Assembly: GCA_014896255.1 (NCBI GenBank)
Contig: JADBKT010000014.1
Location: 1 to 64,000 of the forward strand
Direction of reading: 5' to 3'
From: Hydrogenibacillus sp.
Lineage (GTDB): Bacteria; Bacillota; Bacilli; Thermicanales; DSM-22653
DNA: 64,000 nt
A program made the position numbers and the translations under genes. Shown one piece after another: positions 1 through 64,000 of the stretch (position 1 is its first letter; every line of letters starts with the position of its first letter). The notes under the pieces were generated by a model. It made no database searches and was not told the DNA's origin. It worked only from the letters and a program-made list of their open reading frames with translations.

Positions 1-14
1 GCGCTAACCTCCCC

Positions 15-1031
15 GTGGGAATCCCCGGAATTCATTCCGGGGAGGAGGTCAAGATGGGGGATGCGGCCGGCATCGGCCCCGAGATCATCGTCAAGGCGCT
101 TTGGGATCCGGCCATCTATGAAATGTGCAGGCCACTTGTGATCGGTGATGCAAAAATTTTGCATCGAGCCAATGAAATCGTTCGTGCCGATCTTAACGTC
201 CGATCGTTGACCGACGCTGCGGAAGCCGCTTTTCTATATGGGAATGGGACCATCGACTGCCTGGATCTTGACCTTCTGCCCGCCGATCTGCCGTTTGGGC
301 AGGTGTCGGCGCAGGCGGGAGATGCCGCTTTCCGTTTCTTGAAGAAGGCGGTCGAACTGGCCAAAGCGGGTCAGATCGATGCGATCTGCACCGCTCCACT
401 GAACAAGGAGGCTTTGCACAAGGGCGGTCACCCGTATCCGGGCCACACGGAGATTCTCGCCGAACTGACCGGTACGGAAGATTTCGCCATGATGCTCTCA
501 ACCCCCAAGCTGAAAGTGATTCATGTGACGACGCACATCGGGCTGATCGACGCGGTAAAGACGATCAACCCGGAGCGGGTATACAAGGTGATCCGTCTGG
601 CGCACGAAACGCTTCAAAAAGCGGGATACGACAAACCGCGGATCGCCGTTTGCGGAATCAATCCGCATGCCGGGGAAAACGGGCTGTTCGGCTATGGCGA
701 GGAAGAAGAAAAAGTGGTTCCGGCGGTCAAGCGGGCACAGCAGGAAGGGATCGACGCCGTGGGGCCTCTGCCGGCGGACACGCTGTTTTTCCGGGCTGTG
801 CGGGGCGATTTTGACATTGTGGTGGCGATGTATCACGATCAGGGGCATGGGCCGGTCAAGGTGCTGGGGTTGGAAGCAGGCGTCAACATCACGGTCGGGC
901 TGCCGATCATCCGAACAAGCGTCGACCACGGAACCGCATTCGACTTTGCCGGCCGCGGCATCGCCGATGAGCTGAGCATGAAAGAAGCGATCCGGCAAGC
1001 GGTTGAATTGGCGCCGAAACGTGCCGGCTAA
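15..1031 (+). CDS. pdxA: 4-hydroxythreonine-4-phosphate dehydrogenase family (PdxA/PdxA2); may begin upstream of the window
   Basis: MGDAAGIGPEIIVKAL, CTAPLNKEALHKGGHPYPGHTEILAELTG, MYHDQGHGPVKVLG motifs. True start uncertain: GTG 15, ATG 54, or off-window. Confidence 0.85.
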   Translation: MGIPGIHSGEEVKMGDAAGIGPEIIVKALWDPAIYEMCRPLVIGDAKILHRANEIVRADLNVRSLTDAAEAAFLYGNGTIDCLDLDLLPADLPFGQVSAQAGDAAFRFLKKAVELAKAGQIDAICTAPLNKEALHKGGHPYPGHTEILAELTGTEDFAMMLSTPKLKVIHVTTHIGLIDAVKTINPERVYKVIRLAHETLQKAGYDKPRIAVCGINPHAGENGLFGYGEEEEKVVPAVKRAQQEGIDAVGPLPADTLFFRAVRGDFDIVVAMYHDQGHGPVKVLGLEAGVNITVGLPIIRTSVDHGTAFDFAGRGIADELSMKEAIRQAVELAPKRAG

Positions 1032-1118
1032 ACAGAAAAAGTCGTCTGCCTTTGCGGACGCGGTGCCATCGATCCCACCACCCATCTCCGCCGGTCACTC
1101 CCAGATCGCCGGACATGC

Positions 1119-1500
1119 TCACAGACGGCGTTCAATACCGAACGCCCGACAACCGGCCGCGATCGTCTCGAATACGTCCGCGTAATGACCGATTCGATTA
1201 AAGGTTGCACTGATACGTCCGAGCAAATCGATGTTGTTTGGATCTTTAAGGAACTCTAAGGCTCTTCTTCAGCTCACCGTTCATGTATTCATTGACCGTA
1301 TTCAAAGTCGTTAAGTTCATCTGTTGTAACGTCAAATCCAGTTGATGGATGGTCAAGGCCATCACCACCGTGGCGATGGCTAAGATAATTGAGACGACAA
1401 GCGCAACCTTCGAATCGTCTTGAGTGATAAACCAGGTGGCCCCGAAGATGAAGATGAGAAAAAAAGATATCACGATCGCATTGGCTAAAAATTTGGACAC
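1119..1500 (-). pseudogene. Small membrane protein gene with a probable single frameshift
   Basis: GTG start at 1500 after an AGGAGG-like site; two TM-like segments. The ORF stops at 1246, but skipping one base near 1260 continues as ALEFLKDPNNIDLLGRISATFNRIGHYADVFETIAAGCRAFGIERRL to TGA at 1119. Confidence 0.6.
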
Positions 1501-1583
1501 TATGAACAACCTCCTTTTTCCTTCAACTATAGATCTACATTGAGAGATTGTCCAGAGCGCGGCCCGACGGAAGCGCGGAAGGG

Positions 1584-2167
1584 TCATGGAGAAGCGGGCG
1601 CGCACGGCCCCGCCGGGAGGGACAAAAACCATCGGCTGCCCTCGCCCAGCCTGCTTACGACCCTGACCGTCCCGCCGTGAAGTTGGTCGACGTGTTCCAC
1701 GATGGCCAGCCCCAGGCCCGCCCCGCCGCGGTCGCGGCTCCTGGAACGATTAAGGCGATAAAAACGCTCAAAAATGCGCTCGATTTCCTCCGCCGGGATG
1801 CCGACTCCGGTGTCCGCGACGACGATCTCCGCTTCCCGTTTCCGCGGATTGATCGTCATCCTCACTTCGACGCGCCCGCCCGGTCGGTTGGTTGTAGCGA
1901 ATGGCGTTGTCGAGCAAATTTTGGATGGCCACCATGATCAGCGCCTCGCGCCCGAACATGCACACCTCCGACTCCCCCGCGAGCGACACGCTGACGCCAT
2001 GCGCTTTGGATATGAGCGCGGACGACGGTCGTAAACGGGTCTACCGTGTCGCCCAAGACCCGTTCGATGATTTCCTCCTGACTCACCACGGACTCTTTCT
2101 TCCGCATCAAAAGCTCCGAACTCGCCTTTTCTTGCGCGTCAGCTCCAATCATTTGCCTTTCAGCCAT
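1584..2167 (-). pseudogene. Two-component system remnant: OmpR-type winged-helix fragment joined to a histidine-kinase HATPase fragment
   Basis: ELLMRKKESVVSQEEIIERVLGDTVDPFTTVVRAHIQ (regulator C-terminus), then in other frames KAHGVSVSLAGESEVC..IQNLLDNAIRYNQPTG (N box) and VVADTGVGIPAEEIERIFERFYRLNRSRSRDRGGAGLGLAIVEHV (G boxes). Confidence 0.75.
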
Positions 2168-2270
2168 GCGGTGCGGGTGACGGTATCACAGGAGATCCCC
2201 GTTTGAAAAAAGCGGCGTCCGGGCCCGCGGATCGCACATTAAAAGTGCCCGCACGCGGGCCAGAAGTTCC

Positions 2271-2621
2271 TCAAAGGCGACATGGCCCGACCTTTTCTTC
2301 CACTCCTTGAATCTCATGAATTAAATCACAAAAAAGCGCCATTTTCCCGTATGTGATGGAGTGGTGCACGTTTTCAATAACCACATGACCGTTTGTTGCG
2401 GTGAAGTGACACCGATCCCGAACGGAATAGCCCATCGGCTCGATTTTGAGGAAACGAAATAAAGTTTCCTTCACCGTTTTCACCGAGGCGATGACCCGAC
2501 CGCCCACGATCTGCGGAAGAACTTCGAACGAAAGCGCCTTCCCGTCCACGACCACCCGGTTCGGCGTATCGGCGGTAAAAACCGCCACAATCCGGCATCG
2601 TCCGCGAAGGCGCGTCGACAA
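2271..2621 (-). CDS. Hypothetical protein
   Basis: 116-aa ORF, no recognised motif. Confidence 0.35.
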   Translation of the reverse strand: MSTRLRGRCRIVAVFTADTPNRVVVDGKALSFEVLPQIVGGRVIASVKTVKETLFRFLKIEPMGYSVRDRCHFTATNGHVVIENVHHSITYGKMALFCDLIHEIQGVEEKVGPCRL

Positions 2622-2727
2622 ACGAACCTCCTTGTTTTAAGGCAATGACGGATCAACTTGCCGAAGCGGTCCTGGCACCATTCCGCGACACGCGCCGCGA
2701 GGCGCTCCGGACCGCGTCATCGGCCGC

Positions 2728-3477
2728 CTACTTCCCTTCCCGCCAATAATAACTGTCAGGATATTTCCGTTCTCCGAAGACGGCGGTCCCGACGCGAACG
2801 ATCGTCGCCCCCTCTTCGATGGCGATCTCCAGATCCCCGGACATCCCCATCGAAAGCTCTGCCATCTCAACGCCGGGAAGGCGAAGATCGCGCGCCCGGT
2901 CCCGGATCTCCCGGAGCAGGCGAAAGCATCGGCGCGCGTCTTTAGGATCGGCGGACAACTTCCCGATCGTCATCAAGCCCTTGATCCGAAGCGTGGGAAA
3001 GGCGGCCACCTGCTCGATGAGCATCGGCGCCTCCTCCGGCCGGACGCCGAACTTGCTCGGCTCCTCTGACGTATTCACCTGGATCAACACGTCCATCGCC
3101 TTTCCGTCCCGGCTCAAGCGTTTATGCAGCGCTTCGGCGAGGCTAAGCCGGTCCACCGAATGAATCATCGTGACGTACGGGATCACGTCTTTGACCTTGT
3201 TCGTCTGCAGATGCCCGATAAAATGCCACTCCACCGGCGCGTCGGCGAGGGCGGGCTGCTTTTCGCGCAGCTCCTGCGCTTTGTTTTCTCCGAACAGCCG
3301 TTCTCCGGCGTCGACCGCCGCGCGCAGGCGCTCCGCCGGCACCGTCTTCGTCGCCAAGAGAAGCTTCACGGTTTCGGGTCGGCGCCCGCTCCTCGCGCAC
3401 GCCGTTTCGATGCGCTCGCGAAGGTGCCGGAGGTTGTCGCGAATCCGCGCCGCGTCGGAGATCATCGGCTCGTTCAT
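2728..3477 (-). CDS. YggS/PLPBP family pyridoxal-phosphate homeostasis protein (YlmE-like)
   Basis: LLLATKTVPAERLRAAVDAGERLFGENKAQEL, VEWHFIGHLQTNKVKDV, ELSMGMSGDLEIAIEEGATIVRVGTAVFG. Confidence 0.93.
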   Translation of the reverse strand: MNEPMISDAARIRDNLRHLRERIETACARSGRRPETVKLLLATKTVPAERLRAAVDAGERLFGENKAQELREKQPALADAPVEWHFIGHLQTNKVKDVIPYVTMIHSVDRLSLAEALHKRLSRDGKAMDVLIQVNTSEEPSKFGVRPEEAPMLIEQVAAFPTLRIKGLMTIGKLSADPKDARRCFRLLREIRDRARDLRLPGVEMAELSMGMSGDLEIAIEEGATIVRVGTAVFGERKYPDSYYWREGK

Positions 3478-3823
3478 CGGCTGCTCACCCGCTTTTCACT
3501 GGCTTCGGGGGACATCCCCTCATGTGCGCATTTTGATCGTCTGCTTTTACGCCGTTCATCGTGCCTTCGGCCGGTCTCCTTAAACCTGATGAACCGCAGC
3601 CCAAAAGAGGCCGAGGCCCGGAGCCGACCGTACGACTTCGCGGACGGACGCTTAAGGCGCCCGACAGACGGATCAAGGGAACTATCGAACGACGCGACCG
3701 CGGCGCGGTCTCTGGGGTCTTCCTTCTTTGCTTTGCTCGTAAAATCCTGCCGAATCCATGGAATAATTTTTGCGCATTCCGATACCGGGAGGTTGGTCGA
3801 TCGACGCATTTCCTCCACCGCGA

Positions 3824-3829
3824 TATAAT
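3824..3829 (+). promoter_or_regulatory. Putative -10 box (TATAAT) upstream of the zinc-ribbon gene
   Basis: TCGACG-17 nt-TATAAT; the -35 is weak. Confidence 0.4.
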
Positions 3830-3887
3830 AAAGGCAAAGTCGTCTTCAAAAGCGCCGATTTCGCACCTTGCGCGGAGGTGGTGGAGC

Positions 3888-4223
3888 ATGCGCCGGCAAA
3901 AAATGAACACTGTCCTTCTTTGCCGGACATGCGGCAAAGAAACGGCCCATGAACTCGAATACGTGAACGACGCCATGACCAGGGCGACTTGCCTGGAGTG
4001 CGGAGAGACGCTGAACCGAAGCATCGACGTCATCGAAGCCTTGTCGAAGGAGATGATCGCGCGGCTTCTCACCAAACCCAATCGCCTGCGCGACGAACTG
4101 CGCTCGCAGGGAAAATGGCGTTTCATGATCGCGCTCCCGTACCGCGTGACGAGCAAACCGTACCGGCTGTACAGGGAACTTTCGGAAAACATGCGTGTCT
4201 TGCGCTCGATCGGCCGTCCTTAG
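3888..4223 (+). CDS. Small zinc-ribbon protein ('bh protein'-like)
   Basis: LLCRTCGKETAHELEY..TCLECGETL (two CxxC) and ALPYRVTSKPYRLYREL; GGAGGTGG SD-like sequence. Confidence 0.65.
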   Translation: MRRQKMNTVLLCRTCGKETAHELEYVNDAMTRATCLECGETLNRSIDVIEALSKEMIARLLTKPNRLRDELRSQGKWRFMIALPYRVTSKPYRLYRELSENMRVLRSIGRP

Positions 4224-4264
4224 CCCGACAGTAAATAAACATCCAAACAAGAGGAGAAACTCGC

Positions 4265-5356
4265 ATGTGGTATGAAACGGCGATCACACGCCTGTTCGGC
4301 ATCCCCTATCCGCTGATCCAGGCTCCGATGGCCGGAGGCCCGACCACGCCCGAGCTCGTCGCGGCGGTGTCCAACGAAGGCGGTCTCGGTTTCCTCGGCG
4401 CCGGCTACATGTCGCCGGAGGCCATCCGGGCCGCCGTTCGTCGCATCCGTGAATTGACCGATCGACCGTTTGGCGTAAACCTCTTTATGCCGGAGAAGCA
4501 CTTACCAGTGGATTGGGATGGCGTAAACCGGATGAAAGATTATCTAAAAACCTTGCATCCATTCGGGAAGGAAATCGCCGAGGAGCTGAACGACCTCTCA
4601 TTCGAGACGAATCTTGAAGATGCGTTCGCTGCGCAGATGACGGTCGTCTTGGAAGAACGGGTGCCGGTTTTCAGCTTCACCTTCGGTTGTCCGACCCGCG
4701 AAGAAGTCTCGGCCTGGAAAGCCAGAGGGATCCGCGTCATCGGGACGGCCACCACGGTGGCGGAAGCGGTCCGGCTGGAAGAGGCAGGCGTGGACGCCGT
4801 CGTGGCGCAGGGATATGAAGCGGGCGGGCATCGCGGGACGTTTCTCGGGTTCGACGCATCCGCCCTCATCGGGACGATCGCGCTGGTCCCCCAGATCGTG
4901 GACAAGGTCGGCGTTCCCGTCATCGCCGCAGGCGGCATCATGGACGGCCGAGGCATCGTCGCCGCGCTGGCGCTGGGGGCATCGGCGGTGCAGATGGGCA
5001 CCGCTTTTCTCGCCAGCCGGGAAAGCGGCGCACACCCCAGCTACAAAAAAGCGGTCCTCCACAGTCGCGACACCTCGACCGTCATCACCGCCGCCTTTTC
5101 CGGAAAGCCGGCGCGAGGGATTCAGAATGCGTTCATCTCGCTGATACACGAATACGACGCGCCCATCCCCCCTTATCCCATTCAGAATGCGCTCACCCGT
5201 CCCATGCGGAACTGGGCCGCGCGGCAATCCGATCCGGAGTTCATGTCGCTCTGGTCCGGTCAGGCTTCGGCCCTGAGCCGCGAAGCCGGTGCGGGCGAAA
5301 TCGTCCGCCGGCTCATTCAAGAGACGGAACAGATGTTGAGCATTCTCAACCGTTAA
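4265..5356 (+). CDS. Nitronate monooxygenase / 2-nitropropane dioxygenase family
   Basis: PLIQAPMAGGPTTPELVAAVSNEGGLGFLGAGYM, VVAQGYEAGGHRGTF, PVIAAGGIMDGRGIVAALALGASAVQMGTAFL. Confidence 0.92.
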   Translation: MWYETAITRLFGIPYPLIQAPMAGGPTTPELVAAVSNEGGLGFLGAGYMSPEAIRAAVRRIRELTDRPFGVNLFMPEKHLPVDWDGVNRMKDYLKTLHPFGKEIAEELNDLSFETNLEDAFAAQMTVVLEERVPVFSFTFGCPTREEVSAWKARGIRVIGTATTVAEAVRLEEAGVDAVVAQGYEAGGHRGTFLGFDASALIGTIALVPQIVDKVGVPVIAAGGIMDGRGIVAALALGASAVQMGTAFLASRESGAHPSYKKAVLHSRDTSTVITAAFSGKPARGIQNAFISLIHEYDAPIPPYPIQNALTRPMRNWAARQSDPEFMSLWSGQASALSREAGAGEIVRRLIQETEQMLSILNR

Positions 5357-6081
5357 CGCATCCGCGGCCGGCGAAGGCTTTCCCCGGTAGAACTCGACTT
5401 TCGCTTAGCACGTCCTCGGCGCTCGCCTCGGGGTTGTGCTGGCGGAGCTTACGCAACAAGAAGCTCTCCAGGACCAGCGCCAGGAAGCAGGCCGTGACGT
5501 GGCCCGGACCCGCCGCTCCGTCCAGTGGAACATGGGCCGCAGGTCCAGGGCGGACTTGAGGGTGCAAAAGGCCCGTTCGAGTCGCCCGAGACCCTTGTAC
5601 GCCCGCACCACGGCGTCCGGATCGAGGTAACGGGCCACGAGGCGGTTCCGCAGGAGATCCTTGGCTTCCCCGCGCTCGATCCGCTGCTTCAGGTGCGCAT
5701 GGTTTCCATCCCGGCTTCCTCGATGGCCCGCAGGATCTGGCGGCTGACCATGCCCCGGTCGTCGACGAAGATCACCCGGCGCAGGTGAAAGCGCCGCTTG
5801 AGGGCATCCAGGACGGTCTACACGGTCGCCTTGTCGGCGGTATCGCCCGGAAAGACCTCGTGGTCGACGGGGTCGCCGTCGCGGATCATGAGCACGCCCA
5901 CCACCCGCTGGGGCCGGCAGACGCCCTGAAGCCACCGGCGGGTCCGGACGGATGGAGGCGCTGTCATCGCGGGGGATCCGTTTCCCGTCGTCCAGGACTC
6001 CCACCGGTGGGGTGGACGAGGCCGAAGTGGCGTCTTTGAAACCCGGTCGGTAGGCGATGACGCGCCGGGAGAGCGGGGCAC
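5346..6081 (-). pseudogene. IS1634/IS4-like transposase remnant, multiply frameshifted
   Basis: IFVDDRGMVSRQILRAIEEAGMET, LKQRIERGEAKDLLRNRLVARYLDPDAVVRAYKGLGRLERAFCTLKSALDLRPMFHWTERRVR, GHVTACFLALVLESFLLRKLRQHNPEAS in different frames. Confidence 0.75.
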
Positions 6082-6090
6082 ACGGCAGGA

Positions 6091-6834
6091 TCAATTCGTT
6101 TGGTTCTCGTCCGACGGCGGAGCAAGCGTTTCGGTGATCATGGCGTCTTTAAAGCCGAGGCTCTTCAATTTTTTAAGCAGCCGTTCGGCATTGCGCCGGT
6201 CGCGAAATGCTCCGACCTGCACGCGATAGATTTTGTCCGCCGTTTGACTTGGACCTTGCGCTTTCTGACGGTCCGGTTTTTCGGAGAGTCCGAGCACTCT
6301 GGCGATGCCGCGGGCTGTTGCTTCGACCATCGCCTGACGAACGGACAGATTTTGAAGGAGCGCGTTGTCCTGTGCGTTGTCGATGAATAAATATTCGACC
6401 AACAAGGCCGGCATGACCGTCTCCCGGAGCACAGCAAAGTCGGCCCGCTTTGTTCCTCGGTCGACGACGCCGTACGGTTTTAACGCTTGCATGATCTCGA
6501 CATGGATCAATTTTTGGGCGTTTCCGGTGAATGGATTCACTTTTCCGCTGAAGATATAGGATTCAAACCCGCGAGCATTTCCGTCGTAAGCGTTATGATG
6601 GAGGGAAATGAAATAGTCCGCCTTTAGCCGATTCGCCAGCGTCGCGCGATCTGTCAATGATACGAAGGCGTCCGTCGTTCGCGTCCACTCTACGCGGACG
6701 ACGTAGCGGTCCTGGAGCACCTTGCCCACCTGCAACGCCAGGTCGAGCGTCGAATTTTTTTCTAAAAGCCCGTATCCGCTCGCGCCAGGATCGTGGCCGC
6801 CGTGCCCCGGATCGATGACGACCAGTTTGGACAT
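6091..6834 (-). CDS. N-acetylmuramoyl-L-alanine amidase (Amidase_3) with C-terminal SPOR domain
   Basis: VVIDPGHGGHDPGASG, FISLHHNAYDGNARGFESY, PALLVEYLFIDNAQD; C-terminal YRVQVGAFRDRRNAERLLKKLKSLGF. ORF extends to 7053 but ATG 6834 fits the domain start. Confidence 0.9.
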   Translation of the reverse strand: MSKLVVIDPGHGGHDPGASGYGLLEKNSTLDLALQVGKVLQDRYVVRVEWTRTTDAFVSLTDRATLANRLKADYFISLHHNAYDGNARGFESYIFSGKVNPFTGNAQKLIHVEIMQALKPYGVVDRGTKRADFAVLRETVMPALLVEYLFIDNAQDNALLQNLSVRQAMVEATARGIARVLGLSEKPDRQKAQGPSQTADKIYRVQVGAFRDRRNAERLLKKLKSLGFKDAMITETLAPPSDENQTN

Positions 6835-6977
6835 CCGCTCCCCTTCCTTCTGCGCTTCTCTCTTTTGCTTTCTCACCGTAAAATGTATGTCATTCCCGCC
6901 AGTGGCGTGCCGGTTCTTGTCCTGCGCTTTCGCCTTGTTTCCCTGTTTCAAAGAAAAAGTCGCAGGATATACAAACC

Positions 6978-7006
6978 TTGACGAAAATGGTAAAATGCCG
7001 GATACT
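6978..7006 (+). promoter_or_regulatory. Putative sigma-A promoter of the uracil permease gene
   Basis: TTGACG (6978-6983), 17 nt, GATACT (7001-7006). Confidence 0.5.
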
Positions 7007-7039
7007 GATACATACTGACGCCGGCAAGGGGGTTCCTTT

Positions 7040-8320
7040 GTGTCGCGACGCATCTATCAAATTGAAGAACGCCTGCCGATCTTAGACACGATCCCGCTCA
7101 GCTTGCAACATGTCATGGCCATGTTCGGCGCAAACGTCTTGGTTCCGCTCCTGTTCGGCATCAACCCGGCGATTACGCTGCTGATGAACGGCATCGGCAC
7201 GCTCCTTTACAGTTACGTGACCAAGGGCGGCATCCCCTCGTACTTGGGATCGAGTTTCGCGTTCATCGCGCCGACGCTGCTCATCATCTCAAAAACGGGG
7301 TATAACCACGCCCAGTCCGGGTTTATCGTCGCCGGATTGCTGTTCGTCATCGCCGGAATCATCGTCAAGAAGTTGGGCACGCGTTGGATCGATATCGTGC
7401 TGCCCCCTCCCGTGATGGGTGCAGTGGTGGCGGTCATCGGGCTGGAGCTCGCCCCCGTCGCGGCGGACATGGCCGGCCTTACGGCAGAACAGCCCGACGC
7501 CAAGGTGCTCGCCGTATCCCTGTTTACGTTCCTCGTCGGCGTCATCGGTTCGCTCGTGTTTCGCGGCTTTTTCCAGGTGATCCCCGTCTTGATCGCCGTG
7601 GTCAGCGGCTATCTTTTGGCCCTGGTCCTCGGCATGGTCAACTTTGACCCGGTCACGGCCGCACCGTGGCTCAAGCTGCCTGAATTCCACGCGCCGGTCA
7701 TGGACCTCCATGCGATCTTGCTCATCATGCCGGCATCGCTCGTCGTTCTCGCCGAACACATCGGCCACCTCATCGTGACGGGCAACATCGTCGAGCGTGA
7801 TTTGATGAAAAAACCCGGGCTGCACTTGTCGCTCATCGGCGACGGGATCAGCAACATGCTCTCCGGCCTCGTCGGCTCCCCGCCAAACACGACATACGGC
7901 GAAAACATCGGCGTCATGGCGATTACCCGCGTCTACTCGGTCTGGGTCATCCGCGGGGCGGCCGTCATCGCCATCCTCGCCTCGACGATCGGAAAGCTTT
8001 CCGCCCTCATTCAGTCCATCCCCGTACCGGTGATGGGCGGCGTCTCGCTGCTCCTCTTCGGCGTGATCGCTACGGCCGGGATCCGCATGCTCGTCGAAAG
8101 ACGGTTGGACTACAGCCGCAACTACAACATGGTGCTGTCCGCCATCGTCTTGATCACCGGAGTAAGCGGGGCGAAGGTGACCGTCGGGACCGTCGAACTC
8201 AAAGGCATGGTCTTATCGGCCGTCATCGGCGTGGTCATCTCTCTCACGGCGTACGTGCTGAACCGCTTCTCCCTGCTGAACGATCCGATCCCGGAATCCT
8301 TTCAACCCACGCAAAAATAG
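7040..8320 (+). CDS. pyrP: Uracil permease (NCS2 family)
   Basis: GTG start after AAGGGGG; LSLQHVMAMFGANVLVPLLFGINPAITLLMNGIGTLLYSYVTKGGIPSYLGSSFAFIAP, GSPPNTTYGENIGVMAITRVYS. Confidence 0.9.
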   Translation: MSRRIYQIEERLPILDTIPLSLQHVMAMFGANVLVPLLFGINPAITLLMNGIGTLLYSYVTKGGIPSYLGSSFAFIAPTLLIISKTGYNHAQSGFIVAGLLFVIAGIIVKKLGTRWIDIVLPPPVMGAVVAVIGLELAPVAADMAGLTAEQPDAKVLAVSLFTFLVGVIGSLVFRGFFQVIPVLIAVVSGYLLALVLGMVNFDPVTAAPWLKLPEFHAPVMDLHAILLIMPASLVVLAEHIGHLIVTGNIVERDLMKKPGLHLSLIGDGISNMLSGLVGSPPNTTYGENIGVMAITRVYSVWVIRGAAVIAILASTIGKLSALIQSIPVPVMGGVSLLLFGVIATAGIRMLVERRLDYSRNYNMVLSAIVLITGVSGAKVTVGTVELKGMVLSAVIGVVISLTAYVLNRFSLLNDPIPESFQPTQK

Positions 8321-8370
8321 CCGCGCGCACCCCAACTTTTCCGCCCAAACAACCTTTCCGCCCAAACCAA

Positions 8371-8401
8371 AAGCGTCGTCCGGGAAGCCCGGGCGACGCT
8401 T
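8371..8401 (+). terminator. Strong hairpin after the uracil permease gene
   Basis: AAGCGTCGTCCGGG-AAG-CCCGGGCGACGCTT; no good T-tract. Confidence 0.5.
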
Positions 8402-8432
8402 CGCGTTTGATCCTCGCCGAATGCCTGAACGT

Positions 8433-9584
8433 TCATCGAAGGTACTTCTCTTTCTCCTTCGGCACGCCGTATTGCAGGTAATACGAACGATACGTCACCT
8501 CCAGCGGCACAAAATCCATCTGGAGTCCGAAAGCCCGCGGTCCCCACACGTCAAGCGCTTCCTTCGTGCGCATGATCTCCGGTGTCGGAATGCCGATCAC
8601 CACCGCCCGTTGTCCATAGCGGATACGCTCGGTGGTGATGGCAAAGCCCGTCTCGCTGTCCACCAAGGTGATCAGATCGGGCACACTGGCAACGACTTTT
8701 CCGTCCAAGATGGCGGCCAAATTTTCATTTTGGAATCGCACTTCCATTACCCGTCCGACGTCGGTGCCGATCCCCGAAAGCACCGCCTGTCCTACGGCAA
8801 ACCCGGCCTCCGTACGGCGCACGACGTCGACCACTTTCCCTTCAAAGAGCCGCACCGCGCGACCGTAGATCGTCTGCTGCGTCGCCTCCGCAATCGCTTC
8901 CACAGGATGAATGCCGCGCCGCGGCGCCGATTTCACCGCTTCCCCGACGGCGATCCCCATCGAGATCGTGCCTCTTACGGCCGTGCGTTTGAAATCGGCA
9001 CCGCTCATCGGGTAATCCACGATATGCGCATGACCCCCCATGCGGATCGTCACCCCTCGCGCCAGCCACTCCAGCCGGTAATGATCGTTTGCGTCGATCA
9101 TCACGATGCTGCCGTGTTCATCCGCGAGAATGGCCGGCGTTCCGGACAATCCATAAACATGGAACGTTTCCATCTGCAGCTCGGGAAAAGCGCGTCCCAT
9201 CCCGTCCCCGTCGATGACGGGGATCCGGGCGCGGGCCGCAACGACAAACGGAATCATCGAATTGACACCGCCCGATTCGCTCGGACAGGTCGCATCGGCA
9301 CGACGCCCCAGCCTCTGCTCAGCCGCGCGAAAAGCGTGCAACGCTTCGTCTCCCGCCGGAATTTTTTCAATCATCACGGTCGGAGCTCCCATCATCGACG
9401 CGGGGAGAACAAACATGTCGTCGCCCACCTCTTCGGGATCGAGCAAGATCACCGGACCTTCCTCCCGAATCGCGCTTTGGGCCATCAACTTCCCGATCAG
9501 CGGGTCCCCGCCGCCGCCCGTTCCGAGGATCGCAGCGCCAATCGACAGAAACTCCAAGTCGCGCTCGTGAATCTCCCTCACCAC
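8433..9584 (-). CDS. DUF917 family protein, copy 1
   Basis: LSIGAAILGTGGGGDPLIGKLMAQ, PASMMGAPTVMIEKIP, PVIDGDGMGRAFPELQM, IRMGGHAHIVDYPM. Confidence 0.88.
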   Translation of the reverse strand: MVREIHERDLEFLSIGAAILGTGGGGDPLIGKLMAQSAIREEGPVILLDPEEVGDDMFVLPASMMGAPTVMIEKIPAGDEALHAFRAAEQRLGRRADATCPSESGGVNSMIPFVVAARARIPVIDGDGMGRAFPELQMETFHVYGLSGTPAILADEHGSIVMIDANDHYRLEWLARGVTIRMGGHAHIVDYPMSGADFKRTAVRGTISMGIAVGEAVKSAPRRGIHPVEAIAEATQQTIYGRAVRLFEGKVVDVVRRTEAGFAVGQAVLSGIGTDVGRVMEVRFQNENLAAILDGKVVASVPDLITLVDSETGFAITTERIRYGQRAVVIGIPTPEIMRTKEALDVWGPRAFGLQMDFVPLEVTYRSYYLQYGVPKEKEKYLR

Positions 9585-9606
9585 ATACCCTCCATTCTTG
9601 CCTCGA

Positions 9607-11178
9607 TCACGCCTTGATCGACCCGGCCGCCTTCACCTTAATGCGGACGGCATTGCCCGGCAGATACGCGAGGGGAATTTCCTCGATATCGATGATTTCG
9701 ACCCGGTCCGGATCCGCGCCCGCCTTGATCGCCGCATCCATCGCTTCGTGCTTTGCTTCCTGCAGGGCTTCTTCGCGTTTCTGCTGCTCCAGGGAAAACA
9801 GGCGATCCACCGTCCCGGAAACTTGGGCAATCGCGGCACCGACTGCATTGGCCACTTCATAATGCGGCGGACGAATCACTTCCGAAATGCCGGCCAACCG
9901 ATCGGGGAGAATGATGCTCCCGCCGCCGACCACGATCGCCGGCACCTCCCCGGCCCGCGTCTTAATCCGATCCACCGCCTCTTCCGCCATACCGACGGCG
10001 CGCGCAAAGATCTTGTCGATCACACCCTCCCGAACACGGACGCGGTCCGGATCGCCCAACCTCGCCATCCCTTTCGCCACCGCCACATCCGTCATCGTCA
10101 ATGTCTCCCCGCCGAAAACGAGGGCCCGTTCGACCACCTTGCTTCCGACGCTTTCCGGCCCGATCGCGATCGCATGCGGCGCATCGCCCGCCTCTTCGAC
10201 GATCCGGACCATCGTGCCGCCGCCGAGACCGATGGAGATCAGATCGGGCATGCGAAAATTCGTGCGTACGCCGCCGATCTCCACCGCCGCCGAAGATTCC
10301 CTTGGAAAACCGCCCGAAAGCACGCCGACGTCCGTCGAAGTCCCGCCGACATCGATGACCACCGCATCCTTCAAACCTGAAAGAAATCCGGCCCCCCGCA
10401 TACTGTTCGTCGGTCCCGAAGCGACGGTCAAAATCGGATAGCGGCGGGCGTAATCGAGAGACATCAAGGTGCCGTCATTCTGCGCAAGGTACAGCGCCGC
10501 ATGGATCCCAAGCGCCCGCATGGCATTGCGAAACGCCGAAATGACATCATGCGCGACCGTCCGAACGGCGGCGTTCAAAACCGTCGCATTTTCGCGTTCC
10601 AAAAGACCGACACTGCCGATTTCGTGCGACAGCGAAACATGAGCGCGTTCACCGGCCAGCGACTCGATGATTTCCATCGTCCGCCGCTCATCGTCATTCC
10701 GCACCGGGGAAAACACGGCCGTCACCGCAAAGGCGCGAATGCCTTGATCGAGCGCCTCGCTGACAAAACGCCTCACCGCGTCGGCGTCAAAGGGGGAAAT
10801 CGGACGGCCGTCGTATTCGACCCCGCCCGGGAGAATGACGGTCGGCCCCTCCACCTTCGTCCGGATGTCTTCCGGCCAATCGGCCAAGGGAGGGATGGCC
10901 CGCGTCGCCGGCGCACCCAAGCGAAGGATGGCGACGCGTTCCAGACCACGCCGCTCGATGATGGCGTTGGTCACCTGCGTCGTGCCGAGCATCGCATGCG
11001 TGATCGCATCCGGCGCGACGCCGGAGCGGGAAAGCACGTCTTGGGCCGCCGCCGCAATGCCGCTGATGACGTCATCGGTCACCGGCGTCTTGGCCTTGGC
11101 GACCACCTGTTGCCGCCCATCGATCAACACCGCATCCGTGTTCGTTCCGCCGACGTCAATTCCCAGTCGATAACCCAT
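9607..11178 (-). CDS. Hydantoinase/oxoprolinase N-terminal family (HyuA-like ATPase)
   Basis: MGYRLGIDVGGTNTDAVLIDGRQQVVAKAKTPVT, GTTQVTNAIIERRGLERVAILR, VVIDVGGTSTDVGVL. Start trimmed from the 692-aa ORF to ATG 11178. Confidence 0.9.
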   Translation of the reverse strand: MGYRLGIDVGGTNTDAVLIDGRQQVVAKAKTPVTDDVISGIAAAAQDVLSRSGVAPDAITHAMLGTTQVTNAIIERRGLERVAILRLGAPATRAIPPLADWPEDIRTKVEGPTVILPGGVEYDGRPISPFDADAVRRFVSEALDQGIRAFAVTAVFSPVRNDDERRTMEIIESLAGERAHVSLSHEIGSVGLLERENATVLNAAVRTVAHDVISAFRNAMRALGIHAALYLAQNDGTLMSLDYARRYPILTVASGPTNSMRGAGFLSGLKDAVVIDVGGTSTDVGVLSGGFPRESSAAVEIGGVRTNFRMPDLISIGLGGGTMVRIVEEAGDAPHAIAIGPESVGSKVVERALVFGGETLTMTDVAVAKGMARLGDPDRVRVREGVIDKIFARAVGMAEEAVDRIKTRAGEVPAIVVGGGSIILPDRLAGISEVIRPPHYEVANAVGAAIAQVSGTVDRLFSLEQQKREEALQEAKHEAMDAAIKAGADPDRVEIIDIEEIPLAYLPGNAVRIKVKAAGSIKA

Positions 11179-12268
11179 GGCGATCCACCTCATCGATTGG
11201 AATGTAGTCAAACGCATAACCAAAGCGCCGCGGGCCGACCAGCTCCAAGCCGGCCTGTGTCCGCCACAGGGGCGCGCATGGCAGGCCGAAAACCATGACG
11301 CGCTGTCCATAGGCGATCGATTCCGTCGTGATCGGCATGAACGTCTCCGCATCGAGCAACGCGATAATGTCGGGCACCATCGCCACCGGTTCCCCATCGC
11401 GCATGGCCACCAGGTGCTCGTTTTGGAACTCCACCCGCATGACCGAGCCGTCGTCGCGATCGAATCCGACGATCGTCGCCGTCCCGCGGACAAAGCCGCC
11501 CTCCGTACGCCTGATGACGTCCACCACTTTCCCCTGAAACAGCGGAATCCCCCCGGTCGCCTGAGAAAACGCATCAAATGACATCTTCCCCTGCGCCAGG
11601 CTTCGAAGCCATCGCCCATATCGGATCGTTTGACTGAGCGAACCTTCGACGACGGCTGAGCGAACTGCCTTCGTTTCCATCGCATACAACGCGATCGCGG
11701 CCGATCCGCCCATCATCACCGTGATCATGCGGCTGATCCGTTCCGCCCATGCATTGTCCACCGCATCGACGACGACCCGATTCCCGCGCTCATCGGCCAT
11801 GGCCATGGGGGCTGCGGGCACACCGGACAAATTCATCGAGGTCATCGGAATTTCCGGAAACGCGCGGCCCATCCCATCGGCATCCAGGACGGGGAGGTTC
11901 AACATGGCAGCGGCGATCAGGGGAACGAATGAATTTTCACCCCCGATTTCTGCGGACATCAATGCGACGATGTCGTCCTTCAAGAAAGACTTCGCGAGAC
12001 GAACGACCGTATCCCATTCCTGACCGCTTGGAATTTTTTCAACAGAAACCGTCGGTGCCCCCATCATCGCCACCGGAAGAACGATGCCTGCTTGGGGCAA
12101 TTCTTCGACGCGAATCAAACGGACCGGACCCTTTTCCTTCATGACTTGCTTGGCCATCAACTTTCCGAGATGCGGATCGCCGCCGCCGCCCGCGCCCAAC
12201 AAAGCGGCGCCCACCGCCAAGTCGTCGAGATCTTCCACGGTCACCCAACGCATCGGTCTATCCCTCAA
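11156..12268 (-). CDS. DUF917 family protein, copy 2
   Basis: LAVGAALLGAGGGGDPHLGKLMAK, PVAMMGAPTVSVEKIP, PVLDADGMGRAFPEIPM. Confidence 0.88.
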   Translation of the reverse strand: MRDRPMRWVTVEDLDDLAVGAALLGAGGGGDPHLGKLMAKQVMKEKGPVRLIRVEELPQAGIVLPVAMMGAPTVSVEKIPSGQEWDTVVRLAKSFLKDDIVALMSAEIGGENSFVPLIAAAMLNLPVLDADGMGRAFPEIPMTSMNLSGVPAAPMAMADERGNRVVVDAVDNAWAERISRMITVMMGGSAAIALYAMETKAVRSAVVEGSLSQTIRYGRWLRSLAQGKMSFDAFSQATGGIPLFQGKVVDVIRRTEGGFVRGTATIVGFDRDDGSVMRVEFQNEHLVAMRDGEPVAMVPDIIALLDAETFMPITTESIAYGQRVMVFGLPCAPLWRTQAGLELVGPRRFGYAFDYIPIDEVDRHGLSTGN

Positions 12269-13608
12269 ATCCTCGTCTCACGAAAGCGAAAATCCGTTTT
12301 CCTGTTCTTCACAATCAACACCTTCATCATGAGATAATAAAGCATGCCCGCCAGCACGAGCGTATTCAAGGACGGGATGCCCCACGGCAGCTTAAAACCC
12401 AAATACGAAGCGACGATCCAGGAGAACACCATCGCCGGATTCCAGTTCTCCGCCTTTTCGGGCAAAACGCCTTGGGCGCGGCTTTCTTCGAGATCTTTTC
12501 GATACCGTTTGAGGATAAAATATTCCACGACCATAATGCCGCCTAAAGCGGGAATCGTAACGCCGAGGAAAGTCAAGAAATCTACAAACCGGTCCAAAAT
12601 CCCAAGGGCCGACAAAATCGATCCCAAGGTCCCGATCATCAAGGTGATAAAACCTCTGTGCAGTTTCCGCTTGGTGAGCGTGTTCATGAGATTGACAAAA
12701 CCCAGAGAAGATGAATAAAGATTCCAATCGTTGATCTTGATCGTCGCCGTGATCAAAATCAGCACGCCGAGCGCACCGCTGGTCGACATGACAATATGGA
12801 TGATATCGTCACTTTGGGCGGCATGGGCAAGAAGCACCCCGGCCAAACCGATCGGATATTGCCCCAACGTAATGCTGATGATCGACTGCTTGACCACGTC
12901 CTTCGTCGAACGGTTAAACCGCGTCATGTCGGGCGAAATGATCGCCCCGATCATATAGCCTCCGGCTACGATCGTTGCGCCGGCAGCGATGCTGAGCGTC
13001 GGCCCGGGAGGTGCAGAGGTCATCAATTCGCCCACGGCATGTCGGGACAGGGCGGCATAGACGGAATACCCTGCCAGGAACAAAAAGGCGGGAACGGTGA
13101 TATAAGCGGTCCAAGCCATGGAAAGAAACCCATAGATGACGATCACCGTGACGGCCAGGCCCGTCATCAATGACCAAAGCCAAACAGGCAAAACTCCCAC
13201 CAGTTGATGAATCCCTTCAGCGAAGACCGCATTTTGAATTCCGAACCAACCGATCAGACTGACGGCAACGATGAAAGAAATGACCGCTGACCCGTAATAA
13301 CCAAAACCGGTCCAGCGTCCGAGCACCGTCGTGCTGAGGCCTTCTTTCTGGCCCGCGATCCCGACGAAGATCGCCACCACTTCGAGGATCGCCGTGCCCA
13401 AGGTCAACGCCCAAAAGGCATCGACGAACGTCATCCCGTAGCCGAGTGCCGCGCCTAACATAAATTGCGTCAAATCGGAAAGCTGCCCAAAGCGCTGCAC
13501 CGCCACGCTCCACCAAGCGTACCGTGCCGCCATCGGAACGCGCGTCAACGCATAATCATCGCTGCCGATATCCGCGCCCAGCGGCTCTCCCGCACGATCA
13601 TCGGCCAT
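12265..13608 (-). CDS. NCS1 family permease (cytosine/hydantoin-type)
   Basis: Polytopic membrane protein; GYGMTFVDAFWALTLG, ISPDMTRFNRSTKDVVKQS, TIPALGGIMVVEYFILKRY. ATG 13608 after GGAAGGGG chosen over TTG 13626. Confidence 0.85.
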   Translation of the reverse strand: MADDRAGEPLGADIGSDDYALTRVPMAARYAWWSVAVQRFGQLSDLTQFMLGAALGYGMTFVDAFWALTLGTAILEVVAIFVGIAGQKEGLSTTVLGRWTGFGYYGSAVISFIVAVSLIGWFGIQNAVFAEGIHQLVGVLPVWLWSLMTGLAVTVIVIYGFLSMAWTAYITVPAFLFLAGYSVYAALSRHAVGELMTSAPPGPTLSIAAGATIVAGGYMIGAIISPDMTRFNRSTKDVVKQSIISITLGQYPIGLAGVLLAHAAQSDDIIHIVMSTSGALGVLILITATIKINDWNLYSSSLGFVNLMNTLTKRKLHRGFITLMIGTLGSILSALGILDRFVDFLTFLGVTIPALGGIMVVEYFILKRYRKDLEESRAQGVLPEKAENWNPAMVFSWIVASYLGFKLPWGIPSLNTLVLAGMLYYLMMKVLIVKNRKTDFRFRETRI

Positions 13609-13667
13609 AAGCTTCACCCCTTCCAATGAATTAAGACGATTGTAAGGGGTGAAGCACCCCGCGTCTT
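13606..13667 (-). promoter_or_regulatory. Switch-like leader: two alternative hairpins over the NCS1 permease RBS
   Basis: RNA AAGACGCGGGGUGCUUCACCCCUUACAAUCGUCUUAAUUCAUUGGAAGGGGUGAAGCUUAUG. Fold A: AAGACG/CGUCUU plus GGGGUG/CACCCC. Fold B: GCUUCACCCCUU/AAGGGGUGAAGC, 12-bp perfect, covering the SD. Confidence 0.6.
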
Positions 13668-13676
13668 CATTCAGAA

Positions 13677-15368
13677 TTAAAAACTTTCGCCCTCGTTTTG
13701 TTCAGCTTGAACAAAACGCGCGACCCGTTCTTCCATCATTTGATAAGCGCGAATGCTGAGCGAGAGCAAATAGACGTTCTCCGGATCGCTGAGGTTGACG
13801 TTGGTGCGTTGTTCAAACTGATGGAGCCGGTAGCGCACCGTATTGCGGTGAAGCGACAGCCGCTCCGCCGCACGGGTTATGTCGCCGTTGGTCGCAACCA
13901 GCGCGGCGATCGTCTCGAGCATCGCCCGACGTTGTTGTACGGGCAGGTCAAAGAGCGGGCCGAGCATCTCATCGATCAGTTGCTGCGCCTCTGGAGACGT
14001 ATACCAGCGATAGAGATAGCGTTCCGCACCGACATCTTCGATGGTCGCGACCGTTCCGGGACCGAAGCGCAAGCTGCCAAGATCCAACGCTTCCTTCGCT
14101 TCGCGGTACGATCGCCTGAGACCCTCCACGCCCGCATACGCCCGTCCGATCCCCATCGAGACGAGGCCGATGGTTTTTTCCTGTTCCAAGTGCTTTTGGA
14201 CTTCGAGCATCACGGCTTTGAGATCGTCCGCGCCCCAAAGCGCTTCTCCCGTGCGGCGGATGACGAAGATGAACCGGCCGGGCTCCATTACCGCACCGAG
14301 CGCCCACCACCAGGCACGGCGAAGCTCCGTCTCCGCCACGGCAATCAGCCGCGATTCCCGCTGCAACATCGCCATTTCGGTCAACGCGCGCGCCGGATCC
14401 GCGATCCCGATCGCCGAGTCCGAAGAGGCCACGGCCAGTTTGACCAGAACCACGGCATGCGGCTTGTCCGCGTCCCAGCCTGCTTCGCGCGCTTGAAACA
14501 ACACATCGGGCTTGGCCTCCTCCGCGGCCTCGATCAGCGCGCGGATGAGCTCCCAGTTCGAGCGAAGACGGGCGTCCCAAGCAAGTACACGCCGCTCGAA
14601 AGCCGCTTCGATCCACGTTGCGGCTACCGGCAGCACGCGGCACAAGACCGCATCCATCCCCGGCTCGTTTTTCGTTTCACATCGAAGGAGATAGGCCGTG
14701 TCTTTTCGCCCTCTGAGCACGACATCCGCCGTCCCGTGCAAACGATCTCCCGCCTCGCGAATCCTAAGTCCGGCGGCGCGGCTCGCATCTTCCGCTACGC
14801 CGTCATCCTGCGCGTCGCTTCCGGCTTGGGATCGGGCAACCAATTCACAAGTGCCGTTTAATAACGTGCCGAGAAGATGCGTCAGCGCTTCGACCGACTG
14901 GCGGGACCGCCACGCGACGAGCAATTGCGACAAAATGCCGTCCGTCATCTGATAAACGCTAAGCTTCGCATTTAACCGGTGCGCCGCGATGCGCTCCGCC
15001 CAATCCATGACGTCGGTTCGACCAAGATCGATGACGGGCAGCTGCAGTTGATCCGCCAAGAGCACCGTCGCAAGCGGCAATCCGGTTCCGGGACGGGCGC
15101 CGGATAACGGCTCGACCCGCTCGCCTTGCACGAGAATGCCGCTCGCGTCGGCAAAAGCGAGTCGCCGGATCAACGCATCGACGTCCGGAGAACCCCGCCA
15201 GAACCATTGCGCCGGAACAAAGTAAAGCGTCTTCGGCCGAAATGCCGTCTCCGTCGACCGCTCTTCGCAAAACGCCAAACGCTCGACCGCCCGGGACAGC
15301 CCCGCTTTGCCGGCCAACACGCGCACCGTCGTATCGCCGATCTGTTTCAACAAGTCCGCGACGATCAT
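13677..15368 (-). CDS. PucR family transcriptional regulator
   Basis: C-terminal LVATNGDITRAAERLSLHRNTVRYRLHQFEQRTNVNLSDPENVYLLSLSIRA (PucR-type HTH) with GAF/GGDEF-like middle region. Confidence 0.88.
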   Translation of the reverse strand: MIVADLLKQIGDTTVRVLAGKAGLSRAVERLAFCEERSTETAFRPKTLYFVPAQWFWRGSPDVDALIRRLAFADASGILVQGERVEPLSGARPGTGLPLATVLLADQLQLPVIDLGRTDVMDWAERIAAHRLNAKLSVYQMTDGILSQLLVAWRSRQSVEALTHLLGTLLNGTCELVARSQAGSDAQDDGVAEDASRAAGLRIREAGDRLHGTADVVLRGRKDTAYLLRCETKNEPGMDAVLCRVLPVAATWIEAAFERRVLAWDARLRSNWELIRALIEAAEEAKPDVLFQAREAGWDADKPHAVVLVKLAVASSDSAIGIADPARALTEMAMLQRESRLIAVAETELRRAWWWALGAVMEPGRFIFVIRRTGEALWGADDLKAVMLEVQKHLEQEKTIGLVSMGIGRAYAGVEGLRRSYREAKEALDLGSLRFGPGTVATIEDVGAERYLYRWYTSPEAQQLIDEMLGPLFDLPVQQRRAMLETIAALVATNGDITRAAERLSLHRNTVRYRLHQFEQRTNVNLSDPENVYLLSLSIRAYQMMEERVARFVQAEQNEGESF

Positions 15369-16300
15369 CGGTGATACGGTTCCCCTCCACGACCCATCTC
15401 ATGCGTTATGCTTTGCAGTTCACGCAAAAAAGACACAACCTTTCGATCGATGTACCCCTTCGGCTGAATACGTTCGTCGAGGTTTTCGATCAGCTGAAAC
15501 GACATGAGCGCTTCTTCAAAACGCGCGTCGTCGACCGGCTCGCCTTGGGCGGCTGCCGCAGGCAAGTAACCCAGCGCGGCGAGATCGCGGATGAGCGCCG
15601 CGCGGAGCGCCGCATCGATCGGAACGATGTCCTCCGGTTGCGGTTTTTTATAATACAGCGCATGCAGTTCCATCAACCGACCGAGCTCACGTACCGGTTC
15701 CGTGTGATCATCGACGCGCAGATCGAGATACCGGTCGGTCAACCCACCGTAGCCGCCGCCCGGCCGTTCGACGACGATCGCGGCCGACTGCTTGCCGCGC
15801 TTGTCGCCGCCGGCGGCATCACCCGCCGCAAGCGCCGCATAAAGCCGGTCGGCCAGTTCACCGGACGTCGACGCGAACGCTTCGGCCATGCGTTCGACCA
15901 CGTCCGGACCGGCCAACACATTGCCCTGTACCGCGAAATGCGCGCCGTGAATGCCGCCGGCCCAGGCGTAACAGGCGCTCCCCGTGAACGTCGCGCTGCC
16001 GCCGCGCGCGTCGACGATGCCGACCTGACGTACCTCGCGCTCTTGATCCTCGCCGGTGAGCACGCGCAGCGCCTCTTCCGCAGACATTCCCACGGACAGG
16101 TATTTTAACCCTTTTTCACCATACGCCGGATTCGCCCACGCCTGCGTCGCAATCGCACCGACGCCGGCCTTCACCCAAGGCACGATGCTCCCTACCGCAA
16201 GAAACTTCGACGCGACCGCGACCCCGACATCGCCGGTCGCCGGATCGAACGCCGCGATCGAAAACGTCAAAATCCCCTTGCCTCGTTGTATTTTTTGCAT
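15365..16300 (-). CDS. DUF1028 family protein (Ntn-hydrolase-like)
   Basis: LTFSIAAFDPATGDVGVAVASKFLAVGSIVPWVKAGVGAIATQAWANPAYGEKGLKYLSVGMSAEEAL. Confidence 0.85.
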   Translation of the reverse strand: MQKIQRGKGILTFSIAAFDPATGDVGVAVASKFLAVGSIVPWVKAGVGAIATQAWANPAYGEKGLKYLSVGMSAEEALRVLTGEDQEREVRQVGIVDARGGSATFTGSACYAWAGGIHGAHFAVQGNVLAGPDVVERMAEAFASTSGELADRLYAALAAGDAAGGDKRGKQSAAIVVERPGGGYGGLTDRYLDLRVDDHTEPVRELGRLMELHALYYKKPQPEDIVPIDAALRAALIRDLAALGYLPAAAAQGEPVDDARFEEALMSFQLIENLDERIQPKGYIDRKVVSFLRELQSITHEMGRGGEPYHR

Positions 16301-16391
16301 GTTTTGTGCCTCTTTTCTTCTCATGTGTTGATCTGCCTTTGGAAAATGATTTTTTCGCCGTCGCGCGCCCAATGTCCTCCGGAACAGACGG

Positions 16392-16419
16392 TTGACAACG
16401 GCTCATTCTGTAATATAAT
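16392..16419 (+). promoter_or_regulatory. Putative sigma-A promoter for isocitrate lyase
   Basis: Consensus TTGACA (16392-16397), 16 nt, TATAAT (16414-16419). Confidence 0.8.
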
Positions 16420-16472
16420 AGTGGTGAATGTTAATTATTATTGTATAACAGGGGATCGAAAGGAGAGAGACC

Positions 16473-17753
16473 ATGCCCACCAAACAAGAACGCGCCGCGC
16501 ACATCCGTCGAGATTGGGAGACGAACCCCCGCTGGGAGGGCATCCGCCGCGACTATTCGCCGGATGATGTGGTCGCCTTGCAAGGAACGGTGCAGATCGA
16601 ACACACGCTCGCCCGCCGCGGAGCCGAACGGTTTTGGCGCGAGGTAAACGACCCGCACGACTTTATTCGCGCCCTCGGCGCGCTCACCGGCGGACAGGCG
16701 GTACAGATGGTCAAGGCCGGACTGAAAGCCATTTACGTCAGCGGCTGGCAGGTCGCCGCCGACGCCAACCTCGCCGGGGCGACCTACCCGGATCAAAGCT
16801 TATACCCGGCGAACAGCGTCCCCGCGCTCGTGAGACGCATCAATCAGGCGCTCATGCGCGCCGATCAGATCCACGCCTTGGAAGGCAAGACGGACATCGA
16901 TTGGTTTGTGCCCATCGTCGCCGACGCCGAAGCGGGTTTTGGCGGACCGCTCAACGTCTTTGAGTTGACCAAACAGATGATCGAAGCCGGCGCCGCGGCG
17001 ATCCACCTGGAAGATCAACTGTCGTCGGAGAAAAAATGCGGTCATATGGGCGGAAAAGTATTGCTCCCGACTTCCCACGCCATCCGCAATTTGAACGCGG
17101 CGCGGCTCGCCGCCGACGTTCTCGGCGTGCCGACGGTGATCATCGCCCGCACCGACGCGGGCGGCGCCACGCTGCTTACCTCCGACATCGACCCGCGCGA
17201 TCAGAAATTTTTGACCGGCGAACGCACGCCGGAAGGGTACTTCGTCGTCCAGGCGGGCTTGGAGCAGGCCATCGACCGCGCCCTCTCGTACGCCCCGTAC
17301 GCCGATCTGCTCTGGTTTGAGACGAGCGAGCCCAACCTCGACGAAGCACGCCGGTTTGCCGAAGCGATTCACGCCAAGTACCCGGGCAAACGCCTCGCCT
17401 ACAACTGCTCGCCGTCCTTCAATTGGAAGAAAAAGCTCAACCCCGAGGCGATCGCCAACTTTCAAGAGACCATCGCAAAGATGGGTTATACGTTTCAGTT
17501 CGTCACATTGGCCGGTTTCCACGCGTTGAATCACAGCATGTTCGAACTCGCCCGCGACTATGCCGTACGCGGTATGGCCGCCTACGCCGACCTGCAACAG
17601 CGGGAGTTCGAAAGCGAAGCCGACGGCTACACCGCCACGCGCCATCAGCGGGAAGTCGGCGCCGGCTATTTCGATCAGGTGTCGCTCATCGTCTCCGGCG
17701 GCCTTGCCTCGACGCTCGCCCTCGTCGGCTCCACGGAAGAAGAGCAGTTTTAG
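16473..17753 (+). CDS. aceA: Isocitrate lyase
   Basis: [13 protein letters not shown]-like ([32 protein letters not shown]), [29 protein letters not shown]. Confidence 0.95.
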
Positions 17754-17768
17754 TTCACCATCCGACAC

Positions 17769-17798
17769 GACGCGCCGCTCACGGCGGCGCGTCTTTTT
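17769..17798 (+). terminator. Rho-independent terminator of aceA
   Basis: GACGCGCCGC-TCACG-GCGGCGCGTC then TTTTT. Confidence 0.9.
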
Positions 17799-17833
17799 GT
17801 CATGGATTGTCATGAAACCGGCGATGGAGCCTT

Positions 17834-18181
17834 TTAGTTTCCGTCCCGTTTTTGGAGCGTCAACCGAACGGTCTGTCCTTCGATGCGTTTCACGAGTGAC
17901 GAAGGAATGACTTCCGCCGGCAGCGGGTAAACCATCGAATAATCAGCCGCCTCGATGCGTCGGATGACCGACCCCGAAGCATGTTCCGCTCGCGTTTCCG
18001 CGGATTGTCGAACGCGGATCCAAAGCCCGATCCCGTCGGTGGCCACGTGAACTTCGCGTGCGTCGACCGCCGGTGAAAACGATAATGTGACGGTGAGCAT
18101 ATCACCATCCTCATGAACGGCGATGCGCGGAGCAAATGCCGCCTCGCGTCGGACGAGCGCGAGCAGCCAATCCCCCCACAT
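17834..18181 (-). CDS. Hypothetical protein, possibly Hsp20-like fold
   Basis: 115-aa beta-rich ORF; ALPAEV-like segment PLPAEVIPSSLVKRIEGQTVRLTLQK. Confidence 0.5.
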   Translation of the reverse strand: MWGDWLLALVRREAAFAPRIAVHEDGDMLTVTLSFSPAVDAREVHVATDGIGLWIRVRQSAETRAEHASGSVIRRIEAADYSMVYPLPAEVIPSSLVKRIEGQTVRLTLQKRDGN

Positions 18182-18274
18182 CGCTCACCCCTCCCTTCTT
18201 GTTCTCCAACCTCACTTCACCTTCGCGCCATCGTATGTCGACGCGTGATTTTCGATCACGGCATCCGTTCGGTC

Positions 18275-18302
18275 TTGTCAAAACGAAATTTTCTGCTATG
18301 AT
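18275..18302 (+). promoter_or_regulatory. Putative sigma-A promoter of the NfeD/SPFH pair
   Basis: TTGTCA, 16 nt, TATGAT. Confidence 0.6.
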
Positions 18303-18322
18303 GAGAGGGGGAGGCGAGGGGT

Positions 18323-18799
18323 TTGCAGCACTTTTTGGCGTTGTTTACCCAACCGCTCTTCTGGTTCGGACTCGGTTTTGCGCTGCTCATCGTCGAGGTG
18401 TTGACCGTCACCTTTATCCTGCTTTGGATCGGGCTCGGGGCGCTCGCCGCCGGCATCACCGCCCTGATCACGCCGAATCCGGAGATTCCGCTGATCGTCT
18501 TTATCACCGTTTCGGTCATCCTATGGATCTTTACCCGGCCGCTCACGCGGCGCGCGCGGCGCGCTTCGGCGAGGCTGGAAAGCGGCGTATACGCGTTGAT
18601 CGGCAAAAACGGCTTGGCCCGGACGGCGCTGGACGATAGCGCGCGCGGCGAAGTGCAGATCGGCGGTGAGATTTGGGCGGCCAAAAGCGAAGGCGGTCGC
18701 ATCGCCGCCGGCAGCACCGTGCGCATCGTGCGCGTCGAAGGCGTGACGCTCATCGTCGAGCCGGCCGACCGGGCGGTCAAAACGTCCGCCGCCGAGTGA
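18323..18799 (+). CDS. NfeD family membrane protein
   Basis: TTG start; membrane N-terminus, OB-like C-terminus (LIGKNGLARTALD..GEVQIGGEIWAAKSEGG); next to an SPFH gene. Confidence 0.8.
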   Translation: MQHFLALFTQPLFWFGLGFALLIVEVLTVTFILLWIGLGALAAGITALITPNPEIPLIVFITVSVILWIFTRPLTRRARRASARLESGVYALIGKNGLARTALDDSARGEVQIGGEIWAAKSEGGRIAAGSTVRIVRVEGVTLIVEPADRAVKTSAAE

Positions 18800-18834
18800 C
18801 CGCATCCCTATTCATCTTCGAAAGGAGCGCCTTC

Positions 18835-19782
18835 ATGCCTTTTTACGTCTTTTTCAATGTCTTGCTTCTGCTGCTTGCTGTCTACGTCGTCGTCGTCTTG
18901 GTCCGCTCCGTGCGCATCGTCCGCCAGGCGGAAGTGTACATCGTCGAACGCCTGGGCAAATACCACCGCACGCTGGAAAGCGGCATCCACCTGCTCATCC
19001 CGATCATCGACCGCGTGGCGGCGATCAAAGATTTGCGCGAGCACGTCGTCGACTTCCCCCCGCAGAGCATGATCACCCGGGACAACGTGAGCATTCAGAT
19101 CGACACGGTCGTCTACTATCAAGTCACCGACCCGATCCGCAACCAATACGAGATCGCCAATCCGATCGCGGCGATCGAAAACTTGACGGCGACGACCCTC
19201 CGAAATTTAATCGGCGAACTCGACCTCGATCAGACGCTCACCTCCCGCGACACGGTGAACGCCAAGCTTCGCGCCGTGCTCGACGAAGCCACCGACAAAT
19301 GGGGCATCAAAGTGAACCGCGTGGAAATCAAAAACATTGTCCCGCCGAAAGACATCCAGGACGCCATGGAACGGCAGATGCGCGCCGAGCGCATCCGTCG
19401 GGAAGCGGTGCTCATGGCGCAAGGGGAGAAAGAAGCGAACATTTTAAAAGCCGAAGGGGTGAAACAGGCCAAAATCCTCGAGGCGGAGGCCGAGCGCGAA
19501 GCGCAGATCCGCCGCGCCGAAGGCGAGAAGCAATCGCAAATCCTCCGCGCCGAAGGAGAAGCGCAGGCCATCTTGACCATCGCCGAAGCGCGGGCGCAAG
19601 GCGAACGCAAGGTGTACGAAGCGATCAAGCTGGCCGCGCCGACCAAAGAAGTCGTCCAGATCCGCTCCATGGAAGCCCTCGAACGGGTGGCCGACGGACA
19701 GGCGACGAAGATCATCATCCCCAGCGACGCCACTTCGCTGCTCGGCGTGATCGCCGGCGCCAAAGAAGTCATCCGCGAATGA
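18835..19782 (+). CDS. SPFH/Band 7 (stomatin-like) protein
   Basis: VYIVERLGKYHRTLESGIHLLIPIIDRVA, RDNVSIQIDTVVYYQVTDP, AEREAQIRRAEGEKQSQILRAEGEAQA. Confidence 0.93.
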   Translation: MPFYVFFNVLLLLLAVYVVVVLVRSVRIVRQAEVYIVERLGKYHRTLESGIHLLIPIIDRVAAIKDLREHVVDFPPQSMITRDNVSIQIDTVVYYQVTDPIRNQYEIANPIAAIENLTATTLRNLIGELDLDQTLTSRDTVNAKLRAVLDEATDKWGIKVNRVEIKNIVPPKDIQDAMERQMRAERIRREAVLMAQGEKEANILKAEGVKQAKILEAEAEREAQIRRAEGEKQSQILRAEGEAQAILTIAEARAQGERKVYEAIKLAAPTKEVVQIRSMEALERVADGQATKIIIPSDATSLLGVIAGAKEVIRE

Positions 19783-19802
19783 ACGTATCCTCTTAAACAC
19801 GC

Positions 19803-20501
19803 TTAAACGCACTCCACGCCGTGTACGCCGTCGATCGCCTCAAGCGCGGCGACGACGTCAAACGGCGACGTTTTCGAGGGCAGGACGACGTGCGCCTCGA
19901 CGACGACGCGCGGCGGATAATCGTCGATCACATCCCCCTCGGCCCGATGGATGGCGATCTGCACGACGTCGACTTTGTACTTTCCGAGCGCCATCGAAAT
20001 GTCGCCCAGCTTCCCCGGACGATCGTCCACGACGACGGTGAGGCTGTGCGTTTTTTTATTGCCCAAAAAACGGTCTTCAAATCGCGGGAGGAACATCGTG
20101 CTGACGAGGACGATGAACGTGGTCACGGCTGCCGGAAAATAAAAACCGCTCCCCGCGGCGATGCCGATCCCGGCCACGACCCACAGCGTCGCCGCCGTCG
20201 TAAGCCCCTGCACGATCCAATCGGATCGTCGCAAAATGGCCCCCGCCCCGAGAAAACCGATGCCGCTTACGATCTGTGCCGGAATACGCGTCGGGTCAAA
20301 CGGCGTTCCGGGTTTGAGATAAGGAAGAAATCCGTAAATGGAGGTCACGGTGATCAAAGCCGAGCCCAGCGCGACGAGAAGATGCGTTTTTAAACCCGCC
20401 TGTTTGTTCCGGTGCCCGCGTTCCCAGCCGATCACGCCGCCCATCACGGCGGCAAAGAACAACCGTTCGACGATCGACGGCCAATCCAACTCCGTCCCCA
20501 C
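19803..20501 (-). CDS. MgtC/SapB family membrane protein
   Basis: VMGGVIGWERGHRNKQAGLKTHLLVALGSALITV, PARIPAQIVSGIGFLGAGAILR-like motif. Confidence 0.9.
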   Translation of the reverse strand: MGTELDWPSIVERLFFAAVMGGVIGWERGHRNKQAGLKTHLLVALGSALITVTSIYGFLPYLKPGTPFDPTRIPAQIVSGIGFLGAGAILRRSDWIVQGLTTAATLWVVAGIGIAAGSGFYFPAAVTTFIVLVSTMFLPRFEDRFLGNKKTHSLTVVVDDRPGKLGDISMALGKYKVDVVQIAIHRAEGDVIDDYPPRVVVEAHVVLPSKTSPFDVVAALEAIDGVHGVECV

Positions 20502-20645
20502 GACGATCCGCCCCCTCTTTCGGCGCTATCATTCATCATATCACCGCCGGTCATCCTGTACCAACGCCGTCCATACGCCGCCCTCCAAAGGCGCATATGA
20601 TGTTCCAAAGAAAAACCATTCAAAGCAAAGGCGCCAGCCATCACG

Positions 20646-20987
20646 ATGCACGGCGCGTTGTACAAGGGGGAGGTCGCGTTGCCGCCGTCGAAATCCGATC
20701 AATGGCTCGCTTGGCTCGGCGCCGCGTTCTCCTTTTTGGGTTCGACCGTCGGCATCATGGTCGCGCTCGCCTCGTTTCGACGGACCTTGCGTCAAAGGAG
20801 GTTGATCGATGAACGGCGGATACCGCCAAAATCCGCGCCGGAGCGCGCCGGAACAACCGCCCGGAGAGAAGGCCGCCGGACGAAACAGACCGCGCAGGCG
20901 CACGCGCACGGCAGGTCCGGACAAGCGGCCTTTCCGGGAAACTTCGAACATCCACGTCGCACCGACAAGCTCCGAAGCCGCCGATGA
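20646..20987 (+). CDS. Hypothetical small membrane protein (overlaps the next ORF)
   Basis: One TM-like segment LAWLGAAFSFLGSTVGIMVALASF. Confidence 0.3.
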   Translation: MHGALYKGEVALPPSKSDQWLAWLGAAFSFLGSTVGIMVALASFRRTLRQRRLIDERRIPPKSAPERAGTTARREGRRTKQTAQAHAHGRSGQAAFPGNFEHPRRTDKLRSRR

Positions 20988-21123
20988 CCAAGACATCGCC
21001 ATCGCCCTCGGAGCCGTGATCACCTCGATGTTTTATCTCATGGCCGGAACCATCGCCGTTTTTCTGGCCACCAAGGCGCTCTTTGCGCCGCCTGGGGCCG
21101 TAAAAGAAGAAGTCATTTTTTGA
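20809..21123 (+). CDS. Hypothetical protein with one C-terminal TM segment
   Basis: AAAGGAGG SD just before ATG 20809; IALGAVITSMFYLMAGTIAVFLATKALF. Confidence 0.5.
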   Translation: MNGGYRQNPRRSAPEQPPGEKAAGRNRPRRRTRTAGPDKRPFRETSNIHVAPTSSEAADDQDIAIALGAVITSMFYLMAGTIAVFLATKALFAPPGAVKEEVIF

Positions 21124-21133
21124 CGATCGGCCG

Positions 21134-21793
21134 TTAACGACCGGCCGGCGATTCGGAGACGAGGGCACGATGCCACTCCGTAAGATTCTTTAAGGCGGCG
21201 TCGTCATACCGCCCGCACGCTTTGAGCGCGGCGGCGAGGCGTTCAAAATCCGTGAGCGCAACTGCCCGCAGTTTAACCGCCCGCAAGGCCGCATCCGCTT
21301 CAGGCAGACGATGGCTGTAGAGGGCCAAGACGCCCAACACGTCCACGCCTTCCCTTTTGAGCGCCAGGGCGGCCTGGACGGCACTCCGTCCGGTGGAAAG
21401 AATGTCTTCCAAGACGACCGCCCGCGAACCGGGCGGAAGCTCTCCCTCGACCTGCCGCCCGCGGCCATGCGCTTTCGGTTGCGGGCGTACATAGACGAAA
21501 GGCAGCTTAAGCCGATCGGCGGAGACGGCGCCGAGCGGTATTCCGCCCGTCGCCACGCCGGCGATCGCCGTGGCCTCCGGAAATTGTTCCTGAAGGGCGC
21601 GGACGACGGCGTCGATGACCGCGCTCCGCACCTCCGGATAAGCGTAGATCAACCGACCGTCGACGTACAAAGGCGCCTTGCGGCCGGAGCTCCAGGTGAA
21701 CATCGGATCGAACGAAACGCGCACGGCGCCTGCGGCGATGAAGGCCTGCGCCACGGTGTCTTCCGAACAGATACGCTCCATCGTGACCTGCAC
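21134..21793 (-). CDS. pyrE: Orotate phosphoribosyltransferase
   Basis: FTWSSGRKAPLYVDGR, AGVATGGIPLGAVSADRL, AVVLEDILSTGRSAVQA; operon position. Confidence 0.95.
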   Translation of the reverse strand: MQVTMERICSEDTVAQAFIAAGAVRVSFDPMFTWSSGRKAPLYVDGRLIYAYPEVRSAVIDAVVRALQEQFPEATAIAGVATGGIPLGAVSADRLKLPFVYVRPQPKAHGRGRQVEGELPPGSRAVVLEDILSTGRSAVQAALALKREGVDVLGVLALYSHRLPEADAALRAVKLRAVALTDFERLAAALKACGRYDDAALKNLTEWHRALVSESPAGR

Positions 21794-21814
21794 CTCTCAG
21801 CCTTGAAGGATTGT

Positions 21815-22570
21815 TCACGGCGACGAAAAACGGTCGCTCAATGCGCGCGCCACGGCGTTTCGGACGGCGTAAAAAGCCGCCCGCGGATCGGCGCTTTGAA
21901 TGATCGGCCGACCGACGACGAGGGCGTCGCTGCCGGCGCGGACGGCCTCCTCGGGCCCGGCCGTTCGCGCCTGGTCGTCTGCGCCGGAACCGCCCCCGTC
22001 GAAGCGGATGCCCGGGGTGACGACGAACAGCGCGTCGCCGTGCGTCGCCTTGATCGCCGCCGCTTCTTTAGGCGAGGCGACGACGCCGAACAGGCCGCTT
22101 TGGCGGGCCGATTCGGCGAGCGAAAGAGCATGCTCTTCCGGCGTTCCGCGCAAGCCGATCGCCGCGAGCGAAGACGGCGTATGGCTGGTCAGAATCGTGA
22201 CGGCAAAGAGCTTCGGACGTCCGCCTGCCGTTTCCGCCGCTTCCTGAGCCGCCTCGAGCATTTCCCGCCCGCCGAGGGCGTGCACCGTCAACCAATCCAC
22301 GTCCAGCGCGGCAAGCGCGCGCACCGTTCGGGCCACCGTCGACGGAATATCATGCAATTTTAGATCCAAAAACACGCTTCCTCCGGCATTGTGAACCGTT
22401 TCGATCGCCGCGCGGTGCGCCGCGTAAAAGAGCGACATGCCGATCTTATACCGGCGCACCGCCCCGGCGAGCGTTCGGACGAGCGGCGTCAAGGACTCCG
22501 GCGTCGGGACGTCCAGGGCGACGACGATGCGCTCCTCCGGAGACGGCCCTGCTTGAGGCGTCAGTCCCAT
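21815..22570 (-). CDS. pyrF: Orotidine-5'-phosphate decarboxylase
   Basis: VALDVPTPE, VFLDLKLHDIPSTVARTVRALAALDVDWLTVHALGG. Confidence 0.95.
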   Translation of the reverse strand: MGLTPQAGPSPEERIVVALDVPTPESLTPLVRTLAGAVRRYKIGMSLFYAAHRAAIETVHNAGGSVFLDLKLHDIPSTVARTVRALAALDVDWLTVHALGGREMLEAAQEAAETAGGRPKLFAVTILTSHTPSSLAAIGLRGTPEEHALSLAESARQSGLFGVVASPKEAAAIKATHGDALFVVTPGIRFDGGGSGADDQARTAGPEEAVRAGSDALVVGRPIIQSADPRAAFYAVRNAVARALSDRFSSP

Positions 22571-23646
22571 GACCGCGTACGCTCCCCTGCACGCACCGCC
22601 GCGTGCTCCGCCGCATGCGCCTTGTCCGCGCTTTGATCCGGCCCGCTTAGAACCGCTCGGCGGCCGTTTTTGACCTGTTTCGCTTCCAGAACCTCATCCG
22701 GATGGGCGCGCCCGAGGAGTTCATGGATGTGCTCGACGCCGAGCGCATCCAGGAGTTCCGGCAGGCGGTGGACGATGCGCGGGATGACATACGGATCGAC
22801 GAAATGCGCCGTACCGATCTGCACGAGTTCGGCGCCGGCCAGGATGAAGGCGATCACGTCCTCCGCGCCGGCGATTCCGCCGACGCCGATGATCGGCACG
22901 GAGACGTGCGGATAGACGCGATACACGTGGCTGAGCGCGATGGGACGGATCGCCGGACCGGAAAGCCCGCCGGTCGTGTTCCATAAATGCGGCCGTCTCA
23001 GGCGGATGTCGATCGTCATGCCGACGACGGTGTTGATCAGGCTGAGCGCGTCCGCCCCCGCGCGCTCGACGGCCCGCGCCACTTCGACGATGTCCGTTAC
23101 GTTGGGAGAAAGCTTCACGATGACGGGGACGCGACTTTCGCGTTTCACCTTTTCCGTGAGCCGCGCGGCCGCCGTGGCGTCGGCGCCGAAGTGCATCCCG
23201 CCCGCTTTGACGTTCGGGCAGCTGATGTTGAGTTCAATCGCCCGTACATGCGGAGAGGCATTGAGTGCGCGGACGACTTCGACATACTCGTCTTCGTCGC
23301 TGCCGGCCACGTTGACGATGATCGGCACGCCGTAGGCGGCGACGGTCGGCAAAATCCGTTCAACGACGACCTCTACCCCCGGGTTTTCCAGGCCGATGGC
23401 GTTCAGCATCCCGGACGGCGTCTCGGCGACACGCGGCGTTCCGTTGCCGAGACGCGGCGTTTGCGTCGTCGCCTTGGTCACCAACGCCCCGAGCCAGCGG
23501 AGATCATACAGCCCGGCGAATTCTTCGCCGTAACCGTACGTCCCCGAGGCCGGCATGAGCACATGGCGAAAGGCGATGCCGAGGGCATGGTGCTGAAGGC
23601 GCGGATGTGCGCGCGGCGGATCGAACCAAGCGATGCTCACGCCCAT
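22561..23646 (-). CDS. pyrD: Dihydroorotate dehydrogenase B, catalytic subunit
   Basis: MPASGTYGYGEEF, GNGTPRVAETPSGMLNAIGLENPG, ELNISCPNVKAGG, GVGGIAGAEDVIAFILAGA. Confidence 0.95.
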   Translation of the reverse strand: MGVSIAWFDPPRAHPRLQHHALGIAFRHVLMPASGTYGYGEEFAGLYDLRWLGALVTKATTQTPRLGNGTPRVAETPSGMLNAIGLENPGVEVVVERILPTVAAYGVPIIVNVAGSDEDEYVEVVRALNASPHVRAIELNISCPNVKAGGMHFGADATAAARLTEKVKRESRVPVIVKLSPNVTDIVEVARAVERAGADALSLINTVVGMTIDIRLRRPHLWNTTGGLSGPAIRPIALSHVYRVYPHVSVPIIGVGGIAGAEDVIAFILAGAELVQIGTAHFVDPYVIPRIVHRLPELLDALGVEHIHELLGRAHPDEVLEAKQVKNGRRAVLSGPDQSADKAHAAEHAAVRAGERTRSWD

Positions 23647-24539
23647 TCCTCCTCCCCCGGAAAAACAAGCGACTGAAGCGGAAAGACCGGCCCGTCACGG
23701 CAGACGCGGCGATGCACGATCCCCCCATCGGCGCGCACCGGTACGACGCACGCTCGGCAGACGCCGACGGCGCACGCCATCCGTGCCTCCAGCGCGGCGA
23801 ACATCGGCCGTCCGTCGTGCCGAAAGCGCGCTTTGAGCGCGACGAACATCGGCTCCGGACCGCAGGCATACAGCGCTTGAAAAGGCTCTTCCGGCGACAG
23901 CCCGTCGGTCACCCGGCCGCGCCGCCCGGCGCTGCCGTCGTCCGTCCACAGCTCGACCTCCGCATGGGCCGAAAGCCGCTCCAGGCCGTAAACCTCTTCG
24001 ACCGCGGCAAAGCCGATGCGGGCCCGCACGCGAACCCCGCGAAGGTTCAGCGCTTTGGCCAAGTAAAGGAGCGGCGCCACGCCCAATCCGCCGCCGACGA
24101 TGACGGCCCGACCGCCAGACGGCACGATGTCCATCGGAAATCCGCCGGAGGGCGGGAAAAAGACGTCCAGCCTGTCCCCGGGGCGCACCGCCGAAAGCCG
24201 CTTGGTCCCGACGCCGACCGTGCGAAAGATGAGCCGCAGCGTATGCGTACCGTCGTCGTAATCGGCGACGCTCAGCGGACGCCTTAAAAACGCCTCTCCT
24301 TCCGGCACCCGGAGATGGACGAACTGCCCCGGCTGAAGGTCCGGCATCGCCGGATGTGCGAGAACGAGTTCGACGATCGTCGGCGCGTGGCGCGCCATGC
24401 CGACGACGGTCGTCGTAAGCATCCGCGGTGCGTCCGGTACGCATGACGGCGCCGCCGAAGCGGTGTCCGACCGTTCCGGTGGATTCATCGCGTTCATCGA
24501 CTCCCCTTCCCCCTTCACCGCGCGGTCAGCTTCGTCCAT
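23637..24539 (-). CDS. pyrK: Dihydroorotate dehydrogenase B, electron-transfer subunit
   Basis: QPGQFVHLRVPEGEAFLRRPLSVAD, VGGGLGVAPLLYLAK, EARMACAVGVCRACVVPV..RVCRDGPVF (2Fe-2S cysteines). Confidence 0.93.
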   Translation of the reverse strand: MDEADRAVKGEGESMNAMNPPERSDTASAAPSCVPDAPRMLTTTVVGMARHAPTIVELVLAHPAMPDLQPGQFVHLRVPEGEAFLRRPLSVADYDDGTHTLRLIFRTVGVGTKRLSAVRPGDRLDVFFPPSGGFPMDIVPSGGRAVIVGGGLGVAPLLYLAKALNLRGVRVRARIGFAAVEEVYGLERLSAHAEVELWTDDGSAGRRGRVTDGLSPEEPFQALYACGPEPMFVALKARFRHDGRPMFAALEARMACAVGVCRACVVPVRADGGIVHRRVCRDGPVFPLQSLVFPGEEEWA

Positions 24540-27500
24540 ACCCGCTCGGTCCGTCGCTCAAGGGCGTGAGCGTAAAACCGAGCGCCTGAAGGGCCAAGGC
24601 GAACGCCCGTGCCGTATCGAGCGACGTAAAGCAGCCCAGACCGCGTTCGACCGCTGCGCGGCGGATGCGAAAACCGTCGCGCTCCGGCGAAGTGCCCGCC
24701 GTCCACGTGTTGATGACCACGTCGACTTCGCCGGAGGCGATGAGGTCGAGGACCGTCGGCGGAGGACCGTCGATTTTGCCCACGACCTCTACGGGCAGTC
24801 CATGGTCGCGCATAAACGCCGCCGTTCCCGGCGTCGCGTAAAGCCGAATGCCGAGCGCATGAAGCGCCCGGGCGACATCGACCGCCGCCGCCTTGTCGCG
24901 ATCGGACAGCGAAAAAAGCGCCGCTTCGTGACGCAGACGAACGGCGCCGGCGCCGAGCAGCGCCTTGTATAGCGCCTTGGCCCCGTCGTCGTCTCGGGCC
25001 ATCACTTCTCCCGTCGATTTCATCACCGGCCCCAACGTGACGTCGACGCTGGCCAACTTGGCGAAAGAGAAGACCGGTGCCTTGACATACGCCGCCGGCG
25101 GTTCCGGGTAAAGCCCGCCGAGGACGCCGAACGTCGACAGCGACTCGCCGAGCATGACCGCCGTCGCCCAGCGAAGCAGCGGAAGCCCGGTGGCCTTGCT
25201 CAAAAACGGGAGCGTCCGCGAGGCGCGCGGGTTGGCTTCCAACACGTAGACGCGCGGGCCGTCGACGACGAATTGCACGTTGAGGAGCCCCCGCACCTGA
25301 AGCGCCCGGGCGATGGCCGACGTCACTTCCACGATCGCCGTTTGAACGGCAGGCGCAAGGTTCGTCGCCGGATACCGGGCGATGGAATCGCCGGAGTGGA
25401 CGCCGGCGCGTTCGACGTGGGCGATAATGCCGGGGATGAACACCGTCTCCCCGTCGCTGATCGCGTCCACTTCGAGTTCTTCCCCTTCGATGTAACGGTC
25501 GATGAGCAGCGGATGATCGAGCGGGCGATCATCGGAGGCGCTCCAGATGCGGCCGACGTATGCTTTCAGGGCCGCCTCGTCGTGCACGATGGTCATCTCC
25601 CGTCCGCCGAGTACGTAGGATGGGCGGACGACGAGGGGAAAGCCGAGCGATCGGGCCCCAAACAGCGCCTCCTCCGCGGTGCGCGCCGCGATTCCGCGCG
25701 GCCGTTCAATGCCGAGGCCGTTTAACACGGCGTCGAATTTCTCGCGGTCCTCCGCTTGATCGATCGACGAAAGCGGCGTGCCGAGAATCGGATATCCGGC
25801 CGCCGCGACGGCGTGGGCCAAACGAAGCGCCGTCTGCCCGCCGAATTGGACGAGAACGCCGAGCGGCCGTTCGCGTTCCAAGACGGCCAAGACGTCTTCC
25901 TCGGCGACGGGTTCGACGTACACCGCATCGGCCAAGGTGTAGTCCGTCGATACCGTCTCCGGATTCGTATTCACAATGGCGACACGATACCCGCGGGCCT
26001 TGGCCTCGAGCACGGCGTGCACGGTGGCATAATCGAACTCGAGCCCTTGCCCGATGCGGATCGGCCCGGCCCCGAGAACGACGATCGTCGGCCGCGCATC
26101 CACGCGCGAAGGCGTCGTTTCCCCGCGCCCATCGCAGGCTGCAAGATCATACGTCGCATACCAAAGCGGGGGCGTCTTACCCGGTGCGGTACGGCCGCCG
26201 TCCGTCCAACACGGAACGATGCCGTTTTCCTCGCGGAAACGCCGCACCGCCTCGGCACGTGTCCCCGCAAAGCGCGCGACGGCGCTGTCGGCCATGCCCA
26301 GCTCTTTGGCCCGGCGGACGGCCGCCGGGGTCATGCCTTCCGCTTTCAGGGCCGTCTCGACGTCGACGATCGCCTGAAGCGCTTCGACGAACGGCCGCGG
26401 AATCCCGCTTCGGTCGACCACCGTTTCGATCATCGGCCCGTTGCGACCCGACGCCGCCGACGCGCCGACTTCCGTCCCGCGGCGCAACGCTTCGATCAAG
26501 CGGAACAGACGGCGATCGTCGGAGCGATCCAGTTCGGCAAGCAGCGCTTCCGTCGGCAGCCGGCGGATCTCCGCGTCCTCCAGGTGGTCGTAACCGACTT
26601 CGAGCGCCCGCACACCTTTCAAAAGCGCCTCGGCAAGCGATCGGCCGATGGTCATCGTCTCGCCCGTGGCGCGCATCTCCGTACCGAGCGAACGGTCCAT
26701 CCCGGGAAAGGCGTCAAACGGAAAGCGCGGCCACTTGACGACGACGTCGGCGAGCACGGGCGGCTCCGACGCCCGACGTCCGGTCGACGGGAGCGTAATC
26801 TCGTCGAGCGTCATACCGACGGCAAGGAGCGCCGAGACGTAAGCGATCGGATAGCCGGTCGCCTTGGATGCGAGCGCGCTGGAACGGGAGACGCGGGGGT
26901 TCAGCTCGATGACCCAGTACTGATCGCGCTCGGGGTCGTAGGCGAACTGGACGTTGGCCCCGCCGACGATGCCGATGGCCCGGACGATGCGCACCGCCGC
27001 GCGGCTGAGCCGCTCCACGGCGGCGTCGCTTAAGGAGACGGCCGGTGCGACGACGACGGAATCGCCGGTGTGTACGCCGACCGGATCGACGTTTTCCATC
27101 ACCGCCACGACGACCGCTTGATCGCGCGCGTCGCGCACCACCTCGAACTCGATTTCCCGTAAACCGTAAAGGCTCGTTTCGATCAGCGCCTGGCGGATGG
27201 GGCTGACCTGTAGGGCGCGGGCAACGGTCGCCTGAAGCGTTTCCAGATCGTGGACATGGCCGCCGCCCGTGCCGCCGAGCGTATACGCCGGACGCACGAC
27301 GAGCGGAAAACCGTGTTCCTCGGCAAAAAAGAGCGCTTCACCCGTGCTCTGCACCGCCGTCGACGCCGGCACCGGCTCTCCCAGCTCGCGCATGCGGGCC
27401 CGAAAACGGTCGCGGTCTTCACCGTCCTCGATCGCCGCAAGCGGCGTACCGATCAACTCGGTTCCGGCGGCCTGAAGCACGCCCCGTTCGGCGAGCGCGC

Positions 27501-27804
27501 GGGCCAGATTGAGCCCGGTCTGCCCGCCCAAACCGGCGATGAGCGCGTCCGGCCGCTCCTTTTTCACGATCCGTTCGACGAATTCCGGGATGAGCGGCTC
27601 GAAATAAATGCGGTGCGCCATCTCGGGATCGGTCATGATCGTCGCCGGGTTGTTGTTGACCAAGAGCACCTTGTAGCCGGCATCTTTGAGCGCTCGACAG
27701 GCCTCCGAACCGGCGTAGTCGAACTCCGCGCCCTGGCCGATCACCACCGGTCCCGAGCCGATGATCATCACGGTCCGGATGTCACGACGAAGCGGCATCG
27801 GCAT
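24526..27804 (-). CDS. carB: Carbamoyl-phosphate synthase large subunit
   Basis: IIGSGPVVIGQGAEFDYAGSEACRALKDAGYKVLLVNNNPATIMTDPE; second repeat VLGAGPIRIGQGLEFDYATVHAVLEAKARGYRVAIVNTNPETVSTDYTLAD. Confidence 0.96.
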   Translation of the reverse strand: MPMPLRRDIRTVMIIGSGPVVIGQGAEFDYAGSEACRALKDAGYKVLLVNNNPATIMTDPEMAHRIYFEPLIPEFVERIVKKERPDALIAGLGGQTGLNLARALAERGVLQAAGTELIGTPLAAIEDGEDRDRFRARMRELGEPVPASTAVQSTGEALFFAEEHGFPLVVRPAYTLGGTGGGHVHDLETLQATVARALQVSPIRQALIETSLYGLREIEFEVVRDARDQAVVVAVMENVDPVGVHTGDSVVVAPAVSLSDAAVERLSRAAVRIVRAIGIVGGANVQFAYDPERDQYWVIELNPRVSRSSALASKATGYPIAYVSALLAVGMTLDEITLPSTGRRASEPPVLADVVVKWPRFPFDAFPGMDRSLGTEMRATGETMTIGRSLAEALLKGVRALEVGYDHLEDAEIRRLPTEALLAELDRSDDRRLFRLIEALRRGTEVGASAASGRNGPMIETVVDRSGIPRPFVEALQAIVDVETALKAEGMTPAAVRRAKELGMADSAVARFAGTRAEAVRRFREENGIVPCWTDGGRTAPGKTPPLWYATYDLAACDGRGETTPSRVDARPTIVVLGAGPIRIGQGLEFDYATVHAVLEAKARGYRVAIVNTNPETVSTDYTLADAVYVEPVAEEDVLAVLERERPLGVLVQFGGQTALRLAHAVAAAGYPILGTPLSSIDQAEDREKFDAVLNGLGIERPRGIAARTAEEALFGARSLGFPLVVRPSYVLGGREMTIVHDEAALKAYVGRIWSASDDRPLDHPLLIDRYIEGEELEVDAISDGETVFIPGIIAHVERAGVHSGDSIARYPATNLAPAVQTAIVEVTSAIARALQVRGLLNVQFVVDGPRVYVLEANPRASRTLPFLSKATGLPLLRWATAVMLGESLSTFGVLGGLYPEPPAAYVKAPVFSFAKLASVDVTLGPVMKSTGEVMARDDDGAKALYKALLGAGAVRLRHEAALFSLSDRDKAAAVDVARALHALGIRLYATPGTAAFMRDHGLPVEVVGKIDGPPPTVLDLIASGEVDVVINTWTAGTSPERDGFRIRRAAVERGLGCFTSLDTARAFALALQALGFTLTPLSDGPSGYGRS

Positions 27805-29249
27805 CCTCCTTCAAGCGCATCTCAGCTTTTTCAAGCGATTTTCGCAACCCTGAGCGCCGCAACACGGTCTAAACGCGTCGGCGGTAAAGGCTTGCCGCGC
27901 CGAACACGGACGCATCGACAAAAGCCAAACGCCCACCGACGACGGTAAGCACCGGCCAGCCGAAAAGCTCGCGTCCGGCCAGCGGGGTGTTTTGGCCCTT
28001 GGAGCAAAACGACCGCGGATCCACCGTACGCGGCGTGTCCAGATCGACGAGGGTCAAATCGGCCGGTTCACCCGGCGCGATGCGACCGCCGGGCAACCCA
28101 AACCGTTCCGCCGGCCGCGTCGACATGGCCCGAACGAGCAGCCGGAGCGGAAGGATGTTCGGCCGGACGAGCGTCGTGTAAAGGAGCGGGAAAGCCGTCT
28201 CCAAACCGACGATGCCGAACGGGCTCACATCGATCGGCCGCGCCTTCTCTTCGGCCGTATGCGGGGCGTGATCGGTGGCGATGATTTCGATCTCTCCGGC
28301 CAAAAGCGCCGCCCGAAGCGCCGCCACATCGCGCCGCGGCGCCAAGGGCGGATTCATCTTCCAGACGCCGAGCGCCGCATGGGCGCCCGCCTTCTCGGGC
28401 ATCCCGCCGGCGTCCGCCCTTCCCGCGTTCCGCCCCGCTTCCATCGTCTTCGCCGCCCCGGCATCGACGTCCGGATCCGGGATGTCTTCCGCCGCCAAGG
28501 CCAAGTGGTGCGGCGTCACTTCCGCGCTCACGTCGGCGCCGAGCCGCCGTCCGAGGGCCAGCGCCTCGAGCGAAAGCGACGTCGAGACGTGCATGGCGTG
28601 ATAGCGGGCGCCGGTCTCTGCGGCCAAAAGAACATCGCGAAAAAGCGGCACGGCCTCCGCTTCCGGCGGCCACGGCCGTACGCCGCGCCGGACGGGCGCC
28701 GCCTCCGGCCGGAAAACGCCGCCTTTGGACAGGCGGGCGTCTTCGCTGTGCATCATGATCGGCCGACCGACGGCGCGGGCATACAGCAGAGCCGCGCGCA
28801 TCACGTCGCTTCGTTCGATCCCCCGCCCGTCGTCGGTAAAACCGACCGCACCGAGCCGGGCGAGGGCGGCCATGTCGACGAGCGACTGCCCTTTTTGCCC
28901 CTCCGTAATCGCCGCCGCCGCATACGTCCTGACCCGACCCGTCCGCGCGGCCCGGCGCAGCACTTCCAGAAGCAGGCTCGAGCGATCGATCGGCGGATCG
29001 GTGTTCGGCATCATCACGACCGTCGCAAATCCGCCGCGGGCGGCGGCGCACGTTCCCTGCTCGATCGTCTCTTTCTCCGTCTGCCCCGGCTCCCGGAGAT
29101 GGACATGCACGTCGACGAACCCGGGGAACAGCCACAACCCGGCGGCATCGATCACCTGTTCCAGGATCCCCGGCCGCGGCGCGGGACCGAAGACGACGTC
29201 GGCGATCCACGCGCCTTCGACGGCGACGTGGCCGACCAACGCCTCCCCA

Positions 29250-30943
<1,694 letters not shown>

Positions 30944-30986
30944 TTACAGCGTGAGGTCAGATTGGGAATGCCCGCTCGCAGGCATC

Positions 30987-31135
30987 AAAAAACCCCTCTC
31001 CAGAGAGAGGGGCTGCCGATCACAACCTTGCACGGTCCGAATCATTTGCCGAGGACGCGCAAAGGTTCATGACAGAGAACGGCATACCGCGTCGCCGTCC
31101 ACCTTGTCAGCCTCTCTGGGCTGCCTTTAAAGGTG
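30987..31135 (-). promoter_or_regulatory. PyrR-responsive transcription attenuator
   Basis: PyrR loop CCUUUAAAGGCAGCCCAGAGAGGCUGACAAGG (31100-31135); terminator CCCCTCTC-TCTG-GAGAGGGG-TTTTTT (30987-31012). CCAGAGAG can pair with CUCUCUGG of the terminator arm. Confidence 0.88.
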
Positions 31136-31150
31136 CTGATTGTCCTCACC

Positions 31151-31179
31151 ATTATGCGCCGAGGGCCGTTCATCGTCAA
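31151..31179 (-). promoter_or_regulatory. Putative sigma-A promoter of the pyr operon
   Basis: Minus strand TTGACG, 17 nt, CATAAT. Confidence 0.75.
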
Positions 31180-31182
31180 GCG

Positions 31183-32181
31183 CTAATTTTGCTCTTCCCC
31201 CGCGTTCTCCGACAGCGCCGCGATCAAGCGCTCCATGTCCGGCGGAAAGGGCGAGGTGAAGGTCATCCACCGCCCCGTCTCCGGGTGACGAAAACCGACG
31301 CGCATCGCATGCAACGCCTGCCGAGCCATTCCGGCCGCACGACAACGTCCGTACAGCGGATCGCCGACAAGGGGATGGCCGATGGCATGAAAGTGCACGC
31401 GCACCTGATGCGTCCGACCCGTCTCGAGCGCCGCTTCGACGAGCGTATGGGCCAAAAAGCGGCGCACCGCCCGGTAGCGCGTGCGCGCCGTTTTGCCATG
31501 CGGTACGACGGCCATCCGCTTGCGGTCCGTCGGATGGCGGGCGATCGGCAGGTCGATCAGCCCTTCGTCCGCCTCGACGACGCCGCAGACCACGGCGGCG
31601 TAGACGCGTTCCACCGTCCGCGCCGCAAACTGCTCGGACAGCTTAAGGTGCGCCGCGTCCGTCTTGGCGACAATGACGAGCCCGGAAGTGTCCTGATCGA
31701 GGCGATGGACGATGCCCGGGCGAAGCACGCCGCCCACGCCGGAGAGTTCGCGCAGGTGATACAACAAAGCGTTCACGAGCGTATCGTCGGTATGCCCCGG
31801 CGCCGGATGCACGCTCATCCCCGCCGGTTTGTCGACAACGGCGAGGGCGGCGTCCTCATAGACGATGGACAGCGAAAGCGGCACCGGTTTCGGCGCCGCC
31901 GGTTCCGGCGCCGGCGGGCGGACGTTCACCGCTTCCCCGCCCTGCAAGCGGTAAGACGGCTTGACCGCCGCGCCGTCCACCGTCACCCGGCCCTCTTCGA
32001 TCCACTTCTGCACCTGTGCCCGGGAGGCAGCGATCATCCGGCGCACGAAGACGTCCAGCCGAACGCCCCGCGCCTCTTCGCCGGCGAACAACCGCATCGG
32101 TTCTGCCGTCCGTTGCCCGTTCATGCCGGGACCGAGCCGATCATTTTCTCCCATATGCATCCGCCCGTTTGCCGTCCTCAT
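31183..32181 (-). CDS. RluD-family pseudouridine synthase (YlyB-like)
   Basis: DVFVRRMI..ASRAQVQKWIEEGRVTVDG, GIVHRLDQDTSGLVIVAKTD, ETGRTHQVRVHFHAIGHPLVGDPLYG. Confidence 0.94.
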   Translation of the reverse strand: MRTANGRMHMGENDRLGPGMNGQRTAEPMRLFAGEEARGVRLDVFVRRMIAASRAQVQKWIEEGRVTVDGAAVKPSYRLQGGEAVNVRPPAPEPAAPKPVPLSLSIVYEDAALAVVDKPAGMSVHPAPGHTDDTLVNALLYHLRELSGVGGVLRPGIVHRLDQDTSGLVIVAKTDAAHLKLSEQFAARTVERVYAAVVCGVVEADEGLIDLPIARHPTDRKRMAVVPHGKTARTRYRAVRRFLAHTLVEAALETGRTHQVRVHFHAIGHPLVGDPLYGRCRAAGMARQALHAMRVGFRHPETGRWMTFTSPFPPDMERLIAALSENAGEEQN

Positions 32182-32657
32182 TCTTTACCGCTTTCGCCGA
32201 CCGCCGATCGATCCGTTCTCCGCAGCGCCGTCCAGAACCAGAGCGCCGCGCCGATGGTGATCGCCGAATCGGCGACGTTGAATATCGGATAGTGAATGAT
32301 GCGCACATCGATGAAATCGATCACCCGACCCGTCGCCGCCCGATCGACAAAATTGCCGAGTGCTCCGCCCAGGATGAGCGCCAAGGAGACCGCAAGCCAC
32401 GCAGACTGCCGCATCGCGCGGGGCAAGTACCAAAGGATGGCGAAGATCACGACGACGGTGATGAGCAAGAAAAAAAACCGCGCGCCCTGAAGCAGCCCGA
32501 ACGCCGCCCCGGCGTTTTCATGCGCGGTGATGTGGAGCACCCCCGGCCAGACGGCAATCGATTCGCCCGGCGCGAGGCGGGCGGAGATCCACAGCTTGCT
32601 CACGCGATCGAGCAGCAACACCAAGAGCGCCAGAAGATAATACCGGCCCTGTTGCAA
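32178..32657 (-). CDS. lspA: Signal peptidase II
   Basis: VLLLDRVSKLWI, HENAGAAFGLLQGARFFF, ALILGGALGNFVDRAATGRVIDFIDV, FNVADSAITIGAALWF. Start approximate (TTG 32657). Confidence 0.9.
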   Translation of the reverse strand: MQQGRYYLLALLVLLLDRVSKLWISARLAPGESIAVWPGVLHITAHENAGAAFGLLQGARFFFLLITVVVIFAILWYLPRAMRQSAWLAVSLALILGGALGNFVDRAATGRVIDFIDVRIIHYPIFNVADSAITIGAALWFWTALRRTDRSAVGESGKE

Positions 32658-32682
32658 ACGCCATAACCCCTTCAGAAAAACT

Positions 32683-34758
32683 TTACGCGAACCGTTCCAT
32701 GAGCGCGTCTTTCGGCATCGGGCGACCGAAATAAAAGCCCTGCATATTATAACAGGCGTTGGACGACAAAAAATCCACTTGCGCTTTTTGCTCGACGCCT
32801 TCCGCGACGACGTCCAAACCGAGCGCATGGGCGAGGTGGATGATCGCCGTAGCGATGACCGCATCGTCTTGCGAAGATTCGATGGCGCTGATGAACGACC
32901 GATCGATCTTCACCGTATCGACCGGCAATTTGTGAAGATAACTGAGCGACGAGTAGCCGGTGCCGAAATCATCGACGGCGACCTTGACCCCCAACGCCTT
33001 GAGCGCCTTGAGTTTCTTGACGCTTTCGTCGACGTTCTGCATAATGACGCTTTCGGTCAATTCCAACGCCAGATGTTGCGGCGGAAGCCCGGTCTCCTTC
33101 AACACGCCGTAGACCTGATCGATGAAATCCGGCTGTTCAAACTGCTTGAGCGAAATGTTGACATTCACCCTCCCTTGGAAACGCCCCTCGTCCAGCCATG
33201 CACGCATCTGCAACGCCGCTTCACGGAGTACCCAACGCCCGATGGGAACGATCATGCCCGTCTCTTCGGCGATGGGAATAAACTCGCCGGGGGAAATGAG
33301 GCCGAGATTCGGATGCAACCATCTCAAAAGCGCTTCGACCGCGAAGATCTGCTTGCTGACGACATTATACAACGGCTGGTAATGAAGGACAAACTGCTCG
33401 CCGCCGATCGTCCGTCGGAGTTCCGTCTCGATGAGCAGGCGATTCAATCGCCGGGCATACATCTCCCCGTCAAAAAAACGCATCGCCCCGCGGGAGGCCG
33501 TTTTCGCCTCATAAAGCGCCATGTCCGCGTATTGCCAAAGGACGTCGACCGTCTTCCCGTCCTCCGGATAAACGCTCACCCCGATGCTTGCGGTCACGCG
33601 CCAATCGTATTCGCTCAAACGAAACGGCCGTTCGAAAACGCCTTGCACCCGGTGAAGCGTCCGTTCGATCTCCGAGCGGTATTGACCGCGAAGCCAAAAG
33701 GCGAATTCATCGGGACCGATGCGCGCCACGCTGCAGGGATCGAGCACGTCGGTCAGTCGAGCGGTCACGGCGCTGATCAACCGATCTCCGTAACCGTGCC
33801 CCAACGTTTCATTGATGAACTTAAACCGGTCGATGTTGAGCAGAACCAAGGCGATGAGCGACCGTTCCTCGGACCCCCGGAGCACCTCCGTGAACTCCGC
33901 GTAAAATCCCTCGCGGTTTAAAAGACCGCTTTTAGGGTCCCGCCGTTCCGTCGATCCGCGCGCGAGCGCCTCGTGATCGGCGAGCGTGATGACCGTCAGG
34001 TACGCTACGCCGTCGCCCTGCGGAAGGCGCATCGTCCCGACCTTCACGGTGCTCGTTGCGCCGTCCGGGCGCTTGGCTTTCAGGACGAGCGGCGCCGAAC
34101 GCGCTTCAATCAACGACTGTAAAAACGTCGAACGGCTTTCCGAAACGAACAACTTCAGCGGCGAGAGGCCGATCATTCGGCTTTCTCGATGTCCGAAAAA
34201 ACGATACGCACACGCATTGGCGTACAAAATGCGGCCGTCCTGGTGGATGACTGCCGGAACGTCGAACAATTCCAGAACTTCGGACGGAAAAGAATCGCCA
34301 TGTTTGACGCCGTCCGATCGGGCGACGACCAGCGCCCAAAACACATCCGGCATACCTTCCGGTGACGGATCGGAACCGACCGGCAAAATATAAACATTGA
34401 AATGAAGATCGTTCAAGGACAAGGGATACCAAGACGGGCGGCGGACGCGCAACATTTTTTGAAGCGAGACGACGATCTGGTTCCGCCAACGGGGGAACAA
34501 CGCACCGATCGGAACGCCTGCGCGATCCGACAATCGCCGCTCGATTTCGGAAGGCGAAACATTTGCTTCAAAATCGGGCGGTGTTTCGCTCATTTCGGCC
34601 GTCGACGTGGCCGCTGCGGTTTGAAGCTGCTTCCAAAACGGCATCGCCCAGGCGCCGTACGCTTCGGTGACGACATAATCCTCGCCGATCCGACGAAAAC
34701 GGGCCAAAAAAAACGGCATTCGATTTAAGCTTTGAATCAATTCGCTGGCATGACGCAT
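32683..34758 (-). CDS. PAS-GGDEF-EAL protein
   Basis: LLNIDRFKFINETLGHGYGDRLI, RIGPDEFAFWL (degenerate GGDEF), VEALLRWLHPNLG, LELTESVIMQ, DDFGTGYSSLSYLHKLPVDTVKIDRSFI. Confidence 0.93.
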   Translation of the reverse strand: MRHASELIQSLNRMPFFLARFRRIGEDYVVTEAYGAWAMPFWKQLQTAAATSTAEMSETPPDFEANVSPSEIERRLSDRAGVPIGALFPRWRNQIVVSLQKMLRVRRPSWYPLSLNDLHFNVYILPVGSDPSPEGMPDVFWALVVARSDGVKHGDSFPSEVLELFDVPAVIHQDGRILYANACAYRFFGHRESRMIGLSPLKLFVSESRSTFLQSLIEARSAPLVLKAKRPDGATSTVKVGTMRLPQGDGVAYLTVITLADHEALARGSTERRDPKSGLLNREGFYAEFTEVLRGSEERSLIALVLLNIDRFKFINETLGHGYGDRLISAVTARLTDVLDPCSVARIGPDEFAFWLRGQYRSEIERTLHRVQGVFERPFRLSEYDWRVTASIGVSVYPEDGKTVDVLWQYADMALYEAKTASRGAMRFFDGEMYARRLNRLLIETELRRTIGGEQFVLHYQPLYNVVSKQIFAVEALLRWLHPNLGLISPGEFIPIAEETGMIVPIGRWVLREAALQMRAWLDEGRFQGRVNVNISLKQFEQPDFIDQVYGVLKETGLPPQHLALELTESVIMQNVDESVKKLKALKALGVKVAVDDFGTGYSSLSYLHKLPVDTVKIDRSFISAIESSQDDAVIATAIIHLAHALGLDVVAEGVEQKAQVDFLSSNACYNMQGFYFGRPMPKDALMERFA

Positions 34759-34857
34759 ACCGGATCGACACCTTTTCTATGCTTGGTTCACGGACTTCCA
34801 AAAATGACCTCTGTTTTATCTTAACGTAACTCCCGACAAAGTGCGATAGGAAAAATG

Positions 34858-35406
34858 TCACATTTTCGGTTCGATGGAGTCCGGCGTATCGCTCGAGCCG
34901 TAGTGCTCCAGCATCTGCCACACGTCTTCACCGTCGACACCCGGCTCACCGCGCAGGCGATCCTCCCTTGCCGGCCGAAGACCGCCGATCACATCCTCTT
35001 CCGCCGGGCGCGTCGTGCGCCCGCGCGCCGCTTCGTCTGCCTTCCGCGCGTCGTCGAATTCGGACTGACATTGAATGCAGCGCCGCGCTGTCGGCACGAC
35101 CAAAAGCCGCTTTGGATCGATGGGCCGACCGCACGCTTCGCAGAGTCCGTACCTCCCTCGATTAAGGCGCTCCAAGGCGGCATCGATTTCCGAGAGCTGC
35201 TCGAACGCGTCATTCATCAAGGCCACGTCTTTTTCCCGCTCGAACAGGTCGCCCGCCGTATCCGCGGGGTGGTTGTCGTATTGGGACAGTTCCGTCTCCC
35301 CGGCGCGACTCAAAAGTCCAAAGCGCGCGTTCCGCTTCAGCAAACCGTGTATGGCCTCCCGCTCGGCCCACAACAGCTTTCGATACGTATCCCGTCGCGC
35401 TTCCAT
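34858..35406 (-). CDS. TraR/DksA-type zinc finger protein (YlyA-like)
   Basis: LERLNRGRYGLCEACGRPIDPKRLLVVPTARRCIQCQSEFD; position downstream of ileS. Confidence 0.85.
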   Translation of the reverse strand: MEARRDTYRKLLWAEREAIHGLLKRNARFGLLSRAGETELSQYDNHPADTAGDLFEREKDVALMNDAFEQLSEIDAALERLNRGRYGLCEACGRPIDPKRLLVVPTARRCIQCQSEFDDARKADEAARGRTTRPAEEDVIGGLRPAREDRLRGEPGVDGEDVWQMLEHYGSSDTPDSIEPKM

Positions 35407-35516
35407 GTTGGTCACCTCTTTCGCCCCAACCGAGCCGTGTGATGTGCTGCGGTGCAAGCGTTGTCTCTCGTACGCGCTTAGTCTGCCCATCCTCTTTGAA
35501 ATCCGTCTTGCCGTCG

Positions 35517-35546
35517 ACAAAAAAAAACGGCCCCAAAGGGCCGTTT
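35517..35546 (-). terminator. Rho-independent terminator downstream of ileS
   Basis: Minus strand AAACGGCCC-TTTG-GGGCCGTTT followed by a T run. Confidence 0.88.
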
Positions 35547-35586
35547 CGTACAGCCGTCGATGCTTCGGGCCGAAGGCAAATGCGGT

Positions 35587-38361
<2,775 letters not shown>

Positions 38362-38384
38362 GGCGTTCCCTCCAAAAGATGTGG

Positions 38385-38479
38385 GCCGCGAACAAAAAAC
38401 CCCTCTTTCCGACGGTGCGTCCGCGGATGAAGAGGGCACGCGGCCTAAAGCCGAGTCGCCACTGTTTTGTCTTATTATA
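38385..38479 (-). promoter_or_regulatory. Short ileS leader containing an intrinsic-terminator-like hairpin
   Basis: Minus strand CCCTCTTCATCCGCGGACGCACCGTCGGAAAGAGGGGTTTTTT between the promoter and the GTG start. Confidence 0.6.
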
Positions 38480-38502
38480 TGCTTTCTGCAAAAGGGGGTC
38501 AA
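38474..38502 (-). promoter_or_regulatory. Putative sigma-A promoter of ileS
   Basis: Minus strand TTGACC, 17 nt, TATAAT. Confidence 0.8.
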
Positions 38503-38509
38503 GAACCGG

Positions 38510-39091
38510 TTAAGCCACTGAATCTGAACGAACCCTTTCTGGCGTCTTCCCCCAACGCGCTCTGACATACGGGACGACCCAGCGATCGAGGCCGAAACGA
38601 CCGGCGTTGGCCCCGGCAACGAGGATGAAGATGCTGAGCAAGACCATCTGCGGGTTGGTGCTCAACGTACCGCTGAACATGAAGGCGAAGTTCATCACCG
38701 CTCCGAAGAATACCGCCGCCGTCGTAAAGCAGCCGAGAAGCAGGCCGAGCCCGACGAGAATCTCTCCCCACGGCACGAGAAAGTTGAACAGCCCTACGTT
38801 CGGGAGGGCAAATCCGTCGATGAAGGCAGCCCACCACGATGGAACGTCCGGATGTTCCCCAGCGGTCTTCGCCAGGGCACCCTTCAGGTATCCGGAGGCG
38901 TCGAAACCGCCGAGCTTGTGAAGCCCGGCCTCGAACCACGACCATCCGAGATAAAGCCGAAGGACAAAAAGCACCCCGGAAGCGTATACGTTTTCCCGTA
39001 GCCAGCCGACGAAAGAAAAAACCGGTTTGCCAAAAGCCACCTCACGGGTCCAGCGTTCATCTTTCCACATCGTCATTCCCTCCTCTTTCAC
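38510..39091 (-). CDS. DoxX family membrane protein
   Basis: [78 protein letters not shown]. Confidence 0.88.
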
Positions 39092-39270
39092 CTGTCTTGG
39101 CCTCGATTCGAAAGGTTACTTTTACCTTCCGCAATAACAGTGTACGACCCAGAAAATCAACCGGCAAGAGACTTGTGAAGATGTTCACATACTTGCTGAA
39201 AATGTATTAATCCTTTTTGAACACGATTTTGAACTTTACGTGACGGAGATCGGACGCTCAAACAATAGAT

Positions 39271-39317
39271 TTGCCGCCACATCCCCGGGACGGATTCCCG
39301 GAGGATGCGGCGGCAGG
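39271..39317 (-). terminator. Long GC-rich hairpin downstream of divIVA
   Basis: GCCGCC-a-CATCC-CCGGGA-CGGAT-TCCCGG-a-GGATG-c-GGCGGC; weak T-tract. Confidence 0.6.
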
Positions 39318-39324
39318 GTTATGG

Positions 39325-39813
39325 TCAACTTTCTCCCTCTTCCCCCAGCTCGTGATCGGTCAGACTCTCCCAATCGTTGGAACGGAGCATCTCGAGCTGC
39401 GCCTCCAAAAGCGTCCGAAAGCGGTTGCGGTACACCGCCGCGCGTTTTTTGAGCTCCTCGATCTCGATCTGCACTTTGCGCGCTTTGGTGAGCGCCTCGT
39501 CGATGATGCGGCTCGCGTTCTTTTCCGCTTCCTTGACGATCAGTTCCGCTTCTTTGCGCGCGTTGGACTTGAGCTCCTCGGCCGCCTCCTGGGCCACGAT
39601 GATCGACTTGGAGAGCGTCTCCTCCAACGTCTCAAAATGGCGCAGCCGCTCCTCGAGCTCCTTGATGCGGGCCTTGAGCGACTCGTTGGTGCGGATGAGT
39701 TCGTCATAATCGCGGATGATTTCATTGAGAAAATCATTGACTTCGTCGATGTTGTATCCGCGAAAGCTGATCGAGAATTCCTTGTTATGTATGTCGAGCG
39801 GGCTAAGCGGCAT
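39325..39813 (-). CDS. divIVA: Cell-division initiation protein DivIVA
   Basis: LSPLDIHNKEFSISFRGYNIDEVNDFLNEIIRDYDELIRTN then coiled coil. Confidence 0.95.
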   Translation of the reverse strand: MPLSPLDIHNKEFSISFRGYNIDEVNDFLNEIIRDYDELIRTNESLKARIKELEERLRHFETLEETLSKSIIVAQEAAEELKSNARKEAELIVKEAEKNASRIIDEALTKARKVQIEIEELKKRAAVYRNRFRTLLEAQLEMLRSNDWESLTDHELGEEGES

Positions 39814-39844
39814 CCCGATTCGGTCCTCCCACCGGCACGTCGTC

Positions 39845-40654
39845 CTACCGTCGCGCTCCCGTGAAAGCGACGGCGAGACGGATACGCCCTTTTTGACTTC
39901 TGCCGAGCAACGATACGATCTCCAAACGGCCGAACCCACGCACCGAAACGAGGTCGCCGAGGGCGAGTTTCGCGTCTGGAGCATCCACGGGACGGTGGTT
40001 CACTTTCACCGCGCCGCCATGGACGAGTTTTTTCGCCGCCTCCCGCGACAGCTGAAGCGCTTCGGCGATGACGGCGTCCAAGCGCATGGAAGCGACGGAG
40101 ACGATTTTTTCCTGCTTCGGCGACGAAAAATGCGGCAAGCGTTCCGACCAGTTTCCCGGGCGGACAGCGACGCCGATCACGCCGACGCGCTTGAGATGTT
40201 CGACCACAAACGGCGCGAGCGCCGCCGTCGTGACGATTTCCGCCCGCCCGGACGTAAGACGGATATCTCCCACCCGTTCCCGCTCAATGCCGAGGCCCAA
40301 AACCGCGCCGAGCACGTCGCGATGTTCGAGTGTTCCGAAGGCGCTGTTCCACGTCACGTCGACGAGGCCCAGTTCAAACGTCTCCGGATCGCGCGCCACA
40401 TCTTCCTCCATCCCCTTCGGGACGAACAACGCCCGAACCCGTTCGGCCTCGCCGTCGCCCCCGAAGAATACCGCGCCGACCGCAAGGGCACCGGCGACGA
40501 GATCGGCGATCTCCCGCCCCCGCGGATCGACGAAAGCGGTCAGCCGCCAAGTCCCGTGCGCGCGGACGCTTCGGGCGATGTCGATGAGCCGCCGGGCCTC
40601 CGGCCGTTCATCCGGGTGCAGGTGGACGAATAACGCCGATTCCGCGTCACGCAT
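39845..40654 (-). CDS. ylmH: YlmH family RNA-binding (S4 domain) protein
   Basis: MRLDAVIAEALQLSREAAKKLVHGGAVKVNHRPVDAPDAKLALGDLVSVRGFGRLEI; between sepF and divIVA. Confidence 0.9.
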   Translation of the reverse strand: MRDAESALFVHLHPDERPEARRLIDIARSVRAHGTWRLTAFVDPRGREIADLVAGALAVGAVFFGGDGEAERVRALFVPKGMEEDVARDPETFELGLVDVTWNSAFGTLEHRDVLGAVLGLGIERERVGDIRLTSGRAEIVTTAALAPFVVEHLKRVGVIGVAVRPGNWSERLPHFSSPKQEKIVSVASMRLDAVIAEALQLSREAAKKLVHGGAVKVNHRPVDAPDAKLALGDLVSVRGFGRLEIVSLLGRSQKGRIRLAVAFTGARR

Positions 40655-41075
40655 CGTCGCGCTCTTGTTCCTCCCAGCTGGCGATCGCCCCCTGAACGTC
40701 GACTTGGTCCGGCGCGAGCAGGTAGACGTCTTCACCCAACCGGCTGATGACGCCGTCTAAGACGTATACCGCCCCACTCAAAAAATCTTTCATCCGCTGC
40801 AGGTGTTCCGGGCGGATGCGGTGCAGATTGACGATCACCGTCCGCCGGGCCCGGAGATGATCGGCCATCTCTTTGACCTCGTTGAACGAGCGCGGTTCGA
40901 TGAGCACCACCTTCTGCTGCGCCTTGGCCCGGGCGTCGTCCAGCGCGACGATGTTCGGGCGGCGACCGGCGCGCCGCGGTTCTTCCGGCGTTTCGACAAC
41001 CTGTGCAGATTCCGTATCTTCCAGAACTTCCCGTTCGTCGCTCAAACCGAGATAAGTCAAAACTTTTTGCATCAT
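40647..41075 (-). CDS. sepF: Cell division protein SepF
   Basis: VVLIEPRSFNEVKEMADHLRARRTVIVNLHRIRPEHLQRMKDFLSGAVYVLDGVISRLGEDVYLLAPDQVDV. Confidence 0.95.
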   Translation of the reverse strand: MMQKVLTYLGLSDEREVLEDTESAQVVETPEEPRRAGRRPNIVALDDARAKAQQKVVLIEPRSFNEVKEMADHLRARRTVIVNLHRIRPEHLQRMKDFLSGAVYVLDGVISRLGEDVYLLAPDQVDVQGAIASWEEQERDDA

Positions 41076-41908
41076 CTGTGCTCCCCTCCGTTCGGCCGGT
41101 CGCTCGGTAACGCGATGTACGCCGCCATCCGCCCGGCCCGACGGCCGTCGCGACGATAGGAAAAAAGGCCCGCGCCCGGCTCCGTAGTACATCTGTTGGT
41201 CCATTCGATATGCGTCGACGGAATTCCTGCTTGTTCGAGCAAAAAACGATTGATTTTCACCAAATCCAGGAGATATTTCCCATCGCCTCTCGACATCAGT
41301 CCCGGCACGGCATCGCCGAAATTCGCGGCGAAGATCTCGGCCACCGGTCGGTCGACTTCATAATCACGGCCGCAGATGCCCGGACCGATGACGACGAAAA
41401 GCTCGCTCGGCGATACCGCAAACGCCTGGCGGAACGCCGACAACGTCGATGCGGCGATGTTCGCCGCCGTCCCCCGCCAACCGGCGTGGGCCAATCCGAC
41501 CGCCCGAACGCCGGGAGCGTAAAAATAAAGCGGCAGACAGTCGGCGTAAAAAAGGACGAGCAACGCATCGGTCTTCGTGATGAGTGCGTCGGCGTCCGGG
41601 ATGGCCGACGCCAATCGATCGCGACCACGGCCGACATCTTTCGGGCCGACCACGGCGACCCGGGAACCGTGCACCTGCCGGGCGGTCGTAAGATGCTCGA
41701 ACGGAAGGTCGAGCCGCGCGGCAAGCGTGCGCCGCCGCCCGATGACCGAAGACGCCTCGTCTTCGACATGGAGCGCCATGTTCCCGAACGCCGCGCGCGT
41801 CATCCCGGCCCGCGGCGGTCGATGACCGGACGCTTCGGATGCTCCTATCGGCCAGTGCACCAGCTCGAACACCCGACCGTCGGCGCTCAGGCGAAACGGC
41901 TCACCCAT
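41072..41908 (-). CDS. Polyphenol oxidase / purine nucleoside phosphorylase family YlmD (PgeF-like)
   Basis: LTTARQVHGSRVAVV, DALITKTDALLVLFYADCLPLYFYAPGVRAVGLAHAGWRGTAANI, GPGICGRDYEV. Confidence 0.92.
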   Translation of the reverse strand: MGEPFRLSADGRVFELVHWPIGASEASGHRPPRAGMTRAAFGNMALHVEDEASSVIGRRRTLAARLDLPFEHLTTARQVHGSRVAVVGPKDVGRGRDRLASAIPDADALITKTDALLVLFYADCLPLYFYAPGVRAVGLAHAGWRGTAANIAASTLSAFRQAFAVSPSELFVVIGPGICGRDYEVDRPVAEIFAANFGDAVPGLMSRGDGKYLLDLVKINRFLLEQAGIPSTHIEWTNRCTTEPGAGLFSYRRDGRRAGRMAAYIALPSDRPNGGEHR

Positions 41909-42014
41909 CGTGTTCACCCTTGTATCATTATACACGGTTTTTCCGTTTCTGTCGCGCGCATTCTTTCTTTTTCGACATCGGTGAGGATGATTGGGACGAC
42001 GGGAGCGCATTCGG

Positions 42015-42311
42015 TCATGTTTTGCCGACGCTTTCCCGGTCGTCCGGATCGGCGTACGAACGCGTCTTCGACGGCAGACTCGTGCGTACGAGGATGACGT
42101 CGATGCCGATCTTGACGATGTTCTCCCAGGGGATGACGATGTCGCTCCCGCCCGGCAAGAGGCCGAACATTCGCCCCCCGGACGGAATGACGAGGGCGCG
42201 GACCCGCCCTTCGACGAGATCGAGTTCGAGATCGCCGACGCGGCCGAGGCGCTTTCCGTCGGCCACATCGACGACGTCTTTGGTTTGAAACTCAGAAATT
42301 TTGATCATCAC
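42015..42311 (-). CDS. PRC-barrel protein, YlmC/YmxH family (sporulation)
   Basis: ISEFQTKDVVDVADGKRLGRVGDLELDLVEGRVRALVIP..IVIPWENIVKIGIDVILV. Confidence 0.9.
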   Translation of the reverse strand: MMIKISEFQTKDVVDVADGKRLGRVGDLELDLVEGRVRALVIPSGGRMFGLLPGGSDIVIPWENIVKIGIDVILVRTSLPSKTRSYADPDDRESVGKT

Positions 42312-42376
42312 CCGTCACCCGCTTTCCCCTGCTCCCCAGTATATGCGAAAGCAGAGTGCGGGTAACCCTAAAGCCT

Positions 42377-43165
42377 CTATTCGCCGCTCGTCTTGACGTG
42401 CCGTTGCATCTGTCTGAGCGCCGCCTTCTCCAGCCGCGACACCTGCGCTTGAGAGATACCGATCTCTTCCGCCACTTCCATCTGCGTCTTGCCTTCAAAA
42501 AAACGTTTGGAGACGATCAGCCTCTCCCGTGCGCCGAGATCCGCGAGCGCTTGTCGGATGGCCACCTCATCCGTCCAAAGGCCTTCCCGCGCCCGCTCGT
42601 CTTTGACTTGATCCAGGACATAGATCGGATCGCCGCCGTCTTGATAGATCGGCTCAAACAGCGATACCGGTTCTTGGATCGCCTCCAGCGCAAAGACGAC
42701 CTCTTCCCACGATACGCCGAGCACCGCGCTGATCTCATCGATCGAGGGCTCTTGGCCGAATTGTGCGGCGAGCTGATCGCGAACGCCGAGCGCCTTGTAC
42801 GCGATGTCGCGAAGGCTCCGAGAGACGCGGATCGGGTTGTTGTCGCGCAGATAGCGGCGAATCTCGCCGACGATCATGGGCACGGCATATGTCGAAAACC
42901 GAACGTTCATGCTGAGGTCGAAATGATCGATCGCTTTCATCAGGCCGATACAACCGACTTGAAACAAATCATCGGCGTTTTCGCCGCGGTTGTTGAAGCG
43001 TTGGATGACCGACAGCACCAGCCGGAGGTTACCGTGGATGAGCCGCTCGCGCGCCGATGGATCGCCGTTTTGCATCGCTTCGAACAGCGCGCGCATTTCC
43101 TTGTTGGACAAGACCGGCAGCGTCGACGTGTCCACGCCGGTGATTTCCACCTTGTTGCGCGTCAC
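42377..43165 (-). CDS. sigG: RNA polymerase sporulation sigma factor SigG
   Basis: VTRNKVEITGVDTSTLPVLSNKEMRALFEAMQNGDPSARERLIHGNLRLVLSVIQRFNNRGENADDLFQVGCIGLMKAIDHFDLS. Confidence 0.95.
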   Translation of the reverse strand: MTRNKVEITGVDTSTLPVLSNKEMRALFEAMQNGDPSARERLIHGNLRLVLSVIQRFNNRGENADDLFQVGCIGLMKAIDHFDLSMNVRFSTYAVPMIVGEIRRYLRDNNPIRVSRSLRDIAYKALGVRDQLAAQFGQEPSIDEISAVLGVSWEEVVFALEAIQEPVSLFEPIYQDGGDPIYVLDQVKDERAREGLWTDEVAIRQALADLGARERLIVSKRFFEGKTQMEVAEEIGISQAQVSRLEKAALRQMQRHVKTSGE

Positions 43166-43281
43166 CTGATGTCCCTCCCAAGCGCGGCCGTCCGGCCGTC
43201 GCCGGCTGCTGCCTAAAGTATCCCCTGCGAAAAAGAAATCATACGCCCCGGGGATTCGGAGGGAAACCGGGTCAAGCGCGC

Positions 43282-44025
43282 TTATGCCCATTCGTCGATT
43301 TCTTGTTGCAACCGCTTGATGATCCGTTTTTCCAGGCGCGAAATGTACGATTGGGAAATGCCGAGCAGATCGGCCACTTCTTTTTGCGTCATCTCTTCGC
43401 CGCCGGCAAGCCCAAAACGCAAGGTCATGATCGTCCGCTCCCGCTCGTCGAGTTTCTCCAACGCCGCTTTAAGGAGCTCCCGCTCGACCGACGCTTCGAT
43501 GTCCCGCTCCACTTCGTCCCCGTCCGTCCCGAGGATGTCGGAGACAATGAGCTCGTTCCCGTCGCCGTCGACGTTGAGCGGTTCGTCGAGCGACACTTCG
43601 GAGCGCACCTTGTGGTTACGGCGAAGGAACATGAGGATTTCATTCTCGATGCAGCGCGAAGCGTAGGTGGCCAGCTTGATCTTCTTGTCCGGATCAAACG
43701 TGTTCACCGCTTTGATCAGTCCGATCGAGCCGATGCCGATCAAATCTTCGAGGTATACGCCGCTATGGTCGAATTTACGTGCAATATAGACGACGAGTCG
43801 GAGATTCCGTTCGACGAGAACCGAGCGGGCGGCCGTATCTCCGTCTTTCAACCGTTCGATGAGGTATGATTCTTCATCCCTCGAAAGCGGCGGGGGCAGC
43901 GTCTCTTGACCGCTCAAATAATGGATCGGCGTGCGGGGGATGAGTCCGATTCGCATGAGCAGGCGATGCCGCCAGAGTTTAAATGCCCATCGCCAGCGAA
44001 CAGCGCGCGTCCGAAACGCGATCAT
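43282..44025 (-). CDS. sigE: RNA polymerase sporulation sigma factor SigE
   Basis: [14 protein letters not shown]-like pro-region ([19 protein letters not shown]), [59 protein letters not shown]. Confidence 0.95.
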
Positions 44026-45026
44026 GACGCATGTTCCCTCCCTTTTCCGCATCGGACGAATTCGGTTCCGCATACTGCGTCTCAATATCGAAGGGCAAAG
44101 AGAAGCGCACGGCAGGGCGCATCCAAGCCGGATGCACCAAGGCGTCGTAGGCGCCGTCCGGAGAAAGGGCGTCCGGGACGAGGGCCATGAGCGGACTTTG
44201 GACGTACCACGCGCGCGCCTGTCCGCGGATCACCGCCCCGTCCAACCGCACGGCGATGAGCGTCCCGCGCGACGTGCCGATCGCCTGATAGGGAATGATT
44301 CTCACCCGCTTGCGCCACCCTTCCGGAATCCGCGCCAGCGCGTCCATCGTCGCCCGAGACGATCCCCGGCCGACCACGTGCGTCGCGGCGATCGCCGCAA
44401 GCACATCTTCGGGCAAAAGCCCGTAAAGCGCCTTGATCTCGGCGACGCCGACCGGTTCCCGAAGCAGCGGTTCGACGAGGGCGTTCCCGGTGTCGACGAG
44501 CGCCCGAAGCGCGCGCGTGCGGTCGTCGACGAAGAGCTCGAGCTTGACCCGTGCCCCCGGAACGGTGATCGAAAGCGGCTGAAAATGAACGATCGACAAG
44601 ACCAAAGCCACGGCATAACCGACGCCGAGCGCCGGAAATCCTGAAAGCGGCATCACCAGCGCGCGATCGACGACATCGTCCGGTCCGAGCGGCGCGATCA
44701 CGCCCTCGATGAGCATCGTCGCCCCTCCCATCACCGCATATGCGCCGATGAGCGCCGCGAGACCGGAAAAGAAGGCATATACCGTGCGCGGGGCAAAGGC
44801 CAAATACACGGCGATGAGCATGAGCAGTCCTTTCGACGAAAGGGCGATCCAAAACGGCACCGGAACGACGAACAGTCCGACCGAAGTGCTCATGAGAACG
44901 GCGGAGGCCATGAGGCGAACGATCCACACCCGGCGTCTCAAGGCATACGCCGCGAGCCAAAGGGCGAGACCGTCGCTCAGGAGGTCCGTCAGCCACAACA
45001 GATCGAGATAGACGACGACCGCCCAT
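43979..45026 (-). CDS. spoIIGA: Sigma-E processing peptidase SpoIIGA, with apparent 1-nt start-frame offset
   Basis: [30 protein letters not shown]..; [32 protein letters not shown] (aspartyl-protease-like). Between ftsZ and sigE. Confidence 0.85.
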
Positions 45027-45130
45027 TCCCCCTTTCGCCCAAGACCGGTCTGTCCCGGACCAAAGTATAGCGCCTCGTGGGCGAATAACCTGTCGAAACG
45101 TCGGGCATCGATCGGAAGTCGCAAGACAAC

Positions 45131-45157
45131 ACAAAAACGCCCCGAAAAGGGGCGCTT
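45131..45157 (-). terminator. Rho-independent terminator after ftsZ
   Basis: Minus strand CGCCCC-TTTTC-GGGGCG-TTTTTG. Confidence 0.85.
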
Positions 45158-45185
45158 CAAGCGATGGGGCCCATCTGCGGGCGCG

Positions 45186-46289
45186 TCACCCGCGCGGGCG
45201 GTTGCGGTTGCGCAGAAAGGTCGGAATGTCGAAGTCGTCCAGTTTGATCTTATCGCGCTCGCGCGCCGCGGACGCCTCACGCTCGGCTTCGAACACCGGC
45301 GGCCGCTTGGACGCGCCCGTGCGCCGCGTCCCCTCGTGCTCATCAAAGCCGGTAGCGATCACGGTGACTTGGATCTCATCTTTGAATTTTTCATTGATGA
45401 CCGCTCCGAAGATGAGATTCACGTCCGGATCCGAAGCGCTGTGGACGATTTCCGCCGCCTCGTGCACTTCATACAGCGTGAGGTTCGTCCCGCCGGTGAT
45501 GTTCATGAGCACCCCGCGGGCGCCCTCGATCGACGTCTCCAGAAGCGGGCTCATGATCGCCTTCTTCGCCGCCTCCTGCGCGCGGTTTTCTCCGGAAGCG
45601 ACGCCGATGCCCATCAGCGCCGAGCCTTTTTCCGTCATGATCGTCTTCACGTCGGCGAAATCGAGATTGATGAGCCCCGGGACGGCGATGAGGTCGGAGA
45701 TGCCCTGGACGCCTTGGCGGAGCACATTGTCCGCTTCCTTAAACGCCTCCAGCATCGGCGTGTTCTTGTCGACGATCTCCAGCAGCCGGTCGTTGGGGAT
45801 GACGATCAGCGTGTCCACCTTTTCCTTGAGGTTGGCGATACCCATCTCGGCCTGCAGGGCTCGCTTCTTGCCCTCGAACTTAAACGGTCGCGTCACCACG
45901 CCGACCGTGAGCGCGCCGAGCTGCTTGGCGATCTCGGCGATCACCGGCGCCGCGCCGGTTCCGGTGCCGCCGCCCATCCCGGCGGTGACGAATACCATAT
46001 CCGCGCCGCGGATCAAATTCTCGATCGCCTCGCGCGACTCTTCGGCCGCCTTCTTGCCGATCTCCGGATTCGCCCCGGCACCGAGGCCGCGGGTCAGTTT
46101 CTCGCCGATCTGCAATTTCATTTTCGCCTTGGACTGCATGAGCGCCTGCGCATCGGTGTTCACGGCGACGAATTCGACGCCCAGCACGCCCGAGTCGATC
46201 ATCCGATTGACGGCATTGTTGCCCCCGCCGCCGACGCCGACCACCTTGATCTGTGCTAACGCCATTTCTTCCATATCGAACTCGAGCAT
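45186..46289 (-). CDS. ftsZ: Cell division protein FtsZ
   Basis: [56 protein letters not shown]-terminal [13 protein letters not shown]. Confidence 0.98.
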
Positions 46290-46342
46290 GGCCGTTCCTC
46301 CTTAACGTATTCACACGTTTGATCCTGTAGACGCTCGGGACG

Positions 46343-47623
46343 TCATATAAACTCGCTCAACCAATTTTTTACTTTGGCCAACAAACCGCCGTCGGCATCC
46401 TCGCGGCGCATCGCCGCGCTCCGCTTGCTCCCCCGGGCGGCCGTTTTGACGCCGTCCGGCAGCCGGAACGCGTTGAAGCGCACCGCATATTCGATCATGC
46501 CGACCGCAGCGGCGAACGACGGATCGCGGACGCCGAGCTGGTCGGGATAAACGAGGCGGCTTTGCTCGTGGACAATCGAGCGGGCGAGCGGCAAAAAGCC
46601 GGGTATCGCGCTCGTGCCGCCGCTCCAGGCGATCCCCGCCGGCAGTCCCAGCTGACCCCGATCCGCCAAGGCATCGCGAATGAGCGTCAGCATCTCCACG
46701 AGGCGCGGTTCGATGATCTCGGCGAGTTCCACCTGCGAAAGCGCAAGCGGCGTCCCGCGGCCGACCTGCGGAACCTTGAACACGACGCTCTCCGCCGCAT
46801 CGCCGACGGTACTCGTCCCGTGCTTCAATTTCAGCTCTTCGGCGACCTCCAGAGACGTCCCCAGTCCGTGGGCGATGTCGTGCGTGACGTACGCGCCGCC
46901 GAAGGGCAAGACGAACAGATCGCGGAGCACGTCCTCCTGCCAGACGGCGACCGTCGTCGTCTGCGCGCCCATGTCGATCGCCACCGTCCCCGCCGCGCGC
47001 TCGTCGCCCTCGAGGAGCGCCCAGCCGGCGCCGTAAGCCGGCAGGACGAGGGCGTACGGTTCGACGTCGGCCCGCTCGAGCGTCCTAAGCACGTTATGTA
47101 TCGCCGTCCGCGAGGCGCTCACCAAGCTGCCGGTCATCTCCAGGCGCATCCCCAGCATGCCGCGCGGATCGCGCACACCGCTCAAACTGTCGACGGCAAA
47201 CGCGGACGGTACGACGTCGATGATCACCCGATCCGGCGGTAAGTTCACGATCTTCGCCGCTTCGATCACGCGATCGACATCGTCCTGGCGGATCTCCCGA
47301 TCGTCGTGGCCGACGGCGACGACGCCCTTCGTTTCCATCAGCGCGACGCTCTCTCCGCCCACGCCGACAAACGCCCCATGAATCGGGCGGTCGATCATCC
47401 GCTCCGCCTGTTCCACCACCGTGCGGATCTGCGCCCCTGCGGCCTCGATGTCGACGACCGCGCCCTTTTTGACGCCCTGGGAAGGCGCCGAGCCGACGCC
47501 GACGACGTGATAGGCGCCGCCCGTCCACTCGGCGACGACGAGACGAATTTTATATGAACCCAGATCCAATGCGGCAAGATATTGCGGTTCTCCCATGTGT
47601 GGCACCTCCGATTGTGGATTCAT
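46343..47623 (-). CDS. ftsA: Cell division protein FtsA
   Basis: AALDLGSYKIRLVVAE, VAIDMGAQTTTVAVW, WSGGTSAIPGFLPLAR. Confidence 0.95.
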   Translation of the reverse strand: MNPQSEVPHMGEPQYLAALDLGSYKIRLVVAEWTGGAYHVVGVGSAPSQGVKKGAVVDIEAAGAQIRTVVEQAERMIDRPIHGAFVGVGGESVALMETKGVVAVGHDDREIRQDDVDRVIEAAKIVNLPPDRVIIDVVPSAFAVDSLSGVRDPRGMLGMRLEMTGSLVSASRTAIHNVLRTLERADVEPYALVLPAYGAGWALLEGDERAAGTVAIDMGAQTTTVAVWQEDVLRDLFVLPFGGAYVTHDIAHGLGTSLEVAEELKLKHGTSTVGDAAESVVFKVPQVGRGTPLALSQVELAEIIEPRLVEMLTLIRDALADRGQLGLPAGIAWSGGTSAIPGFLPLARSIVHEQSRLVYPDQLGVRDPSFAAAVGMIEYAVRFNAFRLPDGVKTAARGSKRSAAMRREDADGGLLAKVKNWLSEFI

Positions 47624-48324
47624 TCGACACGGGAGGGCGGTTTTCCTTTTTCATCCGCGTCTTGGCCTTCACCATTTTTTGTCAGTCGCTCATAAGAGAC
47701 GAAATACGATCCTTCCCCCAGCAGATAGAGCCGACCGCGAGCATCGTCCGGCACGGCGGCGAGCAGTTCCGGCACATGCGGCATCAGGCGCTCGAAATCC
47801 TCCGGCGCCACGACGACCTCATCGCCGTTTTGCAAAAACACATGGAGGCGATCTTTCTCCGTATCGAAGGTAATCTCTGAAAGTTCTTCATATACGGATG
47901 CCGGGAAACCGCCGAGCGAGCGCGCGAGCGCTTCCGCCGTCCGTTCGTCGATCGAGCCGCCGAACCAGACGACGTCCGTCGGCACTTTCCCGCGCCGCGA
48001 AAAAACCCCCGTCTCCAACCACAATCCCCCATCTGCGCTCATGGCCACCGGGCGCGCCTCGCGCACCTCAAGCAGAAGGCGGTTCGGGAAACGGTAGTGA
48101 ACGCGCGCCTCGACAAATTCGCCGGAGTCCAAGAGCCGCCCGCGCACCGCCTGAGGCCGGATGAAGATCGCATCCCCGGGGTGAACGCCGGCGATATCTT
48201 CGACGGTCTCCGGCTGAAGCCGCACCGCGCCTTGTACGTCCACCGTCTGAAAACGGCTGTAGGGCGACCGCAAGAACGCCAGCACGACGAGCAGTACAAA
48301 AAAAAGAAGGGCGAGGCGGCGCAT
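47620..48324 (-). CDS. Cell division protein FtsQ/DivIB
   Basis: TM N-terminus, POTRA-like FQTVDVQGAVRLQPETVEDIAGVHPGDAIFIR; next to ftsA. Confidence 0.9.
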   Translation of the reverse strand: MRRLALLFFVLLVVLAFLRSPYSRFQTVDVQGAVRLQPETVEDIAGVHPGDAIFIRPQAVRGRLLDSGEFVEARVHYRFPNRLLLEVREARPVAMSADGGLWLETGVFSRRGKVPTDVVWFGGSIDERTAEALARSLGGFPASVYEELSEITFDTEKDRLHVFLQNGDEVVVAPEDFERLMPHVPELLAAVPDDARGRLYLLGEGSYFVSYERLTKNGEGQDADEKGKPPSRVE

Positions 48325-48419
48325 CGGACAAACCTCCTATGTTCATTATCAGTTTACGCGTTTTTTACGTGAAGCTCAATAGGATATGCGGATCACCCCC
48401 CGGAGATGAATATAGTAAA

Positions 48420-48440
48420 AAGGTCCCAATACGGGACCTT
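48420..48440 (-). terminator. Rho-independent terminator downstream of murA
   Basis: Minus strand AAGGTCCC-GTATT-GGGACCTTTTTAC. Confidence 0.85.
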
Positions 48441-48453
48441 GGTCGTGATGTCA

Positions 48454-49731
48454 TTACTGGGCCAAGAGCGTCTTCATCGGCACGCGTTCGATGCGCGCGC
48501 CGAGGCCGCAAAGCGCCGTTTCCAAGTCGCTGTACCCCCGGTCGACGTGATGGGCGCCATCGACGATCGTCATCCCCTCTGCGGCCAATCCCGCCATCAC
48601 GAGCGACGCGCCGGCACGCAGGTCCGTCGCCTTGACGCGCGCGCCGACGAGGCGCGCCGGTCCGCGGATGACGACGGTGTGATAATCGACGACGATGTTC
48701 GCGCCCATCTTCACCAATTCCGGAATGTGTCTGAAGCGCCCGTCGAAGACCGTCTCCATGACCACGCTCGTGCCCTCCGCCATCGTCAGGTAAGCGACGA
48801 GCTGCGGCTGCATGTCGGTCGGAAAACCGGGATGCGGCGACGTCGACAATTTGTGCACCGCACGGTACGGACGCACGCCTTTAACGTGCAGGCGGTCGGC
48901 GTAAACGTCGATCCGGGCGCCGGTTTTGTGAACAACGTCGATCACCGCTTCGAGGTGCTCCGGAATCACGTTTTCGATCCATACGTCCCCCTCGGTCATC
49001 GCCGCTGCCGCCAAATACGTTCCGGCGACGATACGGTCGGGGATGATTCGATAACGCTCTACGGGATGAAGCGCGCCCACCCCCTCGATGACGATGGCGT
49101 GCGTTCCGGCGCCGCGCACGCGGGCCCCCATGGCGTTTAAGAATCGTTCCAAGTCCTGGATCTCCGGCTCCCGCGCCGCGTTCACGATGCGCGTCGTGCC
49201 TTCGGCCAAAACGGCGGCCATCATGATGTTCTCCGTCGCCCCGACGCTCGGGTAGTCGAGGACGATCGTCGATCCTTTGAGTTTCGGCGCACGACAGAGG
49301 ATCGTTCCGCCGTATTCGTGAATGTTGACATTGAGTTTTTGCAGTCCCTCGATGTGCAGATCGATCGGCCGCGATCCGATGGCGCAGCCGCCGGGATACC
49401 CGAGGACCGCTTCACCGGTTCGCGCGACGAGCGGGCCCATCAAGAAAATCGAGGAGCGCATCTGGCTCATGAGCAGTTCCGGGACGACATTGGACGAAAG
49501 CGTCGATGTATCGATGAAAAGCCGCTCGCCTTGGCGCCGAACCTGCACGCCCAGCGCGGCCAAGATGTCGATCATCGTCCGAATGTCCAGAAGATCGGGG
49601 ACGTTTTCCAACACATACGTTCCACCGGTCAGGAGGGTGGCGGCCATGATCGGCAGGGCCGCATTCTTGGCCCCGTGCACCCCGACGGCGCCGGACAGGC
49701 GGGCGCCGCCTTCGATGACGAACGACTCCAA
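48454..49731 (-). CDS. murA: UDP-N-acetylglucosamine 1-carboxyvinyltransferase
   Basis: LSGAVGVHGAKNAALPIMAATLLTGGTYVLENVPDLLDI, PGGCAIGSRPIDLHIEGLQKL. Confidence 0.95.
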   Translation of the reverse strand: MESFVIEGGARLSGAVGVHGAKNAALPIMAATLLTGGTYVLENVPDLLDIRTMIDILAALGVQVRRQGERLFIDTSTLSSNVVPELLMSQMRSSIFLMGPLVARTGEAVLGYPGGCAIGSRPIDLHIEGLQKLNVNIHEYGGTILCRAPKLKGSTIVLDYPSVGATENIMMAAVLAEGTTRIVNAAREPEIQDLERFLNAMGARVRGAGTHAIVIEGVGALHPVERYRIIPDRIVAGTYLAAAAMTEGDVWIENVIPEHLEAVIDVVHKTGARIDVYADRLHVKGVRPYRAVHKLSTSPHPGFPTDMQPQLVAYLTMAEGTSVVMETVFDGRFRHIPELVKMGANIVVDYHTVVIRGPARLVGARVKATDLRAGASLVMAGLAAEGMTIVDGAHHVDRGYSDLETALCGLGARIERVPMKTLLAQ

Positions 49732-49746
49732 CCGGGCGCACCTCCG

Positions 49747-50652
49747 CTACCCCTCGCCCACCACCCGCACTTCTGTCTCTAGCGCGTACCCAAAGCGCTC
49801 GCGCACACAACGCCGGATCTCTTCGATCAAACGAAGGACGTCCTGGGCGCGCGCGTCGCCGGTATTGACGATGAAATTGGCGTGCATCGGGGAGACTTGT
49901 GCTCCGCCGATACGCGCCCCTTTGAGCCCACAAGCCTCGATCAACCGCGCCGCAAAGTCCCCCGGAGGGTTGCGGAACACGCTTCCGGCACAGCGTTCCT
50001 TAAGCGGCTGCGTGCGCAGGCGATACGCCTTGAGCCCCATCATCCGCTCCCGGATCCGCTCCGGATCCCCTTCCGTCAGGCGAAAAAACGCCCGCGTGAC
50101 GATCCCCGGCCGCGCCTGAAGCACGCTGGTGCGATACGCAAAATCGAGCTCCGAGGCTGAAAGACGCTCCGTCCGGCCGTCCGCCCAGACGATCTCCGCC
50201 GACTCCAGAACCGCTTGGATACTTTTGCCGTGCGCGCCGGCATTCATGAACACGGCTCCGCCGATGGAGCCGGGAATCCCGCCGGCGAACTCCAGTCCGG
50301 AAAGACCGATGCGGGCCGTCTCCGCGGCCAAGCGTACGAGCGAATACGCCGCGCCGACTTCGACCGACCGACCGTTGACCGTTTTGTGTTGAAACGCTTC
50401 TCCAAGCCGAATGACAACCCCGCGGAGGCCGCCATCGCGGACGAGCAGATTGGACCCTTTGCCGAGGACAAACCACGGCACGCCGGCCGAGAAGAGAAAC
50501 TGCATCAGTCGCACGAGCGACGGCATATCGCGAGGAACGACAAGCACATCGGCCGGTCCTCCGATCTCCCACGTCGTTAGCGACTTCATCGACGCATCGC
50601 GCTCAACCCGACCGACGTCCAGCTCGATGAGGCGCCTCATCCAATCGCGCAT
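49747..50652 (-). CDS. murB: UDP-N-acetylmuramate dehydrogenase
   Basis: SLTTWEIGGPADVLVVP, WFVLGKGSNLLVRDGGLRGVVIRLG, GIPGSIGGAVFMNAGAHG, GSVFRNPPGDFAARLIEACGLKG. Confidence 0.95.
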   Translation of the reverse strand: MRDWMRRLIELDVGRVERDASMKSLTTWEIGGPADVLVVPRDMPSLVRLMQFLFSAGVPWFVLGKGSNLLVRDGGLRGVVIRLGEAFQHKTVNGRSVEVGAAYSLVRLAAETARIGLSGLEFAGGIPGSIGGAVFMNAGAHGKSIQAVLESAEIVWADGRTERLSASELDFAYRTSVLQARPGIVTRAFFRLTEGDPERIRERMMGLKAYRLRTQPLKERCAGSVFRNPPGDFAARLIEACGLKGARIGGAQVSPMHANFIVNTGDARAQDVLRLIEEIRRCVRERFGYALETEVRVVGEG

Positions 50653-50777
50653 GGCGGTCTTCCTCCCTCAGGGTCACTGTACCATATGCGATGCGCGCCC
50701 AGACGGTGACAAACGCCCATCCACGCCTGCGGCACGTCCCATAGCCTTGCTGCCGAGCGCCGCGAAGATCCCCCACC

Positions 50778-51905
50778 TTACACCGGGAGTCTGCAGCGCA
50801 AAATATTGTGCACGACGCCGAGGCCGGCGAGCACGATCACCAGTGAAGAGCCGCCGGCCGACAAGAGCGGCAGGGTGATGCCCGTCACCGGAAGCAGCCC
50901 CGTGACCACACCGATGTTGATCAATACTTGTACGGCGACCATCGCCGTGATGCCGACGGCGACGTACGCGCCGAAGGCATCCGGAGCGTACAACGCGGCG
51001 ACCGTTCCCCGCCAGACGACCACGCCGAACAAAACCACGACCGTCACCGCGCCGATGAAACCGAGTTCCTCCGCGGCGATGGAAAAAATAAAGTCGTTGT
51101 AAGGCTCCGGCAAGTACGCGTACTTCTGACGACTCATACCGAGTCCCAGGCCCAAAAGCCCGCCGGGACCGATGGCCAAGAGCGACTGGATCGTCTGATA
51201 TCCCGAGCCGAGCGGATCTTGCCACGGATCCAGATAGGCGGCGATACGCGCGATGCGGTACGGCGCGGCGATGATGAGCGCGGCAAACCCGGCGGCGCCG
51301 GCGGCGGCGAACAGCGAAAGGTGCCAAAGACGCACGCCGGCGACGAACATCATGATCACCGCCGAAGCCAAAAGCACCGTTCCCGTCCCGAGATCCGGCT
51401 GCAGCATGATCAAGGCAAAAAAGACGGCGGCCGTCAAAAGCGGCGGCAAAAACCCCCGCCAAAACGACGTGATCCGATGTCCGTTCCGTTCCAGCCAAAA
51501 GGCCAAAAAGACGATCAGTGCCAGCTTGGCGAATTCTGAGGGCTGCAGGGAAAAGGCGCCGATGCCGATCCAGCTGCGGGCTCCGCCGCGCACGACCCCG
51601 ATACCGGGGACGAGCACGAGCATGAGCAGCGCCAGAGCGAGGAACAACAACGTGCGCGCATGCTCACGGTACCGTCCGTAATCGACGTTCGCCGCGGTAA
51701 AGAAGGCGATGAGTCCGATCACCGCGAACAGCGCCTGGCGTTTCGCATAATAGAACGGATCGCCGAACTCGTGGGCGGCGATCGCCGCACTCGAACTGTA
51801 CACCATCACCACTCCGATGAGGATGAGCCCCAACACAGCAACGGTGAGAGAGGCGTCAACGCCTCGTCCCGAAATTCGCCGAACCGGTCGCGTGCTCGCC
51901 GCCAT
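50778..51905 (-). CDS. spoVE: FtsW/RodA/SpoVE family glycosyltransferase
   Basis: GGARSWIGIGAFSLQPSEFAKLALIVFLAFWL, LLAIGPGGLLGLGLGMSRQKYAYLPEPYNDFIFSIAAEELGFIG. ATG 51905. Confidence 0.92.
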   Translation of the reverse strand: MAASTRPVRRISGRGVDASLTVAVLGLILIGVVMVYSSSAAIAAHEFGDPFYYAKRQALFAVIGLIAFFTAANVDYGRYREHARTLLFLALALLMLVLVPGIGVVRGGARSWIGIGAFSLQPSEFAKLALIVFLAFWLERNGHRITSFWRGFLPPLLTAAVFFALIMLQPDLGTGTVLLASAVIMMFVAGVRLWHLSLFAAAGAAGFAALIIAAPYRIARIAAYLDPWQDPLGSGYQTIQSLLAIGPGGLLGLGLGMSRQKYAYLPEPYNDFIFSIAAEELGFIGAVTVVVLFGVVVWRGTVAALYAPDAFGAYVAVGITAMVAVQVLINIGVVTGLLPVTGITLPLLSAGGSSLVIVLAGLGVVHNILRCRLPV

Positions 51906-53412
51906 CGCCGTCCTCCTTTCCGCCGAGTCCCCAAACGGCGTCCTTGAACCGGCGTCCGCGCACCTCGAACGAGGGAAACATGTCCCAGGACGCGCAACCC
52001 GGAGAGAATAAGACGACATCGCCGGGTCGGGCAGCGCGCCAGGCCGCCGAAACCGCTTCTTCCACCCCGCCGACCGCATCCACGGCCGAAAGCCCCGCCG
52101 CCTCCGCTTCCCGCTTAAGCCGCATCGCCGTCTCTCCGTAAACGATCATGCGCCGAACGCGTGTCCGCCAGAACGGCACGAGCGGCGCGAACGATTCTCC
52201 GCGCTCCAGCCCCCCGGCGATCAGCACGACCGGCGCGGAGAAAGCGGCGAGGGCCGACGCCGTGGCCTCCGGGTTCGTCGATTTGGCGTCGTTGTAGAAG
52301 CGGACGCCGGCGAGATCCCGGACGAATTCCAGCCGATGCTCGATCCCTCGAAAAGCCGACACCGCCCGCCGTACGGCGACGACCTGGGCACCGGCGGCAA
52401 GGGCACAAGCCGCCGCGGCCGCCGCGTTCTCCACGTTGTGCCGGCCCAAAACGGCCAGATCGGCGGACGAAAAGAGCACCGTCCGCGTTTCGCCGCGTAC
52501 CCAGACGACCGCAGCTTCGCGCGCCGCCGGCCCTTCTCCTCTGCGAAGGGGCACGGCGTAAACGCCGTCGGCGACCGGCGCCGCACCCGCGCGGCGATGC
52601 ATGCCCCCGTTTCCGCCGTACTCGCTTTCGTCCTCGACCCACCCGAATCTCCACCAAGAAGCGCCCGTCGAAGCCAACCGCTCGGCGAACACAGCTCCCA
52701 GGCCATGCGCCGGCAAGATCGCCCTTCCCTCCGGAGCGAGCCGAGCGAACAGCCGCCATTTGGACTCCACGTAGTCGTCCATCGTCTCGTGGTAATCCAG
52801 ATGATGCGGAAACAGGTTCGTAAGCACGGCGATGTCGGCGCGGAAGCGATCGACGCCCCGCAGTTGAAAGCTGGACAACTCCAGCACCGTCGTCGTATGC
52901 GGCGAAAGCGACTCGACGACGGCACTCAGCGGCTCGCCGATGTTCCCCGCCAACACAACGGACATTCCGCTTTCGCGGAGCATGTGGGCGACGAGCGTCG
53001 CCGTCGTCGTCTTGCCGTTCGACCCGGTGATCCCGATCATTCGGCCGCGGGCGACGTGATAGGCGACCTCGATCTCCGTCACCACCGGGATCCCTCGGGC
53101 GAAGGCCGCCTGCACATACGGATGGCGATAGGGAATGCCCGGATTTTTGACCACGAGTTCAATACGCCCGGCGAGCGGGCCCTTGCCCTCATCAAACACG
53201 TCGTCCGCCGGGGGCTCGCCGAGGATGACGCGCACCCCCGACGCCTCAAGCACCGGCAACCAAGGATGCGGTCCTGGCGCGCGCTCGCTGAGCGCCACCT
53301 CGGCATCGAGACGCCGAAGCAACCGGGCGACGGCCACTCCGCTCTTGCCCGCGCCGAGGACGAGCACTCTACGGCCACCATAGCGCGCCCGGGCCGAAGC
53401 CAGATCCCCCAT
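51856..53412 (-). CDS. murD: UDP-N-acetylmuramoyl-L-alanine--D-glutamate ligase
   Basis: VLVLGAGKSGVAVARLLRRLDAEVALSE, MIGITGSNGKTTTATLVAHML, LELSSFQL, NDAKSTNPEATASAL. Confidence 0.95.
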   Translation of the reverse strand: MGDLASARARYGGRRVLVLGAGKSGVAVARLLRRLDAEVALSERAPGPHPWLPVLEASGVRVILGEPPADDVFDEGKGPLAGRIELVVKNPGIPYRHPYVQAAFARGIPVVTEIEVAYHVARGRMIGITGSNGKTTTATLVAHMLRESGMSVVLAGNIGEPLSAVVESLSPHTTTVLELSSFQLRGVDRFRADIAVLTNLFPHHLDYHETMDDYVESKWRLFARLAPEGRAILPAHGLGAVFAERLASTGASWWRFGWVEDESEYGGNGGMHRRAGAAPVADGVYAVPLRRGEGPAAREAAVVWVRGETRTVLFSSADLAVLGRHNVENAAAAAACALAAGAQVVAVRRAVSAFRGIEHRLEFVRDLAGVRFYNDAKSTNPEATASALAAFSAPVVLIAGGLERGESFAPLVPFWRTRVRRMIVYGETAMRLKREAEAAGLSAVDAVGGVEEAVSAAWRAARPGDVVLFSPGCASWDMFPSFEVRGRRFKDAVWGLGGKEDGDGGEHATGSANFGTRR

Positions 53413-53473
53413 CGCGCCTTCCCTCCCCGCATCCTTCCTGATCACGATCTTCCGCCTGATCCTATTGCGCCCG

Positions 53474-54433
53474 TTACCAGAAAATGAGCCAGAGGACGGC
53501 AGTTGCGGCCGCAAACGCCTCAAACGCCCAAAAAACGAAGACGACCCGCCATTCGCTCCAGCCGGCAAGTTCAAAATGGTGGTGCAGCGGACTCATGCGA
53601 AAAATCCGTTTGCCCCTCAGCTTAAACGACGCGACCTGCAAAATGACGCTGAGCGTCTCGACGACGAACAATCCTCCCAGCCAGACGAGCAACAGTTCCG
53701 TCTTGGTGAGAAGAGCCGACGCGGCGAGCGCCCCGCCGATGGCCAACGACCCGGTATCGCCCATAAACACCCGCGCCGGGTGCGCGTTGAAAAACAAAAA
53801 ACCGACGAGCGCGCCGGCGAGCGCGGCGTCGAAAACGGCAAGATCGAAACGCGAACCGTACCAGGCGATGATCGCGTAAGCCGCAAAAGCCACGGCCGCC
53901 GCGCCGGCGGCAAGGCCGTCCAACCCGTCGGTGATGTTGACGGCGTTCGTCGTGGCCAAAAAAATGAGCAGGATCCACAGCATAAAGCCCCAACCGATCT
54001 CAAAACGCCCGAAGGCATACGTCTCGAGCGTCGTCGAATAACCGCTCTGGATGTACTGAACATAAAAAACAGCGGCGATCAACGTTTGGGCGATGAGTTT
54101 CTGCCGCGCCGTAAGCCCCAGATTGCGCCGGAAGGCGATCTTGATGCCGTCGTCCAGTCCCCCGACGATGCCGTAGGCGACAAAGGCAAAGGCGGCCAAA
54201 AACAGCTCGGAAGACGGATAGGCGAACAGAAACGCCGAAAGCAGAGCGGCGGGCACGAATATCAGGCCGCCCATCGTCGGCGTCCCCGCTTTCTTCAGAT
54301 GCCACGCCGGTCCTTCGTCGCGGATCGTCTGCCCGAATTTCCACCGGCGAAGAAGCGGGATGACGATCGGTCCGACGATCAGCGCGGCGAGCAAGGCCAG
54401 CGCAAACGCCGCGCTGAGAATGCGAATCGGCAT
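53474..54433 (-). CDS. mraY: Phospho-N-acetylmuramoyl-pentapeptide transferase
   Basis: GPAWHLKKAGTPTMGGLIF, TTNAVNITDGLDGLAAG, FFNAHPARVFMGDTGSLAIGGALA, MSPLHHHFELAGW. Confidence 0.97.
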   Translation of the reverse strand: MPIRILSAAFALALLAALIVGPIVIPLLRRWKFGQTIRDEGPAWHLKKAGTPTMGGLIFVPAALLSAFLFAYPSSELFLAAFAFVAYGIVGGLDDGIKIAFRRNLGLTARQKLIAQTLIAAVFYVQYIQSGYSTTLETYAFGRFEIGWGFMLWILLIFLATTNAVNITDGLDGLAAGAAAVAFAAYAIIAWYGSRFDLAVFDAALAGALVGFLFFNAHPARVFMGDTGSLAIGGALAASALLTKTELLLVWLGGLFVVETLSVILQVASFKLRGKRIFRMSPLHHHFELAGWSEWRVVFVFWAFEAFAAATAVLWLIFW

Positions 54434-54434
54434 C

Positions 54435-55901
54435 TCATCTCACCCCTCCGTCGTCGGCGTAAGGCGCATCATCGGCGTTCGTCGGGGGTTCGCCTTCCGT
54501 CCCCGCCGCGTCCTCCAACGCCTGAACGACCGTCTCCAAGGCGGCGGCGCGGGACGCTTTGACAAGGACAACAGCATCGGGCCGCGCGTAGACCCTAAGC
54601 GCGGCGATCAGCGCCGCGCGATCGGTGAAATGCCGAGCCGCCAAGCCGCGGCGCTTGAGCGCGCGGGTCAGCGTCTCGATCATCTCGCCCACCGTCAGCA
54701 CCGTGATCCGCTCAAACGCCCGTTCTTCGGCCAGCGTTTCCAAAAGCGACTCGGCATGTGCCCCGAGTTCCCCGATATCGCCCAATACGGCGATGCGATC
54801 CGAGTATCCCCGAAGCGAGGCCAAGGCGCGCACGGCCGCGCGTACCGACGTCGGCGCGGCGTTGTACGCATCGTCGATGAGCGTCATGCCGCCTATTCCG
54901 CGGACGACGCGCATCCGCCCGGGGATCGCCGGAAGGGCGCGCCACGCGGTGTTCGCCTCGTCCGCCGTCACGCCGAACAGGCGGGAGACGGCATACGCCA
55001 GTACGCCGTTAGCGCCGAGCGCCTCACCGAAAAGCGGCACGTGCAGCACCGCCTCATCCGTCGACCCTTCGTCCGTTGCCCGAACCGCCCAGAGCGTGCC
55101 TTCAAAACCCCGATCGGCGAGCAGACGATAGCGGATGCGTGCGGCCTCCGTCCGGCCGACGGTCCACCGCCTCCCGCCGAACGCCTGAAGCCATGGATGG
55201 CGGGCGATGAGAGGTTCTTCCGCCGGATAGATGAAGTCGCCGTCCGATCGCAGGCCGCACAGCAGCTCCAGCTTCGCATCGGCGATCGCCTCCCGCGACC
55301 CGAGATGACCGATGTGCGCCTCACCGATGTTCGTCACGACGCCCACGTCCGGCTCCGCACACTCGGCCAGCCTACGAATCTCCCCGGCATGGTTCATGCC
55401 CATCTCGACGACCGCCAGATCATGGGCCGCGCCCAGCCGAAGCAGCGTGAGCGGCAGGCCGATGTCGTTGTTCTGGTTGCCTTCGGAGGCGAGCACCCGG
55501 TAGCGGGCGCCGAGCGCCTGAGCGAGGAGCGCTTTCGTCGTCGTCTTGCCGTTCGAACCGGTGACGGCGATCACCGGTCGACCGAAGCGACGGCGGTTCA
55601 ACCGGGCCAGATCCATGAGCGTCCGCCGCGTGTCGTCGACGACGAACACCACGCCGTCTTCCGGCGGAGGACCGTGATCTTGTTGCCACAGAGCCGCCTG
55701 CGCCCCCTTGCGGAAGGCTTCGCGCACGAAGTCGTGGCCGTCGAAACGCGCGCCGACGATCGGCACATACAGCGCCCCGGAGCGGATCGTCCGCGTGTCG
55801 ATGGAGACGGAGGAAAGCGGCACCGCCGCGAGGTCCTCCGGCGGTGTTCCGATCTCCGCCAACGCCACGTGGCGGCGCACGTCTTCCAGCGTCAGGAGCA
55901 T
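54435..55901 (-). CDS. murF: UDP-N-acetylmuramoyl-tripeptide--D-alanyl-D-alanine ligase
   Basis: VIAVTGSNGKTTTKALLAQALG, LPLTLLRLGAAHDLAVVEMGMNHAGEIRRLAECAEPDVGVVTNIGEAHIGHLGS. Confidence 0.95.
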   Translation of the reverse strand: MLLTLEDVRRHVALAEIGTPPEDLAAVPLSSVSIDTRTIRSGALYVPIVGARFDGHDFVREAFRKGAQAALWQQDHGPPPEDGVVFVVDDTRRTLMDLARLNRRRFGRPVIAVTGSNGKTTTKALLAQALGARYRVLASEGNQNNDIGLPLTLLRLGAAHDLAVVEMGMNHAGEIRRLAECAEPDVGVVTNIGEAHIGHLGSREAIADAKLELLCGLRSDGDFIYPAEEPLIARHPWLQAFGGRRWTVGRTEAARIRYRLLADRGFEGTLWAVRATDEGSTDEAVLHVPLFGEALGANGVLAYAVSRLFGVTADEANTAWRALPAIPGRMRVVRGIGGMTLIDDAYNAAPTSVRAAVRALASLRGYSDRIAVLGDIGELGAHAESLLETLAEERAFERITVLTVGEMIETLTRALKRRGLAARHFTDRAALIAALRVYARPDAVVLVKASRAAALETVVQALEDAAGTEGEPPTNADDAPYADDGGVR

Positions 55902-57442
55902 CGGTATCCCGCCTTCTCGAGCGCCCGGCGCGCTTCGAGTCGATCGTCGAACGGATGGACGACGCCGCGGATGATCTGCCCCGTCTCATGCCCTTTCCCG
56001 GCGATGAGCACCACGTCCCCGGCTTCGGCGGCTTGAATCGCCCGACCGATCGCCTCCCGGCGATCGGTCAAAGACGCCGTCCGCGCCCGTGCCGCCTGCG
56101 GGATGCCGGCGAGGACATCGGCGATGATCCGCTCCGGATCCTCGTCCCGCGGATTGTCCGACGTCACCCAGAGCAGGTCCGCCCCCTCGGCGACCGCCGC
56201 CCCCATCAGCGGCCGCTTGCGCGGGTCGCGATTGCCGCCGGCGCCGAAGACGGCGATCAAGCGACCGGCCGTGATCGGCCTAAGCGCAGCGAGGACGCTT
56301 TTTAAACCGTCCGGCGTATGCGCATAATCGACGAAAACGCCGAACGGCTGTCCGCAATCGATGCGCTCAAGCCGCCCCGGCACGGAAGTGACCGCGTTCA
56401 GCGATCGGGCGATCGATGCCAACGCGATTCCGTAGGCATGGGCGCTTGCGGCGGCGGCCAACGCGTTTTCCACGTTGTGTCGGCCGATCAGCGGCAGATG
56501 CACCGGATGCGCCTCGCCCGCCGCCGAGCGCAGCACGAACGCCGTTTTCCGGACGCCCAAAACGACATCGGTCGCCACGAGATCGACACCGCTCATAAAC
56601 CGATCCGCCGCCGACTCCCCGTCCCGTAGGACGGCATAGCGGACGATGGGTTGTACCGTCTCCCGGGCGAAGTCGTCCGAAGCGGGATCGTTCGCATTCA
56701 AAACGGCCGCGCGGGCCCGGGCGCCGTTCTTCCGACGGAGACCGAAATCTCCGCCGAGCAGATGAAACAGGCGGCCTTTCGCCGCGCGGTAGGCGTCCAT
56801 CGTTCCGTGATAATCCAGATGATCCTGCGTCAGATTGGTAAAGACGGCCTGGCAAAACGGAAGTCCCGCCGTCCGTCCCTGATCGAGGGCGTGCGACGAG
56901 ACTTCCATCACCACCGCCCGCATGCCCGTTTCGCGCATGCGCGCGAGCGTCCGAAAGAGCGTCACCGGATCCGGCGTCGTCGCCGTCGCCGCTTCGACCA
57001 CGTCCCCGTAAGCGATCTCCACCGTCCCGATGAGCCCCGTGTCGACGCCGTGGCGCTCAAGCAGTTGGCGGATGAGCGAGGTCGTCGTCGTCTTCCCGTT
57101 CGTCCCCGTCACCCCGATGACGTCCAGCTCCGCTCCCGGCGACCCGTAGAAGACATTGAGCAGAAGCGAAAGAACGCGTTTCGGTTCGGCGACCTCGACC
57201 GCCGCCGAAAAAAGATCCGCCGCGCGCTCCCCGAAGCCGCGGGCGACGACCGCCGCCCGTGCTCCGGCGCGGGCGGCATCGGAGAGAAAACGATGCCCGT
57301 CGGTCACCGTCCCGGGCAGGGCGACGAACAACTCCCCCGGCCGCACGGCGCGGGAATCGATGGCGATGCCTTCGATCTCGACTGTCGGATCGCCGTACAA
57401 GCGGGCGGTGCGTAGCGGATCGATCAGCGTCTCGAGCCTCAT
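55892..57442 (-). CDS. murE: UDP-MurNAc-tripeptide synthetase MurE
   Basis: GVTGTNGKTTTTSLIRQLLERHG, TTPDPVTLFRTLARMRETGMRAVVMEVSSHALDQGR, VFTNLTQDHLDYHGTMDAYRAAKGRLF. ATG 57442. Confidence 0.95.
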   Translation of the reverse strand: MRLETLIDPLRTARLYGDPTVEIEGIAIDSRAVRPGELFVALPGTVTDGHRFLSDAARAGARAAVVARGFGERAADLFSAAVEVAEPKRVLSLLLNVFYGSPGAELDVIGVTGTNGKTTTTSLIRQLLERHGVDTGLIGTVEIAYGDVVEAATATTPDPVTLFRTLARMRETGMRAVVMEVSSHALDQGRTAGLPFCQAVFTNLTQDHLDYHGTMDAYRAAKGRLFHLLGGDFGLRRKNGARARAAVLNANDPASDDFARETVQPIVRYAVLRDGESAADRFMSGVDLVATDVVLGVRKTAFVLRSAAGEAHPVHLPLIGRHNVENALAAAASAHAYGIALASIARSLNAVTSVPGRLERIDCGQPFGVFVDYAHTPDGLKSVLAALRPITAGRLIAVFGAGGNRDPRKRPLMGAAVAEGADLLWVTSDNPRDEDPERIIADVLAGIPQAARARTASLTDRREAIGRAIQAAEAGDVVLIAGKGHETGQIIRGVVHPFDDRLEARRALEKAGYRCS

Positions 57443-57548
57443 CGGATTCGCCCTTTCTGTCATCTTAGCCGAGTATGCCTTCGTTTTAATCCGTTCAAAC
57501 CTTACTCGTTTTCCCTCGAAATTGCAAGATGGAACGGGGCGTCGACCG

Positions 57549-59474
57549 TCACGGCGATGCCTTTCCGAGGTAGATACGCACCTTGCTGCCCTGCGGCAGC
57601 TTCGTTCCCGGCGCCGGCGCCTGATCGACGACGACGTCGCCTTGGCCCTCGACTTCCAGCGGCAGCGTATAGAAACTCCGGCGGATGTCGGCGACGCGCA
57701 TGCCGATGAGGTTCGGCACTTCCATCGGCGGCATTTCCGGATAGATATACTTTGACTTCTTGATTCCCCCGCTTCGCGGCGGCACACCCAGATAATGCAG
57801 CGTATCGTCGATCACCCGACCGACGATCGGCGCGGCGACGACCCCGCCGAACTGAATGCCCTGCGGGTGATCAACGGCGATGTAGACGACGATTTCCGGA
57901 TCGTCCGCCGGCGCGAACCCGATAAAAGAGACGATGTACTCGTTCGTCAAATACCGTCCGTCGGGTCCGACCTTCTGCGCCGTCCCGGTCTTGCCGCCGA
58001 CGCGGTAACCGTCGATGTAGGCGCGGCTGCCGGTGCCGTTCGCCACGACGGACTCCAACGCCCGCCGCACCTCTTTCGACGTCGCTTCGGAGACGACCTG
58101 CCGTTTGACCTCCGGTTCTGTCGCTTGAAGCACCGCTTTCGTCTTCGCGTCGACGATCGCCCGGGCGATGTGCGGGCGGTACAGCGTCCCGCCGTTCACA
58201 GCGGCGGAGACGGCCATCGCCTGCTGGATCGGCGTCACCGACACGCCTTGTCCGAACGCCGTCGTGGCCAGTTCCACCGGCCCCATGCGGGCTTCCGAGA
58301 AGAGCAAACCCTTCGCTTCGCCGCGCAGATCAATGCCCGTCTTCTCTCCGAAGCCGAAATCACGCACATATTTCATCAGTGTCTCCGTGCCCAGCCGAAG
58401 CCCCAGTTCCACAAAACCGGGGTTACACGAATTTTCAACGACCTGAAGAAACGTCTGATCGCCGTGTCCCCCGGCCTTCCAGCAGCGGATCCTGGCGCCG
58501 GAGACCATAATGTATCCGGGATCATAAAAATGTTCGCGATCGAGGTCGACTTTCTTCTCTTCCAACGCCGCGGCCAGGGTGATGATTTTGAACGTCGACC
58601 CCGGTTCGTACATGCGCCAGATCGGCTGGTTGCGGTTGTACACTTCCGCGGGATACGCCCGGTAATCCGCCGGGTCGAACGTCGGGTAGGAAGCCATCGC
58701 CAGCACGTCGCCGTTTTTGGGATCGACGACCAGGCCGACGATGCTTTTCGGCGCATACGTCTGCCAGGCGTCCTCCATCTCCCGTTCCAAGATCTGTTGA
58801 ACCCCCACGTCGAGCGTCGTCACCAAATCCGCCCCGCCCTGCGGGGGAATGTAACGCGTCGGCTGCCCCGGCATGCGCTGCCCGCGGGCGTCGGCATAAA
58901 AAGCGATCGCTCCCCGACGTCCGGAAAGCACGTCGTCGTAGACGAGTTCCAAGCCGGTCAAACCTTGATTGTCGACGCCGGTAAAGCCGAGCACGTGCGC
59001 GGCCAACGTTCCGTACGGGTACACCCGCCGGTAATCTTCGGCGACATAGATACCGGGCAGATTGAGCCGGCGCACGGCCTCCGCCTTATCCAGATCGAGC
59101 CGCCGCCCTTCCGGGGCGATGCGCACGATGAGCTGCCGTTTGGACATGAGCGGCACCAGCTTCTCGGCGCTCATTCCGAGCGCCTGCGCGAGTCGCTCCG
59201 CCGAATCCGCGACGTCCTCGATCTGCGCCGGGACGGCGAGCACGCTCGGTGCGCTCTCGTTGTCGACCAAGACCACGCCGTTTCGGTCCAAAATCCGTCC
59301 GCGCGGGGCTTCAAACGGCACATCCCGCGTCCACAGCGCCTCGGCCCGGGCGAGCAGCCAATCGCCTTGAACGAGCATCAAATCCGCCAGGCGCAGGACA
59401 ATGACGATAAGCCCGGCCCAGACCAGGAGGCCGAACAGGACGATACGGCGGCGAACGGTTCGGTTCGTCGTCAC
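57549..59474 (-). CDS. spoVD: Penicillin-binding protein with PASTA domain (SpoVD-like)
   Basis: PRGRILDRNGVVL, YEPGSTFKIITLAAALEE, KTGTAQ, C-terminal MEVPNLIGMRVADIRRSF.. PASTA. Confidence 0.9.
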   Translation of the reverse strand: MTTNRTVRRRIVLFGLLVWAGLIVIVLRLADLMLVQGDWLLARAEALWTRDVPFEAPRGRILDRNGVVLVDNESAPSVLAVPAQIEDVADSAERLAQALGMSAEKLVPLMSKRQLIVRIAPEGRRLDLDKAEAVRRLNLPGIYVAEDYRRVYPYGTLAAHVLGFTGVDNQGLTGLELVYDDVLSGRRGAIAFYADARGQRMPGQPTRYIPPQGGADLVTTLDVGVQQILEREMEDAWQTYAPKSIVGLVVDPKNGDVLAMASYPTFDPADYRAYPAEVYNRNQPIWRMYEPGSTFKIITLAAALEEKKVDLDREHFYDPGYIMVSGARIRCWKAGGHGDQTFLQVVENSCNPGFVELGLRLGTETLMKYVRDFGFGEKTGIDLRGEAKGLLFSEARMGPVELATTAFGQGVSVTPIQQAMAVSAAVNGGTLYRPHIARAIVDAKTKAVLQATEPEVKRQVVSEATSKEVRRALESVVANGTGSRAYIDGYRVGGKTGTAQKVGPDGRYLTNEYIVSFIGFAPADDPEIVVYIAVDHPQGIQFGGVVAAPIVGRVIDDTLHYLGVPPRSGGIKKSKYIYPEMPPMEVPNLIGMRVADIRRSFYTLPLEVEGQGDVVVDQAPAPGTKLPQGSKVRIYLGKASP

Positions 59475-59577
59475 GCGCGGCCCCTCCAACCGTGACAGAG
59501 TGGATCGATGAGACAAGATATACTCCACTGTATGTCCCGGTGAAAAGGGTTAGAACGCCGCGTCCGGCTGCTTAGGC

Positions 59578-61632
59578 CTACGGCGACGGACTCGATTCAG
59601 CGGGTGTTTGGACCGCCGGCGCGAAAGTGACGTGCACCGTTTGCCCCGGAGTCACCGGACTGCCCGGCGCCGGATCTTGCGCCACGGCAAAACCTTCCCC
59701 GTCGAAGCGCCCGACGAGGCCTGACCGAGCCAGCGCACGGGCGACGTCGCGCTTCGATTGCCCGCGGAAATCGGGAAGCCGCCCGCCGGCGGGATCAGAC
59801 TCCCCGGTGTTCCCGGTTCCCTCAGCCGGACTTTCGGCCGTTTGAGGCTTCCCGGCGGCTTTTTTCGCATCGGTCTTGGGCTTTGAGGCGCCCGATTCGT
59901 CCGGAGCGGCGTCCGGCGGGACGTTCAAGTAGGTCAACGTCTGCGCCATAATCTCCTTAAAGATCGGCGACACGACTTCCCCGCTCGTCGGCGCCTCGAT
60001 GTCCGGCTCGTCGACGACGACGTAGACGAGCACCTCCGGATCGTCCAGCGGTGCGAAACCGATGAACGAATAAATATACGCCCCCGCCTTATAGCGTCCG
60101 TCCGCTCCCAGCTTTTGCGCCGTTCCCGTTTTTCCGGCGATGCGGTATCCGTCCAAGGCATACGCGCGCCCCGTCCCGTCCGGCGACGCGACGACGCTTA
60201 GCATCGCCTCCCGTACTTTCGCCGACGCCTGCGGCGTGATCACCTGCCGGACGAACGTCGGGCCGTGCTCTTCCAGCACGATGCCGTCATCGTGTCGCTC
60301 AATGCGCTCAATGACATACGGCTTCATCAATTTTCCGCCGTTGATCGCCGCGCTGACCGCCGTCACCATCTGCATCGGCGTGACGGTCAGCGTCTGCCCG
60401 TACGTCGTCGTGGCGATGTCGCGCGGCGGAGCCTTCATCATATCCGGGAGCTTTCCGCTCGCTTCGCCGGGGATGTCGATCCCCGTTTTCGCGCCGAACC
60501 CGAAGGCGTCGTAATATTGTGCGAGCTTGGACCGCCCGAGCCGCTCATAGCCGAGGATCGTCATCCCGACGTTGCTCGAACGGGCAAACGCCTCGGCGAA
60601 GGTGATCGTCCCCCAGCCTTTGGCGCTGTTCCAATCGCGGATCGGCGGTCGGATCTCTTTCGACTGGTAGACGCCGGCTTGATACGTTTCCTCCGGATGA
60701 TAGACGCCTTCATTGATCGCCGCGGCCAGGGTGATCGTCTTGAACGTCGATCCCGGCTCAAACGTAAACGACACCGGCAGATTGATGTAGTTTTCGATGC
60801 GGCTGTAGTCGTTCGGATCAAAATGCGGCCGCGAGGCGAGCGCGTACACTTCCATCGTCTTCGGATTCACGACGACGGCCAGCATGTGTGCCGCCCGGAA
60901 CCGTTCGGCGGCATGATCGAGCGCTTCTTCGACGAACTGCTGGATGGCGCGGTCGATCGTCAGCACGACGTCCTTGCCGTCGATCGGCGGCTCATACGAC
61001 TGCACGCCGGCGGGCAGCGGTCGGCCCAAATTGTCCACAAGCAGCGTCTCCTGTCCGTTTTGACCGGCCAACACGTCGTCAAGCGCAGCTTCAAGCCCCA
61101 TACGCGGCGTGCCGTCTTTGTCGACATACCCCAGCGTATGCGCGAGAAACGCGCCAAACGGGTAATACCGCCGACGATCCTCGACGAAGACGATGCCCGG
61201 CAACCGGAGCTGTTCGATGGCCTCCTTGACCTCCGGAGACACCTTCCACCCGCCGGGACGAAATTCGACCTGGTAGCGGCCCGACTGGCGCATGATCGAC
61301 GTCAGTCGTTCGGCGGACATGTCGATCAGCGGCGCCAGCGCTTCCGCCGTCCGCTCCACGTCGACGACGTGTGACGGCGCCTCCGGACTTAAGACGGCCA
61401 CGACGTTGTACGCCGGCCCGTCCACGGCCAGCGGCGTCCCGTGGCGGTCATAGATGGTGCCGCGTTTGGCGGGAATCGACTCTTTGGAGAGCCACTGCGC
61501 ATAGGCCCGGGACTTCAAATCGCCGGGATCGAAGGCTTGGAGATAGACGAGACGGGTAATGACGGACAAGAAAAACAGAAAAAACAGCATCCCGACGAAT
61601 GCGCCGCGCCCCGTCATCCGCCGACCGTTCAC
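59578..61632 (-). CDS. pbpB: Division penicillin-binding protein 2B-like (FtsI) with PASTA domain
   Basis: PAKRGTIYDRHGTPLAVDG, FEPGSTFKTITLAAAINEG, ARSSNVGM, GKTGTAQKLG; C-terminal PASTA. Confidence 0.92.
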   Translation of the reverse strand: MNGRRMTGRGAFVGMLFFLFFLSVITRLVYLQAFDPGDLKSRAYAQWLSKESIPAKRGTIYDRHGTPLAVDGPAYNVVAVLSPEAPSHVVDVERTAEALAPLIDMSAERLTSIMRQSGRYQVEFRPGGWKVSPEVKEAIEQLRLPGIVFVEDRRRYYPFGAFLAHTLGYVDKDGTPRMGLEAALDDVLAGQNGQETLLVDNLGRPLPAGVQSYEPPIDGKDVVLTIDRAIQQFVEEALDHAAERFRAAHMLAVVVNPKTMEVYALASRPHFDPNDYSRIENYINLPVSFTFEPGSTFKTITLAAAINEGVYHPEETYQAGVYQSKEIRPPIRDWNSAKGWGTITFAEAFARSSNVGMTILGYERLGRSKLAQYYDAFGFGAKTGIDIPGEASGKLPDMMKAPPRDIATTTYGQTLTVTPMQMVTAVSAAINGGKLMKPYVIERIERHDDGIVLEEHGPTFVRQVITPQASAKVREAMLSVVASPDGTGRAYALDGYRIAGKTGTAQKLGADGRYKAGAYIYSFIGFAPLDDPEVLVYVVVDEPDIEAPTSGEVVSPIFKEIMAQTLTYLNVPPDAAPDESGASKPKTDAKKAAGKPQTAESPAEGTGNTGESDPAGGRLPDFRGQSKRDVARALARSGLVGRFDGEGFAVAQDPAPGSPVTPGQTVHVTFAPAVQTPAESSPSP

Positions 61633-62099
61633 GGCCGTCCGTCCACCTCGGACTCATAAGCAGCCGCCGGCGAACGCTCGCCGCCCGGCGAAAGCGCGGC
61701 GGATTGGACCGTGGTGATGACCTTCACCCCGTCGGGACGCGGTCTTAAACCGTGTTCACGGGCGATGGCGATGATGCGCGACGGACGGCCAAGTTCGACG
61801 ACCTCCACGGAAAGCCGCGCGTTTTCTTTCTCCAAGGCGCGGATCTCGCGCTCCACCCCGGTCAGGCGGTCGTTCAACGCCACGGCCTCGGCGAATCGGG
61901 ACAACACGAACAAGAAGACCAGCGCCGACAGGACGACATATGATAAGTACAACACTTTCTCCCCGGGCAACAACCCTGCGCCTTTCGCGGCATCCCGCGA
62001 GGCGGCGCGGGGGACGGCCGGCGTTCGTGGAAGACCGGGGGCCAAGACAGCGCCCGAAGTTTTGATCGCCGCATTGCCTTCGACGTAATACCGCGCCAT
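61629..62099 (-). CDS. ftsL: Cell division protein FtsL-like
   Basis: One TM segment followed by coiled coil (RLTGVEREIRALEKENARLSVEVVELGRPSRIIAIAREHGLRPRPDGVKVI); between rsmH and pbpB. Confidence 0.85.
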   Translation of the reverse strand: MARYYVEGNAAIKTSGAVLAPGLPRTPAVPRAASRDAAKGAGLLPGEKVLYLSYVVLSALVFLFVLSRFAEAVALNDRLTGVEREIRALEKENARLSVEVVELGRPSRIIAIAREHGLRPRPDGVKVITTVQSAALSPGGERSPAAAYESEVDGRP

Positions 62100-62134
62100 C
62101 GTGATCCCTCCTTGTCGCGATGTTCTTCACCTTC

Positions 62135-63082
62135 TCACGGTAAACGCTCGGCGACGCGCAGCTTGGCCGAGCGCGCGCGCGGATTTTCGGCGATCTCTTC
62201 CGCCGACGGCGAAATCGGTCGGCGGGTGATGAGTTTGAGGATCGGCGTCCGATCGCACGGCAGGTGCGGCGGAAGATCCAGATCGGCACACGGATCGGCG
62301 GCGGAGCGGAACGTCTCTTTGACGATCCGGTCTTCCAGCGAATGAAAACTGATCACCGCGACGCGCCCGCCCGGCGCCAGGCGCTGTACGGCCGCCTTCA
62401 GGCTGATCCGCAGGCTCTGAAGTTCGTCGTTCACCGCGATGCGCAACGCCTGAAACGTCCGCTTCGCCGGATGCGGTCCGCTCCGCCTTGCCGGGGCCGG
62501 GATCGCCGCCTTGACGAGTTCGGCGAGCTCCACGGTCGAACGGATCGGCCGCCTCGAGCGTGCCCGAACGATCGCCCGCGCGATCGCCCGGGCAAAACGC
62601 TCTTCTCCGTATATCCGGATGATCTCCGCGAGCGCCGCCTCGTCGGCCGTATTGACCAGCTCGTAGGCCGTCGTCCGCTGCGAGCGGTCCATGCGCATGT
62701 CCAGCGGCGCGTCGTGCTGATAGCTGAATCCGCGTTCCGCCACATCCAACTGCGGAGAAGAGACGCCGAGGTCGTACAGCACGCCGTCGACCGCCCGGAT
62801 GCCGAGATCGGACAAAATCCGATCGATTTCGGCAAAATTCGCATGCACCAGCGCAAACGTTCCCCTGCTCGGGATCGACCGAAGCACCGTCTCCCCCGCT
62901 CGGATCGCCTCTTCATCGCGATCGACGGCGATGAGCCGCCCGTCGCGAAGGCGCTTGAATATTTCTACACTGTGACCGCCGCGGCCGAACGTACAGTCGA
63001 CGTACGTACCGTCCGGACGGATGCGGAGCATCTCGATCGCTTCGTCCCTCAGAACCGGGATGTGCGCCGCGTATTCGCCCAT
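62135..63082 (-). CDS. rsmH: 16S rRNA (cytosine1402-N4)-methyltransferase
   Basis: HIPVLRDEAIEMLRIRPDGTYVDCTFGRGGHS, LYDLGVSSPQLDVAERGFSYQHDAPLDMRMD, VISFHSLEDRIVKETFR. Confidence 0.96.
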   Translation of the reverse strand: MGEYAAHIPVLRDEAIEMLRIRPDGTYVDCTFGRGGHSVEIFKRLRDGRLIAVDRDEEAIRAGETVLRSIPSRGTFALVHANFAEIDRILSDLGIRAVDGVLYDLGVSSPQLDVAERGFSYQHDAPLDMRMDRSQRTTAYELVNTADEAALAEIIRIYGEERFARAIARAIVRARSRRPIRSTVELAELVKAAIPAPARRSGPHPAKRTFQALRIAVNDELQSLRISLKAAVQRLAPGGRVAVISFHSLEDRIVKETFRSAADPCADLDLPPHLPCDRTPILKLITRRPISPSAEEIAENPRARSAKLRVAERLP

Positions 63083-63114
63083 CGTCGTTCGTTCATCCTT
63101 GTCTTTTTCCGCAG

Positions 63115-63546
63115 TCAAAGATCAAAGTCGATGAGTTTTTCCGCCGTCTCCGCCACCAGCGCGCTCTGCGCCGCCGCATACGCTTCCCAGCGCCCTTCTT
63201 CCCAGATCTCCAGGCGGTTCATGACGCCGATGACGACACACGCCTTTTCGATCCCGGCGTATGCCAAAAGCGGCTTGGGGATGGTGATCCGCCCCTGGCG
63301 ATCGAATTCCGCCTCCACCGCGCCGGAAAAGAAGAAGCGCGTAAAGGCCCGGGCGTCGGCTTTCGTAAACGGAAGGGCGCGGAGCTTCTGAGCCAGTTTT
63401 TCCCACTCGTCCATCGGATAAACGAACAGCGACTGTTCCAGACCCCGCGTAAGGATGACGCGTTCCCCGAGCGCGTCGCGAAATTTCGACGGAATGGTGA
63501 GACGCCCTTTGTCATCGAGCATATGGCGGTGCTCTCCGAGCAACAT
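63115..63546 (-). CDS. mraZ: Transcriptional regulator MraZ
   Basis: MLLGEHRHMLDDKGRLTIPSKFRDALGERVILTRGLEQSLFVYPMDEWEKL, DRQGRITIPKPLLAYAGI. Confidence 0.97.
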   Translation of the reverse strand: MLLGEHRHMLDDKGRLTIPSKFRDALGERVILTRGLEQSLFVYPMDEWEKLAQKLRALPFTKADARAFTRFFFSGAVEAEFDRQGRITIPKPLLAYAGIEKACVVIGVMNRLEIWEEGRWEAYAAAQSALVAETAEKLIDFDL

Positions 63547-63621
63547 GGACTTCTCCTCCATTCCTCTCCACTTCGCCCCACTTTCAACCACATCATATCC
63601 ATTCGACGGCCAAACAAAAAA

Positions 63622-63639
63622 TCCTGCCTGGCGGCAGGA
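63622..63639. terminator. Bidirectional terminator-like hairpin between ahcY and mraZ
   Basis: TCCTGCC-TGGC-GGCAGGA flanked by A6 and T6 runs. Confidence 0.85.
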
Positions 63640-63698
63640 CTTTTTTCAAAAAACTGGTGTTCGATTCCGCTGTTCGGCGTCGGGGCACCGCGGGCGCG

Positions 63699-64000
63699 TT
63701 ATGCCCAGCGGGTTGCGTAGTCCGCCTGTTCGGCCGTCGGCCGGTCGATGGTGATGTTGAGCGCCTCGAGCTTCATCTCCGCCACGCGGCGGTCGATGGC
63801 TTCCGGCACGGGGTACAGTCCGGGCGTAAGCGGCGCGCCTTCGCGCTTCTTTTGGACGAGATATTCCAAAGCGAGCGCCTGCAAAGCGAAGGTCATATCC
63901 ATGATTTCCGCCGGATGGCCGTCGGCGCCGGCGAGGTTCAGCAACCTGCCTTCGGCGAGGACATACAGCGTACGGCCGTCCGCCAGACGATAAGCGGTCA
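63699..64000 (-). CDS. ahcY: Adenosylhomocysteinase, C-terminal part (runs off the window)
   Basis: LLNLAGADGHPAEIMDMTFALQALALEYLVQKK..LYPVPEAIDRRVAEMKLEALNITIDRPTAEQADYATRWA. Confidence 0.93.
   Translation of the reverse strand, partial: TAYRLADGRTLYVLAEGRLLNLAGADGHPAEIMDMTFALQALALEYLVQKKREGAPLTPGLYPVPEAIDRRVAEMKLEALNITIDRPTAEQADYATRWA

Follow-up and report, generated by a model that had tools for sequence, protein, structure and literature searches.

Between a pucR-type regulator gene and an NCS1-family permease gene of Hydrogenibacillus sp., a long inverted repeat spans the Shine-Dalgarno (SD) sequence of the permease, and the locus raises the question of what this repeat does. A first-pass annotation, made from the letters alone, had assigned the 62 bases at 13606-13667 to two alternating hairpins of a riboswitch or translational attenuator or, alternatively, to a PucR operator. 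We analyzed the repeat in the stretch of DNA that contains it (64,000 nt, hereafter the window) and in related loci. In our assessment, the same 62 bases very likely form a promoter for the permease, a layer of the interpretation that is well supported, and the hairpin is probably not a riboswitch. A role of the hairpin in insulating the permease from pucR transcription is moderately supported, and the whole reading, i.e., a promoter combined with insulation by an SD-masking hairpin, is given an even chance of being right.

Gene neighborhood and the inverted repeat

The pucR-type activator gene (13677 to 15368, minus strand, 563 aa), assigned from its ORF and Pfam matches, encodes a PucR N-terminal domain (just under the Pfam cut-off), a GGDEF_2 domain, and a C-terminal HTH_30 domain. 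Across a 68-nt gap on the same strand lies the NCS1-family permease gene (12265 to 13608, 447 aa, with its ATG at 13606-13608), identified by Pfam PF02133 and with a cytosine-permease-like NCBIfam match below cut-off, and this is followed by a downstream operon gene encoding a DUF917/S-Me-THD-like protein (11156 to 12268, minus strand; Pfam and NCBIfam). On the minus strand, the genes run DUF1028, pucR, NCS1 permease, DUF917/S-Me-THD, HyuA-like, and a second DUF917, with the HTH_30-bearing PucR-family regulator adjoining its target operon. No terminator was found between pucR and the permease in the window.

The HyuA-like protein is flanked by the two DUF917/S-Me-THD proteins (8433-12268), and NCBIfam relates the DUF917 and HyuA-like proteins, below cut-off, to thiohydantoin desulfurases, which suggests that the permease may carry a hydantoin- or thiohydantoin-type substrate. 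A literature search for thiohydantoin desulfurase found no paper under that name. On the plus strand, a 12/12 sigma-70-type promoter match (TTGACA-16-TATAAT, 16392-16419) precedes an apparent isocitrate lyase gene (ORF 16473-17753), and it is overlapped by a weaker minus-strand promoter candidate for the DUF1028-pucR unit.

The minus-strand sequence, the coordinates, and both complementarities described in the first-pass annotation were exactly reproduced. In the RNA, the 12-bp perfect inverted repeat is made up of the 5' arm GCTTCACCCCTT (13644 to 13655, minus strand), which is the anti-SD, and the 3' arm AAGGGGTGAAGC (13611 to 13622, minus strand), which holds the SD AAGGGG (13617-13622); it extends to 16/17 complementary positions (13611-13627 / 13639-13655). 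Both the shuffles and a repeat scan made a chance origin unlikely. Just six perfect inverted repeats having arms of 11 bp or longer and a loop of 3 to 60 nt occurred in the 64-kb window, and pairing between the 5' arm and the leader exceeded that in shuffles of either segment (p about 0.001-0.002). The minus-strand RNA of 13590-13690 (101 nt) folded with −33.4 kcal/mol, compared to a shuffle mean of −24.6 (z = −2.7). Two of the six repeats, the one at 13611-13655 and an 11-bp dyad at 13694-13718, lie within ~110 bases. A further 12-bp perfect inverted repeat, CTCCGGCGAAGT with a loop of 31, is found at 24682-24736 inside a 1092-aa minus-strand ORF.

Neither hairpin arm was a repeated genomic element, the genome's two exact half-site matches being the arms themselves. 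A dispersed repeat or mobile element was rejected since no second copy was present in the genome, and an intrinsic terminator at the hairpin was rejected since the 3' arm is not followed by a T-run.

Candidate operator and promoter geometry in nine pucR-NCS1 loci

The 11-bp dyad is a candidate PucR operator (site 1, 25 bp, 13694 to 13718), with perfect arms around a 3-nt centre, CGTTTTGTTCA-AGC-TGAACAAAACG, and the core TTGTKCA-NNN-TGMACAA at 13698-13714. It is positioned within the last pucR codons, has no other mismatch-free copy in the genome, and would, in our reading, be bound by this PucR. A second operator-like site, TTTTTAATTCTGAATGA (13667 to 13683, minus strand), is degenerate and, in the window, weak. 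It overlaps the stop codon of pucR and is separated by 31 bp from site 1 and by about 31 bp from the −10 box. The −10 box TACAAT (5/6, 13639 to 13644, minus strand) is preceded by a poor −35-like hexamer, AAGACG (3/6, 13662 to 13667, minus strand), as expected of an activator-dependent promoter. The 5' arm of the repeat lies within the −35/−10 spacer, and the transcription start is predicted near 13632, downstream of this arm and inside the hairpin loop. The resulting permease leader would be ~24 nt long, with the SD predicted to be free.

This geometry was compared over nine pucR-NCS1 loci, namely, the window and L031, L032, L033, L035, L037, L066, L118/L144, and L132/L145, where L032 is a Hydrogenibacillus schlegelii contig (matching G001, the sole other same-genus genome in the 100-genome relatives search) and L066 is from an Alicyclobacillus MAG. 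A pucR-type gene was the same-strand neighbor of the permease in all eight relative loci, and every locus had the dyad TTGTKCA-NNN-TGMACAA upstream of the permease, in full or degenerate form. In eight of the nine loci, a TANNNT −10 box (at least 4/6 match) was located 62 to 64 bp from the centre of site 1 (spacings of 62, 62, 63, 62, 62, 62, 64, and 64 bp). Agreement in 3000 shuffles was never above 3/9, and an offset of 31 gave the best summed score for the second site over the nine loci (p <= 0.001 versus shuffles), with the reservation that the shuffles do not model the shared ancestry of the loci. Where the −10 box was displaced, the second site was likewise displaced, to an offset of 32-33. 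Leaders were 21-27 nt long in eight of the nine loci, and four families, the window, and the Alicyclobacillus MAG had little else in common between the operator and −10 elements. Candidate inverted-repeat operators are thus found at a fixed distance upstream of the −35/−10 elements.

More distant pucR-like/NCS1 loci (L119, L120, and L137-L142) were without the long spacing and had a TTGTGCA half-site with a purine-rich SD a short way downstream, a pattern that suggests a different promoter layout.

The idea that the 12-bp repeat is itself the PucR operator was rejected because the conserved operator-like element is another dyad, which lies within the 3' end of pucR (13694-13718). Instead, a repressor or a second regulator might use the repeat as its DNA operator and thereby cover the −10 box and the start; the repeat is a perfect dyad around the −10 box, and its arm centres are 33 bp apart, about three helical turns. 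However, the sequence varies in relatives, yet the complementarity recurs, other genomic copies of the element are absent beyond the two arms, and the conserved operator is a different dyad. We therefore consider a second DNA operator improbable.

Folding of the leader and exposure of the SD

Predicted exposure of the SD shifted with the 5' end of the RNA. With a 5' end at 13650 or farther upstream, the RNA had a masked SD regardless of the 5' extension (unpairedness 0.12), while the SD was 0.51-0.68 unpaired in RNAs starting from 13645 or later. In seven of the nine loci, SD exposure was likewise predicted to be greater for the short RNA than for the long one, the exceptions being L132 and L037.

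The proposed riboswitch consisted of fold A, where AAGACG/CGTCTT encloses GGGGTG/CACCCC, and fold B, the 12-bp repeat, with the two alternating upon ligand binding. All of these segments are present, and the folds are mutually exclusive since CACCCC is common to both; fold B was, moreover, able to bury the permease SD in the predicted structures. These features favor a switch, but the implied equality of the two folds was not found. Fold A as drawn had −13.7 kcal/mol and the 12 pairs of fold B alone had −20.4, while the minimum-energy structure (−28.7 kcal/mol) was an extension of fold B, leaving fold A weaker by 7-15 kcal/mol. No Rfam family matched at the site (a search of 12000-16500 gave a single match at E <= 10, which lay away from the site on the opposite strand and scored well under the gathering score), and there was no aptamer-like domain at the site. 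Furthermore, the 5' arms lie ahead of the predicted start of the conserved promoter and overlap the promoter itself, with the −35-like hexamer doubling as the outer 5' arm of fold A. The relatives did not keep both folds through compensatory changes: complementarity with the geometry of fold B recurred in a minority of them, with shifts in register, and no counterpart of fold A was noticed when the eight relatives were inspected. Given the unequal fold energies, the constant masking in long RNAs, and the missing Rfam match, a two-state ligand switch at the permease leader is not supported, and with the promoter overlap also considered, we rejected the riboswitch as a very remote prospect. Fold A could form transiently while a read-through RNA is being transcribed.

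Insulation best explains why so good a repeat encloses a promoter. We propose that the PucR-type regulator would bind the dyad at about −74 and the weaker one at about −43, and would recruit RNA polymerase to the poor −35 and TACAAT −10 promoter of the permease operon. The RNA from this promoter would begin in the hairpin loop near 13632, and since this start falls in the loop, the 5' arm would be missing from the permease's own mRNA and the SD would be exposed. Because the 5' arm is situated in the promoter spacer, the repeat could act only on RNA entering from pucR. Such read-through RNA, which we infer to be made, would contain both arms and fold into a 12-17 bp hairpin masking the permease SD, and this masking would be expected to reduce translation. 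The permease would then be made only upon activation of its own promoter and not via leakage of pucR transcription. The layout, with a 5' arm upstream of an internal start (predicted from the conserved −10 box) and a 3' arm holding the SD, together with the predicted masking in long and opening in short RNA, is that of a fold-back element.

Pairing between the spacer and the leader, with the −10 box in the loop, was stronger than in shuffles for L033 (p 0.004) and L132 (p 0.034), suggestive for L118 (p 0.088) and L037 (p 0.099), and not beyond chance for L031, L032, L035, and L066. The complementarity thus recurred clearly in one other lineage (the two sister loci L033 and L132), weakly in two, and not in the rest. 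The combined p without the window was 0.004; when only one of the sisters was kept, it was 0.014 to 0.049 when the 5' arm was shuffled and about 0.007 when the leader was shuffled, and without both L033 and L132 significance was missed among the remaining relatives (p 0.15 and 0.06, respectively). The two sisters kept the complementarity with different bases and in a shifted register. We examined this pair for strict covariation and do not claim it, since the shift in register means that this is not formal column-by-column covariation.

The main rival of insulation is that the promoter is real and the repeat functionless, the C-rich −35/−10 spacer complementing the purine-rich SD by an accident of base composition. 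Most relatives pair no better than shuffles, significance among them hinges on two sister loci, and a C-rich spacer opposite a G-rich SD may well pair accidentally. On the other hand, a 12-bp perfect repeat, 16/17 when extended and one of so few in 64 kb, is improbable by chance, and the p values for the window and L033 are low. We regard the accident as a possible explanation, clearly short of an even chance. Alternatively, the hairpin could mainly serve in processing or stability of the read-through transcript, e.g., as an RNase III site parting pucR from the permease message. A long stem between two co-transcribed genes would fit such a role, but the position of the promoter start in the loop would be left unexplained, and we assign this little probability.

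In L032, which is without the pairing, the stretch between pucR and the operator contains a stem of −20.3 kcal/mol with the T-rich tail TTTGTTCTG, as if a terminator took on the insulating job in this one genome. L033 had both a possible terminator and the hairpin. Upstream of position 4001 in L066, there was no spanning hairpin; this locus has a strong hairpin of its own, CAAGGCCGCCG...CGGCGCCTTG, which lies wholly inside the 45-nt leader and touches the SD region.

Implications and comparison with known systems

If insulation is the function of the hairpin, an insertion-sequence trick would be at work in an ordinary catabolic operon, parting a regulator from its target without a terminator. 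We tentatively raise the idea, which we think doubtful as a generalization, that chromosomal operons have repeatedly and independently come to place an activator-dependent promoter inside the loop of an SD-masking hairpin so as to avoid expression by read-through from their own regulator genes, an arrangement interchangeable with a terminator. For scans of RNA elements, this locus recommends looking for a promoter between the arms before an SD-covering inverted repeat is called a riboswitch. In addition, the motif TTGTKCA-NNN-TGMACAA, paired with a second site 31 bp away, can be tested as a rule for binding by this PucR subfamily. The literature searched contained nothing relevant on a pucR-permease read-through element; on related structures in insertion sequences, PMC2965389 cites Davis, Simons and Kleckner 1985 (fold-back inhibition in IS10/IS50) and Beuzon 1999 (IS200 RNA structures).

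The PucR-type activators GabR, PutR, and AdeR bind inverted repeats next to the −35 region, with two 21-bp repeats between −87 and −23 for Corynebacterium glutamicum GabR, 17 bp for PutR, and 24 bp for AdeR (PMC7652997). The inverted repeats here have a matching promoter position, a likeness of layout, with TTGTKCA-NNN-TGMACAA derived by footprinting only. Unlike in those systems, site 1 is embedded in the 3' end of the very gene that encodes the regulator.

Translation of Staphylococcus aureus sigH is suppressed by a perfect inverted repeat of 13 bases in its 5'-UTR, which masks the RBS just ahead of the start codon, and deletion of one half releases expression (PMC3486894). Both are perfect inverted repeats that mask, or here are predicted to mask, the RBS; the sigH repeat is, however, contained in the 5' UTR, whereas the 5' arm here is predicted to lie upstream of the permease start.

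For the IS10/IS50 transposase, the SD in RNA that enters from outside is reportedly masked by an upstream arm, one that transcripts from the element's own promoter do not have. The pucR-permease locus is predicted to share this division between an external RNA with an SD-masking upstream arm and an own-promoter RNA without it. It differs in that the protected gene is a chromosomal catabolic permease, that the external RNA would come from the gene of its own regulator, and that the internal promoter would be regulated.
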